From contig OX387187.1 of the NCBI GenBank assembly GCA_947561395.2, forward strand, positions 27,013,829 to 27,077,828: a stretch of 64,000 nucleotides of DNA, given 5' to 3'. The notes beneath the pieces were generated by a model. That model saw only the letters and a list, made by a program, of their open reading frames with translations, did no database searches and was not told the origin of the DNA. This DNA is from Buxus sempervirens. Lineage: Eukaryota > Streptophyta > Magnoliopsida > Buxales > Buxaceae. Position 1 is the first letter of the stretch. Every line of letters begins with the position of its first letter. Position numbers and translations under genes: made by a program. Shown one piece after another: positions 1 to 64,000 of the stretch.

Positions 1-803
1 CTTTTGCACCTACAGCACTGTTTTCGTGATTTTTGTGAGTTTAGGCTAAGATCTTGGATTTATCATGATCAATATGATAGATCTGGATCTAGAAGCCTGA
101 AAATAAATTCTAGGGTTCCATGAAGTTGTTTTTAAATCGTTTTTCATTATTGAGAGAATACCCTACGGTCTAAGTTCTCCCCTTTTGATGTTCTTCATCA
201 ACGTGGGTATTTTTGGTTTTGATTTTCAGATTTAATGTGAAATTTGGGCTATATCTATGTCCTGGACTATTCAAGTTCAATTTTGAAATATTTTATAAAA
301 ATCATATTTTTCTAGATTTCTAGAATTTAACTTGAAGCTAGATTTTTGGAATTTTCACTTTAAATTGATTTAAATTGATTTTATCTCAATTTTATTTTGA
401 TCATGAAACCCTAGGAATGGTATGATCATATTTGAAAGTTCTGGATCAATCAGACTGTTCATATGAAAAAACCATACAATTTTTTTGTCTTTTTTTGTGA
501 TTTTCGTGATTTTTATAGCAAGCTTTTTTCCTTTTAATTTAACATGAACAATACCTGGCAACCACCTTGTGTGGATGAATAGGGGTGCCTAACACCTTCC
601 CCTGTTCATAACCTAATCCCCTTACCCATCTCTGGTTATTTTTTTAGGAGGGTTATTTTTACCCTAAAATTGCCTTTTGTGCTTATTTAATATTTTGGTG
701 TCCATTCACACCCAAATTGAATGGTGGTGACTCTTTGTTTTAGTTAATCCCGTGTGATGATTGAGGAAGTCATTGGATTTTGATGATTTTCCCATGTCTC
801 ACA
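1..803 (+). mobile_element. 3' part of a family-A LTR (long Ty3/gypsy-like LTR), cut by the window edge
   Basis: Closely matches the 3' part of the complete LTR at 4567-6368, and in reverse complement the one at 17502-19311. Shared blocks include the run around 550-640 (GGGTGCCTAACACCTTCCCC) and the terminus CCCATGTCTCACA, which ends at 803. The next five bases, GTAGG (804-808), would be one TSD copy; the other lies left of the window. Flanking sequence from 804 on is family-B LTR, so this LTR inserted into a family-B LTR. No coding capacity. Confidence 0.85.
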
Positions 804-2695
804 GTAGGATTAATTTCGATTTGATTCTAAATGGTTATTATAGGTGTTATGAGCATGATAGAGTGGTTGTAGAGTTTTGATTTTAGGTCAGTCTTGGTTA
901 GATTGAAATAGCAATGAACAAAGCATGTATCGAGAAAATCAGGTAGCATCCGTTGGGCTGCTGCCCACTAATTCTCCTTGGCGGCATCTTGGTGCATACT
1001 ATTTTTTGAGTCCGCCAAGCTGGCGCCGACTACCCCGAGCTCAGCGCACCCACCTAATTGTCAAATAAGGTGCGGCTGACCATTTTGAGCCCATTTTTGG
1101 TACCTTAATGCTTAAATCTCCTGGCCAGAAGCTAGATTAGGATGTTAGAAGTTTTATAAATTGGTCGAATCCTACGGAGTTTATTCCGTCAATTATAAGT
1201 AGGATTTATGAGTTCCAAAAGTCAAGTTTGAAGGGCTGTTGGTAGCTTATTTCGCTGTTCTTGATATCCTGAGTTAGGGATTCGGTTTTACCCATGTTCT
1301 ATTGTTATTTTCCAGGTTGTGATGTTGTTTAACCGGAGTTTTATCGAATTATATATGCTGGGCAGAATTTACAAAAGAGGTCTCCATGAGTTGTTTGTTT
1401 ATACCGATTTGGTTGAATATCGTTTTTGGTTTGAATATGCATGTGGAGTTTCAGAAGAGGGGGGTGGGGGGGGGGGGGGACTGTTTTGGTCTTGAGTGAC
1501 CTGGGATGAGTTCGGTTTGTGTTGTTGATGGAAATGCCCGAGGTTGGTGTATTTTATTATTGAGATGAGTTATGCATTAATTATTCTGTTTTGGTTTAGC
1601 TTGTCCTGGATCCAGAGTCTAAACTTAGTAATGTGATGTATATGCTTTATTGGTGTAATGGCATGGCCATGGAGTGTTGCCACGACTGGTGTGGAGCAGC
1701 CAGAAACCCTGAGTAGGCCTAGTTGTCAATGCCGATACCCAGAGTAGGCCGGCATTGGATGACGATACCCTGAGTAGGCCGTCATTTCAGAGTGTCCGAA
1801 ACCCTGAGTAGGCCGGAACTGTGTACATGGAGGTGTGGATGTCGCTTTGGCATGTTGATTAACCAATCTAAGCAACTACATGACATTGACCAATGTTGGT
1901 TTTTGACTTTATTTGACACTATATGTTTATTCGTTGGTTTATTGATATTGGTGGTTCACCGAATGTGGTTATCGGTTATTTGGTATTGGGATTCCTTCCG
2001 CCAGTGTAGAGCAGCATCGTGACCCTGAGGGGTTGGTGTTGTCAATGCCAATACCCGGAGTAGGCCGGCATTGGATGACGCTGTCATTTCAATATCTGAA
2101 ACCCAGAGTAGGCCGGATATACATTTGGAGGCGTGGGCATGGCTATGATGTGACTTTATTGTTGATACTTGTTGGGACCCAAATTTTATCTTTTGAGTTG
2201 TTGAATTATGATTTCTTCGATAGGTTGTTACCTGGTTATACGTGACTTTACGGCTATATGCACGATTTGATACTGACGTTATTGCTTGATTTACATGATG
2301 GATTTCCGCATTTTATATCACATGGATTATTGGGATTCTATTGGATTACTCGGATTAGACATGTTATCATCATCGTATATGTGTTGCACCGTGGTATGTT
2401 TTTAGAACTGAACTAAATGGTTTTGTGCATGCATGTGCTGCTTACTGGGATATTAGTATCTCATTCCGTTTGTTTTTGTTTTGTTTTCAGCTGCTCTTGG
2501 AGAGGACGGTACTTGCGGGTAGTCCTTGGTCATGTGAGTTTTATTCCAGTTTGGGATTATTTTAGCGCACTCTGTTATATAGTTATTGTCGTATTCATGT
2601 TTTTCCTTCACTCTGATATTGCGATTCTGTGTTTTATTTTAACCTCCGGGGATGAGTTACGGTGTTATTTTATGACTCGGATCTGGGGCGTTACA
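804..2695 (+). mobile_element. Family-B LTR (3' part), host of the family-A LTR at the window start
   Basis: Shares ordered blocks with the complete family-B LTRs at 31829-37191 and 57122-60168: the GGCGCC-rich stretch (960-1075), the GCTTGTCCTGGATCCAGAGT block (about 1600) and the array of CCTGAGTAGGCC motifs. It ends with the family terminus GGGGCGTTACA at 2695. The AGTAGGCC array is present twice (1690-1830 and 2010-2130), unlike the other copies, so this copy has an internal duplication. A run of G at about 1459-1480 is low complexity. The LTR abuts and truncates the PIF/Harbinger transposase at 2696. Short ORFs here are not supported as genes. Confidence 0.8.
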
Positions 2696-3986
2696 AGCAT
2701 AGGTGGTAGCTCCTCCACTGCTGGCTCTTGTTCCTCTAATTCTTTGTCAGCATGAGCAATTAGGCTAGGATTTGAATCAACGCCCATCAAATAATTATGG
2801 AGGATGCATGATACCAAAATAATATCCGTTTGTGTATCAATAGGATATTGGGGCACTGTTCCACTAGCAATGATTGGAAACCTCTTTTTCAAAACTCCAA
2901 ATGCCCTTTCAATGGCATTTCTCAATGATGAGTGACAGTGATTAAAGATTTCTTGAGTGTTCTCAGGTTGTTGGACTGAATATTCTTTAAGATGATATCG
3001 AGTACTTTTAAACGGAACAAGAAAACCCTTTTTTAGCATAAATCCAGCATCCGCAAGATAATATTTACCTAGAAATGAAATATTAAGAAAGATATCAATT
3101 AAAACTATCTATATTAAGAAACCAAATCACATATCCAAGTAATTTAGAACATGCTATCACCTTCGGGTACACTATGGCGGTCATTTTCACTTTTTAAAGC
3201 ATTATTCAATATCCTCGAGTCAAAAAACAGATCCCTCCCAACCAGCCAATATATATGTAAACTTTAAATCAAAGGTGCAAGCTGCCAAAACATTTTGGTT
3301 TGGATATTCTTTTTGCCCTCTATACCTAGGAACATCTGCTTTTGCTACTTTGACACAAAAATGTGAACCATCAATAGCTCCTATGCAATCCTGTAGTAAA
3401 TTATACCGATTATGTAACTTCCATGCAAATAACTTATACATAATCTTATGGAATGCCTTTAAAAATATTTTGATACTTTGAAATAAGGCCAGAATTTGGA
3501 ATTGCTTATGATTTCAACATGAGTCTTAGATCCATCTGCTTGCTTTATAAAGTGCTCTTCTAATGATATGATTGCTTTTAACACCTGATGAAATTGTTGA
3601 CTAATTGTTTTACCAGAACGTTGAAAGTAGAAGCCAATAACTCTATTCTTCACATTATGAGCCAATATATGAAGAAACTTTGCAAGTTGTTCCTCTATAG
3701 TGCAATTCTTGGTATCACTCAATCGGTTTGTTTCTCTAAGCACACAAACTAACTTAGCAAAGGCTTCTACTCCCATACATAATGAGTGATGACAACACTT
3801 GTCGCTTTTGTTAGTGAGCCTTTCCATTAAGTCCACCCTAACTTCAGATTTGTAATCTGAGATATCTCTATCTACATAATTTGTGTAGTACAATACTGAG
3901 GCACTACTAGCTGCATGCATTACATTTGCTACAAGGCTTCCAGCAGCCCACTTTCTTTTTCTTTCCCACTCTTGAATACTATCCAT
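2696..3986 (-). pseudogene. PIF/Harbinger (HARBI1-like) transposase pseudogene, C-terminus cut by an LTR
   Basis: Minus-strand gene with three recognisable exons. Exon 1 (3986-3477, 170 codons from MDSIQEWERK) matches the N-terminal region typical of plant HARBI1-like proteins and ends WPYFK at a GT donor. Exon 2 (3390-3161) starts after a CAG acceptor with DCIGAIDGSHF, carrying the first catalytic Asp. Exon 3 (3068 downward) reads GKYYLADAGFMLKKGF and contains NAIERAFGVLKKRF with the catalytic Glu. All three DDE positions can be traced (the second in WEGSVF-DSR). A T6 run in the sense strand (A run at 3222-3227) has one extra base, which shifts the frame just before DSR. The C-terminus stops at the LTR junction at 2695/2696. 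TIRs of the parent element were not identified. The family call is firm; inactivity follows from the frameshift and truncation. Confidence 0.88.
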
Positions 3987-4561
3987 CTACATATAATAAA
4001 TAAGAGATAACATTATCTCAATACCATTCACATATAAAAAGAACTTATGCTTTAGGTATCAAGAACGAATTAAAAAGTAATGCAATTCTTTGACATCAAG
4101 AAACAGTCTCCATGCTCCAATTTGAACACTGAAGTAACCAAAATAATCAATGCCCCAAGTAAAATTTAAATGTGTGCAAGAGATTAATTCAAGAATCAAG
4201 GACTAAACCTATGTAGTACTTGGCAAAGAAGATGGTAGCAGGTTGCAACAACAAGGAATGAATGCACTTGAAGATGTAAGCATCATACCCATACGCTTTC
4301 ACACTCTTTGTTTTAGTACTTACCATCAACTGATTTATATCATCTTTCAAAATTGTTGTCTTGTGGCTACCCACCACTTATATTTGGGGTAGTTTTAATA
4401 AAATGGATGTCATGTATGTATTTTGACCCTTTGGGCATAATTCCTTTTTCTTTTAATCATTGTTACCATGTGTGTATTAAGAGGTTATGATAACAAAACT
4501 TGATAAGTCCAAGAGGATTCTTGAACTGACCGCCTGACTGTTCATACATATATAAGGCTCA
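3987..4561. other. Non-coding stretch upstream of the transposase relic
   Basis: AT-rich sequence with only short unsupported ORFs. It may include the 5' region of the PIF/Harbinger element, but neither a TIR nor a second transposon ORF (Myb-like) is visible. Confidence 0.4.
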
Positions 4562-4566
4562 TTACC

Positions 4567-6368
4567 TGTAGACACCCCAAATTGCACTACAAAATGAGAA
4601 AATAATGAAAACATGTAATTGGGATTTAAAACAGGCCAAATTCAATAATTTAAGCATTGCCCGTATTATACCTACGGGCTGGTCGCGCCCCGATTTTGTA
4701 TACGGGCATTCAGCGCCCGTAATGCAAATGCGGACACCACTTGCCTGCAATACATATACGGGCGCATTAGATTTGTGCGAATTTTATCCTTTCTCGATTT
4801 CTGAGCTTTATCTTCAGTCTAATATCTCTTTAAATGAACGAATTATCTCTTTTATTTGTTCGAAATATCTTTGTGGCCATGGGTGGGCATTATCCTTATT
4901 TTTAACCCAATCTGGTGGGATCCTGGTATATCCTTCTGGACCAGCCATACTCCTGTGTTTGCCTATAAATAGAGGGCTTCTCCTCAAGCAAAGGGCCACA
5001 AAATTTTGAAGTCCAAGGAGGTCCAAGAGAAGAGAGGAATCCCTGTTGCTTTGCTTGCTCAATCCAGGTAAGTCCCTTTTCCCTTTTATTTTCTGTCTTC
5101 AATTCTAGAAGTAATAGGATCTTCTTCATTGCTGTAGAATAAGGCCATCTTGTACTTGTATTCCTAAACTTGTCTCTAAGTACCTCAAGAGTCTCTCTAG
5201 TCGTAAAACGTGAAGAGAGAGCTAGGTGAAAGAGGAACAGGTGGATCCCTAGAATAGAACCCCATAATCTGTTTTTCTTTTTTCTTTTTTTCTAGAATAA
5301 GGCCTTTGATTGTGTTTGTATACCCAAACCTATCTCCAAGTACCTCAAGAGTCTCTCTAGCTGTAAAACGTGAAGAGAGAGCTAGGGGAAAAAAGAACAG
5401 GTGGATCCGTAGGGTAGACCCCCATGTGCTATAATCTGTGAGATGTGGCTGCTTTGAATATCTTGTTTATGTTTTAATGGTTTTTATGTTGACTCTGAAT
5501 GAATCATATGAATCCATGATGTTTATAGCATGAAATCCCTACTTTTTCCTAAAATTTGGATTTTTTCACACTTTTGCACTTACAGCACCGTTTTCGTGAT
5601 TTTTGTGATATTAGGCTAAGATCCTGGATCTATCATGATCAATATGACAGATTTGGATTCAGAAGTCTGAAACTAACTTCTAGGGCTTCATTATGTGTTT
5701 TTGAGTTGTTTTTCATTTTTGAGAGAAGACCCTACGGTCTAAGTTCTCCCCTTTTGATGTTCTTCATCAACGTGGGTATTTTTGGTTTTGATTTCTTGAT
5801 TTAATGTGAAATTTGGGCTATATCTATCTCCTGGATTATTTAAGTTCAATTCTGCAATATTTTATAAAAATCATATTTTTCTAGATTTCTAGAATTTAAC
5901 TTGAAGCCAGATTTTTGAAGTTTTCACTTTAGATTGGTTTTATTTGATTTTATCTCAATTTTATTTTAATCATGAGACCCTAGGAATGGTATGATCATAT
6001 TTGAAAGTTCTATGAATCAATCAGGCTATTTGTATGAAAAAACCATACATTTTTGTCTTTTTTATGATTTTTCATGATTTTTGTAGCAAGCCCTTTTTCC
6101 TTTATTTTAACATGAACAATACCTGGCAACCACCTTGTGTGGATGAATAGGGGTGCCTAACACCTTCCCCTGTTCATAACCTAATCCCCTTACCCATCTC
6201 TGGTTGTTTTTTTAATATGGTTATTTTTACCCTAAATTTGCCTTTTTGTGCTTATTTAAGATTTTGGTGTCCATTCACACCTAAACAGAATGGTGACGAC
6301 TCTGTGTTTTTAACCAATCCTGTGTGATGATTAGGAAGTCATTGAAGTGATTTTTCCCATGTCTCACA
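4567..6368 (+). mobile_element. Solo family-A LTR, 1802 bp, TSD TTACC
   Basis: Starts TGTAGACACCCCAAATTGCA at 4567 and ends GTCTCACA at 6368. It is flanked by a perfect 5-bp TSD, TTACC (4562-4566 and 6369-6373). No internal retrotransposon sequence is attached, so it is a solo LTR left by LTR-LTR recombination. It holds a TATA box (4964-4972) and a partly duplicated block of about 130 bp (around 5150-5275 and 5290-5420) with CTAG, AAAACGTGAAGAGAGAGCTAG and GTGGATCC motifs; the related LTR at 17502-19311 shares the duplication. No ORF of note. Superfamily Ty3/gypsy is inferred from LTR length and termini only. Confidence 0.93.
4964..4972 (+). promoter_or_regulatory. LTR promoter TATA box
   Basis: TATAAATAG sits in the block GCCTATAAATAGAGGGC. 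The same block is kept in the three other complete family-A LTRs (on - at 18894-18902, 21593-21601 and 29574-29582), even though the two subfamilies have diverged widely elsewhere. It is probably the core Pol II promoter of the retroelement. Confidence 0.7.
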
Positions 6369-6373
6369 TTACC

Positions 6374-7530
6374 TCGATGCTTGTGTACAAAATTTATAAT
6401 ACAATAACTGTGGGTTATGAGCCATTAGTTGTGAGTTCAAAAATCTACTTTCACTATACTTGTGTTTTGTTTGTAGTCCCTCATGTTGAAATTGTCAAAA
6501 TTATGTTACTTGTCAGAGAACTAATACTAAACTTACTCAAAAAGAAATTAAGGTTGAGTTTTTCAACTCAATTAACATTGTCTTCCCTGCTGTTGTGTTA
6601 GGTTAATTTAATTAGAAGTGAGTTTCAACTTTCTTTTATGTTTCAGTGGTGACTTTAGGCCATTTTCATGGTGTCCAAAAACGATTTTTAGGAAAGAAAA
6701 GTAATTAATTTGGTAACTACAACGTTGGATTTCCCACTCAAAATGCTCAAAAAACGTGTGAAACTAAATTGATTTTTCCATTTGACCAGAACATATCATA
6801 CCACATAGACTTAATATATGATTTTGACCATCATTGTTCATCCGCAAGATAATATTTGGTTTCTATTGGGGTGGGTTTGGTTAGGATTTAGGTTATTCAA
6901 CAACAAGAAATCAAATGAACAAAAACACAACCAAGAATCAGTCGTAGGTTTCAGGGGAGTTTGGGGAGAAATCAGATGAACAAAAAGCACAAGTATAGGT
7001 TATTCAACAACGATAAATCTACTATTATCTTCTCTAATTTTTTCTCAACAGCCTCTCATTTCTTCTATCCAAAGACAACAAGAAAGAGAAGGAAACAAAA
7101 CAAATATCAGAACACGAACATAGCAATTAGTTGGAGGTTTCAGGGGAGTTGGGGGAGATGTTGCGATTAAGAAGTGCTTACCTTTCCAGCGGTTGGAGAA
7201 GAGAACAATCAGCCGTACGTTTCAGGAGATTTGGAGGAGACGCTGCGATTGCTTCTTGCTTTGTTTATCTCGTCTGAACAATGCCTATCTCTCTGAACAG
7301 CAAGGTCGAAAGAGAAGCTTCAAATGATAGAATCACCTCCCTCTCTTTCTCGTCTAAATAGTGGCAGCTTCTTCCAACAATGGCTGGAAGGAGAGAAGCT
7401 TTCAAGGAGGAAGACGAGCCTTCACAGTTTGGGGTCGAGATGCTTTTCGGGTTCTTCGCGCGTTTTTGTTGGGAGAACTTTCTCCCCAAATCTATCGTAT
7501 TTTCATTTCCTCTGAAATGACCAGGTTTTT
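6374..7530. other. Non-coding region with degenerate direct repeats
   Basis: No convincing gene. A motif close to GGTTTCAGGGGAGTTTGGGG recurs at about 6946, 7135 and 7208, with neighbouring words such as GGTTATTCAACAACRA at about 6890 and 7000, suggesting old tandem duplication. A stretch at 7440-7500 can be read as a weak match to the BAHD N-terminal LSPxIY motif, so the first BAHD exon may start here in decayed form. Function is not inferred. Confidence 0.4.
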
Positions 7531-7684
7531 AGAGGGAAAAATTTTGGAGGAGGGAAAGAAAATTTTTGATCAGATTTTCTTTCCTTTTCTTTCAATATTA
7601 ACCTTCTTAGTTAATACCAAACAGGGGAAAGGAAATATTTGCAAGTTTCTTTTCTTTTCCTTCAAATTCCAAGGAACCAAACAT

Positions 7685-8177
7685 AGCTTAAGGAAATCCC
7701 TCTCGGAAACCCTAACTAGATTCTACCCACTCGCCGGAAGAACCAAAGATAACTCCTCAATTGAGTGCAATGACAAGGGGGTTCTTTATATAGAAGCACA
7801 AGTCATCAATTGCCACCTTATGGAGTTCCTCACAGATCCTGATCTCAACTTACTGAATCATTTTCTTCCATTCGACATTAATCACAGTTCCATTGATGTA
7901 TAGTTAGCTGTTCAGGTAAACAACTTTGACTATGGAGGAATGGCTTTGGGTGTCTGCGTCTTGCACAAGATAGTCGATTGTGTTACACTCAGCACGTTCG
8001 TTAACGCTTGGGCTGCTACCACCGCTCGAGCGTCAAATGAAGAGGTGGTACTGCAACCCAGTTTCATCTCTGCATCTCTCTTTCCTCCTAGGGATTTTTT
8101 AAATGGGTTTATGGTGAGTATCTCAAAATTGAAATATATAGTTAACTTCATTACAACAAGATACGTGTTTGATGACT
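7685..8177 (+). pseudogene. BAHD acyltransferase pseudogene, N-terminal half
   Basis: BAHD enzymes transfer acyl groups from CoA thioesters in plant secondary metabolism, usually in the cytosol. This part reads SLSETLTRFYPLAGR, typical of the family, and then the catalytic HxxxD motif as HKIVD (7964-7978) followed by TLSTFVNAW. It ends at TTRYVFD, where the solo LTR at 8178 interrupts it. An in-frame TAG lies at 7901-7903, just before LAVQVNNF. Upstream of 7685 the homology is lost: a sequence ending AACCAAACATAGC next to TTA resembles the right end of a PIF/Tourist-type MITE inserted at TTA, and may have displaced the first 60 or so residues. The closest subgroup by motif wording is the vinorine-synthase-like clade (inference). 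The gene continues at 10903. Confidence 0.85.
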
Positions 8178-10897
8178 TGAAAGGTCCTAGTCAATCTTAT
8201 TTTGAAACTTTGACAAAGACGTTAGAGTCTTTGTTTTATTGCATTTTAAGTGGAGGTGGTATGGGATTTGTGTGCATGAGCACACACCATATAACACCTC
8301 ATGTCTCTTTAGATCAAAAAGAAATTGATGGCTAAGATTTAATCATCTTTATTGAAGGACTTTTAGAGTGAAGAAACCCTAAAACATATTGTTGGTGGCT
8401 GCAACAGGTTTTGGACTGTTGCTAGGGTCTTGGAGAAGAAGAAGGTGGGGGAAATTCAACTAGTGTTGAGGTAAGTAGGTTAATCAACTTTTTATGATTA
8501 TTTGCACTTAATCTTCTAGACTTCTTCTACTTTTTCATTCTTAAATCTTCTGATTTGAAGTTCACGAACCCTTCTTGTTGTACACGAAACCCTTCTTCGT
8601 TGAGAGTTCAAGGTTCTTTATTGTTTTTAATCAAATTGGTTACTTTCTATTGATTTAAATTTAAATGGTCATGATCGAATGAAGCATGTGGGGTTGCTTG
8701 ATCGATGGCATGACATGGGGTTGCTTTTGAGACAAATTGCTTTGTAATAGTGAAAAGGTGTGAATATTTTAGAGAGAGTGCTTGCTTTCAGACAAATTAC
8801 AGTGCAACAGTGAATGGTGTTTGGTTCGTTCTTTGCATTTTGTGTTTGTAGAAGAATTCACATTGTTGTGAATAATTGTGAATTGGGTATATGCTAAATT
8901 ATATTTCAATTTGAGTTGTAGGAAAAGCAATTTGGGTTGTTAACTTGTTATCCATGCTTATAGAAACCTTTAAAACATTGAATATTTTATGAAATTTTTT
9001 ATTTGATTCCGTTGAATGATGGTTGCAGAAACTTTGTTGAACCTTTAAATATATATATTCATTGAATATTTTATTAAAACATATGGGTGAGGACCGAATG
9101 CAACGTAGTTAATCATGGATTATTTTATGAAAATTTTTTTATAAGGTAGTGGCGTCCGTCCTATTCACAGTCTTTTGCTTGTAAAAAAAAAACAAAAACA
9201 ATTCGGATTGTTCTAGTTATTTTGAAATTGGGGTTATGCAGAATTATAATTCCATTTGAGTGTTATGCATGCTTATAAATTAGGGCGGATGCAGATTTGT
9301 AATTCATTTTGAGTGTTATATGGTGTAATGTTGGTTGAGTTGATAGTATTTTGAATTGAATTTTTTAGACAATGGAATCAAAGAATGATTGTTTCATATT
9401 TTCATGTATTGAATATAACAAAAGTCATATTGGTGTAAATATATGTAAATTGGGGTACTTTCATGATTACAATTTAAAATTTGGGTATTTGGGGTTGTGT
9501 TGGTTAATGAGTTGAAATTGTAAGTTTCAAAGTGTATTTATATATGTTTAACAGTGAATGGGTTAATTCTTGAAACACAAATATGTTACACAGAATGTGG
9601 AATGTCAAGTTCATTTTATGATATACTTGTGAACTCTATGATCATATTAATGATCCTATTAATGGAACAACATTAAATAGACTGGCATACTTTAGCATGT
9701 GTATACCTAGCGTGACACTAATCCGCTGGATGATTGACAGACCCATTGGAGGTGGTTAATATTTTACCTAATCCATGGTGTTCTGGAAAAGGGTGAGCCG
9801 AGTACTCTACCCTAGACAATTAATGTGATCGGTTCCCTACATGGTGTTCACAACTGCTTCGAAGGTTGGAATTCCTGGGGTTTGAGTCCCTTAAATTAAA
9901 ATAGTTGGGGACCAAGGAACCCTGTGGGTTGCAATACCCTAAACCCCATACGAGTACTCATGGGAATGCGGGAAAGTTTGATCCTTGTTGATCGCTAAAG
10001 TGGGATCCAAGGGCATTTGATCCTAGCCATAAGTTGGATCTCTCTAGCAGCGTGCTTGACTGTAAGACCGTCTAGATTTGATTGGGGAACCAGGTCATGT
10101 TAATTGTGTATAATTGTGTATAATTGTTTATAATTGTTATTAATTTAAAAAGGGATGAGTGGTGGAAATAAATTACATAACTCTTTTATATTCCAGTTTA
10201 CTTGCATGCTATTGCATTTGCTTGCTTGATTATTATGTTTCTTAAATGTTTAAAATTTATTATTACATCTCTCGTATCTGGCTACGTTATGGTTAAATTG
10301 TATTCTGTTTAAATTGTTCTATTAATCTTGTTTCTATTAGAAAAGCATGTTCACACATTAGTAAAAATAAATAAGTTAGTACGCTATCGTTTATAAACAA
10401 AACCATAGGAAAAACATAGCATGGTTATCTTTATAAATATATATTAGTATTGTGTGTAATTATATTAAGATAAAGAGGCGCAGTGCATTTAATCATATAA
10501 GGTAAATTAGCCCTACTTACTGGGCTTGTGAAAACTCATCCATTTCAATTTTGCAGGAAATAACCATAATCGGGGAAATGGAAGAAAGTGAGATATGGGA
10601 ATTCAGGATAGCGTTTTATGAGAATTGAGAATTATTTATAATTTAATGTTAGTTGCTTTTATATGGTTGTGTAAACTGTGACATCGGTATTAGAGTATGT
10701 GACTTCGTCTTTTAGAATTTGGTTCATGTAAGGATTAAAAGTCTTTAATTTCCGCTGTATTCTGGATTTGTGTTTTTTATTTATATATGCAATCCTTGTG
10801 TTAGAATGTGTGTATTTGGGTTTTGCTTACGAGCAGGGTCACCTTCAGCCCTACGCTTGTATAGTCATACACAGTGTACGGATTTCGGGGCGTGACA
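8178..10897 (+). mobile_element. Candidate solo LTR, 2720 bp, inside the BAHD pseudogene
   Basis: Removing 8178-10897 plus one TSD copy restores continuous BAHD homology from VFD to ESNIKALK. The insert begins TGAAAGG and ends TTCGGGGCGTGACA, giving TG...CA termini. The flanking pentamers are TGACT (8173-8177) and TGAGT (10898-10902), 4 of 5 matching. The 3' terminus resembles those of long Ty3/gypsy LTRs; the 5' terminus does not mirror it, so the exact start is less certain. No coding sequence seen. A stretch rich in GGGTTTGAGTCCC and GGGATCC words (9700-10080) resembles LTR R/U5 sequence. Confidence 0.6.
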
Positions 10898-10902
10898 TGA
10901 GT

Positions 10903-11595
10903 CCAACATAAAAGCCCTCAAGTTGAAAGCAAGCATTAATGGCGGCTTTATTGACAAGCCACCCACAACTGTAGAAGTGATTTCCGCGCTCATTTGGAGA
11001 TCCGCCATGGCTGCATCTCGGGCGAGACACGGGGGGAGTACTCCGAGGCCATCAAAGGTGGCACACGCAGTAAATGTTAGAGCAAGGACGGTGGAGCCCA
11101 TGCCACAACATTCTATGGGGAGCATAATTACGTTGGCAACTGCTTATTCTTCCACAACTGGTAGTGATGATGATGAGAAGTTGTCGTTGCATGGGTTGGT
11201 GCGTCTGGTGCGAGAAGCCACAAAGAGGATCAATGGCGACTACATAAGGAAGTTAAAAGGTGTGGATGAGATTGGGACCTTGATGCTTTGGGAATCGTTT
11301 AGAAAGGGGGCCGAGTTGTTCGATGATGATGCAGTGGATTGCTACTGGTTTACTAGCTGGCGTGGGTTCCCTCTGTATGAAGCTGATTTTGGGTGGGGCA
11401 AGCCTCTGTGGATAAGCAGCGCTAGTTTTCCTAAAAGGAATTTTGTCACTTTAATGGAATGCACAGGCCGTGATGGAATGGAAGCTTGGGTGACTTTGGA
11501 TGAACGTGAGATGGTCTTTTTTTGACAAGGATCATGACATGCAAACATTTTCTCGGAAAAAATATTCCTGCAACCTTGTTGCAGCGAGGCTGTGA
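10903..11595 (+). pseudogene. BAHD acyltransferase pseudogene, C-terminal half
   Basis: Continues the BAHD reading as NIKALKLKASINGG, then VISALIWRSAM. It contains the second signature motif of the family, DFGWGKP (11384-11404), and then ASFPKRNFVTLMECTGRDG. Near the C-terminus a run of seven T at about 11517-11523 shifts the frame (six would be in frame); in the other frame the reading goes on through KYSCNLVAARL to a stop at 11593-11595, a normal BAHD ending. Both signature motifs therefore survive in this locus, and the disabling lesions are a stop, a frameshift, the inserted LTR and loss of the N-terminus. Confidence 0.87.
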
Positions 11596-12296
11596 TCGAT
11601 CTTATACATGGTGGTCAGCTTTAGTTAATTGCAGGATATTAACTGTGACAATTCAATGAAAACTATGTTATTATGTACCTTCAAAATGGAATAGTGGCCT
11701 AACTGTTATTATGTCTTAATGGCTTTGGCCAACTACCTGAATTTCGTGTGTATTTCTCTTATCATGTATGCAGATGCACTAGGAGTGGTGAGTGGTAGCA
11801 TTCATGCTCTACTGTCTTTCTTGCTTGTTAATGTTTGTTCTTGCCTGTTTTTGGCTATGGTCTTTACTATTGTAATTTTGCTTTGTTTCAATGAAATGGC
11901 ATAGAACTGGCTTTTACCCAAAGAAAAAAAATAATGGAATAAGAAATCTGATTTCATGCCCAGATTATGGATGAAGGTTGTCATAGTTTAAAGTTGGGAG
12001 CTCTTGTTTTATACCCTTTTTTTGTTGGGTTGGGTGTAGAATACATTAATCAACCAGATCCTGAAATTCTGGATTGACCAGCTATCCCATAAGATCTTCA
12101 ATAAGAAAATCTGGTTATAAGTTTATAAAAAATTCTCATGAGAAATTTAATGACACATATCAAGTGCAAGTCAAGTTTTTGAGTACTGAAACTACCCTTA
12201 GCTAATGTGAAGCAAATAAATGCATAACATAAATATTTTTAAATATAATATCTAAATTAATCTTTTTTTATTCTTAAAATATATATTTTTTACATA
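11596..12296. other. Non-coding 3' flank of the BAHD pseudogene
   Basis: Probably the old 3' UTR, then AT-rich sequence. No motif-supported gene. The 61-codon ORF at 11719-11904 is hydrophobic but has no family signature. Confidence 0.4.
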
Positions 12297-13746
12297 CTAG
12301 CAATACGAACGTGCGTTGCACTTTTAGATTGATTTACATTTTTTTTTTCATAACTTATTTTCACTTTCATGTAGATTCTTGAGATTACTGTATCAATTTA
12401 TATTTAATTTTTAGTTTATATTTCATTTTAAAAGTTTGGAGGTCTTTTTATTTAAGGAAATTAGTTAGGACCTCTATGTACTTGGTATTTTCAAAAAAAG
12501 TATTTATAAATGTTTTAATATGGACCTAATTAAAAATAATGAATTTTAAATGTTTATTTTTTTTAATTATTACTGAAAATCTTGTCATAATATAACATTA
12601 TTTAGTTTTTCCTCTTTTTTTTTTAAGATTTCTTTCTATTTGCCTAGATCCTAATAGGACAAATAAGTTTGGTAATAGTTTGTGCTTTAAAAGATATTTA
12701 TTTGAATTTTCTCTTTTGTTGTTTTGAAAATTTCTCTATTTACATATGAATCTAATAGGAAAAATAATTTTGGGAATAGTTTGTGCTTTGATAATGAAAA
12801 ATACTTTATTTTCTTTTTAACTTTTAAAAAAGAAAAGAGTTTTATGTTTTCACGATTATTAGAATTAGAATTATTTATGGTAATATATATATATAAATAT
12901 TAGTTAATTTATAGCTCTTTATTAATTGTCATGTTATTTTAATTAGTATGTTAAAAGCATTGTGCTTTTAACATACTAATTGGAGAAGAGATTTTATATA
13001 AACAATACTTATAAGTATCTATTTTTTTATTTTATTTAATTAGAGAAGAAAGTAGATTCACATCAATAGTAAAAAAAATTAAGATAATCTTGAAATTAGA
13101 TATTTTAGAACTATTAGTAAATGTACGAAATCATTATCATGAAATCATAAATTATAATTATTACATTAAAGTATAATTTTAAGATAAGTGTAAGAATTTG
13201 GGAAGAGATTTGATCTAATAGGACTCATGGTGTAATTGGAGAAGACATAGGATTCAATTATTTTATATGAATAATGCTTATACTTTTTTTTTGTTTTATT
13301 TAATTGGAGAAGAAATAGGATTTTATTATATTCACGTCAATTGTAAACTAAAAAAAAAAATTGATAACCTTGAAACTAGATATTTTAGAACTATTATTAA
13401 AAGTCCGAAATCATTATCATGAAATCACGAATTATAATTTCTAATAATTAAGTGAAGTCTCTTGTTAATTTATTAATATACATCTAATTTAAATAGATGA
13501 ATATGTGAATTAATTAAAATTATAAAGAAGAACATTTTTGGTATTGGAAAATAAAAAACACTTAATTATAGTTTAAACGATAATAATAAAGTTTATTGGA
13601 GAAAGACTCTACATCACAATAATAATGAAGTTTAGATGTTTACGTGGAATTAAAGATTGTAGGGAAGGACATTTTAGGTATGCGAAAATTAAAAACACTT
13701 AAGGTAGGTCGTGCTTTTAATAGTAGTATATATGTAATATATATGA
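12297..13746 (-). mobile_element. Helitron-like non-autonomous element, AT-rich
   Basis: On the minus strand the sequence at 12297-12320 reads GTGCAACGCAC (short hairpin), then GTTCGTATTG, then CTAG, then a T. This is the Helitron 3' signature: hairpin, CTRR end, insertion before T. The probable 5' end, on the minus strand near 13746-13705, reads TATACTACTATTAAAAGCAC, close to the common plant Helitron start TCTATACTA..TTAAA; the exact TC is uncertain. The interior is very AT-rich, has a perfect hairpin (12941-12981) and a direct repeat of about 85 bp (around 13083-13168 and 13360-13440, with ATTTTAGAACTATTA and CCGAAATCATTATCATGAAA type words). No Rep or helicase ORF. Confidence 0.5.
12941..12981. 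repeat. Perfect 19-bp inverted repeat with a 3-nt loop
   Basis: The left arm (12941-12959) and right arm (12963-12981) are exact reverse complements around TTG. Each arm contains TTAAAAGCA, the word found at the probable 5' end of this Helitron-like element, so the palindrome may be two Helitron 5' tips head to head. Confidence 0.9.
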
Positions 13747-13763
13747 AAACCAGTATTTGAATA

Positions 13764-13915
13764 GATTAAGGTCAGGTTCATGGCTAGTTAAGCTAATTAA
13801 CCCATCTAGCTAATTAACTTGGTTTAGGCTATATCAAACTGTAACTATTAGGGACGACATGGAACAAGAGAAGGGACAGGTTACCCATTTAATCCACCTG
13901 CCAATTGCGACATTA
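13764..13915. mobile_element. Partial hAT-like MITE
   Basis: Related to the right half of the complete MITE at 42304-42667: shared GATTAAGGTCAGG, then GGGACAGGTTACCCATTTAA, then a terminus resembling TTGTCATCCCTA. The left half and TSD are not visible. Confidence 0.5.
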
Positions 13916-14570
13916 CATCAAAATGTCATTGAAAAAATTCTAAAATAAATGTTCTTAGATTAGGTTAGAATTAATATATGACATTCACACTTCGGAAAGT
14001 GGAGGAAAACTTTTCAGTCTTAGGTTCTGTTTGTTTCATTGGAAAATATTTTTTAATAAAAAATAATTTCCAAGAAAAAGTTTTCATTCTTTCTTTTTCC
14101 AAGTGTTTGGACGTGACATCGAAAATTTTCTGAAACTTTTATGTTCTTTTCTTTTGAAATTAGAAAGAATATTAATCAAAAAAAATTTCACTAGCTCCAC
14201 TTGAATTCCTCATTTACTATCATTTTTAACATGAACGTATTGCATGAAACCAAAATATGGATCAAATTATGATTATTATGATTTTGAATCCTTCACAAAA
14301 GTTGCTTATTTGTCTCCAAGGTTTTAATCTCGTTTTGCTCATGGTATGTCGTGCCATTTCCCTGAAATTTTGTTAACACATGACTTATACAGTTACATCT
14401 TTCATACATCATGGGAAAAAAAATTTAGAAATTCAAAAAATCAAAAATATTTCTAAAATTAAATATATAAGTTTTAGATAACAAAAAATTAAAAAAAACG
14501 AAAATATTTATAAAACTTAAATAAATACGAATGAACCCCTCACTTATGGGAACAGCATCCAAGAAAAAGT
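13916..14570. other. Non-coding AT-rich stretch
   Basis: No gene. TAGGTTCTGTTTGTTTCATTGG at about 14020 resembles a MITE terminus, but no matching end was found. The stretch ends at the LINE target-site duplication (14571). Confidence 0.35.
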
Positions 14571-14583
14571 AGGTGCGCCTCCC

Positions 14584-15450
14584 TTCTGATTTGCTTACTA
14601 AGATCCGAAGCGCAGTACACTGATTTGCTGATCGCTAAGGTCCAAAGTCGAATGGCAGGTTGGAAGGCTCAGCTATTAACTCAAGCCGGACGAACCACAC
14701 TCATCAAACGATGCTAGCAGGACAAAGCCAACATCTCATGGCCACATCATGACTTCCCAGTGGGGTCCTCCAACAACATAACAAGATATCCTGGAATTTC
14801 CTATGGCATGCAGCAAGAAAAAATAGAACTCTTCACACAGTTGGCTGGTCTAAAGTTTGCAAATCCACCCAAGAAGGAGGTCTTAATACTAAGGCTCAGA
14901 AGTTTTTCAATGAGGCCATGTCCATGAAGCAGATATGGAATCTTGTATCCAGCCCACAAACACTCTGGCAGCACACTGTAATGGCTAAATACTTAAGGGG
15001 AGATAAATTTTTTGAGGCCAATTAAAGCCAAATCAGCTGTGTGGAAGCAAATTTGTCAAATCAAACCCATTCTCAGACAAGGTATAATTTGGAAAATCCG
15101 GAATGGTGAAAAAATTGATTTGTGGAAGGATAGGTGGGTTTGTAATACAATAGAAGAGTGGATTCTTCCACAATCAAGAATACCTTGGCAAGGAAATAAG
15201 GTAGCAGATATAATGAGCAATAACTCTCAAGATTGGAATGTACACTTGCTACATCAATTATGGGATTCAGATACAGTGGTAAAGATCCTTAACACCCCAA
15301 TCTATAATAACATTCCACAAGATCAACCTATTTGGCATGCTAAAGGTAACGGGAAATACTCGGTAGTGTCAGCCTATCGCATTCTCAAAACTGATATAGT
15401 GGCTGAACAAAACTTGATGTGGCTAAAGATGTGGAGAATTCCATGCTTGC
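14584..15450 (+). pseudogene. LINE ORF2 fragment: end of RT and start of zf-RVT
   Basis: Reads DLLIAKVQSRMAGWKAQLL then TQAGRTTLIK, a hallmark of plant LINE reverse transcriptases. Further on come SWNFLWHAARKNRTLHTVGW, KAQKFFNEAMSMKQIW and KIDLWKDRWV, and then the zf-RVT entry WHAKGNGKYSVVSAYRIL. Several frame changes and stops are present (for example after IKR and around 15024), so it is a relic. It stops at WRIPC, where the large insertion begins, and resumes at 24495. Confidence 0.85.
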
Positions 15451-16939
15451 TGTTGACCAAAAATTTGAATCTCAATAATTTTTTATCAAACATGATTTCA
15501 CTCGATTATATGGGTTTTTATTTCATGGGGTACGGACCCATCCAAGGTATCTAGGCCACAGAACAATCTCCTTAATTACAATTCTAAAATATTAGAGAAA
15601 ACCCTTTAATTTTAACTTAATTCACAAGATTTGATTACTTATATGGTTGGGATTGATTTGGTTTGTTTTAATTGCGACTGAACCTGGTTTAGTTTGTCGG
15701 ACTGCCAACGTACCCAATTATTTGGGATCAAGTCATAACGTAATTCAAAAGAATAATCTGAGTTTGAATTTAAGGTATTATATTTAATTTGGTTTATTTT
15801 AATTAATTGGATCTAGTTCAATTGGGTTTAATTTGAAGGGTTTAATTTTAAGGCATTGGACTACAAAAATCATACCTTATATTAAACAATTTAAGTTTGA
15901 TTTATTTTAAATTAGTTGACCATTAAGGTTCAATTTGAAGTTTGATTTTATTTAAATGGTTTAATGCTGAAGACATTGGACCATAAAAGATCATATCTCG
16001 AATTAAACCATTTGGGTTTAATTTAGTTGATTTGATTTAATTTAAATCGCAAAGAGGAAACGGTTTGATTTGAGAAAGTTTGGTTTGATTTGATTCAAAG
16101 TCTAAGGCATTGGGCCTTAATTGAACCAAAAGGTTTAATTTTATTGATTGGTTAATTTAAGTTAAACCATAAAGGGAAAACGGTTCAATTTGAAAGAACT
16201 TAGTTTGGGATTGGTTCGATTTAACCACTTTTATGATTTGAACCGAAAAAGGGAAACGGTTTGATTTATTGATTAAATTTAATCACCTTAATTGAACCAA
16301 AGAGGAAACGGTTTTAACTTAGGTGAACTTGAAGTGTATGGGGGCTGGTTTGAACCATTTTTGTTATCCCATTAATTACATAGTTTGGTTCAATTTTAGG
16401 ATAATTTTGGTTCATTTTAGTTTTAGAATAATTTTGGTTCAATTTAAAATGTTTATAGTTTAGTTTTAGTTTAAGGACAATTTCAGTCTAAATTGAGTTT
16501 TAACTTGGTTTATTTTAGTTTAAGGACAATTTCGGTCCAATTTTGGATACTTTTAGAAACATCTTAGGTTGGTTCAAAGCACTTTTTTGGGTGCTTTTAA
16601 ACACTTTTATGTGAAAAGGAGAGACAAATTTATTTTTACATCATGTGTTTGATGTAATTTTGGTAAATTTATGTTTCAAAAGACTTATGGGATTTTGATG
16701 AATTTTCTCGGATTTTTCTGGGTCAAATCAGGCTTGAATTGAGCAAAATACACAATTTCAGGTGAAACCGGGTTGATTTTATTGGAATGGGTCTAAAGAA
16801 CCATGTGCGAACTGGTATTGAGTTTGGGCCAGAGTCCTTTTTGTCCATGCACGCGGCCCAAATCTCGGCCCGGTGTGCAGAAGACCTCTAATTTGACCAT
16901 TTTTTCCCTATAACCCTTTTGACGATTTTTCTTTAGGCT

Positions 16940-17300
16940 AACCCGATTTGGGTGTTAGGATCAAGGGTTCAGCCCCTAAATCAGCAGGGTTTAACCTAAA
17001 TTGACCACTAGGATCATGGATTTAACCCTTAGATTAATTAGGATTAACCCAAATTGACCACTAAGATCATGGATTTAACCCCTAGGGTAATTAAGGTATA
17101 ACCCAAATTGATCACGAGGATCATGGGTTTAACCCTTAGGATAATTAGGGTTAACCCAAATTGACCACTAGGATCAAGGATTTAACCCCTAGGGTAATTA
17201 AGGTATAACCCAAATTTACCACTAGGATCATAGGTTTAACCCTTAGGATAATTAGGGTTAACCGAAATTGACCACTAGGATCAGGGTTTAACCACTAAAT
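16940..17300 (+). repeat. Tandem repeat of about 55-60 bp, six to seven degenerate units
   Basis: Units carry GACCACTAGGATCA, then GGTTTAACCCTTAG and AATTAGGGTTAACCCAAATT. One unit is split by the PIF-like insertion and resumes at 23150 (GGGTTTATCCAAATTGACCA), which confirms the insertion boundaries. Confidence 0.85.
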
Positions 17301-17501
17301 CATTTAGGGTATGTTTGTATCGCAGGAATTGGAGGATGGGAATTGGAATTGGAGGATAAAAAGACTAATTCTCTTGTTTGGTTAACCAAATCTTATAAGA
17401 ATTAGAATTCACGTGTGAAAATTTTAGACCCCAATTCACGCATTATATAGGAATTATAACTCAGACCTTGGGGGGTGTTTTTTATAATTCTTGCGTGTTA
17501 T

Positions 17502-19311
17502 TGTGAGACATGGGAAAAAATCAAAAATCCTTTTGACTTCCTCAATCATCACACGGGATTAAATAAAACAAAGAGTCGCCACCATTCAATTTAGGTGTGA
17601 ATGGACACCAAAATATTAAATAAGCACAGAAGCAATTTTAGGGTAAAAATAACCCTCCTAAAAAAAAACAACCAGAGATGGGTAAGGGGATTAGGTTATG
17701 AACAGGGGAAGGTGTTAGGCACCCCTATTCATCCACACAAGGTGGTTGCCAGGTATTGTTCATGTTAAAATAAAGGAAAAAAAGGCTTGCTATAAAAATC
17801 AAGAAAAATCACAAAAAAGACAAAATTTTATGGTTTTTTTCATATGAATAGTCTGATTGATCCAGAACTTTCAAATATGATCATACCATTCCCAGGGTTT
17901 CATGATCAAAATAAAATTGAGATAAAATCAAATAAAATCAATTTAAAGTGAAAAATCCAAAAATCTGGCTTCAAGTCAAATTCTAGAAATCTAGAAAAAT
18001 ATGATTTTTATAAAATATTTCAAAATTGAACTTGAATAGTCCAGGTCATAGGTATAGCCCAAATTTCACATTAAATCTGAAAATCAAAACCAAAAATACC
18101 CACATTGATGAAGAACATCAAAAGGGGAGAACTTAGACCGTAGGGTCTTCTCTCAATAATGAAAAACGATTTAAAAACCATCTCATGAAACCCTAGAATT
18201 TACTTTCAGGCCTCTGGATCCAGATCTACCATATTGATCATGATAAATCCAAGATCCTAGCCTAAAATCACAAAAATCACGAAAACAGTGCTGTAGGTGC
18301 AAATATGTGGAAAATCCAAATTTTATAAAAAAGTGGGGATCTCATGCTATAAACATCATAGATTCATGCGTTCATTCAGATTTAACATAAAAAGCATTAA
18401 AACATGATCAGGATATTTAAAGCAGCCACATCTCACAAATTAGAGCACATGGGGGTCTACCCTACAGATCCACATGTTCTCTTTTCCCCTAGCTCTCTCT
18501 TCACGTTTTACGGCTAGAGAGGATTCTTGAGGTACTTGGAGATAGGTTTGGTGATACAAACACAATCAAAGGCCTTATTCTAGAAAAAAAGGAGAAAACA
18601 GATATGGGGTTCTATTCTAGGGATCCACCTGTTCTCTTTTCCCCTAGCTCTCTCTTCACGTTTTACGGCTAGAGAGATTCATGAGGTACTTAGAGGCAAG
18701 TTTAGGAATACTAGATACAAAAGATGGCCTTATTCTACAGCAATAGAGATGATCCTATTACATCTAGAATTGAAGACAGAAAATAAAAAGGGACTTACCT
18801 GGATTGAGCAAGCAGAGCAGCAGAGGTTCCTCTTTTTCTCTTGGAGTTCCTTGGACTTCAAATTTTCGTGGCCTTTTGCTTGAGAATCTCACCTCTATTT
18901 ATAGGCAAGCACAGGGGCATGGTTGGTCCAGAAGGATATAGCCTAGTCCTTAAGATAGAGTGAAATACAGAGATAATGCCCATCCATAGCCAACCAAGGT
19001 GGCTTCAGCGAATAAAATACGTAATTCGCTCATTTAAAGATATATTGGACTCAAGATAAAGCTCGGAAATCGAGAGAAGGATAAAACTCGCACGAGTCTT
19101 TAGTGACCGTAAATGAATTACGGTCCAACGGTGACCGTAGTTTCAATACGGGCGCGCCTGACCGTAGATTGATCTCGAGCGCGACCGGCCTGTGAACAAA
19201 ATACGGGCAAAGCCTGCTTAGTCAATTTTTATGCATTTTTGACCTGTTTTAAGCTCTAATTACATGTTTTTATTATTTTCTCATTCGGTAGTGCAATTTG
19301 GGGTGTCTACA
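17502..19311 (-). mobile_element. Solo family-A LTR, 1810 bp, TSD GTTAT
   Basis: Reverse-complement copy of 4567-6368. It runs from TGTGAGACATGG (17502) to GGGGTGTCTACA (19311), between perfect 5-bp TSDs GTTAT (17497-17501 and 19312-19316). TATA box on - at 18894-18902. It carries the same internal duplication of the CTTCACGTTTTACGGCTAGAG block (about 18490 and 18655) as the 4567 copy. The distal end (19080-19250) differs most from that copy. Confidence 0.94.
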
Positions 19312-19316
19312 GTTAT

Positions 19317-19771
19317 AATTCACACGAGACTCCGTCTCTCGATCTTCTTTCTAGTCTCGACTTAAAACTTATCGCCAACAACAACAAACAATATCCTTTC
19401 TCTCTGAACCCATTGTCTTTGAACAATAGCGAATCGCAACCTTCTGGAGCAACAAAGAAGTCTTTGCTTTATCTTCTTCGTCTCATCCCTTTGCTTTCTT
19501 AGGTATCATCTCTTTCACGTTGGCAGCAAATGGACTCCGAAAGACACTAACAAGACATCTATCTCACAGATTGACTCTTGTCTTCCATACTAATTGAATT
19601 GACGCCTGGTTGGGTTCTCCCACTACCTACTCGATCTGCCGAGCTAATCTAGTCCCTAAACTTGGCAAAATACCTGGTGCTACTTTACATATACCTCACT
19701 CGGACACAGACTCGGATCATGACAATCAAGGTTCCGGTTCCGTCGAATTGCAAGATCAAATCACAATCTGT
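19317..19771 (+). pseudogene. Unrecognised gene fragment, first part, captured in the PIF-like element
   Basis: Balanced base composition and an open frame at 19610-19776 (GSPTTYSICRANLVPKLGK, then acidic TDSDHDNQGSGS) stand out from the AT-rich element. The upstream part (19320-19600) is pyrimidine-rich like a plant 5' UTR. The frame reads to the LTR insertion at 19777 and continues directly at 22166 (PEDQNKDALVLNYIN) when the LTR and one TSD are removed. No family was recognised. Confidence 0.4.
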
Positions 19772-19776
19772 GTTCC

Positions 19777-22160
19777 TGTGACACATGGAAATGTCATCTT
19801 GGATGACTTCCGATATCATCACGCGGGGATCGATAAAAGTAAAGAGTCGCCACCATCCAAGTTAAGGTGTGAATGGACACCAAATAAAGCCAAAGTAGCT
19901 CTAATACAAGGAAAAATCTAGAGATCAGGTAAGGGAATTATTTATGAGCGGGGGAAGGTGTTAGGCACCCCCACTCATCCGTCTAAGACGGTTGCCACAT
20001 GCTTGCTCATGCTAAGGATTGTTTGTTAATAAAAATAAACAAAGGATGCTTAAAATAAGCAAAATGTGTGTGATTATTCCACATGAGTAATCCAATGGAT
20101 TTGGACTCTTCTCATGGATATATCACTTTAGAAATTCATGAGTGAAGGAAAATCCAATTAAAATTTGAAGAAAAACCAATTCAAGGCAAATTTGGAAAAA
20201 TCAAATTATAAGAACATGAAAGCTTCGATTAACCATAAATCACTCAATTTAAATTCAAATCCAATGAAACCAAAGCCATTTGACAACTGGCATGAAGTAG
20301 AATATTCAGTAAAAAAATCAGCTCAATCCGATTTAAAATAAGAGAGAAACACTCTATGGAAATTTGCTGTTGTAACTCGGAAAAAGTGACGAATAAGCAT
20401 TTTTAAAACCCCTATTCGTGGAGTTTGGCTCAATATAAATTCATGAAAATTTGCATGGATGAAGTATGTGGTGCCATCTTTCAAATGAAATAAGCCTCAC
20501 ACAAAACTCCATCCAGGTGTGACCTGTGTGTGCTCTTGGACAGGCCTTGAAGACCACAGATTAACTCAGGACTATGCCATTGAGCAGCTCTGAGTCAATC
20601 AAGCACATAGGCCACAAATCAGATCAAAATCTGTTGAAACTAGTTGAAAATGCAAATATATTCCTCAAGGAAACCACAGAAACTAAAATCACTCAAAATG
20701 GATTAAAATTGAGCAGATGGTGCACCATCAAAGCAGCAAGTTCAGCAATCTGGGCTAAACTGACTTACAGACTTTGAACGGATGGTGTCAAAACTTGGCT
20801 CCATAAAAATGAACGAAAATTTCCAGATACAAACTAGACATGCTCATCTATCACATATCTTTGGAATCACTCAAAAATTCATCCGGAGGATGAAGTTATA
20901 AGCATTGTAAGACAGGCCAAAGATGATGCGCTGTTTTGAAGTTTTTTGGAGGAAAAGCCAAAACTAGTGCATGTGTGCAAGTGGATTCGACCAAAACACT
21001 TGGAAATCAAGAAAAACAATCTCATGAAGTTCTAAAATTCATTCTAAAACCAATAATCTCAGATTTCCCGTATTGAACGTAGAAATCCAAGATCTAGCTT
21101 ATCCTTGCAAAAAATGGTGAAAAGTGTGCTTGGTGGTGATGGAAATCAAATTTTCTAGGAGAAGGCTGGAATCCTTTGCTATTGAGAGCAAGGATTCGCA
21201 CATCCTCTCTAGAGACAAATGCACAATACATCAGAGAAATCAACCATAGGCTCAAAATAACCAAACATCATGCTCTTCATCATTTGTAGGTTCTAAGCTT
21301 AGATGATCCATTCCACCATCTTTTTCCCCAAGTTCTCTCTTCACGTTTTACGGCTAGAGAGAATTCCCAGGTACTTTATATGAGTTTTGGGGCTACAAAA
21401 AGAACATTCAGGGCCTTACACTACAGAAAGGTAGAAGATGGGAGTTGGAATGTAAAAAAGGTGTTGGAAACTGAACTAAAGCATTACCTTTTGTAGCTTA
21501 AGCACTTGAGGCAGCAATCCAGCAGAGTTTCTCCTCTTCTTGCAGAGCTTCCAAGCTTCAAATTATCAGCCATTTTCAAGAGGAGGACCCCTCTATTTAT
21601 AGGCACAGCCAAGGGCAATAAAATCCCAAGGGTATGCCTAAAAATCTCTCTAGATTGTTCCAATTCAAGTTAAAGCCTTGAATTGATGTAAATCTAGAGG
21701 TTTCGGAGGATAAAATAGGGAGTTCAAGTCCCTGAGAGATAGGTAATATGCATAAATAAGGCTCAGAGATCGAGCCTTTTCGCAAATCCCCGAAACAAGC
21801 AAAACCGCATACACAGTGCGGTTTCCACAGAGCCGTCACTCTGTATGCGGTTTCCATGCAAATTCACCTCAACAGCACATACAGGGCGGTTCCAATTCAG
21901 TTACACTCGTCATGATTGCTGTCAACATGGCTCAACGGCCAAAGCTTTTAGAAGCCAAGTGACAGCTCACGTAAGAAGCATGAACATCAACCGTGCTGTG
22001 TGTGCGGTTGAGACCAAATTATCAAAAACTGTATATTCAGTGCGGTTAGCACCATTCTTGAGTATTTTTGAGCGTTTGACACATGTCAAAGCTCAAATAA
22101 AACATTTAAAGCTCTTTTCAACTGTTCTCTTATATTGAAGTGCAATTTGGGGTGTCTACA
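19777..22160 (-). mobile_element. Solo family-A2 LTR, 2384 bp, TSD GTTCC
   Basis: Longer subfamily of family A. It runs from TGTGACACATGG (19777) to GGGGTGTCTACA (22160), between perfect TSDs GTTCC (19772-19776 and 22161-22165). It keeps the family blocks: the TGTGAATGGACACCA region, GGAAGGTGTTAGGCACCCCC, the CTCTCTTCACGTTTTACGGC block (about 21340) and the TATA box (21593-21601, -). Short ORFs are incidental. Confidence 0.93.
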
Positions 22161-22165
22161 GTTCC

Positions 22166-22560
22166 TGAAGATCAAAACAAAGATGCTTTGGTGCTCAATT
22201 ACATAAACTCTACATTGATTTTGAATCAAAACCGTCCCTTGAGACTAGATCAATAAGAATGAGATTTGCCGGAAAATTTCCGTGATCGCACTCGACCAAA
22301 CTCTCATTGATCCAACCGGGACAGAATTATGAGAGGTTCGCTCTGAGATTGCAGGAAGACGTGTGGAGGCAGGTCGTGAATGGGAAACTAAACCAGTCGA
22401 CGAACTCTATTGCCTTTGCGAGACAAGCGGGTTCACGGAGGGTTGAGAGGTTGACAACTTAGACACTGAGATTGCCTTCCCACATGAACCGTGTTGCCTT
22501 TTTGACGCCAAAAGCAAATGTGTCGGCTGATTTGGGATTCTTGCTTTGATTATGTAAAAC
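22166..22560 (+). pseudogene. Unrecognised gene fragment, second part
   Basis: Continues the frame of 19610-19776 after removal of the solo LTR (EDQNKDALVLNYINSTLILN). Farther on, around 22320-22470, two frames look equally protein-like, so a frameshift is likely. Codon-like composition ends near 22560, where AT-rich element sequence resumes. It has no motif I recognise and is probably a host fragment carried by the non-autonomous PIF-like element. Confidence 0.35.
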
Positions 22561-23588
22561 TTTTTTTATTTTTGGTGAATGATTATGTATAGCTTCCTTC
22601 TAATCGAAATGGTATACAATATTAAATTCTTTTTTCTAAGTTGATGATATACAATATTATTTTTTTAATATATCACCAATTTAACTTGGATATACAATTC
22701 TTTTTCCCTAAGTTGTTGATGTTCTCAATGTTTTAAAAAAAATTAATTATATTTGTTGTTTTTTCTAAGACCTTTTTTTTTTTACCAACTCGTCCTTTTT
22801 GTTCTTATTTTGCCACCATCTCTTGTGAAAACATATTTTTTAAAATTTTTATTGGCGGTATATATTTGCCACTGATTTGGATGGGTAATTATCAACACTC
22901 TTCGGCATGTATTGTTGCAAAGTGCCTACATAATATTATGCATCTTGATCAAATCAACCAATAAAAATTCTATTTAAATTCTTACAAATTTATTAGCATC
23001 CAAATGGGGAAATTCAAATTCATGCGTGAATTACAAGTAAATTCTATAACTCAAACCAAACACCAAAATTTTAATATCTATGAATTTAAATTCATGTGTA
23101 TTAGAATTCTCATGAAAATTTAAATTCACACGATCCAAACGTACCCTTAGGGTTTATCCAAATTGACCATTAGGATGAGATATTTTATGGATAAACATCT
23201 TGGTTTTGGTTTCCAAATATATGATTGAGAAATCTCAGAATTTTAGGACACTTTAAGAAAGTTTAAAACACATAGAGATTAAAATGAAATTATGTCAAAG
23301 AAAGGGAATCTAGGACTTATCTCAACTATGGGTGTTGAGGTTATGCTCAAGGAATTTTTTAATGAAAGTTACTCCGAGAAACAAATCTGGACGTTTAGCT
23401 TTTATCCTAAAGAATTCCATGAGGACATATGGATAAAGTCCAAAAAATAAAGAACTCTTTTCGGATAAAATTTGAAAATCCTCCTAGAAAAGCATGGTCG
23501 TGTGATGACCACCTAAATTTATTTATTAGAAGAAATATTTTGTGGGGTCATTCACATCAAAGAGATTAGGAAATATGCAACATCCAAT

Positions 23589-23591
<3 letters not shown>

Positions 23592-23628
<37 letters not shown>

Positions 23629-23632
23629 CCCC
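23592..23632. repeat. Poly-C tract (34 C, one T, 6 C)
   Basis: Uninterrupted C from 23592 to 23625, T, then six C and an A run. Such a long C/G homopolymer is rare in plant DNA and is a frequent site of sequencing-length error. Confidence 0.95.
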
Positions 23633-24494
23633 AAAAAAAGAAAATTAACAAAACATTGAATGTCCAACATTGAAATCCTTCTTTTTTTTAATTAAAAAAA
23701 ATAGATGTGGGATATGGATGTTTCTAGGTTTTGAAGAGATAAAAAGAACTTGGATGTTAGCCACTTTAAGGAGTTTGATAATAATAAAAGAAAGAGATAA
23801 TCATGGTTAGAAGTAATGTGAAGGACATCTAAAACAACAAGATTTCTTCCAAGGATTTGAAACAACCAATGAAAATAAAGACTGACCTCTTTTTTTTTTT
23901 GTTTCCTTCCTACAATTTAGCTTGTGTTTATCTCTTTGATTCCTTTCTCTCGTTTCTATCTCTTCTTCTTCTCTTCTTATCCTCCTTTCAAACTCTCCTC
24001 ATTCATTGCTTTTTATAAGATTTAAAATAGTTGGTTACATAGAGTTGGAGAGAATGTGGCCCATGTGGGAAATGGGACGTTAGGAAAACTCCCCACTTCC
24101 CATTTGCTTGACACATGTCCTCAAATAACAAACTTAGGATTCTTTTTTCCTTCTTTTATTCTACACGTAACTACCCATTATCTTCTTCCCCTCTTTTCTC
24201 TCTTTCTTTCATTTTTTTTTGTTTTGTTTTGTGACACATGGAAAGTGTGGGGTCCACTTAAAAAATTATCCCCCTTTTTCTTTTTCCTCTTTTTTTGAAT
24301 TCTTTTTTTTAACAAGAGAGGGGGGATGTACCCTCCTCTCTTATCTTTCTTTTATTTTTCTCTTTTTTTTTATTTGAATTATCTTTTACAAGAGAGAGGG
24401 AGACATCCCCTCTTCTCTTTTTTTTTTTATTACCAACTTTTTTTTTAACATTTATCCCTTTATATTTATTGAAAATTTTTATTTGAACACCTAC

Positions 24495-25230
24495 AGAAGA
24501 TTCGGCATTTTCTATGGAAGCTACTCATGCAAGACCTTCCTACCTCTGAATGTCTTCACCAGAGAATGCACACTCCTATTTTAGAATGTCCTTTACGCCA
24601 TCTAAATGATGAAACTACTGTTCATCTATTTGGGGAGTGCACATTTGCAAGGGTACTATGGTTTGGAGGAATAGGTGGTCATCTTCCACAATGCACAAGT
24701 CACACTCAATTGGAGAATTGGATCATGAGGTCCTTAAAAAACAACAGATGCTGAACACCACAATGGATTACCACCTCTCACAGCAACTGTAGCAAACTTT
24801 ATGTGGACAATATGGAAAACAAGGAACCTAGCTATTTTTGAAGGTAAGGATCCTCATATCATTAAAGCTCTTGCTCTCTTCCATCTATTGTAGGCAAATT
24901 CAAGGAAATTACAATAGCAAACAAGGACTGGATTCAGGATACCAAGGCAATGGATCTTTGTTAGGTGAATACCAACTGCTGAAAGATTCATAAAGATTAA
25001 TTTTGATGGATCATTTTGGGGACAATAACACCTTGCTGCAACAGCAGCAGCTTGTCGCGATGCACAACGTATGTTCCTTAGCGTGGTGACTTTCAAATGT
25101 CAAGCCCCAAACGCCATCTTTGCTGAAGCGGTAGCTTGCGTGGAAGGAATCATGCTTGCTATCTCAATTGGAGCCAAAAAGATAGTGTTAGAAGGTGATT
25201 CTTTCCTAATTATTCAGATCTTACAAAGCC
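24495..25230 (+). pseudogene. LINE ORF2 fragment: rest of zf-RVT and start of RNase H
   Basis: Starts with QKIRHFLWKLLMQDLPTSE, the direct continuation of WRIPC at 15450, then ETTVHLFGECTFARVLWF (zf-RVT). From about 24985 it reads KINFDGSFWGQ, a stop, then AATAAACRDAQRMFLSV and AEAVACVEGIMLAISIGAKK, an RVT_3-type RNase H domain with a GDS motif. It has stops and frame changes. It is interrupted at 25236 by the TRIM inside the RNase H domain. Confidence 0.85.
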
Positions 25231-25348
25231 CAAACTGTAACATCCTGGACACATCCTGGATCCATACCCAGCAAGATATTGTCCACTTTGGGCCCAAAGG
25301 GCCCTCACGGATTCGTTTTCAAGGGATAACACGAAAAAACTTCTCAGT

Positions 25349-25388
25349 GGTCACCCATCCTAGCACTGCTTTCACTTGAGCACGCTTA
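25349..25388 (-). promoter_or_regulatory. 5S rRNA-derived promoter-like sequence in TRIM LTR (left copy)
   Basis: On the minus strand it reads TAAGCGTGCTCAAGTGAAAG, then CAGTGCTAGGATGGGTGACC, matching the region of plant 5S rRNA that contains the Pol III internal control elements. It is decayed relative to real 5S. Family precedent: Cassandra LTRs carry this segment. Confidence 0.75.
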
Positions 25389-26077
25389 ATTTGAGGGTTC
25401 TAAGGAGATTTAGTCCCGTGTTATGCCTTAAAAGGCCTTTCGCTGTGTAAGGGATCACAAGACTGCTTATCGCATCCCCCAGCGTTGTGGGATCCCAATC
25501 ATATGCACATCCTCCCCTGGTAACTCGCCTAGTGAGATTACCCATTCACCCGCCCACTCAGATAGCCAGGATGTCACATACTCCCCTCCATGGGACAACA
25601 CGTCCTCACGTTGGGCCGAACCTCACACTTTCCAGTCGGGGTAGTCTCTGATACCATTTGTAACGACCCAACCCAGCGAGGTATTGTCCGCTTTGGGCCT
25701 AAGCCCGCACGGTTTTGTCCTCAAAAGGCGCCTCACTTGGTTAAGTGTTCTCCCTGACTCTTATACCATACCGGGTATTCATCCATTTCCAATATGGAAT
25801 CGGAGATATCACAATTTCCCTCCCTTCAGAGCTGCACGTCTCCGTTCAATGGCCACATAGAAGTCTGCCAAGCCCTCATGGGTCTACCCTTGTCGATCCA
25901 ACCACCTCCTATGGGCAACGCCAAGACCCACATCAGCTACGAACTACTAGATCCGGAACCATCTCTGATACCATTTGTAATGTCCTGAACTCATACCCAG
26001 CAAGATATTGTCCACTCTGGGCCCAATGGACCCTTACGGATTTGTTCTCAAGGGATAACACAAGAAAACTTCTCAAT

Positions 26078-26118
26078 GGTCACCCATCCTAGCACTGCTC
26101 TCATCCGAACACGCTTAA
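26078..26118 (-). promoter_or_regulatory. 5S rRNA-derived promoter-like sequence in TRIM LTR (right copy)
   Basis: Second copy of the 5S-like segment (AGCACTGCTAGGATGGGTGACC type on the minus strand, with GAGCAGTG in this copy). It lies in the minus-strand 5' LTR. Confidence 0.75.
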
Positions 26119-26312
26119 CTTGAGGGTTCAAAGGAGATTTAGTCCCGTATTATACCTTAAAAGGCCTCTTGCTTTGTAAGGGATCACAAGACTACTTATA
26201 GTATCCCTGAGTGTTGTGGGTTCCCAACCATATGCACATCCTCGCCTGGTAGCTCACCCAATGAGATTACCCATTCACCTGCCCACTCAAACAGCCAAGA
26301 TATCACACAAAC

Positions 26313-26618
26313 ACCAACATTCCTTGGAGGATTGATCACCTAATAGATTAGGCCAAACATCTCGTATGGCAACTTGATTTGATTCTATTCTCCCATGTCT
26401 TCAGAGAAGCCAACTCAGTGGCGGATTGCAAGGCAAATTATGCACTTGATCAAGACTGTTCATGTCTATGGCTAGGCAACCGCCACCTTTTGTAATCCCA
26501 TTATTAAGAGATGATTGGATGGGCCGATCATGGCCACAATGTACTAATCAAATATAACTTTAATATAATACCATTTTCCTTTGTTCTCCCCCCCCCCCCC
26601 CACACACGCCAAAAAAAA
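26313..26618 (+). pseudogene. LINE ORF2 fragment: end of RNase H and 3' tail
   Basis: Reads NIPWRIDHLI, a stop, AKHLVWQLDLILFSHVF, then REANSVADCKANYAL, the C-terminal end of the RNase H domain. A short 3' UTR, a C run, and an A run (26611-26619) adjoining the right TSD copy follow. Confidence 0.82.
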
Positions 26619-26629
26619 AGGTGTGCCTC

Positions 26630-26632
<3 letters not shown>

Positions 26633-26681
<49 letters not shown>
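26633..26681. repeat. (CT)n microsatellite
   Basis: About 24 CT units directly after the LINE TSD. Confidence 0.97.
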
Positions 26682-26683
<2 letters not shown>

Positions 26684-26704
26684 GTGTAACATAAAACACG
26701 TACA

Positions 26705-26871
26705 GCCTATCCCTAACTCATAAAGGCTACTTTAGAGTGCTCATAGCGACTACTTTGGATTATTTTGAGTCTAAAAGGTGGTTGTCTTGAAGTTGTTTGG
26801 TTTATGAATTGGCTAATAGAAGCTTAAAAGACTCATGAATGTTTGCTTTAAATTCAAAAAGCACTTCTTCA
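26705..26871. repeat. Flank duplication, copy 1
   Basis: Shares ordered blocks with 30185-30320: AAAGGCTACTTT, TTTGAAGTTTG-like, ATTGGCTTAGAGAAGCTTAA-like and AATTCCAAAAGCAC. Without the LINE (26886-30115) the two copies lie about 50 bp apart, so this was a local tandem duplication before the LINE landed in it. Confidence 0.6.
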
Positions 26872-26949
26872 CATAAGCTTGAGAAAAAAATTTTTTTTTC
26901 TTTTTTGTTAAGAAAATGACAACCATATATTAATGAAACTAGCCAGTGT

Positions 26950-27500
26950 TTACAAAACGAGGATGAGTATGTCCCAAAAACATCATAAAAAATAGTAGAA
27001 ATAACAACATCTGAAACAGATTTAACCCAAAAACATGAAAAAATATTCAACACAAAATTGGCAAGTTTGTTAGCTGCTGCGTTTGCCTCACGAAAAATAT
27101 AGGAACAGTGCACTTCAGTTAACTCTTCACAGCTAAGAGGAGCCTCTTCTATCGGCCTTGAGATCCTCCAAGGTGTGCTAGTTCTCTTTGCAAAGCATTC
27201 CACCAGTGTTAGAATCACATTCAATCAAGATTTTGTTGCAATTTAGAGAATGCATGCACGAGCTTTAGACCTTCAATTAAGGCACAAGCTTCAGCTACAA
27301 TTGTTGTTGTCCTTCCAATATCATATGCCACAGCTCCCAAAACCTTTCCTTCTGCATTCCTTATAATGGTTCCAATGGCAGCTCTCCCTAGACATCCTCT
27401 CACAGCTCCGTCAATGTTCAGGTTCACCCAATTCTCACACGGTCTTGTCCATCTGATATATAGTTCTTCCTTTCTTTTGTTCTCTTTTGATATCATTCTT
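26950..27500 (-). pseudogene. LINE RNase H domain relic
   Basis: The minus strand reads RPCENWVNLNIDGAVRG, GTIIRNAEGKVLGAVAYDIG and VAEACALIEGLKLVHAF, the plant LINE RNase H (RVT_3) pattern with the NIDGA catalytic Asp. A frameshift near 27225 moves the reading to another frame, which ends EVHCSYIFREANAAANKLAN, the C-terminal RNase H signature with the catalytic REAN region. Non-functional relic. Confidence 0.85.
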
Positions 27501-27570
27501 GTGTCCTCCTATAACATATGTAAAGAAGATTGATAAGTGCAAAGAAGGTTTTTCACTTTCGAATATTACC

Positions 27571-29969
27571 TGTGGGACCATGGAAATCACCCATGTGACC
27601 TCCTAATCATCACACAGAATTCACAAAAACAAGGAGTCAACACCATCCAAGATCTAAGTGTGGATGGACACCAAAGTGTGCATAAAAATGAAAATAGAGC
27701 TAAAGTAGCTCTAATTTGAGGTTTGAACCAGAGATTGGGCAAAGGGGTTAGGTTATGAGTAGGGGAAGGTGTTAGGCATCCTTACTCCTCCACACAAACT
27801 GGTTGTCATATGCTATTCATGCTTAAGCTTGCTTGCAAACAAAGATCACTCAAAAAACCATGTAAAGTAAACAAACATATGTATGACTTTCCTCATGAGG
27901 TGTCCAATGGATTGTGGACTCTCTCTGAGGAAGTATCACCTCCAGGACTTCATGATTAAAGTAAAATCAAAGTAAAATTTGAAGAAAACAAATTAAAGCA
28001 AATCTAAAAAAAAAACAATGCAAGGTTAAGCTATTTGAGCTTGAAAACTTCAATCAATCATAAGTCATTCAATTCTAAATCAAATTGAGTGAAACTAAAA
28101 CTATTTGAAAGGTTATGCGAAGCATAAGATCCAGTAAAAATTTCATTCAAATCTGATTAAAAGCACAATAGATATACTTGCTCAAAACTTCTGTTGTAAC
28201 ATAGAAAAAGTAATGAGTAGCCAACTTTGAAAGCCTATTCGTGGAGATTAGCTTCATATAAATCCTTGAAAATTGGTGTGAATAAATTATGAGGTGCCAT
28301 TTTTCGAATGGTATAGGCTTCACCCAAAACTTCATCCATTTGTGACTTATGTGCTCTCTCAAACATGCTTAGAGGATCACAGATTGACTCTGTAACTTAT
28401 TACTGAGCAATACAGAGTCAATCAAACACACATGACTCAAATCAAAGTGAAAAGCTATGAAATTAATTAGATTTGAAAATAGACTCATAAATGAAGATTT
28501 AGAAATTAAAATCACTCAAATCGGAGTTGAAATGAGCCTTTGGTTCTCAATCAAAGTTACAAGTACAACAATCAGTTCTAATCTGACTCATCAACTTCAA
28601 TCAAATGGTTTGAAAAATCAGCTCTACATAAATTGCTCGAATTTTACAAGATGAAACTAGACTTTCTCACCTTTCACATGCTTCTGAAATCATTCAAAAA
28701 TTCACCCATATGATAAAGTTAGTAATGATCCAAGATAGGGTACATATTCTATCAACATCTGTAAAAAAGAGTGAAAACCGTGACAAAACCAAGTGTGTTT
28801 GTGTTTGATTCACTTGATCTGATTTGAAAAGACTTCAAATGAGTTAAAAATAACCCAGAAATATTTAGGGCATGGATTTGGCTCAAATCTCTCGTTATTT
28901 CGAGAGGGAGAGCCAAATCTACCCAAATTGAAATAGATTTGCTCAAATCAAAGAGATTAGACCATGAGGTCTTCTCTGGAAGATTAAAACCAATTGAAAT
29001 CAACTCAAAAAGTCCTAAGAAATTGATCTAAGGCTTCTGATCTCAGATCTACTATATTGAGCATGGTAGATCTAAGATCTATACCTATTTTGATGAAAAC
29101 AAGTGGATGTATGCATTGAATTGTGTAGGAAAACATATCTTAGGAGGGAATTGAGATCCAATGCTATCAAAAAGCATGGATATATGTAATTCCTCCAGAA
29201 TGAAAGACAAAACATGCACAAACAGCAACCACACACAAATAAACATGAATCATGTAAGTATTTCATGAAAATGGTTCTAAGCCTGAAGGATCTATTCCAA
29301 TACTTATTTCCCCTAGCTCTCTCTTCATGTTTTATGGCTAGAGAGGATGCTTAAGGTACTTTAAGCATGGTTTGGGGTTTCAAACACATCAAAGCCTTAC
29401 ACTACAGAAAGGTAGAAGATGAGAGTGTTTAAATTAAAGAAAAGTAAATGAGAGGTTAGAGAATTACCTTGGTTGATTAAGAGTGCTTGAGTGGAGAATT
29501 GGGCAGAGGTTCCCTTCTTCTTCAAGAGCTCTCAATTTTCAAAATTCCAGCCCTTTGCTAGAGGAGAAACCCTCTATTTATAGGCAAGAGGAGGGGCAAG
29601 GGTGTCCTAAGGGTAGGCCAAAATAGTCATCAAAATCTTTCAAACCGTATGATATATACGGACAAAACAAAGCTTAATAAAAATCATAAGAGGGCTATGG
29701 TTGAAATTTAGTTAGCCTCACATGTGTGTTGCCAATGTGGCAGCCACTTGCACCTCATGAATAAAGCATGATCCAAAACATATAACCAATACGGTCGCAT
29801 CCGTATTATATATACGGACAAAACAAAATAAATTAAAACCGTATAGTATATACAGACATCACAAATTTTAGTGATTTTGAGGTTTTAACACATGTCAAAC
29901 CTCAAGTATTAAATCTTAAACACATTTTCATTATTTTCTCATATTTTAGTGCAATTTGGGGTGTCTACA
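27571..29969 (-). mobile_element. Solo family-A2 LTR, 2399 bp, TSD TTACC/TTACT
   Basis: Runs from TGTGGGACCATGG (27571) to GGGGTGTCTACA (29969), between TTACC (27566-27570) and TTACT (29970-29974). It is colinear with the LTR at 19777-22160: the GGTGTTAGGCATCC block, the CTCTCTTCATGTTTTATGGC block (29320) and the TATA box (29574-29582, -). The conserved block has drifted from ACG to ATG and from ACGG to ATGG at CpG sites, as expected for a methylated older copy. Confidence 0.92.
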
Positions 29970-30184
29970 TTACTTTGTTTTGGGTTCCAGATAACCCAAC
30001 AAATGTTCGCCCATGCCTTTGCTAAGTGTTTTGTAGGAGCTACATTTTCAGCATCCATTTTCATAATGTGATTAAAAACCCATTCCTTGCAGCTCTGATA
30101 ATGATTTGGATTAATCATAAGCTTGAGAATTTAGTTGCATTGAAGCCAAGAGAGGCACACAAACTTTAATCAAAGAGTTAAAGT

Positions 30185-30320
30185 GTCCATAAAGGCTACT
30201 TTTGATTTATCTTGAGTGTTAAAGTTGGTTCTTTTGAAGTTTGGCACTGATTGGCTTAGAGAAGCTTAATTAGAAGAATTAACAAAATTTTTATCGTCAA
30301 TTCCAAAAGCACAACTTTAT
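30185..30320. repeat. Flank duplication, copy 2
   Basis: Counterpart of 26705-26871 on the other side of the second LINE. Confidence 0.6.
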
Positions 30321-30475
30321 ATGTAAGCTGCAGCATTTGAGTTATCGGCACTTTACTAGAGAGGTCCAAGGAATAGTTAGTGGCTTAGCCACCCTCAGGT
30401 GGGTGTGGATGCATGGCTGCTAGTCTGACAAACCTCTTTCACATCACTACAAAATTTTGGAGGATTAGTGGCGAC

Positions 30476-30511
30476 TTATTACCTGCGGTTTCACGAAACC
30501 GCAGGTAATAA
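30476..30511. repeat. Perfect 17-bp subterminal palindrome of the CACTA element
   Basis: Arms at 30476-30492 and 30495-30511 are separated by AC. Subterminal repeats in CACTA elements are TnpA-type binding sites; that role is inferred here. Confidence 0.85.
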
Positions 30512-30599
30512 CGTGTACAGGGGCGCTCCTCACCCGAGCGCCCGAAAACCCACAATTGTCACATTTCAGGTGGCATTTTAACGGCAGTTATTTAGTGAA

Positions 30600-31828
30600 G
30601 TGCCGTAAATAATTTTAGGTGCCCGCCGATGATACTTCATCAAGACCCTTGTTCTCCTCTCCAAATCGAATGGATGAATAGAATGAAGGTCCTGCATTTT
30701 CCCATTAACAAGAATAGAGCGAAAATCCTAAAATCTCGTAGAGAGCCTAACCAAGCTACTTTTGTAAGCTTGATTTCGTTTCAACCTTGAGGCTTCTCTG
30801 TTCTGATTGGAATAGAAGAGCAAGATAAAGTCGAGCAAGATAAGGTCGATCGATCTCGGTTTCACTTGCAGCCAATTAGGTTTTCTCACTCATGTCTTTA
30901 TTGTTGTCTTAATTTGCTTTTGCTTCTAATTTCTTCTTTCCATCTGTCACCACAGATTTGATTGGAATAGAAGAACAAGACAGGGTCGATCAATCTCAGT
31001 CCCACTTGCAGCCGGACATGGTGAGGAACAATGGAGTGTTAAAAACTTATTGCAAATTTAATTATTTAATATTATGTTATTTAAATAAATTGTTCATAGC
31101 ACGAATACACACACGTACATGTGTATTCATCCTTGTGCGCAACCGGTGATTTGCGAAACCCTTGTTGCTGGCTTGCAGTTCCCCGTTCAGTGATCATCAT
31201 CAATTTCTGTAAATCTCGTGTTCGAACACTTCCGGTAAGATGCTCACACCTTTTAACTCTTCTCCTTTCTGTTTTTTTTCTTTTCTTTCTGAAATTTTCT
31301 CATTTTAATTTGGCCCTTATTTTCCCACCATCGTGGCTGCTCTCTCTTTCAGCTCACTCTTTCTTGCGTATAATCTTCATTCTTCGGTGGTAGGAGCACG
31401 TTGGATATCTTGATTCTTCGATTTTTCCCTTTTTGTTCTCACTAATTTTTCTTTTTAATGTATACCGTTAATGGTGTCGGTGTTTTTGGGTTTCCGTTGC
31501 CTTTGTCGATGCATCGTTGGCTTCTTGTTCAACCATTTAGCTTAAATCGTGTCTCGGTCGAATACTGGGGACCTTCTGAATCTCCTGTAACTGTTGCAAA
31601 AGTAGTAATTCTACTTTGGGGTTTTGATTTACTTAAATGAAATTATTTTCGGCAATTTATGATTAGTTTTTGGAATTCTCATCTACCAGGAAGGAGTTGT
31701 TTATTTAGAATGATTGAATGCTATCTTTGTTGGCTAATGTGGATGAGGACGCATATGGTTTGAATGAGGAGGTTCAATGAAGATCAGGAATTGAAGGATG
31801 TGGAATGGGGTTAGTATGAGAAAGGTGT
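30600..31828 (+). other. CACTA interior, left part: leader-like sequence with an internal duplication
   Basis: Non-coding, with UTR- and intron-like composition. A segment of about 65 bp recurs: GATTGGAATAGAAGAGCAAG at about 30799-30870 and GATTGGAATAGAAGAACAAG at about 30959-31015, each followed by GGTCGATC and CACTTGCAGCC. The short ORFs at 30958-31149, 31121-31393 and 31458-31640 have no family signature. Confidence 0.45.
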
Positions 31829-33429
31829 TGTAAAACCCCGGATTTTCCTAAAATAAAATAAATTAAATAAGCCTAAATATTGAGAAGATAGGTATTAATC
31901 TAAGTACATTATATGGTTAAGATTGATGTGAATAATAAAGAGGAGAATTTTTGGAAAAAGATTCAAAGGTTAAGTATGGAATTCCAAGGAAAAGGTATTT
32001 TAGTCATTTCCCAATTAGCCAAATTAAGATATTGAGTAAGTAAATAATTATTAGACTTGAAATAATTAGCTAGACTTAATTTGGGTTAGGTTTGGATTTA
32101 AATAGCAAATTATTGCTTAAAAGTACAAAAAAGGGTATATTGGTGATTATGGTTGATAAGGAGCCTTAAGTTTGAAGATAAAAGGTAGCTTTAGGGTGTT
32201 TTAGTAATATTTTAAAATAAGAAATTTAATTAGCACAAAAATAAATTAAAATAAATCCTTCTCTTATATATAAGACTTAAAAGAGGAGTTAGAAGGAGGG
32301 TTAAGATGGGGAGATTTCCAATTAAGAGTGAGAAGTCTATTTAGAAGTTTTCCTAAACCTAGTAGGGTTTCTACTTAAGAGAGCTTATAAAAGGAGAAGT
32401 CTAAGAAAGGTTTAGGGTTTTTAGCAAGTCCAAAAATAAGGAGGAAAGAGGGGAAAATTCGTGCTTGGGTTTGGGAGAAGAATAAAGGAAAGAATAGAAG
32501 AGAGAAAAGAGAGGGAAGAAGGGAAAAAGGGAGGTGCTGCAGAGGTCCGACCAGCAAACTTTGAGCGACGATCTCCGGAGATCTAGTCGTTGGATCATCA
32601 TGAAATTTGGAGGTTATGATCTATACATGAGATGCTTAAATCTGAACGGTGGAGATTGGATTTGGATGAGTCTAAGGTGGTGCGAATTAACCCAGAAGTT
32701 GGTGGAAAATCGGATTTTGAAAGCAAAAGGAGTTGCAGGGATGGCCGACTAGTCAACTTCGAACGGGGAGATATAAAGATCCAACCGTTGGAATGGGCTG
32801 CAATTTTAGGATTTTGTTCTACTCATGGAGGACTTCAAATTGAACGGTGAAGATCAAAATTTGAGAAGTTTAGAGGGGTCCGGTCGAGCTCCAAAAACGT
32901 GCACAGAAGATGTTCGGAAAAATGTGGGTTCATCAAAAAGGCAAGTAGCAAACACTTGAAACTGGAGGAATTGCATATTTTCTTGTGTTTTGATGATTGA
33001 TCGTATTGGTTCTTAAATTTGATTTCATTGGAAAAGTTAGATGTTTATAAAGTTTCGATTTGGAGATTTGAATCCTTTTTTAGAAGCAAGAAAAATGTTA
33101 TTCATGGGTGGGTTGAATTAGAAAGAAACCCTAGTTAAGTTTTAATTACCAAGATGTGAGTGGCACTGTTTTAAAACCTGGTTTAGTTTATTCGTGGATT
33201 TGGTTTGAATGAATGCATGGTTATTGAATGAATTGTTCTTTGTATTTCTAGGCAAAGACAGTCTGAGGGGTTTTGGTACAATAAATTGGGGATAACTTGG
33301 AAACATGTTAGATTAAATCCAAATTAGGTTTGAATGTGTTCTGGGGGTATTGGGAGACTAGAGAAGTAGTTACAGACCGGAAAAATCCAGCCAGAGTTGG
33401 AGTTTTGGAATTAACAGAGACCTGAAAAA

Positions 33430-33690
33430 CGCAGTGGGTCACCGCTCACTTGGCGCCCACTTAGCGCCCACTTCGGTAGTAGGCGCCCAGAAAATTTGAC
33501 CTGGCGCCGAGCTCGCGCCCACTCAGCGCTCAGCTCGCGCCCACTTAAAACTCTCGCGCCTACCTCTCGCCCTTCTCGCGCCCACTCATCCTCGAGTGAG
33601 CGCCAACCCTAATTTTGATGAGTTGAGCACCGCTCACTCAGGGCTCACTTAGCGCCCACTTCAGGAAATGAGCGCCTAGTTCATTTTCTT
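33430..33690 (+). repeat. GC-rich island of GCGCCCAC / GAGCGCC modules in the family-B LTR
   Basis: A dense run of short variants of GCGCCCACT and GCTCACTTAGCGCC within an AT-rich LTR. Equivalent islands occur at 960-1075, 35625-35870 (-) and 58310-58580 (-). Confidence 0.85.
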
Positions 33691-34007
33691 GCTGAATCTC
33701 ATAATTTAGTAAAACAAAGGGGTTTTTGGATGCTAGAAGATCTTCGACCACTTACCAAAGTATTTATTTACAACCTTAGAGATAAAAATTTACTTATGAG
33801 AACATTGAAGATAGGCCCTTGGATTTCGTAAAAGCTTATGAAGTAGATGTTGGGAAATAATTAGGTGATGTTCGGGATATCAAAACACTGGGGCTTTATT
33901 TTAGTTCTCTTGAATTATACACTGTACGGTACTTGATTGAGATTTATTAAACCCTGTTTGATGGCAAGTTTTGAATTAAGTTGCAAAGATTATTTACTTG
34001 ATTTCTT

Positions 34008-34097
34008 GTGAGTTGATGTTCTGGTTGGAACACTTGTGTGAGTTGATGTTCTGGTTGGAACAATGGTGTGAGTTGATGTTCTGGTTGGAACAACTTG
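34008..34097 (+). repeat. 30-bp unit, three tandem copies
   Basis: GTGAGTTGATGTTCTGGTTG starts at 34008, 34038 and 34068. The sister LTR (57122-60168) has about two diverged copies, so the third arose here recently. Confidence 0.9.
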
Positions 34098-34259
34098 TGA
34101 TGTGTGTACTAAATGCGGAGTTTTAATTGGTTATTTATCGGTTTTGGTTTAGCTTGTCCTGGATCCAGAGTCTAAGCTTAGTAATGTGATGTATATGCTT
34201 TATTGGTATAATGGCATGGCCATGGAGTGTTGCCACGACCGGTGTAGAGCAGCCAGAAA

Positions 34260-36574
34260 TGTAACGCCCCCGATCCGAGTCACATGAAAACCCGTAACCC
34301 GTATCCGGCGGTTATTGAAATTAACAGGATCGCACTACCAGAGTAAAGAAAACATGAACTAAATAATGTTGGGCATCACAGTACGCTAAACAATCCCAAA
34401 ATAAAACTCACATGACCAAATTTCACTACCCGCAATTATCGGCTCTCCATACGTATCTGAAAAAAACAAACAGAAATAAAGAGTGAGATACGAATATCTC
34501 AGCGAGTAGCACATGCATGCAGAAATACACATCTTCAAATTTAAAAATTCCATGATCGAATAATCAGATGAGAAAACAAGGAAATAACCGGTGAAGTCTA
34601 TGTACCCCTTTTTAAGATATTGTTGACCCCAGAGTATAGGAAGCCATTTAAACTATACGCAGTTAACATCGGTAATACCTTGGTCAACAAAACCCAGATC
34701 AGTTCCAGAAAACATTATCGTTATAATCCATGCTTAAACAAGACAAATTCCACTACGTATCCCATGGTATTCCAACTGATAAATAAACAACAAATCCACA
34801 TGGTCAATGTCATACAAATATTTGATTGGTTAATCAACATGCCAGAGTGACCTCCACACCTCCATGTACACAATTCCGGCCTACTCAGGGTTTCGGATAC
34901 TCTGAAATGACGGCCTACTCAGGGTTTCGTTATCCAATGCCGGCCTACTCAGGGTTTCGACATTGACAACCAGGCCTACTCAGGGTTTCTGGCTGCTCTA
35001 CACCAGTCGTGGCAACACTCCATGGCCATGCTATTACTCCAATAAAATAAAAGCATCACATTACTAAGCTTAGACTCTGGATCCAGGACAAGCTAAACCA
35101 AAACGGTAAAACATCGTATAATCTCAATTCCAATATCAAAGTAAAACCATTCATTCCACATCATGTAAAACCCATCACAGTTCATCACCTGTCCCTCTGG
35201 ACCAAGCAGTACCTCAAGTACTTTCAGTATTTTCTCATTTCCGTAACACATGCCATTTGGAAACAAAACTCAATTCATTCATACCAGGGAAATCTTTACA
35301 ATACATTTAAAGTTTCCAAACAAGCGAAACCAGAATATAATAATTCCTCAATCAAACAGTGTATAAAACAGAGGAAATGTAACTAGTAACTCTTAGTGGT
35401 TTGGTATCCGGCACAACACTCATGAATAACCTAAACTCCACTTGGAAGCTTTTAAGAAGTTCACTAAATTTTCCTCTAATAATTTCATAGGCAAGGTAGA
35501 TTCCAAAGTTCCCAAACAAGTGAATAGTGGAGTGGTTTAACCCTCAAGTCACCCAATTACTCTTGGTTAAATCAAAATTTCCATTTCAGTAAGTATAATA
35601 GGGTATGTGCTCACTTCTTGAATGGGCGCCAGATGAACGCCGGTCGGCGGTAAGAAAAACAGGGTAAAATGTACCTTGCGCTCACTCGATGCTAAGTGAG
35701 CGCGAGATGGGCGCGAGTTGAGCGCCGGGTTCGCGCGAGCTGAGCGCCGGGTTTTCGAGTGCGCGCGAGCTGAGCGCCAGGTGAGCGCCAGCTCGGCGGT
35801 AAGTATAATTTTAACTGGGCGCCTACCTCCTAGGTGAACGCAAGGGGGCGCCAGGTGAGCGGATACCCACTACGATTTTCAGATCTCTGTTATTTCGAGA
35901 TCTCCAATTCTGGCTGGTTTATTTAGGTCTGTTATTGCTCCAATACCCTCCTAATACTCCCAGAAGACTTCCCAATCACTTTTGGATTTAATCTAAACAC
36001 ATTTAATTTCAAGATAAATTTAAATCTCCGACTCTGTTTCATGTCATTCCAGAAAACCAGAAAAACTCAGAGATCGCTTAAATACAACCATGCATAAGAA
36101 TAAGCTCGCGAAAACATAGAACACAAAACCCCAGATGTAAATCAGTGCTACTCACCTCAGTATTGAGACCTTCTTCAAACTTCCGGCCATCCTAGGGATT
36201 TGACTTCGAGACCTAACCCGCTGGACTGCCGCCCTAACTTTCTCCCGAGCAGCAACTTTTCCCAAATCCCCGAAAACATATAGGAGCTTCCTATTTATAG
36301 ACATCGCTAAGGTTTGACCTAATTTCCCTTTCATCCCTCGAATCCCTTTTATACCCCTCATTAATGTAGGGTTTTCCCCGGATCTTAACTATTTAACCGA
36401 TTCTTATTTATTTCCGGGTCTGAATGTAACTTACCTATTTATAGTTCCACTTCAATTTCTTTAACACTAATGAACCACAAATTCTTAGCAATAAAGATTT
36501 TTTTTTTTGACTGTAAATTTATTTTATTCTATTATTATTATTATTATTATTTTTCTCAAAACTGGGGTTTTACA
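34260..36574 (-). mobile_element. Solo family-B LTR, second subfamily, 2315 bp, nested, TSD AGAAA
   Basis: Inserted in the opposite orientation into the outer family-B LTR, within its AGTAGGCC array. On + it runs from TGTAACGCCCCCGATCC (34260) to GGGGTTTTACA (36574), between perfect TSDs AGAAA (34255-34259 and 36575-36579). It has the same block order as its host (GGCCTACTCAGGGTTTC array at 34880-34990, GGCGC island at 35625-35870) but diverged sequence and a shorter U3 with an (ATT)n tract (36530-36555). Confidence 0.94.
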
Positions 36575-37196
36575 AGAAACCCTGAGTAGGCCTAGTTGTC
36601 AGTGCCGATACCCGGAGTAGGCCGGCATTGGATGACGATACCCTGAGTAGGCCGGAACTGTGTACATGGAGGTGTGGATGTCGCTCTGGCATGGTTGATT
36701 AACCAATCTAAGCAACTACATGACATTGACCATTCGATGTTTTATCGGTATTGTTATTGAAATATGAGTTGATAATAATAATGGGATTTGATTTAAACTT
36801 TGGAATTATCCTTGTTAATGTTGTTGGTTTAATCGTACACCTCATCACTTATTTTGTAAACATGGACTGATTTCATGCATGCACCTTGCTACTTGTTGAG
36901 ATTTATTCTCACTCTGGTTTCTCCCATTTTTCAGGTACTCTTGGTGAGAACGTCAAGTTGTGGGCTAGTTGTAGCTGGGTAGTCTATATAGATGTAGGAT
37001 TGTTCATATAATTGAAACTTTTTTTTATATTATAATTGTTGATTAATAAAGAGAATTTGAATTCCAGTTTCAGCTTTTACTCTGATTATAACGTTAGAAA
37101 AAGTTTTAAATTATTCCATATTTTAGTTGCTTTTGTTGCTTATCATAACACCTCGGGTTTTGGGAATTGGACCCGGAACCGGGGCGTTACAGGTGT

Positions 37197-38093
37197 TGTG
37201 TTGCTATTTCTAGTATTAAAGTCATATTCACTTATCTTAGAAACGTCTTCTTCTTTTTCTCTCTGTTGCAGCTGTGCTTTTCAGTGGTGGAAAAAGTTTC
37301 CTCTTTAGTGGAATACTCTGCCTCCAGAGGGTGACAATATGATCCTCTTGTAATGACCTCTATATTGGAATGCTGAGCTTGGGGTTTTTAGTGTGCTTTA
37401 TGTTTTAACCCCTCCTTTGAAAGTGAAACATATTTTTGTCAATCACTGATTGGTTGCTCAACCATTTAGCTGTGTCTTACAATCCTTCACTATTTGTTGA
37501 AGTTTCTTTTAACCATGTGTACCATATGGTCAGATTAATGGTCTTGAACAGTGCTGAAAATCTTGAGTTCTCACTTATGTTTGGTCTAGTGATAGTTACT
37601 GTATTGTTTTTTATTCCTTACTAGAATTCTAGATATGGCTCTAAGAGGCTTATGGCGGCCATTTTATTTCTGCTGCATCTCTTTCTCTGTGTTTGTTTCC
37701 TTGTGTAAAGCTGTGAACATTGTACGATAACAGTGTAAAAGATGGTGCTAGGAAAGTTAGGGATAAAAAGCATTTCAAGTTGGTTACTTTTACATTCGTA
37801 TTCATGGTGACCATGATCAATTTTAAGTGTCTTTGTTTGTTTAGGCCCATTACAAATCTGTTGTAGAAATGGATCTTTTGTATTTGATTTAAGTGTATAA
37901 TGTAATGCATTTTTTTATTTTTGATCCTGTTTAACGTTAACGAAAGTGTATCTCGGATTGTATATTCTGTTGTATTCATTTTCGTAGATTTTTGTTTTTG
38001 TTTTATTCCTCTGGAGTTGTTATCGTAATAGGTCCAATTTAGTGCATGAAGTTGTAACTGAAGTTGAATAATTTCATGCTCCTGGGATTTCAG
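37197..38093 (+). other. CACTA interior, probably captured Aux/IAA intron sequence
   Basis: T-rich, non-coding, ending in a good acceptor (TGGGATTTCAG) at 38093 just before the captured exon. It is plausibly the first intron of the Aux/IAA donor gene. The minus-strand ORF at 37650-38216 is mostly an antisense artefact of this intron and exon. Confidence 0.45.
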
Positions 38094-38595
38094 GGCAAGG
38101 GTTGTGGGTTGGCCACCCGTCCAATCATTCCGAAAGAACATTCTGGCTGTCCAGAAGAGCAGTATTGATGAGAGCGAGAAGGTGAACAGCAACGCTATGT
38201 TTGTGAAGGTTAGCATGAATGGTGCACCTTACTTTCGTAAGGTAGACATAAGGATGTACAAGAGCTACCAAGAGCTGTCTGATGCCTTAGGCAAGATGTT
38301 CAGTTCTTTCACCATTGGTAAGTAGAGAACAACTTTTACTTTAACCTCATTATTGTGTTATGGAATAAACAGCCCTTTTCTATGTTCTTGTTTCATTTCA
38401 CTATAATTTTGATCTTAGTCAGAAATTTATTTTGTTTATAATGAGATTATACACTGAAGGTCACTGCGGGTCTCAAGGAATGAAGGATTTCTTGAATGAG
38501 AGAAAGTTGATAGATCTTTTGAACAGTTCAGAATTTGTGCCCGCATACGATGACAAGGACGGCGACTGGATGCTGGTTGGCAATGTCCCATGGGA
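38094..38595 (+). pseudogene. Captured Aux/IAA gene fragment (degron and PB1 domain)
   Basis: Aux/IAA proteins are nuclear repressors of auxin response: they bind ARFs through a PB1 domain and are degraded through a GWPPV degron that binds TIR1/AFB with auxin. Exon A (38094-38317) reads [13 protein letters not shown], then [18 protein letters not shown] and [19 protein letters not shown], ending at a GTAAGT donor. Exon B (38460-38595), after an AAG acceptor, reads [19 protein letters not shown] and [16 protein letters not shown], ending at GTAAGT. Domain II, the PB1 basic Lys and the acidic DxDGDW cluster are all present and both exons are open. Domain I (LxLxLPG, with its TOPLESS-binding motif) and the final exon are absent. 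The fragment lies inside a CACTA element, so it is a captured copy. The family call is very firm. Confidence 0.9.
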
Positions 38596-39330
38596 GTAAG
38601 TTCTTCATCCCATAACAAGATTAACCTCAACGGATTATGTAATTTAGTATAAACCCATCTTGACAAACCTTAAAGCATGAATGTTTTATCCTTTCAGCAG
38701 TTATCTTGCAGGCAAATGTAATCTTGTTGGCTTGCTTTAGCTTATTCATGAAGATGAAACGGTGATCAGTTTGGGTTTTACCAATTAATCTCTTAATAAA
38801 TTTGATAGAAATATACTCTCACCATGATCGTTTAGTTACATTTTATGACTCATCCTTTGATGCTACTTTGTCTTTTCCAGATCACTGAAGTGCCTTAGAA
38901 GGTAAGGAAGCTCGTTGTAAAGGTATGCGATGTGGTGACAGACAGATGATGCCGTGAGATTCGACGAGAAGGTTGGAAAGGGAGAGAAGAAACTGATGAA
39001 ACTTAGGAGATCAGTACAGTTCCTGATCACAGAAATCCCCTCCCCTATCACGTATGCTCCTAATGACACTGGTGGTAGCTTCCTCAAGAGAAGTGAGAAT
39101 ATTTACGAGTCTATGAATGCGGAAGACACAAATGATGCTTCAGTCACAGTTAATGATTGATTAACCATCTATGCAGCTTTAGCTTCTCAAAATACTCAAA
39201 TGGCTGTGGTGGATAATTTGCCCTCTTTGGTAAGTGTGTATTTGATGGGGATGACCTGAAGGTTTTAAATTTTGTTTTTTGGGCATGCGTAGATGCGGGA
39301 GCCCTTGACCCATTTTTTTAAAAAATAAAA
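38596..39330 (+). other. CACTA interior, right part, with a second unrecognised exon-like block
   Basis: After an intron-like gap, an acceptor-like CTTTTCCAG (38872-38880) precedes a block of about 290 bp with coding-like composition. An open frame at 38954-39160 reads MRFDEKVGKGEKKLMKLR, then ITEIPSPITYAPNDTGGSF. It does not match the missing Aux/IAA terminal exon and I do not recognise it. It could be a second captured gene or the remains of a transposon ORF. Confidence 0.4.
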
Positions 39331-39624
39331 AATGCATTTTTTATTACCGGCGGTTCTAAAAACGCCGTTTAAAGCGCCGCAGATACAATCTGCGACGATC
39401 GATTCAGTGGCATTCTTGAAACCGCCGGTAATTAATTTATCGGCGCGGTAAAGGCCAATTTGTTAGTAGTGCATGCTTGAACAAGAACAATGAAACATCA
39501 TTAGAATCATTAAAGAGTGGGTGTGTACAGTAGTGATCAAATCAGAGGCTTATTTATAGTCATCCATTATGAAAAATAAGCTAAAACCTAAGCTTAAATA
39601 AAAGACTGAAACAAGTTCAGTTGT

Positions 39625-39731
39625 GTTGGGGATGTTGGGTCAATGTCCAGCATCCTGCTATGGTATAAGGAAATAAAATTACGCTCTAACTCTAGTGGTA
39701 AGTGCTTGATCCTAACAATTGGTATCAGAGC
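39625..39731 (+). mobile_element. Possible very short LTR with tRNA-Met PBS (TRIM-like relic)
   Basis: TGGTATCAGAGCC at about 39720-39732 is a good initiator tRNA-Met PBS. It directly follows a segment that begins TGTTGGGGATG (about 39625) and ends CCTAACA (39717). That would make an LTR of about 93 bp. No second LTR or TSD was found, so this is tentative. Confidence 0.4.
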
Positions 39732-40204
39732 CCAAGTCTTGGGTTCAAGTCACCGAACATGCTGTGCTGTTTGTGTAGGTGTGCTCAATGCCTATGCTGC
39801 ACAGGTGTTAAAGGGGGATCAATCTCCAATATTGCACACTGTGGTTGTGGTAGGTGTTAACTGTCCGCTTATGGTTCACAAGTGCAAGGAGGACCCTGAA
39901 AAGATTGTGGGTTTCAGTCCCATTTGGGGGTCCTAAGAAAGCATGAAAAGTAAAAGCTGATTCTATTGATTCCTCGTGGTCCCTGATGGTGATGCTATAT
40001 TGGGACCTTTCTATTTGTCAGTGGTTGTTATTTTCTGGCTGAAACATATAACTCTAGCTATGGGAATCTTGTTTCCATATTCTGCTAGCCCTGCTGTTGC
40101 TAAGGAGTGAAACAGTGCAAAGTGATTGATGCCACTAAGCTCTTGTAGATTTTTTTCCCCCCTAATTGGACTCACTTCTGCTGTTTACTTAACGTTAACT
40201 GGTG
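39732..40204 (+). other. Non-coding stretch between the TRIM-like relic and the ATPase pseudogene
   Basis: The ORF at 39643-39936 starts in the TRIM-like relic and has no family signature. Nothing else recognised. Confidence 0.35.
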
Positions 40205-41650
40205 TATCTATGTGGGTGGTAACTGGTGATCAGCACCTGTTCAGAAGGAGGCCAAACCTTTTGTTTTAGGGCCGGGGTACCATAAACTTACAGGGTGCTC
40301 TCCACACATATGCTTCTAAAGTGGGCTCAAATACAGTTTTGGAGCCAGATTATTTGTCTGTTGGACACAGCCCAGATGTTGAAAGTTCCTATTCAGAAGT
40401 TTGCTGATTTTTTAAGTATCAGTAATGCGCTGCTAATTGATTTTTTTTTTTTTTCTGATCAGTTTGAGTTTTCATTTTATATTAATTCAATACAGCATGT
40501 TGGTGAAGGCAGGTTATGCTGCTTTTAGTGATATTGAGTTATAGGGGAGTATGTGATTGTTCATCTTCTTTTTGCAGGTTTGACACAATAAACTTGTTTG
40601 TCTAATGAATCAATTTTTTTCTGAATTAATGATTTGAACAGCAGTGCATTGTTTGCTTTTTGATACCAAGAAACAAAAAATTTAATTTGTAGAATTGGCC
40701 AGAGATTAAGGGACCTGGATTCAACATCATAGAATTATTCCTCAAGTTGCACCTCTTAAATACTGCCGTTCTCCTTGGTTCTTTAAACCCTTTTATTGGC
40801 ATAACATCTACATTTGAATGGGTCTTTTGATCCCACCAGCTGAAACGTTGGTCTTAACCAAGAAGATGATTAATTGCTTTCAGGTTTTATGTCGCCATCC
40901 TGGTGTTTTAATTTGTGGGTTAAGTTGTGTGGATTGTCTAGCAGCATCGATGCATGCCATAAAATTGAATAATTCAAGCTATGACGAGGCATATAAAATG
41001 GAGGAACCAGTAATGTAAGACTGAAAAAAACTGTTGTATACAAAATAAGGACAAAACCGCAGAAGTGATGAGGAAAGTTATGATCTTGGAATATCTCCAA
41101 TAGCTGCAGAAAATTGAATATCTAAGCAGATGTATCAACAAAAGCATTTGAACATATTAGTTGCATTCTTCTTCCTTCAGGTAAATTTTTTCTTCTCCCT
41201 TCAGTTGTTGCCATGGCAATGTTGACATTGTTGGATTGATAATTTTGCTATTTGGCCTATCATTAGGTAGTTAGCAGATGCATAATTCACTTTGAAGAAT
41301 AACAATCTTTTCCATACTGATCACCTTTAGGTACACATCTGGAGCTTTGGGAGCATACCCAGAAGAATGGCTACCTGAAAATGGAAATTCTAGCTTTTGC
41401 TTTTTTCTCATGTTTTCAGTTTCTGTTGTGGTGATTTCATCTCCTTGTGAACTTGGATTGGCAACACCAACTGCTATTGTGGTGGCAATGACTGTCGGGG
41501 CTAACAATGGTGTTCTTATAAATATAAGGAGGAGATACTTTAGAAAGGGCTCAAAAGATTAGGTATCTAGTGCTTGACAAAACAGGTACCCCTTACAGAG
41601 GGTAAAGCTAATGCTACAGTGAAAGTCTTCACAGCCATGGATCATGGAAC
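40205..41650 (+). pseudogene. Copper P1B-type ATPase pseudogene (RAN1/HMA7-like)
   Basis: The family pumps copper across endomembranes; RAN1/HMA7 supplies copper to ethylene receptors. Pieces lie in the right order but in different frames: VVTGDQ (decayed TGES actuator motif, about 40220); GTINLQGALHT (about 40275); SQIICLLDTAQMLKVPIQKF (40335-40405); an intron-like gap; then SGALGAYPEEWLPENGN (from about 41341) and FSVSVVVISSPCELGLATPT (41420-41480). The invariant CPC copper site reads SPC, so transport would fail. LDKTGT (41574-41590), the phosphorylation motif, follows in another frame, then TEGKANATVKVF. Upstream metal-binding domains and downstream ATP-binding regions are missing. Frameshifts and stops make it a clear pseudogene; intron-like gaps suggest duplication of genomic DNA rather than retrocopying. 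Confidence 0.85.
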
Positions 41651-42295
41651 ATCCACTGGCATTGACCATGTCAATGCACCACCCATTCAATGAATGTAGA
41701 CGCTGTGACTTGTATCATAATGGCCCACTCTTTATTCTTATTTTCTTTTGGTAGGTTGAAAACAAGGATTTCTGAGGATTTATTGTCTCCATATTTGATT
41801 TACAATTTTTCTTTGTTTGGTTTAAAAATGCCTTATGAACTCAAGAAGCAAGAAAGATAGAACAGTATATCATGAACAGAAGGGCGCCACCAGATTATCA
41901 TCTGCCTTATCGATATTTACAAACCTTACCAGCATCCTGGAATTCAAAAAACAAAGCAAAGGGGGGCTAAAACGGGTCAAACAATGTTCTTGTTTATTGA
42001 AGAGCATTCCTCTTACTTGTTCTTAAAGTTAGTAGCGAAGCTTGCCAAAAGGCTCTCTGTCAAACCCTTGAAACACATGGAGATTAGCCCAGAATGGATA
42101 GCATTGACAATGTCACCTACTAATCAACTTAGCTGCAAAGAACCTACTTGCCTAACAATAACCTATGTTGTTTCATTTAGGTCTTCCGTCAAACTGATGA
42201 GAATTATCAAACAAGACAAATAGCCTACAAATTTGAAAACAATCTTTTCAAATGTCTAGACATAATGGGGTAGGATAGACCATATAGTTGCCTGT
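41651..42295. other. Non-coding stretch after the ATPase relic
   Basis: Several short ORFs in mixed frames, none with a family signature. It could include further decayed ATPase intron sequence. Confidence 0.3.
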
Positions 42296-42303
42296 ATTAC
42301 CAA

Positions 42304-42667
42304 TAGGGATGACAACATGTGGTGGGTTAGTGGCGGGTTTTGGTAAACCTGAACTTACCCTTATAAGGGTTTAGCCAATGCCAACCCCTAACCTGCTCTA
42401 CGGGGTTGGTAACAGTGCGGGTCGGGGTTTACCCAATTGTATTATAGAATGCACTAAAATGTGCTTTTTAAATAGAATATAATAAATTAATAAAATATGT
42501 ATTTTTCATATATATAAAAATAATATTTTAAAAGATTAAGGTCAGGGTGGAGAGAGGTTGGCTAAACCTGAACCCGCTCTTAACTCAATTTTAGCAATAC
42601 CAATCCCTAAATATTCGGGGCGGGACGGGACGAGTTACCCATTTAACCCGTCCCATTGTCATCCCTA
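42304..42667. mobile_element. hAT-like MITE, 364 bp
   Basis: Perfect 12-bp TIRs, TAGGGATGACAA at the left and TTGTCATCCCTA at the right (42656-42667). The flanking octamers ATTACCAA (42296-42303) and CATACCAA (42668-42675) match at six of eight positions, consistent with an old 8-bp hAT TSD. The AT-rich centre lies between GGGTTTACCC- and GGGACGGGACGGGT-like subterminal blocks. Relatives lie at 13764-13915 and 54889-55268. Confidence 0.8.
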
Positions 42668-42675
42668 CATACCAA

Positions 42676-44012
42676 CGACTTCAAAATAATTAATAAATAA
42701 ATAATTAGTTAATATTCTTTCATTGCCTTCATACATGTGTAAAACCATTTGCAAAGCATGTCAAATGCTGTACGGATAGCCTTTCCTTAGATTGAAATGT
42801 TCAAAGTCAGGAGGTAGCACAATTCAGGCCAATAATGACTTTGGAAGATTCACCGGCCGGCATGATATCTTTGGCCAATTAGACTTATTCTGGTTAAAAT
42901 GTGTAAAAGACTTATGCCGAAAGCAATGATCTATCTTGAAGATGAAGTAATCACAATTCACAGATTCATACTAGACATCATGAAATATCTCCTCTTTGCT
43001 TGTCTTCTACGTTTCTTACGTAGGTTTCTTGGTCTTCAAGTCCCTCCTCTTCGTGGTTTGATGGAGAACATTTTTCTAAGCGTTAGAGGAAGAATTGGGG
43101 TCAATACACATTTATTTTTAAGCTTTAATGATCCACAAGGAAGTACTGGCCCAATGGTCCTATTCGTGGTGCTGTGGTGACGGCACATTCGCTAAAGAAA
43201 AAAAAACAGGCTTTAATGATCCTGAGCATCAAGGATTCTAAGCCCCTTTTGGATGGCAAGAGAAAGTTGGAGATGCAGAAAATTTTTGAGCCCAAAACAA
43301 CATTCCAAGAATTTTACGGTATCCAAACACAACCTGAGGGGACTCTGCACTTTCTTATCTAGGATCTGATGCACCAAGTCTAATAGCAATCACCCCATTC
43401 AACTTAGGCTTAGCCCCTTGTGCTTCAATGGATCTGGGTATTCCCAATTCAAGTTTTAAGAAACAAAAGATCAAGGATTTCAATGCATTTTAAGTTTAAA
43501 TGGAAACATAGAATTTCCTTCTTTATTTTTGTCAAAAAGTCTTTATTGCATGATGTATAGTAAACAAGAATTCAATATTAATTCAAAGAAAATGAATATT
43601 ATAAACAAAACTGATGCTGTTTCCTTATCTAGTACATATCACAGATACTGTACTTTCCCCCCATAATGTAGACATGTTGATCTCATGGCTAACTAGATTT
43701 TTGTGTAAATAATGAACAACATGGCAAAACAAATAGAGAAATAATCAAAACAATTAAAAAAAAACACATATTATCTTACAATCACAGACAAAAATGATGA
43801 AAAGCTTCTAAGAAAGAATAAAAGAATTAAAGAGTTTTTCCATGACAAAAAATAAAATCCTAATTTGCACAAAAATCCCAAAAAAAATAACCCAAATTGA
43901 GTAATGCAAAAAATTCATGTCCCCACTAACCTGGTATCGTAGCCCCACAAAATGGAGTTTTTGGTTGGATACCGGATAGAGTGAGATACAAGATGCGTAT
44001 CTATCATATTAA
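42676..44012. other. Non-coding region, no supported gene
   Basis: The ORFs at 42899-43180 and 43174-43362 are short, with no recognisable domain. The sequence from 43480 on is AT-rich and plain. Confidence 0.35.
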
Positions 44013-44327
44013 GCGGGACGAGGGTGGCGGGTGAGGTGGCAGGCTTGGAAGGCTCGGGGCTAAGGTGGCCGCCTCAGCCAACCTCGCCCGTCCAATCCTC
44101 TAATTTAAAAGCGGGACTTCTTTGATTTTTAGTGATATTTTCTTAAAACAATTCAAGTATGGTAATCTAATTCCGGGGCGAGGGTGGCAGGCTTGGGAGG
44201 TTTGGGGTGGAGGTGGGCCGCCTTGGCCAGCCTCGCCCGTCCGATCCTCTAATTTAAAAGCGGTACTTCTTTGATTTTTAGTGATATTTTCTTAAAACAA
44301 TTCAAGTATGGTAATCTAGTTCGTTGA
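44013..44327 (+). repeat. Tandem duplication of about 150 bp
   Basis: Two units joined near 44175, sharing GGCTTGG, CCTCGCCCGTCC, ATCCTCTAATTTAAAAGCGG and then TTTTTAGTGATATTTTCTTA. Similarity between units is high. Diverged relatives follow at 44550-44640, in inverse orientation at 44780-44880, and at 63100-63230. Confidence 0.85.
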
Positions 44328-44529
44328 AATTAAAAACCAATGATCCCGTCACCCGTATCGCTTAGAGAAAGAAAATCGGATTAGAAATAGCACCCGGCAC
44401 GTCAAATCAGACCCGACACGCCAAATCAGACGGCGGGTCTTCATTCTACTTTTTTTTTTCCAAACGATTCATATGTTCATCTAATTCTTTTAAATTAAAA
44501 ACCAGTGATATTATTTTAACATAATTGAG

Positions 44530-44880
44530 AATGAGTGCCAACGTCAAATCACGCAATCCTCTTTAATTTTTAGTGATATTTTTTAAAACAATTTAGATAT
44601 GATCATCTAATTCTTTGAAATTAAAAACCAGTGATACTTTTATAAAATAAATTGAGAATGAATATCATTTTAATATTCATACAGATTTCTTTCAAAAATG
44701 CCCTAAAAAGACTTCTTAACTTCGATCGTTAAAAGGATATTGACAAAAAAATTGATTTATAAGTCATCAGAGGATATTTTTGAAAGAATAAAATGACACT
44801 CATTCTCAATTGTTTTAAAAAAAATATCACTAATTTCCAATTTTTGAGAATTAGGTGATTCAATCACTAAAAACCAATTT
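44530..44880. repeat. Imperfect inverted repeat
   Basis: The segment around 44560-44740 (TTTTTAGTGATATTTTTTAA, then AATTGAGAATGA, then TTTCAAAAATGCCCT) reappears in reverse complement at about 44765-44880. The centre lies near 44755. Confidence 0.6.
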
Positions 44881-45009
44881 TGCTGAATCAAGGGAGATGG
44901 GTGTGTGGCATGTGAAGAAAAGCTTTCATAAAATTGGTAATGCACGGAGTTACGGATCTTATAGTTACGTGGTATGCACGGGTTTCCAAGAAATGATGCA
45001 TCTCACTAA

Positions 45010-45900
45010 AAGCAAAATCTTTCGTAAAAGTCTTTTACCAGCTATAATCAACTCCAGTAAAGGATTCATACCTATTTTCTTTTCCATAAACCATATTGAA
45101 TTGTAATTATATAATAGGAAAAAGTTGGCAATTATCATTAAAGATAATATAACTTTGTTACCATTATACAATTAATTATCTTAATTTTCTTTATTAATTT
45201 ATAATTATCCTAATTATAAATTTATGACTAATAATATTATAAATTAACTATCTGTAAAATTTAATTAATTAAGATATTAAATTTTAAATGTTATTTCATT
45301 ATACTAATTAATTAAGGTATAAATTAAGACATCAATTAAATTTTAAATATAACTTCATTATATTATCAGTATAATATAATGAAGTTATATTTAAAATTGA
45401 ATATAAATAATTATAATATAATATCTTAATAAATCATAATGCATTTATATATTAATTAATTAAGTTATTATAATTAATTTTATAAAATAATTAATTTCTA
45501 ATCTAAAATTAATTAATTTTTTCCCTATTCATTTATAATTGTCTTAGTAGGCAAAAGCTTTCGTAAAAATCTTTTACCAGCTATAATCTACTCCAATAAA
45601 AGATTAATGCATACTATCTTTTCATAAACCATATGGAATTATAATTATATAATAGGGAAAAGTTGGCAATTATCATCAAAGGTAATATAACTTCATTACT
45701 GTTATACAATTAATTATCTTTTCCTTATTAAATTAACTATCAGTAAATTTAATATAATTAATTATAATATATTATTTTAAATTAATTATAATTAATTTAT
45801 ATATTAATTAATTAAATTATTATAATAATATAATTAAATTTGTAATCTAAAATTAATAACCTTTTCCCTATTCACTTATAATCGTCTTAGTAAGTAATAA
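45010..45900. repeat. Diverged direct duplication of about 540 bp, very AT-rich
   Basis: Copy 1 starts at about 45013 and copy 2 at about 45554. Both begin with TTTCGTAAAA, CTTTTACCAGCTATAATC and CATAAACCATAT, then TATATAATAGG and GTTGGCAATTATCAT. Copy 2 lacks the hairpin region of copy 1. Confidence 0.8.
45339..45398. repeat. Perfect 28-bp inverted repeat, 4-nt loop
   Basis: Arms at 45339-45366 and 45371-45398 are exact reverse complements around CAGT. As a transcript it would fold into a long stable hairpin. It lies inside copy 1 of the AT-rich duplication and is absent from copy 2. Confidence 0.92.
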
Positions 45901-45911
45901 GTCCACATGAT

Positions 45912-45940
45912 GCCCGTGCATTGGACGGGCTGTTCGCTAG
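45912..45940 (+). mobile_element. Helitron 3' terminus
   Basis: GCCCGT, seven-base loop, ACGGGC (perfect 6-bp hairpin stem, 45912-45930), then TGTTCG and CTAG (45937-45940). This fits the Helitron 3' end pattern of hairpin plus CTRR. The flanking base is C rather than the usual T. The AT-rich duplication upstream is probably part of this element; its 5' TC end was not located. Confidence 0.6.
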
Positions 45941-47385
45941 CACATCTTGTAAAAGGAAAGGAATAATGAAATACCAAGCATGGTGAGATGGTCATTGGGT
46001 CAGAATGGGATTAGCAGCCTAGCCATAAACATGCTCCTGTCTTGAATATTGACTATTCTTCAAAAGCATAAAGGTGGGGGTTGGTTGTTGAGGCTGTGCA
46101 AGAACAGTCAATCCATGCTTCCCTCAGATCAAGCAAGAAAGAACATAACGACAGCTTTGTGCTAAGAAAGAGACAAAGTCAGAGAAACGTGGATGGTCTT
46201 ACCTTTGAATGTTTGAAATTTCTTTAATTGCTGATAATGGCTTCAATTTGTTCTTCTTTGACTCAATTATTACTCCATTTACTTCATTCATCCACCCATC
46301 ATCACAACCTTTACTTAAATATATGCAGTACCCTCCACGTTTTTCTGACTTTGCTTCATTTGTGACATCAAATCTATCCTTTATTTATTTAAGCAAATGT
46401 AGATGGACTGTTACCATTCTCTTTGTTTAATGTTTGTTTTAATTTATTTGTTACTCTCTCTTCCATACGCCTTTTCCTGTGTGCAAGTGTGCTTGTGTGC
46501 GCATGCGTTCATGCGAAGGTATAAACATGCCAATTAATAACATATATTTTTGTGCGTGCATGAATGCCTGTGCGCGTATGTGTGCATGCTAAGGCATAAA
46601 CATATGTTGAATGAATATCTCAATGAATTCCTTGATAAGATGAGAGCGTCTGATTCCATACATCAATGAACATTGTGTTTAGGGTATACGTAATCTCTGG
46701 CGTATGATATATTGTGATTAATTATTCTTTTATAGGCTGTTTGGTATAACTTTTTCAAAGCTACTTTTCAACTTTTCAAAGTTACTTTTCAAAGTAGATT
46801 TAAGTCATGTCAACACATTTAAATGTATTCGTTAGTTGCATTCGGATCGAGAAATGGGAGCTTCACAAGAAATGCCCGTTTCTTGTGACGCAATTTCTTT
46901 CATTTTCTGACCTGAGGAGTTGGATGGAAAATAAACTTTTTTTTATTCTGTATTTTCTCGCATGCCAAGTCCCAAAGCAATTTTTTTTTCCATTTCTTTC
47001 TCAGTATCAACACTCACAGACAGCATGCTAGAATTGTGCAATTTCTTACCATTTTCAAAGATTATAACCAACTGCCCAAATAAACATTCTATTCCCAAAA
47101 GGACCTTCTTTGTTTCTAGGCACGGACAAAACTTGATTTATCTGATTCAAGTCCAACCAAACTTCATATAGAAAGGTTAGAATTTTATGTTCTGAAAAGC
47201 ATAAGAAGACAAAATTTTCAAAGATCCCACCGCAATCCAAAGATATAGAATAAATTCTGATATTGGTCCATTGATTGCAAGCTTTCCAACATAGCATTCC
47301 ACTTAAACTACTAGCATAAACCCAAGGGATAATAGTCTAAGAAGCACGTGGACGGCATATACTAGGGTCAAGAGTTGGTATATAT
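45941..47385. other. Non-coding intergenic region
   Basis: No supported gene. A degenerate GTGTGCATGC-rich unit of about 90 bp is repeated at 46480-46600 (each with AAGG(T/C)ATAAACAT). TTTGGTATAACTTTTTCAAA at about 46740 resembles a MITE edge. Confidence 0.35.
47070..47118 (+). repeat. 49-bp exact direct repeat, copy 1
   Basis: Identical over 49 bases to 47523-47571, 453 bp downstream. It starts AACTGCCCAAATAAACATTC. Confidence 0.95.
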
Positions 47386-47876
47386 ATCTATCTATACTAT
47401 ATATAAATCCAATTCCCTCTTTTTGCCTATCATTTTACACTAAAAATGCCCTCTGATTTTTTTTCCTGATTTATTCCAATACCAAAGTTTGTTACTATTA
47501 TATATGTATAAATATCATAACTAACTGCCCAAATAAACATTCTATTCCCAAAAGGACCTTCTTTGTTTCTAATTTTTTCTGCTATGCATGGATTCCCCCA
47601 GTATTAAATGTAATTAGATTAGAGAATTACGCAAATCCTACTAAATTAGCATAAGGAATCCCAATAAAATCAATACTATTATATACATCGAAGTAGGGGG
47701 ATTCGATATTCGTCACTATGCCTTTTTGAAAGTTTAAAAGACTTTAATGCCCCTTAATTACCTAATTTTGTCTCATTCTTTAGAGTGACTCTAAAAAATT
47801 TTAAAAACTATTTTAATCTTTGAATAATTACTCATAAATAAAAATTCTATATATGTACAATATGCACGTGCAGCCA
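47386..47876 (+). mobile_element. Small Helitron-like element
   Basis: It starts in TCTATACTATATATAAATCC (about 47387), the typical start of plant non-autonomous Helitrons. The probable 3' end, about 47860-47876, reads GCACGTGC, AGCCATTAG and then T; the last tetramer is TTAG instead of CTAG. About 490 bp, no ORF. The second copy of the 49-bp repeat lies inside it. Confidence 0.4.
47523..47571 (+). repeat. 49-bp exact direct repeat, copy 2
   Basis: Exact copy of 47070-47118, within the Helitron-like element. Confidence 0.95.
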
Positions 47877-48850
47877 TTAGTCCCAACTAAAGACATGTCT
47901 ACAATTAAGCTTGGTCCCCTACTTAACCATAAAATATTGATACCAAATTGACCAGCCCAAAAGATTCTCTAGCACCCTGGTTTGTTCAAACTTGACTACA
48001 AGTGGTTTGGCTTAACTTAGAAAGGTTTGGTTATCCCATGCGCTTGACTCGTACCTCTAAACGTGCTCCGTTGTACGATGAGCCAGACTTGAAATATTAG
48101 GCGACCGTTTTAAGGTTGGGGTTATCTCTTCAACAAGGGTTTGGTTCAATAAATACTAGTGGTAGCACGTGAATAGTGCACGTCCTTACCCTTAACTTTT
48201 GCATACAAATGAGGGTTTAAATTCAAATGTGGAGGAAGTAGCTGGTGGTTATTATTTTCTTTCGTGGGCCACATCTTTCAATTGATTGCTTGTACATATA
48301 CTAGTACGATGCACATGTAGTACTGCACGTGAGAGAGAGTAGTTGCTTAGCCGATTGTTCGGTTAGTTTTGTTGCACTTTTGACAATTTTATCTCTTTAT
48401 TAATGAAACTTGACAGTATTGTATAAGGGCAAGTGTGGAAAATTGAATATGATGTTTGGGACGATTCCCAAGGGGCGTCTCACGTTATATGGAATATAGA
48501 TAATTATCTCCTATTACCAAAATGCCCTTTATTTTTAATTTTATCCATTTTCATCTCTCTATTAAATGCCCAGAGTTGTCTAATAATTTTGCTCCGTGAG
48601 CCTTCCCCCTAATCCATTATAATTTTAATAGGGGTAAATCAAAGACATATATAATATTTTGGAAATTTTTTAAAAAAGTGTTTCTATTTAGACTTGTTGA
48701 ATCCATAATTGTGAATTGTCAACCTAAGGCATTTAATATCCAGTCAATTTAAATTGAAAAAAAAAACAGAAAAGAAAAGGAAAAAAAAAAACTATTAAGT
48801 CATATGCGTACGATCTGTTCGAAATTTCCGTAGCATTTTAGTAACGTGGG
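47877..48850. other. Intergenic region upstream of the VQ gene, with Helitron-like ends
   Basis: No gene. Two minus-strand Helitron-3'-like ends: CACGTGCTACCACTAG followed by T (CTAG at 48156-48159), and GTGCATCGTACTAG followed by T (CTAG near 48301). Both resemble the hairpin-CTAG-T pattern. Their 5' ends were not identified. Confidence 0.35.
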
Positions 48851-48859
48851 TTGCGATAC

Positions 48860-49137
48860 ATCCCACGTGGTTTGACCGAAGACCGTCGCAATTCCAACGC
48901 CCAAAGTCACGACCCAGAGATCCCGCCGCTGACGTGGTGATGTTCCACTTTGACGTCATCCACATCAGTCGATGCTGCTTCGGCGAAGCAAACATTGAAC
49001 CCCGGACCTTCCAGAACCGTAGAGATGACAAAGTCTTCACGCAACGGGCCTACGTGACGATCTGACGTGTCATGATGGACGGTCGTGATCTTAGGTAAAT
49101 ACTTCTTTGACATGATGGTATTCACACCCATAAATAC
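48860..49137 (+). promoter_or_regulatory. VQ gene promoter: G-box, W-box and TGA-element cluster with TATA box
   Basis: CACGTG G-box at 48864-48869. W-box cores TTGAC at 48872-48876, 48950-48954 and 49107-49111. A palindromic TGACGTCA (bZIP/TGA site) at 48951-48958, overlapping the second W-box. More TGACG/GACGT words at 48930 and 49060. A CATAAATAC TATA-like box at about 49129-49137 sits about 60 bp before the ATG. W-boxes bind WRKY factors, the usual partners of VQ proteins, so WRKY feedback and stress or ABA input are plausible (inference). Confidence 0.6.
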
Positions 49138-49192
49138 GCAAGGGGGCGATGGTATTTCTTTTCTTACAAGAAGGCCTGACTGACTCCTTTCC

Positions 49193-49906
49193 ATGGCCAT
49201 GAGTGATACAACTTCTAGTCCCGTTAATGAATGGATTCAGTTGTATCGCCGGACGGCGGTGGCGGGACAAGCAGCGCCACCAGTGCGTGGTGGTGGTTCA
49301 TCGGCGGTAACCATGTTCGGCGGCCAAGTCTTGGACGCCACCGTGGTCACGACCACCACCACCTCTGCCAGCCCACCAAGCCCTCTAGGTACAAGCAACT
49401 CTGGTGCAACTTTGGGTCATTTGAACCCCGACGGCCGAGTATCGAAACCACCCCGGCGGAGGTCGAGAGCTTCTAGGAGGACTCCCACCACCCTCCTCAA
49501 CACAGACACTACAAATTTTCGAGCCATGGTGCAACAATTCACCGGCGGTCCGAGCGCATCCTTATCCTCAAGGTCCCAAATTGGTGCACCAAATCTCAGT
49601 TTCGGGGTCGAGGGGCATCAACAACATTTGAACACAGCTTCTTTCATGGTACCTTTTAATTATCATCAACAACAGCAACAGCAGCCGCAGCAGCAACAAC
49701 AACAACAGCTGCAATATTATCAGCAAGAGCAATATATCTCTCCAATGAACAGAAACAATACTGGTGAGGTATTCCTTCCAAGTTTCAACAACCCCAGATC
49801 TAGTTTGGAGAATACTGAAGGCTTTTTCATGGAGAATGTTTCCTCACTTGCTCTTCCAAGGACAGCTTCATCTAACGATAACAGGAACAATGGCTACATC
49901 TTGTGA
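49193..49906 (+). CDS. VQ-motif protein (VQ22/JAV1-like group), intact
   Basis: Small nuclear co-regulators that bind WRKY DNA-binding domains through FxxxVQxxTG. This intronless 237-residue protein has a basic, NLS-like KPPRRRSRASRRTPTT stretch (residues 85-100), then the VQ motif FRAMVQQFTG at 109-118, then a Gln-rich tract (about 158-180, coded by mixed CAA/CAG). It also has SP/TP sites (SPPSP near 60) of the kind MAP kinases phosphorylate. The SRASRRTPTTLLNTDTTNFR context places it with Arabidopsis VQ15/VQ22/VQ24-type proteins; VQ22 is JAV1, a jasmonate defence repressor, but orthology is not proven. The first ATG (49193) is used; a second in-frame ATG lies two codons on. Length and single-exon structure are normal for the family. 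It is the only gene here that looks functional. Confidence 0.93.
   Translation: MAMSDTTSSPVNEWIQLYRRTAVAGQAAPPVRGGGSSAVTMFGGQVLDATVVTTTTTSASPPSPLGTSNSGATLGHLNPDGRVSKPPRRRSRASRRTPTTLLNTDTTNFRAMVQQFTGGPSASLSSRSQIGAPNLSFGVEGHQQHLNTASFMVPFNYHQQQQQQPQQQQQQQLQYYQQEQYISPMNRNNTGEVFLPSFNNPRSSLENTEGFFMENVSSLALPRTASSNDNRNNGYIL
49665..49725 (+). repeat. CAA/CAG repeat encoding the Gln-rich tract
   Basis: Imperfect trinucleotide run within the VQ gene, interrupted by one CCG. A likely length polymorphism that keeps the frame. Confidence 0.85.
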
Positions 49907-51453
49907 GATAGGCATGAAGAAGAAAGTTAGGTACTGACTTGTCATCACAGAAAGAATGATGATTACTACTGTAGATATCTCCCCCAAGTTAATTAACTCC
50001 AGGGCATAATAGCTATAGATACAATTTCTATTTTGTAATTTTTGTTCATTTGATGTTGCTTATGTTGCAATACTATCCAAGATTACAGTTTTTGAAGGCC
50101 ACCTGCTCATCAAAAATTTCATTGGGGAAGCAGATGTTGAAAATGGGATGTGAAAGGACAGGATATCTGGGGCCCACTAACACCAGAAATTAAGTATATA
50201 TATATATCTCTTTCAATGAAGTCAAGCCTACCCTAATCTTGTTTGATTTGAATTTTGAATTTGATATGATGACCCTTGATTTGGTGGGATTACACTAGGT
50301 TTTGGAATTTTGAATATTCATTTCATGTCAAGCACTTGAATTTTCAAATGTTAAATAAGGTAATGAGATCATAAAGTTAAACCCCATGTGGGTTTAGTCA
50401 AATTATCCATTACAGATGAACCAACCTTTACACATCCTAGTGTGAATCCAGTACTGTGAGCCTTTAAACACCTTTGAATTTTGATTGTGATAGGAACTGC
50501 AGACCTAAATTCCAATTAGTATCTACCACAGATTTCAAATCCTGAAACCTTTTAAGTACGGGGATGATGTAAGTCTTGGATCTTTCTGACATATTTTCCA
50601 ATTATCTACTAAACAAATTTTCAGATATTGGACTGGTTTTCAGCTCCGGTCCTGGGTAGGAGACATGTTAGTTTGGGCCTTAAAATGGGCCAACCAAACA
50701 GGACTTTTACTTGCATAGTCTTGGGTGGGCTTGGCCTTATCTCAATCCAGTCCAAGTAGAGGCCATTAGTACCTGCCCTTTCCTTGCTTTTAGTTTTATT
50801 GTGAAGAATAAAAATTAGTGTTTAGGATTCTAACCAGATTCTTAAAAAAAAAAAAAAAAGAAAATTCATGTTTTGTATGAATACTAAATGCGAATACGAT
50901 AATTAAATTTTTATTAGTGTTGCATGTAGGAGAAAAAAATGATCTTTCATAAATTCACAAGCACAAATATTCTTTTCTTTTATTTCCTATGCATTGGGCC
51001 GCAGGCTGGGTCGAGTTTGGATTAAGATCAAAGCTTGACCCCATTTAAAAGTAATTCGCCACACTTACCCTTATTTACCTGCAACCTAACCCAAATGTCT
51101 TTTTTTTTTTTTTTTTTTTAAAGTTTGGATTGGGCTCGGCCCAACCCAAACTAAATATACATTTAAAGGTTTCACTATATGTATAAGGTTGACTCTCATA
51201 TGTGTTGTCAAAAAGGATCGTCTAACAACCTGCAACCTTTCTTCTCCATTATTATTTTTTAAAAAATTTCATCATTTATATATATTTTTTAAAAGTAATC
51301 TCTAAATTGCTATTTTAAAGAGATATATTTCTTGATTATAGATGTACGGTTTGAAGATTAATTCTATATGCAAGTGTAATATGCTAAAAAAAAAATTCCT
51401 CTGCATTAATTTAAATTAACACGAGATAAAAGAATAGTTTTTATCAATACATG

Positions 51454-51457
<4 letters not shown>
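49907..51457. other. VQ gene 3' region and intergenic sequence
   Basis: The 3' UTR probably extends some 150-200 bp (TTTGTAATTTTTG near 50034). Beyond it is AT-rich sequence with GGGCTTGGCC-like words (50640-50760, 51000-51150) and a T20-like run (51101-51119) that could mark a decayed retroposon tail. No gene. Confidence 0.4.

Positions 51458-51506
<49 letters not shown>
51458..51506. repeat. (AT)n microsatellite
   Basis: About 24 AT units. Confidence 0.97.
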
Positions 51507-51509
<3 letters not shown>

Positions 51510-52348
51510 AGATAAACATTTATAAAAAATTTAATAAACATGTCAGTATACCAAGTTTCCATAGATCCTGCATGAAGCTACATCTCAAGCATATATGGAC
51601 AAATTTAAAAAATTTAGATGAAAGATTAAGAACATCTCATAAAGCATGCTTAATTGAATTTCATACCTTTGTAGAAACCCAAGCTTATTTTATCAAAATA
51701 TGTTTATGTATAAAATAATATAGATATGAAATTTGCCGTAGGAGGTCGCATTCTGTTTACGTCTTGCACATCAACACTATCGACAGAAACCGGCTCGAGG
51801 ATGGGCCCCACATTCTAGAGGAAGTCTGGCCCAACCCAAATCCGATGACTCTACCATGAGTGTTAGGTCCCATGACCTGTGCTTGCTTGATGATTGGGCT
51901 TATTAGAAAGCCCAATTCAAGTTTATTTTAATCTAGTCCCATCAAAAGGCGCAATTTGTCAGCAAAGGCAAAACAATCATTTTTAGATACTATTCCTGAG
52001 AAAATTATTGAATCCACTATAGAACTCTCAAAATGATGAACAATATAAAAAAAAATTTCACTCAAAAAGCATTTAAAATGAAAAAGTAAGATGAGAAATA
52101 GAGATAGGGAGGTCTTGAAAAGAAAAGAAAATGAAATTCTATTACGCATTAAACTTTTGAAAATATCTAAAACATCATAAGTCTTTTCTAATTTACAAAA
52201 TTTTACCCCTAGATTTCAACGAACCATCTTTTTAAGCATGTGTTGGTAGGTTCTTCATTGGTGCATAATACCCATACTGTGTGAACAATGAGATTATTTC
52301 TGGCCTTATGAAATTTGCAGACATGACTGGATTTTCGTTCCAGTCTTT
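51507..52348. other. Intergenic, no feature recognised
   Basis: No supported coding region. The ORF at 51928-52149 (-) is low-complexity and hydrophobic without a signature. Confidence 0.35.
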
Positions 52349-52479
52349 GTGTGCATCTTGGGCTTAGTCCACAATACCAGTACCTCTTTTGTTATGATAT
52401 TAACTTGGGTCATTTCTTCATATCCAAAGACGTTAGATTTAATGAAACCGAGTTTCCCCTTGCTACTAGATCCAAGCCC

Positions 52480-53282
52480 ACCACATCATAACCCATACCC
52501 TTCTTCCACTCCATCTATTCTAGGACCCGCTCATTCTCGTTCTTCACCCGACACTTCATCTTCTCTCTCATCCGATTCAACCTCTTCATCTACTCTCTTA
52601 CATCTGTACACCCAGCTCCTACTCACCATATCCATTATCCACCACAAGTCCAACTCACCACTGCCGCTTCTGCCGATTCTGTTCCTGAAGATCCAAGTTG
52701 TTTTTCGATTGCTCAGATATATCCCGAATGGAGGGACGTCATGGCTCAAGAACTTAATGCCTTATTGATCAATGGATCTTGGTCACTTGTCCCTTCCTTT
52801 GAATCACGGAATACAATACTCTGCAAATGGGTATTCCGAACCAAACAGTTTGCCGATGGTTCGATTGGGCGCAGGAAGGCCAATCTTGTTGCAAAGGGCT
52901 TCTTACAACAATCGAGGGTCGATTATGATCACACGTTTAGCCCAGTAGTTAAAACTACCACAATTCGGTTAGTTTTATCTCTTGTTGTTTCTAAACGTTG
53001 GCCTATTTGTCAATATGATGTCCAAAATGCTTTCTTGCTTGGCCCCCTTACAGAGACAATGTACATGGCTCAGCCTCCTAGTTTTGTGCATCCACAATTT
53101 CCCCATAATGTCTGCAAATTGCATATTTTTTGCATGGCCTCAAATAGTCTCTTCGTGCCTGGTATTCTCTCCTAGGCAGCTAGCTTCTCCAACTTGGTTG
53201 CTCTACAGCTACTGCTGATTCATCCCTATTTGTGATGAACCATAAGAGAATGGTCCTCCTGGAACATCCTATTCAGTTAGTT
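52480..53282 (+). pseudogene. Ty1/copia reverse transcriptase relic
   Basis: A Ser/Pro/His-rich linker (about 52480-52680) leads into the copia RT domain: EWRDVMAQELNALL, CKWVFRTKQFADGS, LVAKGFLQQSRVDYDHTFSP and VVKTTTIRLVLSL, then CQYDVQNAFLLGPLTETMYM. In intact copia RT the next part reads KLHKALYGLKQAPRAWY; here the frame shifts near 53135 and GLK-SLRAWYS is found in another frame. The catalytic YVDD box and RNase H are missing: the sequence jumps to an LTR-like end about 100 bp later. Truncated, dead element. Confidence 0.9.
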
Positions 53283-53420
53283 TGTTATGAGATCCATTCG
53301 TATATTCCTTTCTGTTTTGCTTATATAAACACATCCATGTTCATTACTGTTGTTAACAAAGAAATGAAATAAAGCATTTCTTTCAGCTCTTAAATCATCT
53401 CTATGTTTTCAGTTCTAACA
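53283..53420 (+). mobile_element. Probable remnant of the copia 3' LTR
   Basis: A block starting TGTTATGAGATCC and ending CAGTTCTAACA, a common copia LTR terminus. It contains a TATATAAAC box and AAGAAATGAAATAAAG, which resembles a polyadenylation region. The short length suggests internal deletion. No matching 5' LTR in the window. Confidence 0.5.
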
Positions 53421-54083
53421 TGGGAGATGAAAGGATCACCTCATCTTGTTCAATCGGACTTGGAATTCAAACCATTCATTCGGCTGGTCTCCACCAAACT
53501 TTTTTCTTTAAACCTCTCCACAAACACAGATTGTATTTAACTGCTTAAAGTTTGCAATGGAGAATGGTATGCATAAAGAACTGTACACACCACAAAATAT
53601 GTTTAATTCTTGTTTTCTCCAACTCCAAATGCACTTCAAATGTCAAGCCAAGTCCGAATGGGTGATATAACAACTATTATGCATCCATCTCCATGAACAG
53701 AAGGCAAAAAAATGTAAATCAGATGGAGAACAATGGTTTGGCCGTGCAGTTTGTCACAGCTGAACCATTAACCATTCAATTCCAAACACTTATTCTAGTT
53801 AGTTCAACCATTTGTACAACATGAAACTAAATCAGTTAAAGCTCATAATACCTTGTATGGCGAGACTTCTCTTGGCTTCAGGAGCTCATTTGCGCAGCAG
53901 TAGGGTTATTCCTATCAGTGCTTAGGATTTGTGAATATCTCTGTAGCTCTGTTTCTAAGCTAACAGAGATCCTCTCTTCCCTAAAGATCCCTCCCTCTCT
54001 CTTTTAGCTCTCAGTTGCTTCCCCAGTCTTCCTCCGTGTTCCTCCCTCCCTAAGAAAATCTCTTCTTGTTGAGGAGAGTTTCT
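53421..54083. other. Intergenic, no gene recognised
   Basis: Mixed sequence with no motif-supported coding region. Confidence 0.35.
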
Positions 54084-54201
54084 CAGGAAGTAAAGGTGCC
54101 ATGAATGAGCAGTTGGGCATCAGGAGACAGGAAGTAAAGGTGCCATGAATGAGCAGTTGGGCATCAGGAAGTAAAGGTGCCATGAATGAGCAGTTGGGCA
54201 T
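54084..54201 (+). repeat. 37-bp tandem repeat, three copies
   Basis: Units at 54084-54120, 54128-54164 and 54165-54201, each CAGGAAGTAAAGGTGCCATG and onward to GTTGGGCAT. The first two are separated by a 7-bp partial unit (CAGGAGA). The units are identical, so the expansion is recent. Confidence 0.95.
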
Positions 54202-54228
54202 GCAGCCGAATCCGACGCATGCCCAACT
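54192..54228. repeat. 12-bp palindrome at the end of the 37-bp array
   Basis: AGTTGGGCATGC (54192-54203) and its exact reverse complement GCATGCCCAACT (54217-54228), 13 bp apart. Confidence 0.9.
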
Positions 54229-54239
54229 CCCTCATTAAA

Positions 54240-54562
54240 TGAGACTTTTATTTTTTATTTTTTGTCTTATCCTCTCTTTTCAGGCAATCTCTAAGTAGCC
54301 ACTTGGCAATCACATGGCACACACGTGGTAGCCACTTATTCAACCCAAAAGTACCAAAATACCCCTAGATTTGTCTTGGCCGTAACTTTTTTCATTTGGA
54401 GCTCAATTTCAATTTGAGCACAATCAGTGGCATTGGAATCGTGTTGAAGTCTTCTTTTTAATGGTGTAGAGAACACAAATTTTTTGCCCTTGGTTTCAAC
54501 CTGATCTTAGGGTCTCATTGTGTTTAGCACATTTTAACTTAAGCAAAATTTGGGTGCTTACA
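54240..54562 (-). mobile_element. Possible LTR fragment
   Basis: Ends on + with CAAAATTTGGGTGCTTACA, the complement of a common gypsy LTR start (TGTAAGCACCCAAATTT). The left boundary and TSD were not found. Confidence 0.35.
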
Positions 54563-54888
54563 ATCTATATAAGCACATAATTAATTATTACCTTTATTCA
54601 ACATGCTTTGTCCATCTATCTAAATATGCAAAAGACATTGCCTTTTTTTTTGGAGCTTTTATCTAAATCCCCAATGTCTTGGCAGATTTGCTAAATAATA
54701 GGGCTTTCCATGCACAAATAAGTGCATCTAACATGTAAAATAGTGCAACTAAAATTGTCTATAGCTAGGAGTTTATAATACTCTTGAGAAAAAAGTAGTA
54801 TATCATATAGACAAAAATGTACATCTGAACATGTAAATTGTTGCATCCAAAATTGCCTAGAACTGGATGATTCACTATAAGTGTATCC
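54563..54888. other. Intergenic, AT-rich
   Basis: No gene recognised. Words such as AACATGTAAA(A/T)TGTTGCA and CCTAGAACTGGATGATTCACTATAA recur at about 54730 and 54830, suggesting a degenerate duplication of about 100 bp. Confidence 0.4.
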
Positions 54889-55268
54889 TGGAGATGGCAA
54901 CGGGGTAGGTTTTTGGTAAATACGGATGCACCACTAAAGGAGTTTTGCCAATACCAAGCCTTGACCCACCACTATCGGATTGGTAACGAGCAAGTCAGGA
55001 ATGACCCAATTGTATTAAAAATGATAAGAAAACATGCTTTTTTAAATATAAATTATTAATATATATATTTATTATTATATATGATATATATATATTAAAA
55101 TAGTATTTAAAATAGAGAAAAATAATATTTTAATACATTAAGATCAAGTTCATGTACAAGGCCGCTTAGGCTAAGCTGCCCATAAACCTGATTTGGCAAT
55201 ACCAAACCCTCACCATTGGGGGCAGGACGGGCAGGTTACCCATCTAACCCACCCCATTTCCATCCCTA
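54889..55268. mobile_element. hAT-like MITE, relative of 42304-42667
   Basis: The left end TGGAGATGGCAACGGGG and right end CCCCATTTCCATCCCTA form TIRs matching the other MITE, with the same GGGTTACCCA subterminal blocks and an AT-rich centre. No clear TSD. Confidence 0.65.
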
Positions 55269-55520
55269 CACCCTACACATAAATGTGTCTAACATGTTAA
55301 TTAGCGTATCCAAAATTTTTTAGGTGCTATAGTATAACTCTAAACTATATCTATGTATCACATTCTCGACAGCTTTCATATTTACTATTAATTAAACTAA
55401 GTTTTACGACAAGGATGACGAGAGAGATCGTCTTGTGTAGGATTACAAGTTAATGAAAGATTTCCTTCCTTCTATATATCTTTGTTTATAAGATTTCCCT
55501 AATGGATATATATATATAAA

Positions 55521-55601
55521 TTCTCGCTAGATGAAAAGAGAGAGTTTCATTCCTAACATATATAAAATTCTCGCTAGATGAAAAGAGAGAGTTTCATTCC
55601 T
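55521..55601 (+). repeat. Tandem duplication of about 46 bp
   Basis: ATTCTCGCTAGATGAAAAGA and the following GAGAGTTTCATTCCTA occur twice in a row. Confidence 0.85.
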
Positions 55602-55922
55602 AGTCAACTCTTAAATGAATTATTTTCTTCTTCCTTTCATCTTTTTCTTATAAGATTCTGCTAATGGATATTTATATGTCTGTGCACGAGTGCGTGCATG
55701 CACGTGTGTGTTGTGTGCGCCACTGCATGTGTGTTAAGGGTCAGTTACTGGCTTCCTGGATAGGCAATTATTTTGTAGGGATTTTTGGCGAGGTAATTGC
55801 TTTCAAGACAGGCAATTATCTATTATAAAAAATAATATAAAATGTTATCCCTTGTTGAAAACAAGTTTATGTCTTTCTCCAAGTGTATTGTCACCGAAAG
55901 GTGATAAGGTGCAAATAAATAA

Positions 55923-56394
55923 GGGAAAATTATGAGAAAGGCCTCCTTTTTGGGAGGTCTTTCCCAAAAGGCCTGTACATCAAACTCATGATGCTGTAGG
56001 CCTCTTTTTCCTTTAAATTTATCAAAAGGGCCTCACATGAGGGATGAAAGCATTTTCATAGGAAGATACAAGTCCTGTCATAGGGGGATACAATTATTTT
56101 CATAGTATGATACAATCAAACTCATAGGGGGAAACAAGTATAGGGATACAAAAATTTTCATAGGAGGATACATGTATAATCATAAAGGGATACAAGCATT
56201 TTCATCAGAGGATACAAGTCCAGTTATACAGTGATACAAGCATTTTCATAGGAAGATACAAGTCCTGTCATAAAGGGCATCTGAGGCCCTTTTGATAAAT
56301 TTAAGGTGAAAGGAGGCTTGCAGCATCATAAGTTTGATGTACAGGCCTTTTGGGAAAGACCTTCCAAAAAGGAGGCCTTTCCCATAAATTTCCC
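55923..56394. mobile_element. MULE-derived MITE with TIRs of about 115 bp, TSD AATAAATAA
   Basis: Perfect 9-bp TSDs AATAAATAA (55914-55922 and 56395-56403), the Mutator superfamily hallmark. The left end GGGAAAATTATGAGAAAGGC and right end (reverse complement GGGAAATTTATGGGAAAGGC) begin TIRs that stay similar for about 115 bp, through GCCTGTACATCAAAC and TAAATTTATCAAAAGGGCCT. Between them lie degenerate repeats of a unit of about 35 bp, TTTTCATAGGAAGATACAAG. 472 bp, no transposase. Confidence 0.95.
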
Positions 56395-56525
56395 AATAAA
56401 TAAACAATCTTTTTCCATTGTTAGTTTAATGACAAAGGGTCTGAGAGAATACATGAATCAGTCCCCCTCTCTCTCTCTCCCTCCCTTGTCGTTACACCAA
56501 AAAAAAATCAGTCCCTCTCCCCCAC

Positions 56526-56663
56526 GGGCTAATATCGTCAACCGCTGCTTTCTACCGCTGAGACTGCCGCTCGTATGAAAAGTCGCCATGCGGAGGATAT
56601 GGGCACGTCATTGGAATGGAACTAACTCCTCCGTTAACTCCTTCAGGGTTAAATTCAAATTAG

Positions 56664-56717
<54 letters not shown>

Positions 56718-56885
56718 ACTCTCTCTCTCACAGTTCTCTGGTCATTTCTCTCGCCGGAATTTGCATCAACTCTCTCCTTTGAAGTTTGAAGTGGCGTTAA
56801 CTCCATTCTCCTTCGCCGGAATCTGCGGAGCATATGACCACGTCATCGGAATGGCGTTAACCTCTCTGTTGAGGCCTTTGCCTTT
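56526..56885 (+). repeat. Left TIR of the MULE
   Basis: Pairs with 61915-62283. It includes a (CT)n tract (56664-56710) that is longer than in the right TIR, and the words TCGCCGGAATCTGCGGAGCA and GTTAACCTCTCTGTTGA. Confidence 0.9.
56664..56710. repeat. (CT)n microsatellite inside the left TIR
   Basis: About 23 CT units. The right TIR has only short GA runs at the matching place (62090-62150). Confidence 0.95.
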
Positions 56886-57121
56886 AACAAATATCACGAC
56901 CGCTGTTACAATTTGTGTTATAATGATATGTAGCCATTTTTTTTATAATAGTCAACTTGCAGAACCTTTGCATTGTGGATTTTCGTTTCTTCAGGTTTTT
57001 TTTTTGTTTGTAATTTATGATTACATTTATATTATGTAGTGCAAAAATTTGTTCTTTTATTAGTTTTTATTTTTCATATAGGAAACAAGACATTCAGATG
57101 CAAGGGATCCACAACAATAAG

Positions 57122-60100
57122 TGTAACGCCTCGGTTCCGGGTCCAATTCCCAAAACCCGAGGTGTTATGATAAGCAACAAAAGCAACTAAAATATGGAAT
57201 AATTTAAAACTTTTTCTAACTTTATAATCAGAGTAAAAGCGGAAACTGGAATTCAAATTCTCTTTATTAATCAACAATTATAATATAAAAGGATTTCAAT
57301 TATATGAGCAATCTTACATCTATATAGACTACCCAGCTACAACTAGCCCACAACTTGACGTCCTCACCAAGAGTACCTGAAAAATGGGAGAAACCGGAGT
57401 GAGAATAAATCTCAACAAGTAGCAAGGTGCATGCATGAAATCAGTCCATGTTTACAAAATAAGTCATGAGGTATACGATTAAACCAACAACATCAACAAG
57501 GATAATTCCAAAGTTTAAATCAAATCCCATTATTATTATCAACTCATATTTCAATAACAATACCGATAAAACATCGAATGGTCAATGTCATGTAGTTGCT
57601 AAGCTTGGTTAATCAATCATGCCAGAGCGACATCCACAGCTCCATGTACACAGTTCCGGCCTACTCAGGGTATTGGACACTCTGAAATGACGGCCTACTC
57701 AGGGTATCGTCATCCAATGCCGGCCTACTCCGGGTATCGGCATCGACAACCAGGCCTACTCAGGGTTTCTGGCTGCTCTACACTGGTCGTGGCAACACTC
57801 CATGGCCATGCCATTACACCAATAAAGCATATACATCACATTACTAAGCTTAGACTCTGGATCCAAGACAAGCTAAACCAAAACCGATAAATAACCAAAT
57901 AAAACTCCGCATTCAGTACATACATCACAAGTTGTTCCAACCAGAACAGTAATTCCTTACAAGTGTTCCAACCAGAACATCAACTCACACAAATAAATAA
58001 TCTTTACAACACATTTCAAAACTTGCCATCAAAGAAACAGGGTTTAATAAAATCTCAACCAAGTACAGTATTTAACCAAGAAAATTAAAATAGAATCTTC
58101 TAGTATTTGGTATCCAAACATCACTTATAAATAACCTAAACTTATCCTTGGAAGCCTTTAAGAATTTCCACTAAATTTTCCTCTAGTAATTGAATAGGTA
58201 ATGTAGGTTCCAAAGTCCCAAAACAAGTGATTGGTTAAGTGGTTTAACCCTCAAGTCATCAAAAACCCCTTGGTTTAGTCAAAATTCCAATTCGGTAAGT
58301 GTATTAGACTATGTGCTCACCTCCTGAAGTGAGCGCTAGGTGAGCGCCGAGTCGGCGGATAGAATTTAGGTTAAAATTCGACTATGCGCTCACTCGATAT
58401 CAAGTGAGCGCCAAGTGGGCGGGAAGTGGGCGCAAGGTCGGCGCCAGCTTCGCGCGAGATTCGCGTATCCTTTTTAAGTGAGCATGAGCTGAGCGCCAAG
58501 TGGGCGCCAGCTCGGCGGATGGTGTATTTTTAAAAGGGCGCCTACTACCTGAAGTGAGCGTCAAGTCGGCGGATACTCACTGCGATTTCCGACTCTCTGT
58601 TATTTCCAGATCTCCATCTCTGGCCGATCTTTTTCGGTCTGTAATTATTCCAATAGTCTCCTAATATTCCCAGAATACTTCCCAACCAGTTTTGAATTTA
58701 ATCTGAACACATTTCTATTCAAGTTGTAATTTACTCTCATGCTCGGACTCATGCTATTCCAGAAAACTCAGAAAACTCAGAAGACAACCATGCATCAGAA
58801 TACATTCACGAATAAACTTAAAACCTCAGTTGTATATCAATGTTATTCACATCTTGGTAATTAAAATTTAACTAGGTTTTCTTTCTAATTCAACCCACTC
58901 ATGAACAACATTTTTCTTGATTCTTAAAAAGAGATTCAAATCACCAAATCGAAACTTTATAAACATCTAACTTTTCCAATGAAATCCAATTTAAGAACCA
59001 ATACGATCAATCATAAAAAACACAAGAAAATATGCAATTCCTCCAGTTTCAAGTGTTTGCTACTTGCCTTTTTGATGAACCCAGATTTTTTAGAACATCT
59101 TCGGTGCCCTTTTTGGAGCTCGACCGGACCCCTTTAAACTTCTCAAATTTAGATCTCCACCGTTTAATTTGAAGTCCTCCATGCGTGGAACAAAATCCTA
59201 AAATTGCAGCCCATTCCAACGGTTGGATCTTTATATCTCACCGTTCGAAGTTGGCTAGTCGGCCATCTCTGCAACTCCTTTTTCTTCCAAAATCCGATTT
59301 TGCACCAACGTCTGGGTTAATTCGCACCACCTTAGACTCATCCAAATCCAATCTTCACCGTTCAGATTAAAGCATCTCATGTATAGAGCATACCCTCCAA
59401 ATTTCATGACAATCCAACGACTAGATCTACGGGGATTGTCGCTCAAAGTTTGCTGGTCGGACCTTTACAGCACCTCCCTTTTTCCTTTCTTCCCTCTCTT
59501 TTCTTCTTTCCTTTATTCTTCTCCCAAACCCATACACGAATTTTCCCCTCTTTTCTCCTTATTTTTGGACTTGCTAAAAACCCTAAACCTTTCCTAGACT
59601 TCTCCTTTTATAAGCTCTCTTAATTAGAAAACCCTATTAGGTTTAGGAAACCTTCTAAATATACTTCTCACTCTTAATTGGAAACCTCCCCATCTTAACC
59701 CTCCTAATTCCTCTTTTAAGTATCTTATATAAGAGAAGGATTTATTTTTAATTTATTTTCGTGCTAATTAAATTTCTTATTTTAAAATATTACTAAAACA
59801 CCCTAAAGCTACATCTTGTCCTCAAACTTAAGGCTCCTTATCAACCATAATCACCAATATACCCTTTTTCCTACTTTTAAGCAATAATTTGCTATTTAAA
59901 ACCAAACCTAACCCAAATTAAGTCTAGTTAAATATTTTAAGTCTAATAATTATTTATTTAATCAATATCTTAATTTGGCTAATTGGGAAATGACTAAAAT
60001 ACCCTTTCTTTAGAATTCCATACTTAACCTTTGAATCTTTTTCCAAAAATTCTCCTCTTTATTCTTCACATCAATCTTAACCATATAATGTACTAGGATT

Positions 60101-60168
60101 AATACCTATCTTCTCAATATTTAGGCTTATTTAATTTACTTTATTTTAGGAAAATTCGAGGTTTTACA
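57122..60168 (-). mobile_element. Solo family-B LTR, 3047 bp, TSD ATAAG
   Basis: Runs on + from TGTAACGCCTCGG (57122) to CGAGGTTTTACA (60168), between perfect TSDs ATAAG (57117-57121 and 60169-60173). It is nearly colinear with 31829-37191 in reverse complement, including the AGTAGGCC array (57655-57770), the GGCGC island (58310-58580) and the U3 end. It inserted into the MULE. The ORFs at 57074-57277, 59185-59370 and 59379-59597 are LTR sequence, not genes. Confidence 0.94.
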
Positions 60169-61914
60169 ATAAGAGTGTGTTGCTTACTATTTAACAAGAA
60201 TTTTTGAAATGCTTGTTTTTTGATGAGGTAACACTTTATTTTCTGTCTTCATGAGGATTTTTTTCATGTTTTTGTTCAACACTGCATTATTTGAAGAGAA
60301 GTTATGGTCAAATTCTGTGGTAGATTTATTTTGGTCAACCATATAGCAAGATGTTACAAGATTTTTGGAAAGATGTCATACATGTTAATGTATCAACGGA
60401 GGTGATACTAGCATCAGATTCAAGGCCTTGGTTTGGGTAAACAAATGGGAATTTTTTGTAGGGCCAAGATACCTGTTTGTTGGTTATTCTCTCACGAATG
60501 TATAGGTAATAGTTCTTTTATTCTATATTTATGTTTATGCAATTTGTTTAAAATCTATATGCATGATGGAGTTTCTGAGAATTTTTTGTAGGATTTTGCA
60601 AACATGCCATGATTTTTTGGTGCTATATTTGCAAATGTACAGGTATTAGTTTCTTTCTTAAATTTTTTTTCACTCTTTTTTTTTCTTTTCCCCTCCTACC
60701 AAGGGGGCTTGGATGTTAAACAAGAATATCTTCTGGTAGAAAGCAAGCTTGTTGGAAGTATTTTTTTGACTTTTAGCACTTTAAACCTTGCTGTAGCCAT
60801 CTTTTTATTCATCTTTTCAGATGATGTTTTGTCATGCCTGTTCAAATGGTGCTTACATTTGTATTATATAGTGTAAAAATTTATTATTGTATTATTTTTA
60901 TTTTTTTCATACAGGAAACAAGATATTCAAATGTAGGGGATCTACAACAATAGGAGTGTATTACTTGCTCCTAGCTGATACTTGAAGATTGAGGGCATGC
61001 AGTGTATAGATCGGAAAAGGAGTCCCTTTACTATTCTCCTGGGTTTTCCATACTTGATTTTAGGCATGTACATAGTGTGCAGAGTTTTAGAACTGAAGTG
61101 GGGATGAGCTTTTTATTGTTCATACCGATTCATAATATAACTCATGTTCATACTAGATTTTGAACATGTGGCAAGAACAATGAAGAAATTAAGAAAAGAA
61201 AAGAAGAAAAATAAAACAGAAACATCACATTACTAAGATCAACTGATTTGCCTCTTGCATTATGATTTCCAATTCACAGTACAATTCAAACCAATTATAA
61301 TGTTTATAATTTATTCAATGAATGCTACATCCCAAAAGCCTAACAATATGGGAGTTTTTGGCTTGAACTTCTCCACTGATCATTGAATCGGTATCAAGAA
61401 GTGGAAGTGAATTTGCAAATACAACATAACTCAAACTTCTTTCTCACAAAACTCAGTAATTCAAGCCAAAAATCTGCTGCACCAGTAGGCCTGTTAAATT
61501 AGAGATGTTCGTCATCAGCTTCATCATCATCATCATTGGTGGTTCTTGAATATTTCTGTTTCTGATCAAATCAAAGTATCACAAAACAGAAAATTTATTA
61601 CAAAGTCAAAAAAAAAAAAAAAAACCTCTCAAATATAGATTAAATTGAGGGTTCTTTCTCTAAAAAAGACCTGGAGGAACCTGAGACTAAATCTCAAAGC
61701 ACGGGGAAATCCATGGAGCTCAACACCCGTTCTTCCCATCAACCCTTGTTCTTCACCAATTTCATTTGAAAAACTCCTCTTTTTTATAATTGCTTTCAAA
61801 TTCATCAACACCCCACCTCTTATTCAGACCTCCTCAACGGAAAAACAACTTGTTTTCTCCTGCGGAACAAAACCGAGAAAGAGAAGCTGAGAAACAGAAT
61901 TCCTGCCCATTTGA
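60169..61914 (-). other. MULE interior, right part, with possible captured transcript pieces
   Basis: A segment of about 130 bp at 60860-60960 (ATTATATAGTGTAAAAATTT, GGAAACAAGATATTCAAATG, CTACAACAATAGGAGTGT) repeats 57030-57120, so the interior has a direct duplication. On the minus strand an acceptor-like TTTGATCAG precedes a short open end reading KYSRTTNDDDDEADDEHL and a stop (near 61560-61505), typical of an acidic C-terminus. At 61811-61629 (-) another open stretch begins MLMNLKAIIKKRSFSNEIG. I do not recognise the source gene. Confidence 0.4.
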
Positions 61915-62283
61915 TTTTAACGGCAAAGGCATCAACAGAGAGGTTAACGCCATTCCAATGACGTGGTCGTATGCTCCGCAGATTCCGGCGAAGGAGAACG
62001 GAGTTAACGCCACTTCAAACTTCAAAGGAGAGAGTTGATGCAGATTCTGGCGAGAGAAATGATTGGAGAAATGTGAGGGAAAGAAAGAAAGAGAGAGAGA
62101 GAGTGGCTACTAAATTACCAAAAAACCAAGAGAGAGAGAGAGAGGCTAATTTGAATTTAACCCTGAAGGAGTTAACGGAGGAGTTCGTTCCATTCCAATG
62201 ACGTGCCCATGTCCTCCGCGTGGCGAATTTTCATACGAGCGGCAGTCTCAGCGGTAGAAAGCAGCGGTCGATGATATCAGCCC
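61915..62283 (-). repeat. Right TIR of the MULE
   Basis: Reverse complement of 56526-56885 with few differences. Confidence 0.9.
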
Positions 62284-62809
62284 CTCCTCCACATGGTGGA
62301 TGATGGACAAAAGATAGGGGGACTTTGTCCACATGCGGCATACATAGTATCATTTTCATGAATGCATTTCATCCTCTTCGCTGCTGAACAAAAACCCTAA
62401 AATTCCTAGCCTTTCATCCTCTTTGCTGCTGAACGAAAACCCTAAAATTCCAATCTGTGACTACAATTTTTTCTTCAATCCGACACCCTAACGGGAACAT
62501 GACAGCGCCTGAGAGTTTCTCTGGGTGGACCCTGTTTCTCTCTTTTCTGTCGGACTTCAAAGATGAGTGGTACCAATGCAGATGTTCGGTGAAACTCTTC
62601 TTCTCCTCCTTCTGGATTGCCCCACGAATATGTCGCAAAAACCCAGAAGCAGGGCAGTAACCAGGAGCCTCCACATCTTCATCCTCTCCTCCTGTGCGGT
62701 CCCCGAATCATAGACAAGGTGGAAATGTGGAATGGAGCAACAAGCCTTAATGATGCTCTAGGTGAACAAATCAAGCAAGAGAGAGATAGCAAGAGCGGTT
62801 GTGCAGGAT
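62284..62809 (+). pseudogene. Unrecognised gene 5'-end fragment
   Basis: TTTCATCCTCTTCGCTGCTG and the following AACAAAAACCCTAAAATTCC occur twice in a row (about 62367-62401 and 62410-62447), as in a duplicated 5' UTR. A plausible start ATG at 62564 reads MSGTNADVR, a TGA, then NSSSPPSGLPHEYVAKTQK and QGSNQEPPHLHP. The rest loses frame near 62695. Pro- and Gln-rich with no family match. Probably a broken duplicate of a host gene start. Confidence 0.4.
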
Positions 62810-63107
62810 GGGGTGGCGTTGACGGGCGTTTAGGATTAGCGGGAGAAGTTGGAGAAGTTCCCGTGTGAAACTGAATACATCAAGCAAGAGAGAGAAACGG
62901 TGAGGGCGGTGGAGGGACGGCCGGACGGGCGTTTAGAACTGGGGAAATTGATTTTAGTGGGGTGGCGTTGACGGGCATTTAGGATTAGCGGGAGAAGTTG
63001 GAGAAGTTCCCGTGTGAAACTGAATACATCAAGCAAGAGAGAGAAACAGCGAGGGCGGTGGAGGGACGGCCGGACGGGCGTTTAGAACTGGGGAAATTGA
63101 TTTTAGT
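62810..63107 (+). repeat. 149-bp tandem duplication, two copies, about 98% identical
   Basis: Units 62810-62958 and 62959-63107 differ at about three positions (GGGCGTTTAGG versus GGGCATTTAGG, and GGTGAGG versus AGCGAGG). They are GC-rich, with GTGAGGGCGGTGGAGGGACG-type sequence. Confidence 0.95.
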
Positions 63108-63780
63108 AATATTTTTTAAAAACAATCCAGATTCACTCATATAATTCTCCGAAAATTGGAAAGCAGTGATTTTTTTAAAAATAATTGAGAATGAGTGTCA
63201 TTTAACTATTTAAGTATTTTACTACATATAAAAGCCTTCTTCCAAAAATACCCTCAAATGAATTCTACAGAACAATCATTATATATTGAATAAGCCTTCA
63301 TCCAAAAATACCCCTCAAATGACTTCAACCCATTTTTAGAAGCACAATCATTATATATTGAATCTAGACATAGTCCAATACCCACTGAATCATTATTATT
63401 AGTTTAGTAACTTAGAAATAAACCACTTATTGGTAACCTTTTCAAAAACAATTTTGGGTTTTTTAAAAGGAGAAAGCCTAAAACTTGAAAAACCATGTTT
63501 CAAAAGCATGTGTAAGCATCTATGCTAAATCAGTTTTCCAATTACCTACCAACACACAATTTTATAGATTTTTAAAATCATTTTCCAATTACCTACCAAC
63601 ACATTACTTAGCTTTTGAACTTAATTCAAACCAATAGTTTTAGATTACTCATTAGGATGGAATGGATTTTTTTATACACCCCTCCATCTTCCCATTTACA
63701 AATCTCTCTCTTCTTAGATTAGGAATGTTGAAGCGAAGAGTGAAAGAGATCCTGGTGAAATGATTTGAGGAGAGGCCTCT
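63108..63780. other. AT-rich non-coding sequence
   Basis: The first 130 bp are related to the repeats at 44100-44700 (TTTTAGTAATATTTTTTAA, AATTGAGAATGAGTGTCATT). The words AATCATTATATATTGAAT and CCAAAAATACCC, and later TTTTCCAATTACCTACCAAC, each occur twice, so small tandem duplications continue. Confidence 0.5.
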
Positions 63781-63791
63781 CTCTCTCTGCA

Positions 63792-63909
63792 CTGGAGCAA
63801 AGAGTGGGATGTCCAAATTAACCAATAGAGGAGACTCCTCTCTCTCTGCCCTGGAGCGAAGAGTGGGATGTCCAGATTAACCAATAGAGGAGACTCCTCT
63901 CACTCTTTC
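63792..63909 (+). repeat. 59-bp tandem duplication
   Basis: CTGGAGC(A/G)AAGAGTGGGATG, GTCC(A/G)A.. and ATTAACCAATAGAGGAGACT occur at 63792 and 63851, about 96% identical. Confidence 0.9.
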
Positions 63910-64000
63910 CATATTGCAATTTTGCTTTTGAATATTTTTATTAAAGAAAAATTATTGATAGAAGGTGCCAAAAAAAAAAAAGAAAAAAGAAAAAAACACA

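Follow-up and report, generated by a model that had tools for sequence, protein, structure and literature searches.

A multi-copy Pack-CACTA element in Buxus sempervirens carries Aux/IAA exons that are most likely a non-coding passenger

Introduction

Gene capture by CACTA transposons is a known process, and the closest parallel to the element described here is Tgm-Express1 of soybean, a 5.7-kb CACTA element holding five unrelated gene fragments, the exons of which are spliced into chimeric transcripts (PMC1947982, Zabala and Vodkin 2007). As far as the available parts of that report describe it, both are multi-kilobase CACTA elements with five host gene fragments that include exons and introns. 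They differ in the host and the genes represented (here Aux/IAA, the upstream region of an F-box gene, and hexokinase) and in the presence of the cargo here at seven or more places; moreover, Tgm-Express1 has chimeric transcripts, whereas the present element is known from DNA sequence alone.

Other described systems share parts of this organization. Relative to the accessible parts of an account of Pack-CACTA and Pack-TYPE elements (PMC8903248), the present case is set apart by a ladder of deletions with an older long form and by sister elements with other cargo. A review, in the part available, attributes to Catoni 2019 the capture of genes through joint excision of neighbouring elements (PMC13317346). 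Cactavine-5, described for the transduplication of a grapevine PPR gene (PMC2528002, in the portion available), is likewise a CACTA element that has taken in a host gene fragment; its captured piece lies downstream of a transposase and in opposite orientation, whereas here the readable pieces are in sense and no transposase was recognised. CACTA elements of Chenopodium hold pieces of AP2 genes, according to the accessible part of PMC8978399. We found no title or abstract reporting capture of Aux/IAA by a CACTA or Pack element, which is weak evidence that none exists, and the spelling with a slash may escape such a search.

The element described here adds an Aux/IAA-carrying Pack-CACTA to this known kind. 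Our main reading, to which we give a probability of about 0.95, is that a Pack-CACTA element took up pieces of five loci and was copied to at least seven places, and that its Aux/IAA piece most likely travels as a non-coding passenger.

A CACTA element with a nested insertion

The window is the whole 64-kb stretch of DNA analysed (G000:C9:27013829-27077828), and the genome searched comprises 676.5 Mb. The element lies on the + strand at 30445-39471 and spans 9,027 bp, beginning with CACTACAAAATTTTGG at 30445 and finishing with TTTGTTAGTAGTG, which ends at 39471. Its terminal inverted repeats are CACTAC at both ends with a looser likeness extending to about 17 bp, and it is flanked by the target-site duplication CAT at 30442-30444 and 39472-39474. 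The 5′ end module of the family (30445-31016, +), with 87-93% identity in the three sister elements that were read, contains a palindrome at 30476-30511, and the 3′ end (39284-39471, +) contains one at 39340-39435; both palindromes have the core ACCKGCGGTT in common. This core has no site in 2,087 bases of the element middle, and two sites with two mismatches lie within the F-box stretch. The CACTA termini, CAT duplication and subterminal palindromes listed in an earlier note on this DNA are thus all observed. Although the window has only a single CACTAC...GTAGTG pair with equal 3-bp flanks and a spacing of 1-12 kb, at least one such pair turns up in 14.5% of 200 first-order Markov resamples, so the CACTA ends by themselves are not decisive.

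Most of the length is due to a later insertion of 5,363 bp at 31829-37191, a solo-LTR-like segment of the form TG...CA with the 5-bp duplication GGTGT, the right-hand copy of which is 37192-37196; a second TG...CA insertion, with the 5-bp duplication AGAAA, sits within the first at 34260-36574. The copies of the element on C1, at C4 57.69 Mb and at C14 24.23 Mb have the empty site at the exact base and the copy at C4 28.20 Mb aligns across the insertion point, so that the insertion is missing from all four siblings viewed there. Removing it together with one GGTGT copy leaves 3,659 bp, which bears out the earlier size of 3.66 kb.

Among six translations (five frames listed from two parts of the element, with some short frames left out, and the spliced exon pair), no transposase scored above the Pfam cut-off, and Aux/IAA alone did. 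Neither Rfam families nor tRNA genes were detected in the window, and a search for an empty paralogous site of the window element found none. In every feature that could be tested, 30445-39471 fits the Pack-CACTA kind.

At least seven copies across the genome

A search for further copies, as the earlier note had proposed, recovered at least seven in the 676.5-Mb genome with a 581-bp probe over the Aux/IAA exons: the window copy and those at C4 28.20 Mb, C4 57.69 Mb, C1 6.71 Mb, C14 24.23 Mb, C14 21.27-21.28 Mb and C8 23.58 Mb. Eight loci have at least 93% identity over the exon region, seven within elements and one in a fuller gene; the other matches of the probe are that gene at 95% (C22), a paralogue on C15 at 75% and a 55-bp piece on C22.

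Both ends with matched 3-bp duplications are present in four of the seven copies, and the duplications all differ from each other: CAT/CAT in the window, TGT/TGT at C4 28.20 Mb (where CGCTA replaces CACTA at the 5′ end), ATT/ATT at C4 57.69 Mb and ACA/ACA at C14 21.27-21.28 Mb. The C1 copy is flanked by TTT on its left side and its right (3′) end is eroded, and in the C14 24.23-Mb and C8 copies a search for the 5′ (left) end recognised none. Cut from 5′ to 3′ end, three siblings measure 3,742-3,767 bp, the last base of the C1 copy (3′ end eroded) being placed by eye, and pairwise identity is 96.6-97.6% among the five whole copies, a set that leaves out C14 21.27 Mb and C8. Seven copies, four of them with both ends and differing duplications, indicate that the element moved as a unit to several places. 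Fourteen of the 59 genome-wide matches to PF02309 fall in these copies; annotation pipelines would count them as Aux/IAA genes, which calls for caution.

An ordinary Aux/IAA gene that has degraded next to unrelated repeats could also present two well-formed exons with correct splice sites, as seen here; however, the Aux/IAA piece lies at seven places, four with both CACTA ends, and a fuller gene exists elsewhere. An ordinary Aux/IAA locus is ruled out on these grounds, and we put the chance of the degraded-gene reading at practically nil.

The Aux/IAA piece and its donor

The captured piece (37989-38817, +) runs from within intron 1 through exon 2, intron 2 and exon 3 into intron 3 of the gene at C22 24.470 Mb, with 95.4% identity over exons and introns, and the match breaks off sharply at both boundaries. 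The exon 2 copy (38094-38317, +) carries the degron VVGWPPV and the first half of PB1, and the exon 3 copy (38460-38595, +) continues PB1 up to VPWE. The frame is kept across the two exons, and the spliced translation matches PF02309 with E = 7.2e-56 and, in the PDB, IAA17 at 2.5e-38.

In Aux/IAA proteins, VGWPPV is the degron motif and LxLxL, present here as ELRLGLPG, is the domain I repressor motif. The C22 locus has exons 1 to 4 in order, with ELRLGLPG in exon 1 and MFVDSCKRLRIMKGSEAIGL in a putative exon 4. No CACTACAA-type 5′ end, full 3′ end or subterminal core occurs in the 9.9 kb read at this locus. With exons 1 to 4 in place and element ends and core absent, the C22 locus looks like an ordinary Aux/IAA gene. 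Its domain I lies outside the captured piece, and exon 4 with MFVDSCKRLRIMKGSEAIGL was not captured, leaving the PB1 domain incomplete. The earlier description of two spliced exons with both degron and PB1 consequently stands for the frame and the degron (VGWPPV in captured exon 2) and falls short for PB1, which stops at VPWE. Its broader proposal, a Pack-CACTA element with captured Aux/IAA exons, is borne out by the sibling copies, the target duplications and the donor gene. The earlier note had considered that 37200-39300 might be collinear with an ordinary Aux/IAA locus; only 37989-38817 matches C22, and the rest matches other loci.

A comparison of introns with the donor, also proposed earlier, found them copied along with the exons, so the Aux/IAA piece was not captured from mRNA. 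Capture of the cargo through an mRNA intermediate could be suggested by the C21 and F-box pieces (described below), which are without stretches that their donor loci have. Against this, the Aux/IAA piece contains intron 2 as well as parts of introns 1 and 3, the missing stretches join at 5- to 9-bp overlaps, and the kept parts of the C21 and F-box pieces are exons only putatively. Retro-capture of Aux/IAA is ruled out by the introns, and for the cargo at large we regard the chance of an mRNA route as very slight.

Cargo from five loci

The cargo is made up of five joined fragments, derived from the 5′ region of an F-box gene, a C21 locus, the Aux/IAA gene, a hexokinase gene and a fifth locus, all on the + strand. 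The first (31014-31826) corresponds to sequence that precedes the coding start of an F-box gene, one of a cluster of related loci on C10, at 89-91% in two blocks, with a putative promoter or leader role. It is followed, beyond the nested insertion, by the C21 piece (37192-37974; C21 2.0715-2.0731 Mb, 93.6-94.6% in four blocks), the first part of which is also present at C8 19.33 Mb and C3 54.04 Mb. Downstream of the Aux/IAA piece lie the hexokinase piece (38815-38940; C3 16.66 Mb, 92%) and the fifth piece (38939-39283), which has a relative at C6 47.87 Mb (91-97%) and of which 39042-39153 is 87% identical to a locus at C9 43.44 Mb. The alignments flanking the hexokinase piece overlap by 3 bp on the Aux/IAA side and 2 bp on the side of the fifth piece.

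Pfam named three of the donors (Aux/IAA on C22, F-box on C10, hexokinase on C3) and gave no name for the C21 and C6/C9 loci. The frame at 38939-39157 of the fifth fragment has no Pfam match and a best PDB E value of 0.11; the C21 exon beside the captured piece likewise has no Pfam match and a best PDB E value of 0.97, and it might encode an RPL18a-like membrane protein. Donor identities are 87-95%, and a closer paralogue that we have not seen may be the true donor of some pieces.

A ladder of deletions

The longest form of the element, at C14 21.27 Mb, has an extra 871 bp between the F-box and C21 pieces, the two ends of which continue into the sequences of both donors, and a second extra stretch of about 260 bp near 39031 that is also present at C6. 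The C14 24.23-Mb copy is without the first stretch and keeps the second; the C8 copy keeps the second, and a search for its 5′ half did not find it; the window, C1 and both C4 copies are without both. In a tree of the Aux/IAA piece, the C14 21.27-Mb copy groups with the donor with a support of 0.957, the other nodes being weak (0.73-0.76). A further locus, at C3 45.57 Mb, combines the 5′ end of the family with an F-box piece that has the same extension as the long form, and has no Aux/IAA match.

Because ends, donors, long and short forms can still be read, the sequence of capture and deletion events is open to reconstruction: on our reading of these sequences, capture would have come first, followed by internal deletion and amplification. 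Each fragment would have been taken as genomic DNA, neighbouring elements probably having been excised jointly as one, which was then shortened by deletions at short repeats. Copying to at least seven places was presumably carried out by a CACTA transposase acting in trans and supplied from elsewhere. Transposase genes are abundant in the genome, judging from the best 150 of 520 candidates, and a search among these 150 turned up no autonomous partner that has both ends; a transposase-bearing relative at C10 18.65 Mb shows the 3′ end but no 5′ end within the 9.9 kb read, and has an internal stop. This one genome preserves, in legible form, the ends and the donors of a gene-capturing transposon together with an older long version and shorter, amplified ones.

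Does the auxin cargo work?

The element might be expressed and give a chimeric product of one of two sorts: a PB1-only peptide disturbing auxin response factors, or small RNAs by which the donor Aux/IAA gene is silenced. Several features would suit such a product: both splice sites of intron 2, and the donor site of intron 3, are intact in all seven copies, the reading is open through both exons in five, the upstream region of the F-box gene lies 5′ and in sense, and the window copy shares 73 of 204 21-base words with the donor in exon 2 and 35 of 116 in exon 3. However, a crude scan of the window copy found no in-frame ATG upstream of 38094 behind a GTRAG donor site. Read by eye, the junction of the Aux/IAA and hexokinase exons is out of frame, with a stop a few codons on, and read-through into hexokinase is rejected because of this junction. 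Two of the seven copies (C8 and C14 21.27 Mb) have frameshifting deletions, and at C4 57.69 Mb the first acceptor AG is lost at its usual place, with an AG one base further on.

The substitution pattern also counts against an expressed product. The ratio dN/dS between the donor and each of the seven copies is 0.39, 0.44, 0.61, 0.61, 0.76, 1.13 and 1.56 (the two frameshifted copies being compared by alignment column with gapped codons dropped), versus 0.04 between the donor and the C15 paralogue. Across six copies (all except C14 21.27 Mb, with C8 used only up to its deletion), the distinct events comprise 11 synonymous and 23 non-synonymous changes and no stop, against a neutral expectation of 27/69/4% under assumed mutation weights (p = 0.57); the neutral chance of no stop is 0.956^34, or about 0.22. 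Private events lean slightly toward synonymous changes (9 of 21, 9 versus 12; p = 0.15), which is not significant and is a hint against full neutrality. In the 28 pairs formed by the seven copies and the donor, with exon bounds that are off by 1-2 bases, divergence is higher in exons than in introns for 24 and lower for four (C4 28.20-C4 57.69, C4 28.20-C8, C4 57.69-C8 and C14 21.27-donor). The exon changes appear to fit neutral drift, and we consider an expressed product improbable.

The auxin cargo is thus probably not functional, and as judged from sequence features the Aux/IAA piece resembles a passenger in decay, not a gene that works. The predicted spliced product has the degron and most of PB1 and lacks both the repressor motif and the PB1 end; if transcribed, the piece could splice like Aux/IAA exons 2 and 3 and yield a chimeric RNA or small RNA matching the donor, and not a repressor. 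The earlier suggestion that the element could spread an auxin-signalling module is not supported, with domain I and the PB1 end absent, no upstream start in the crude scan, an early stop on splicing into the hexokinase piece and changes that fit no constraint. A captured auxin-repressor fragment can evidently spread without visible constraint.

Sister elements and cargo orientation

The 5′ end module (probe 30445-31020) has at least 59 matches in the genome with 40 of 99 candidates scored, and the 3′ end (39284-39471) at least 52 with 40 of 83 scored; these totals are not element counts because several of the matches are internal repeats or second pieces. The three sister elements read are at C9 5.66 Mb, C11 10.96 Mb and C8 14.0 Mb. 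Matched duplications flank the C11 (GAA) and C8 (TTA) sisters, and the 3′ end of the C9 sister is altered. The C9 and C11 sisters, about 97% alike over common stretches, carry a first exon of NF-YB (PF00808, 1.1e-6) together with a second exon that has no Pfam match and that we presume to be NF-YB. Both also carry an LRR-like piece (1e-5, under the Pfam cut-offs), which occurs at five full-length and several partial places. Three frames scanned in the C8 sister gave no matches.

Orientation could be read for seven fragments, five in the present element and two from the NF-YB/LRR sisters, and relative to the 5′ end of the family every one of them runs in sense, five as oriented by Pfam match (LRR being under the cut-off) and two (C21 and C9) by unmatched open frames. 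Under random orientation, the chance of such agreement is 1/64 for seven fragments and 1/16 for five, with small numbers and a tally chosen after the pattern had been noticed. Chance alone, selection that removes antisense cargo, or a real habit of building expression cassettes could each explain the agreement. Under the last of these, the family would build sense cassettes from an upstream region and fragments of regulatory genes (Aux/IAA here, NF-YB in the sisters), the cargo would be transcribed and spliced instead of silenced, and elements with antisense cargo would be lost; on the orientations seen, we hold this to be unlikely. The arrangement that we had least expected is the all-sense cargo with the upstream region of a host gene as its 5′-most piece.

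Relatives of the element and other features of the window

The F-box 5′ region captured by Pack-CACTA derives from an F-box gene on C10 that has a related cluster on that same contig. Loci akin to the upstream region of this donor are clustered at 26.39-26.64 Mb of C10 (genome G000).

Two sister elements, L059 (C9, 5.66 Mb) and L061 (C11, 10.96 Mb), have a 5′ end as in the Pack-CACTA family, and their cargo consists of NF-YB exons together with an LRR-like piece, in sense orientation; the LRR-like piece is also present at additional places in the genome. In a transposase-bearing relative, L062, a CACTA transposase frame interrupted by a stop is followed by the family 3′ end, and no matching family 5′ end was found within the stretch read (C10, 18.645-18.655 Mb).

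The solo-LTR-like insertion that splits Pack-CACTA (31829-37191) has a relative on the minus strand at 57122-60163 (82-92% identity), which has TG...CA termini, is flanked on each side by the duplication ATAAG, and lacks the inner insertion contained in 31829-37191; further related fragments lie at 1588-2695.

Elsewhere in the window, Pfam matches on the plus strand identify two Transferase family (PF02458) reading frames at 7361-11525, presumably of the BAHD type, and a VQ motif (PF05678) reading frame of 237 codons at 49193-49906.
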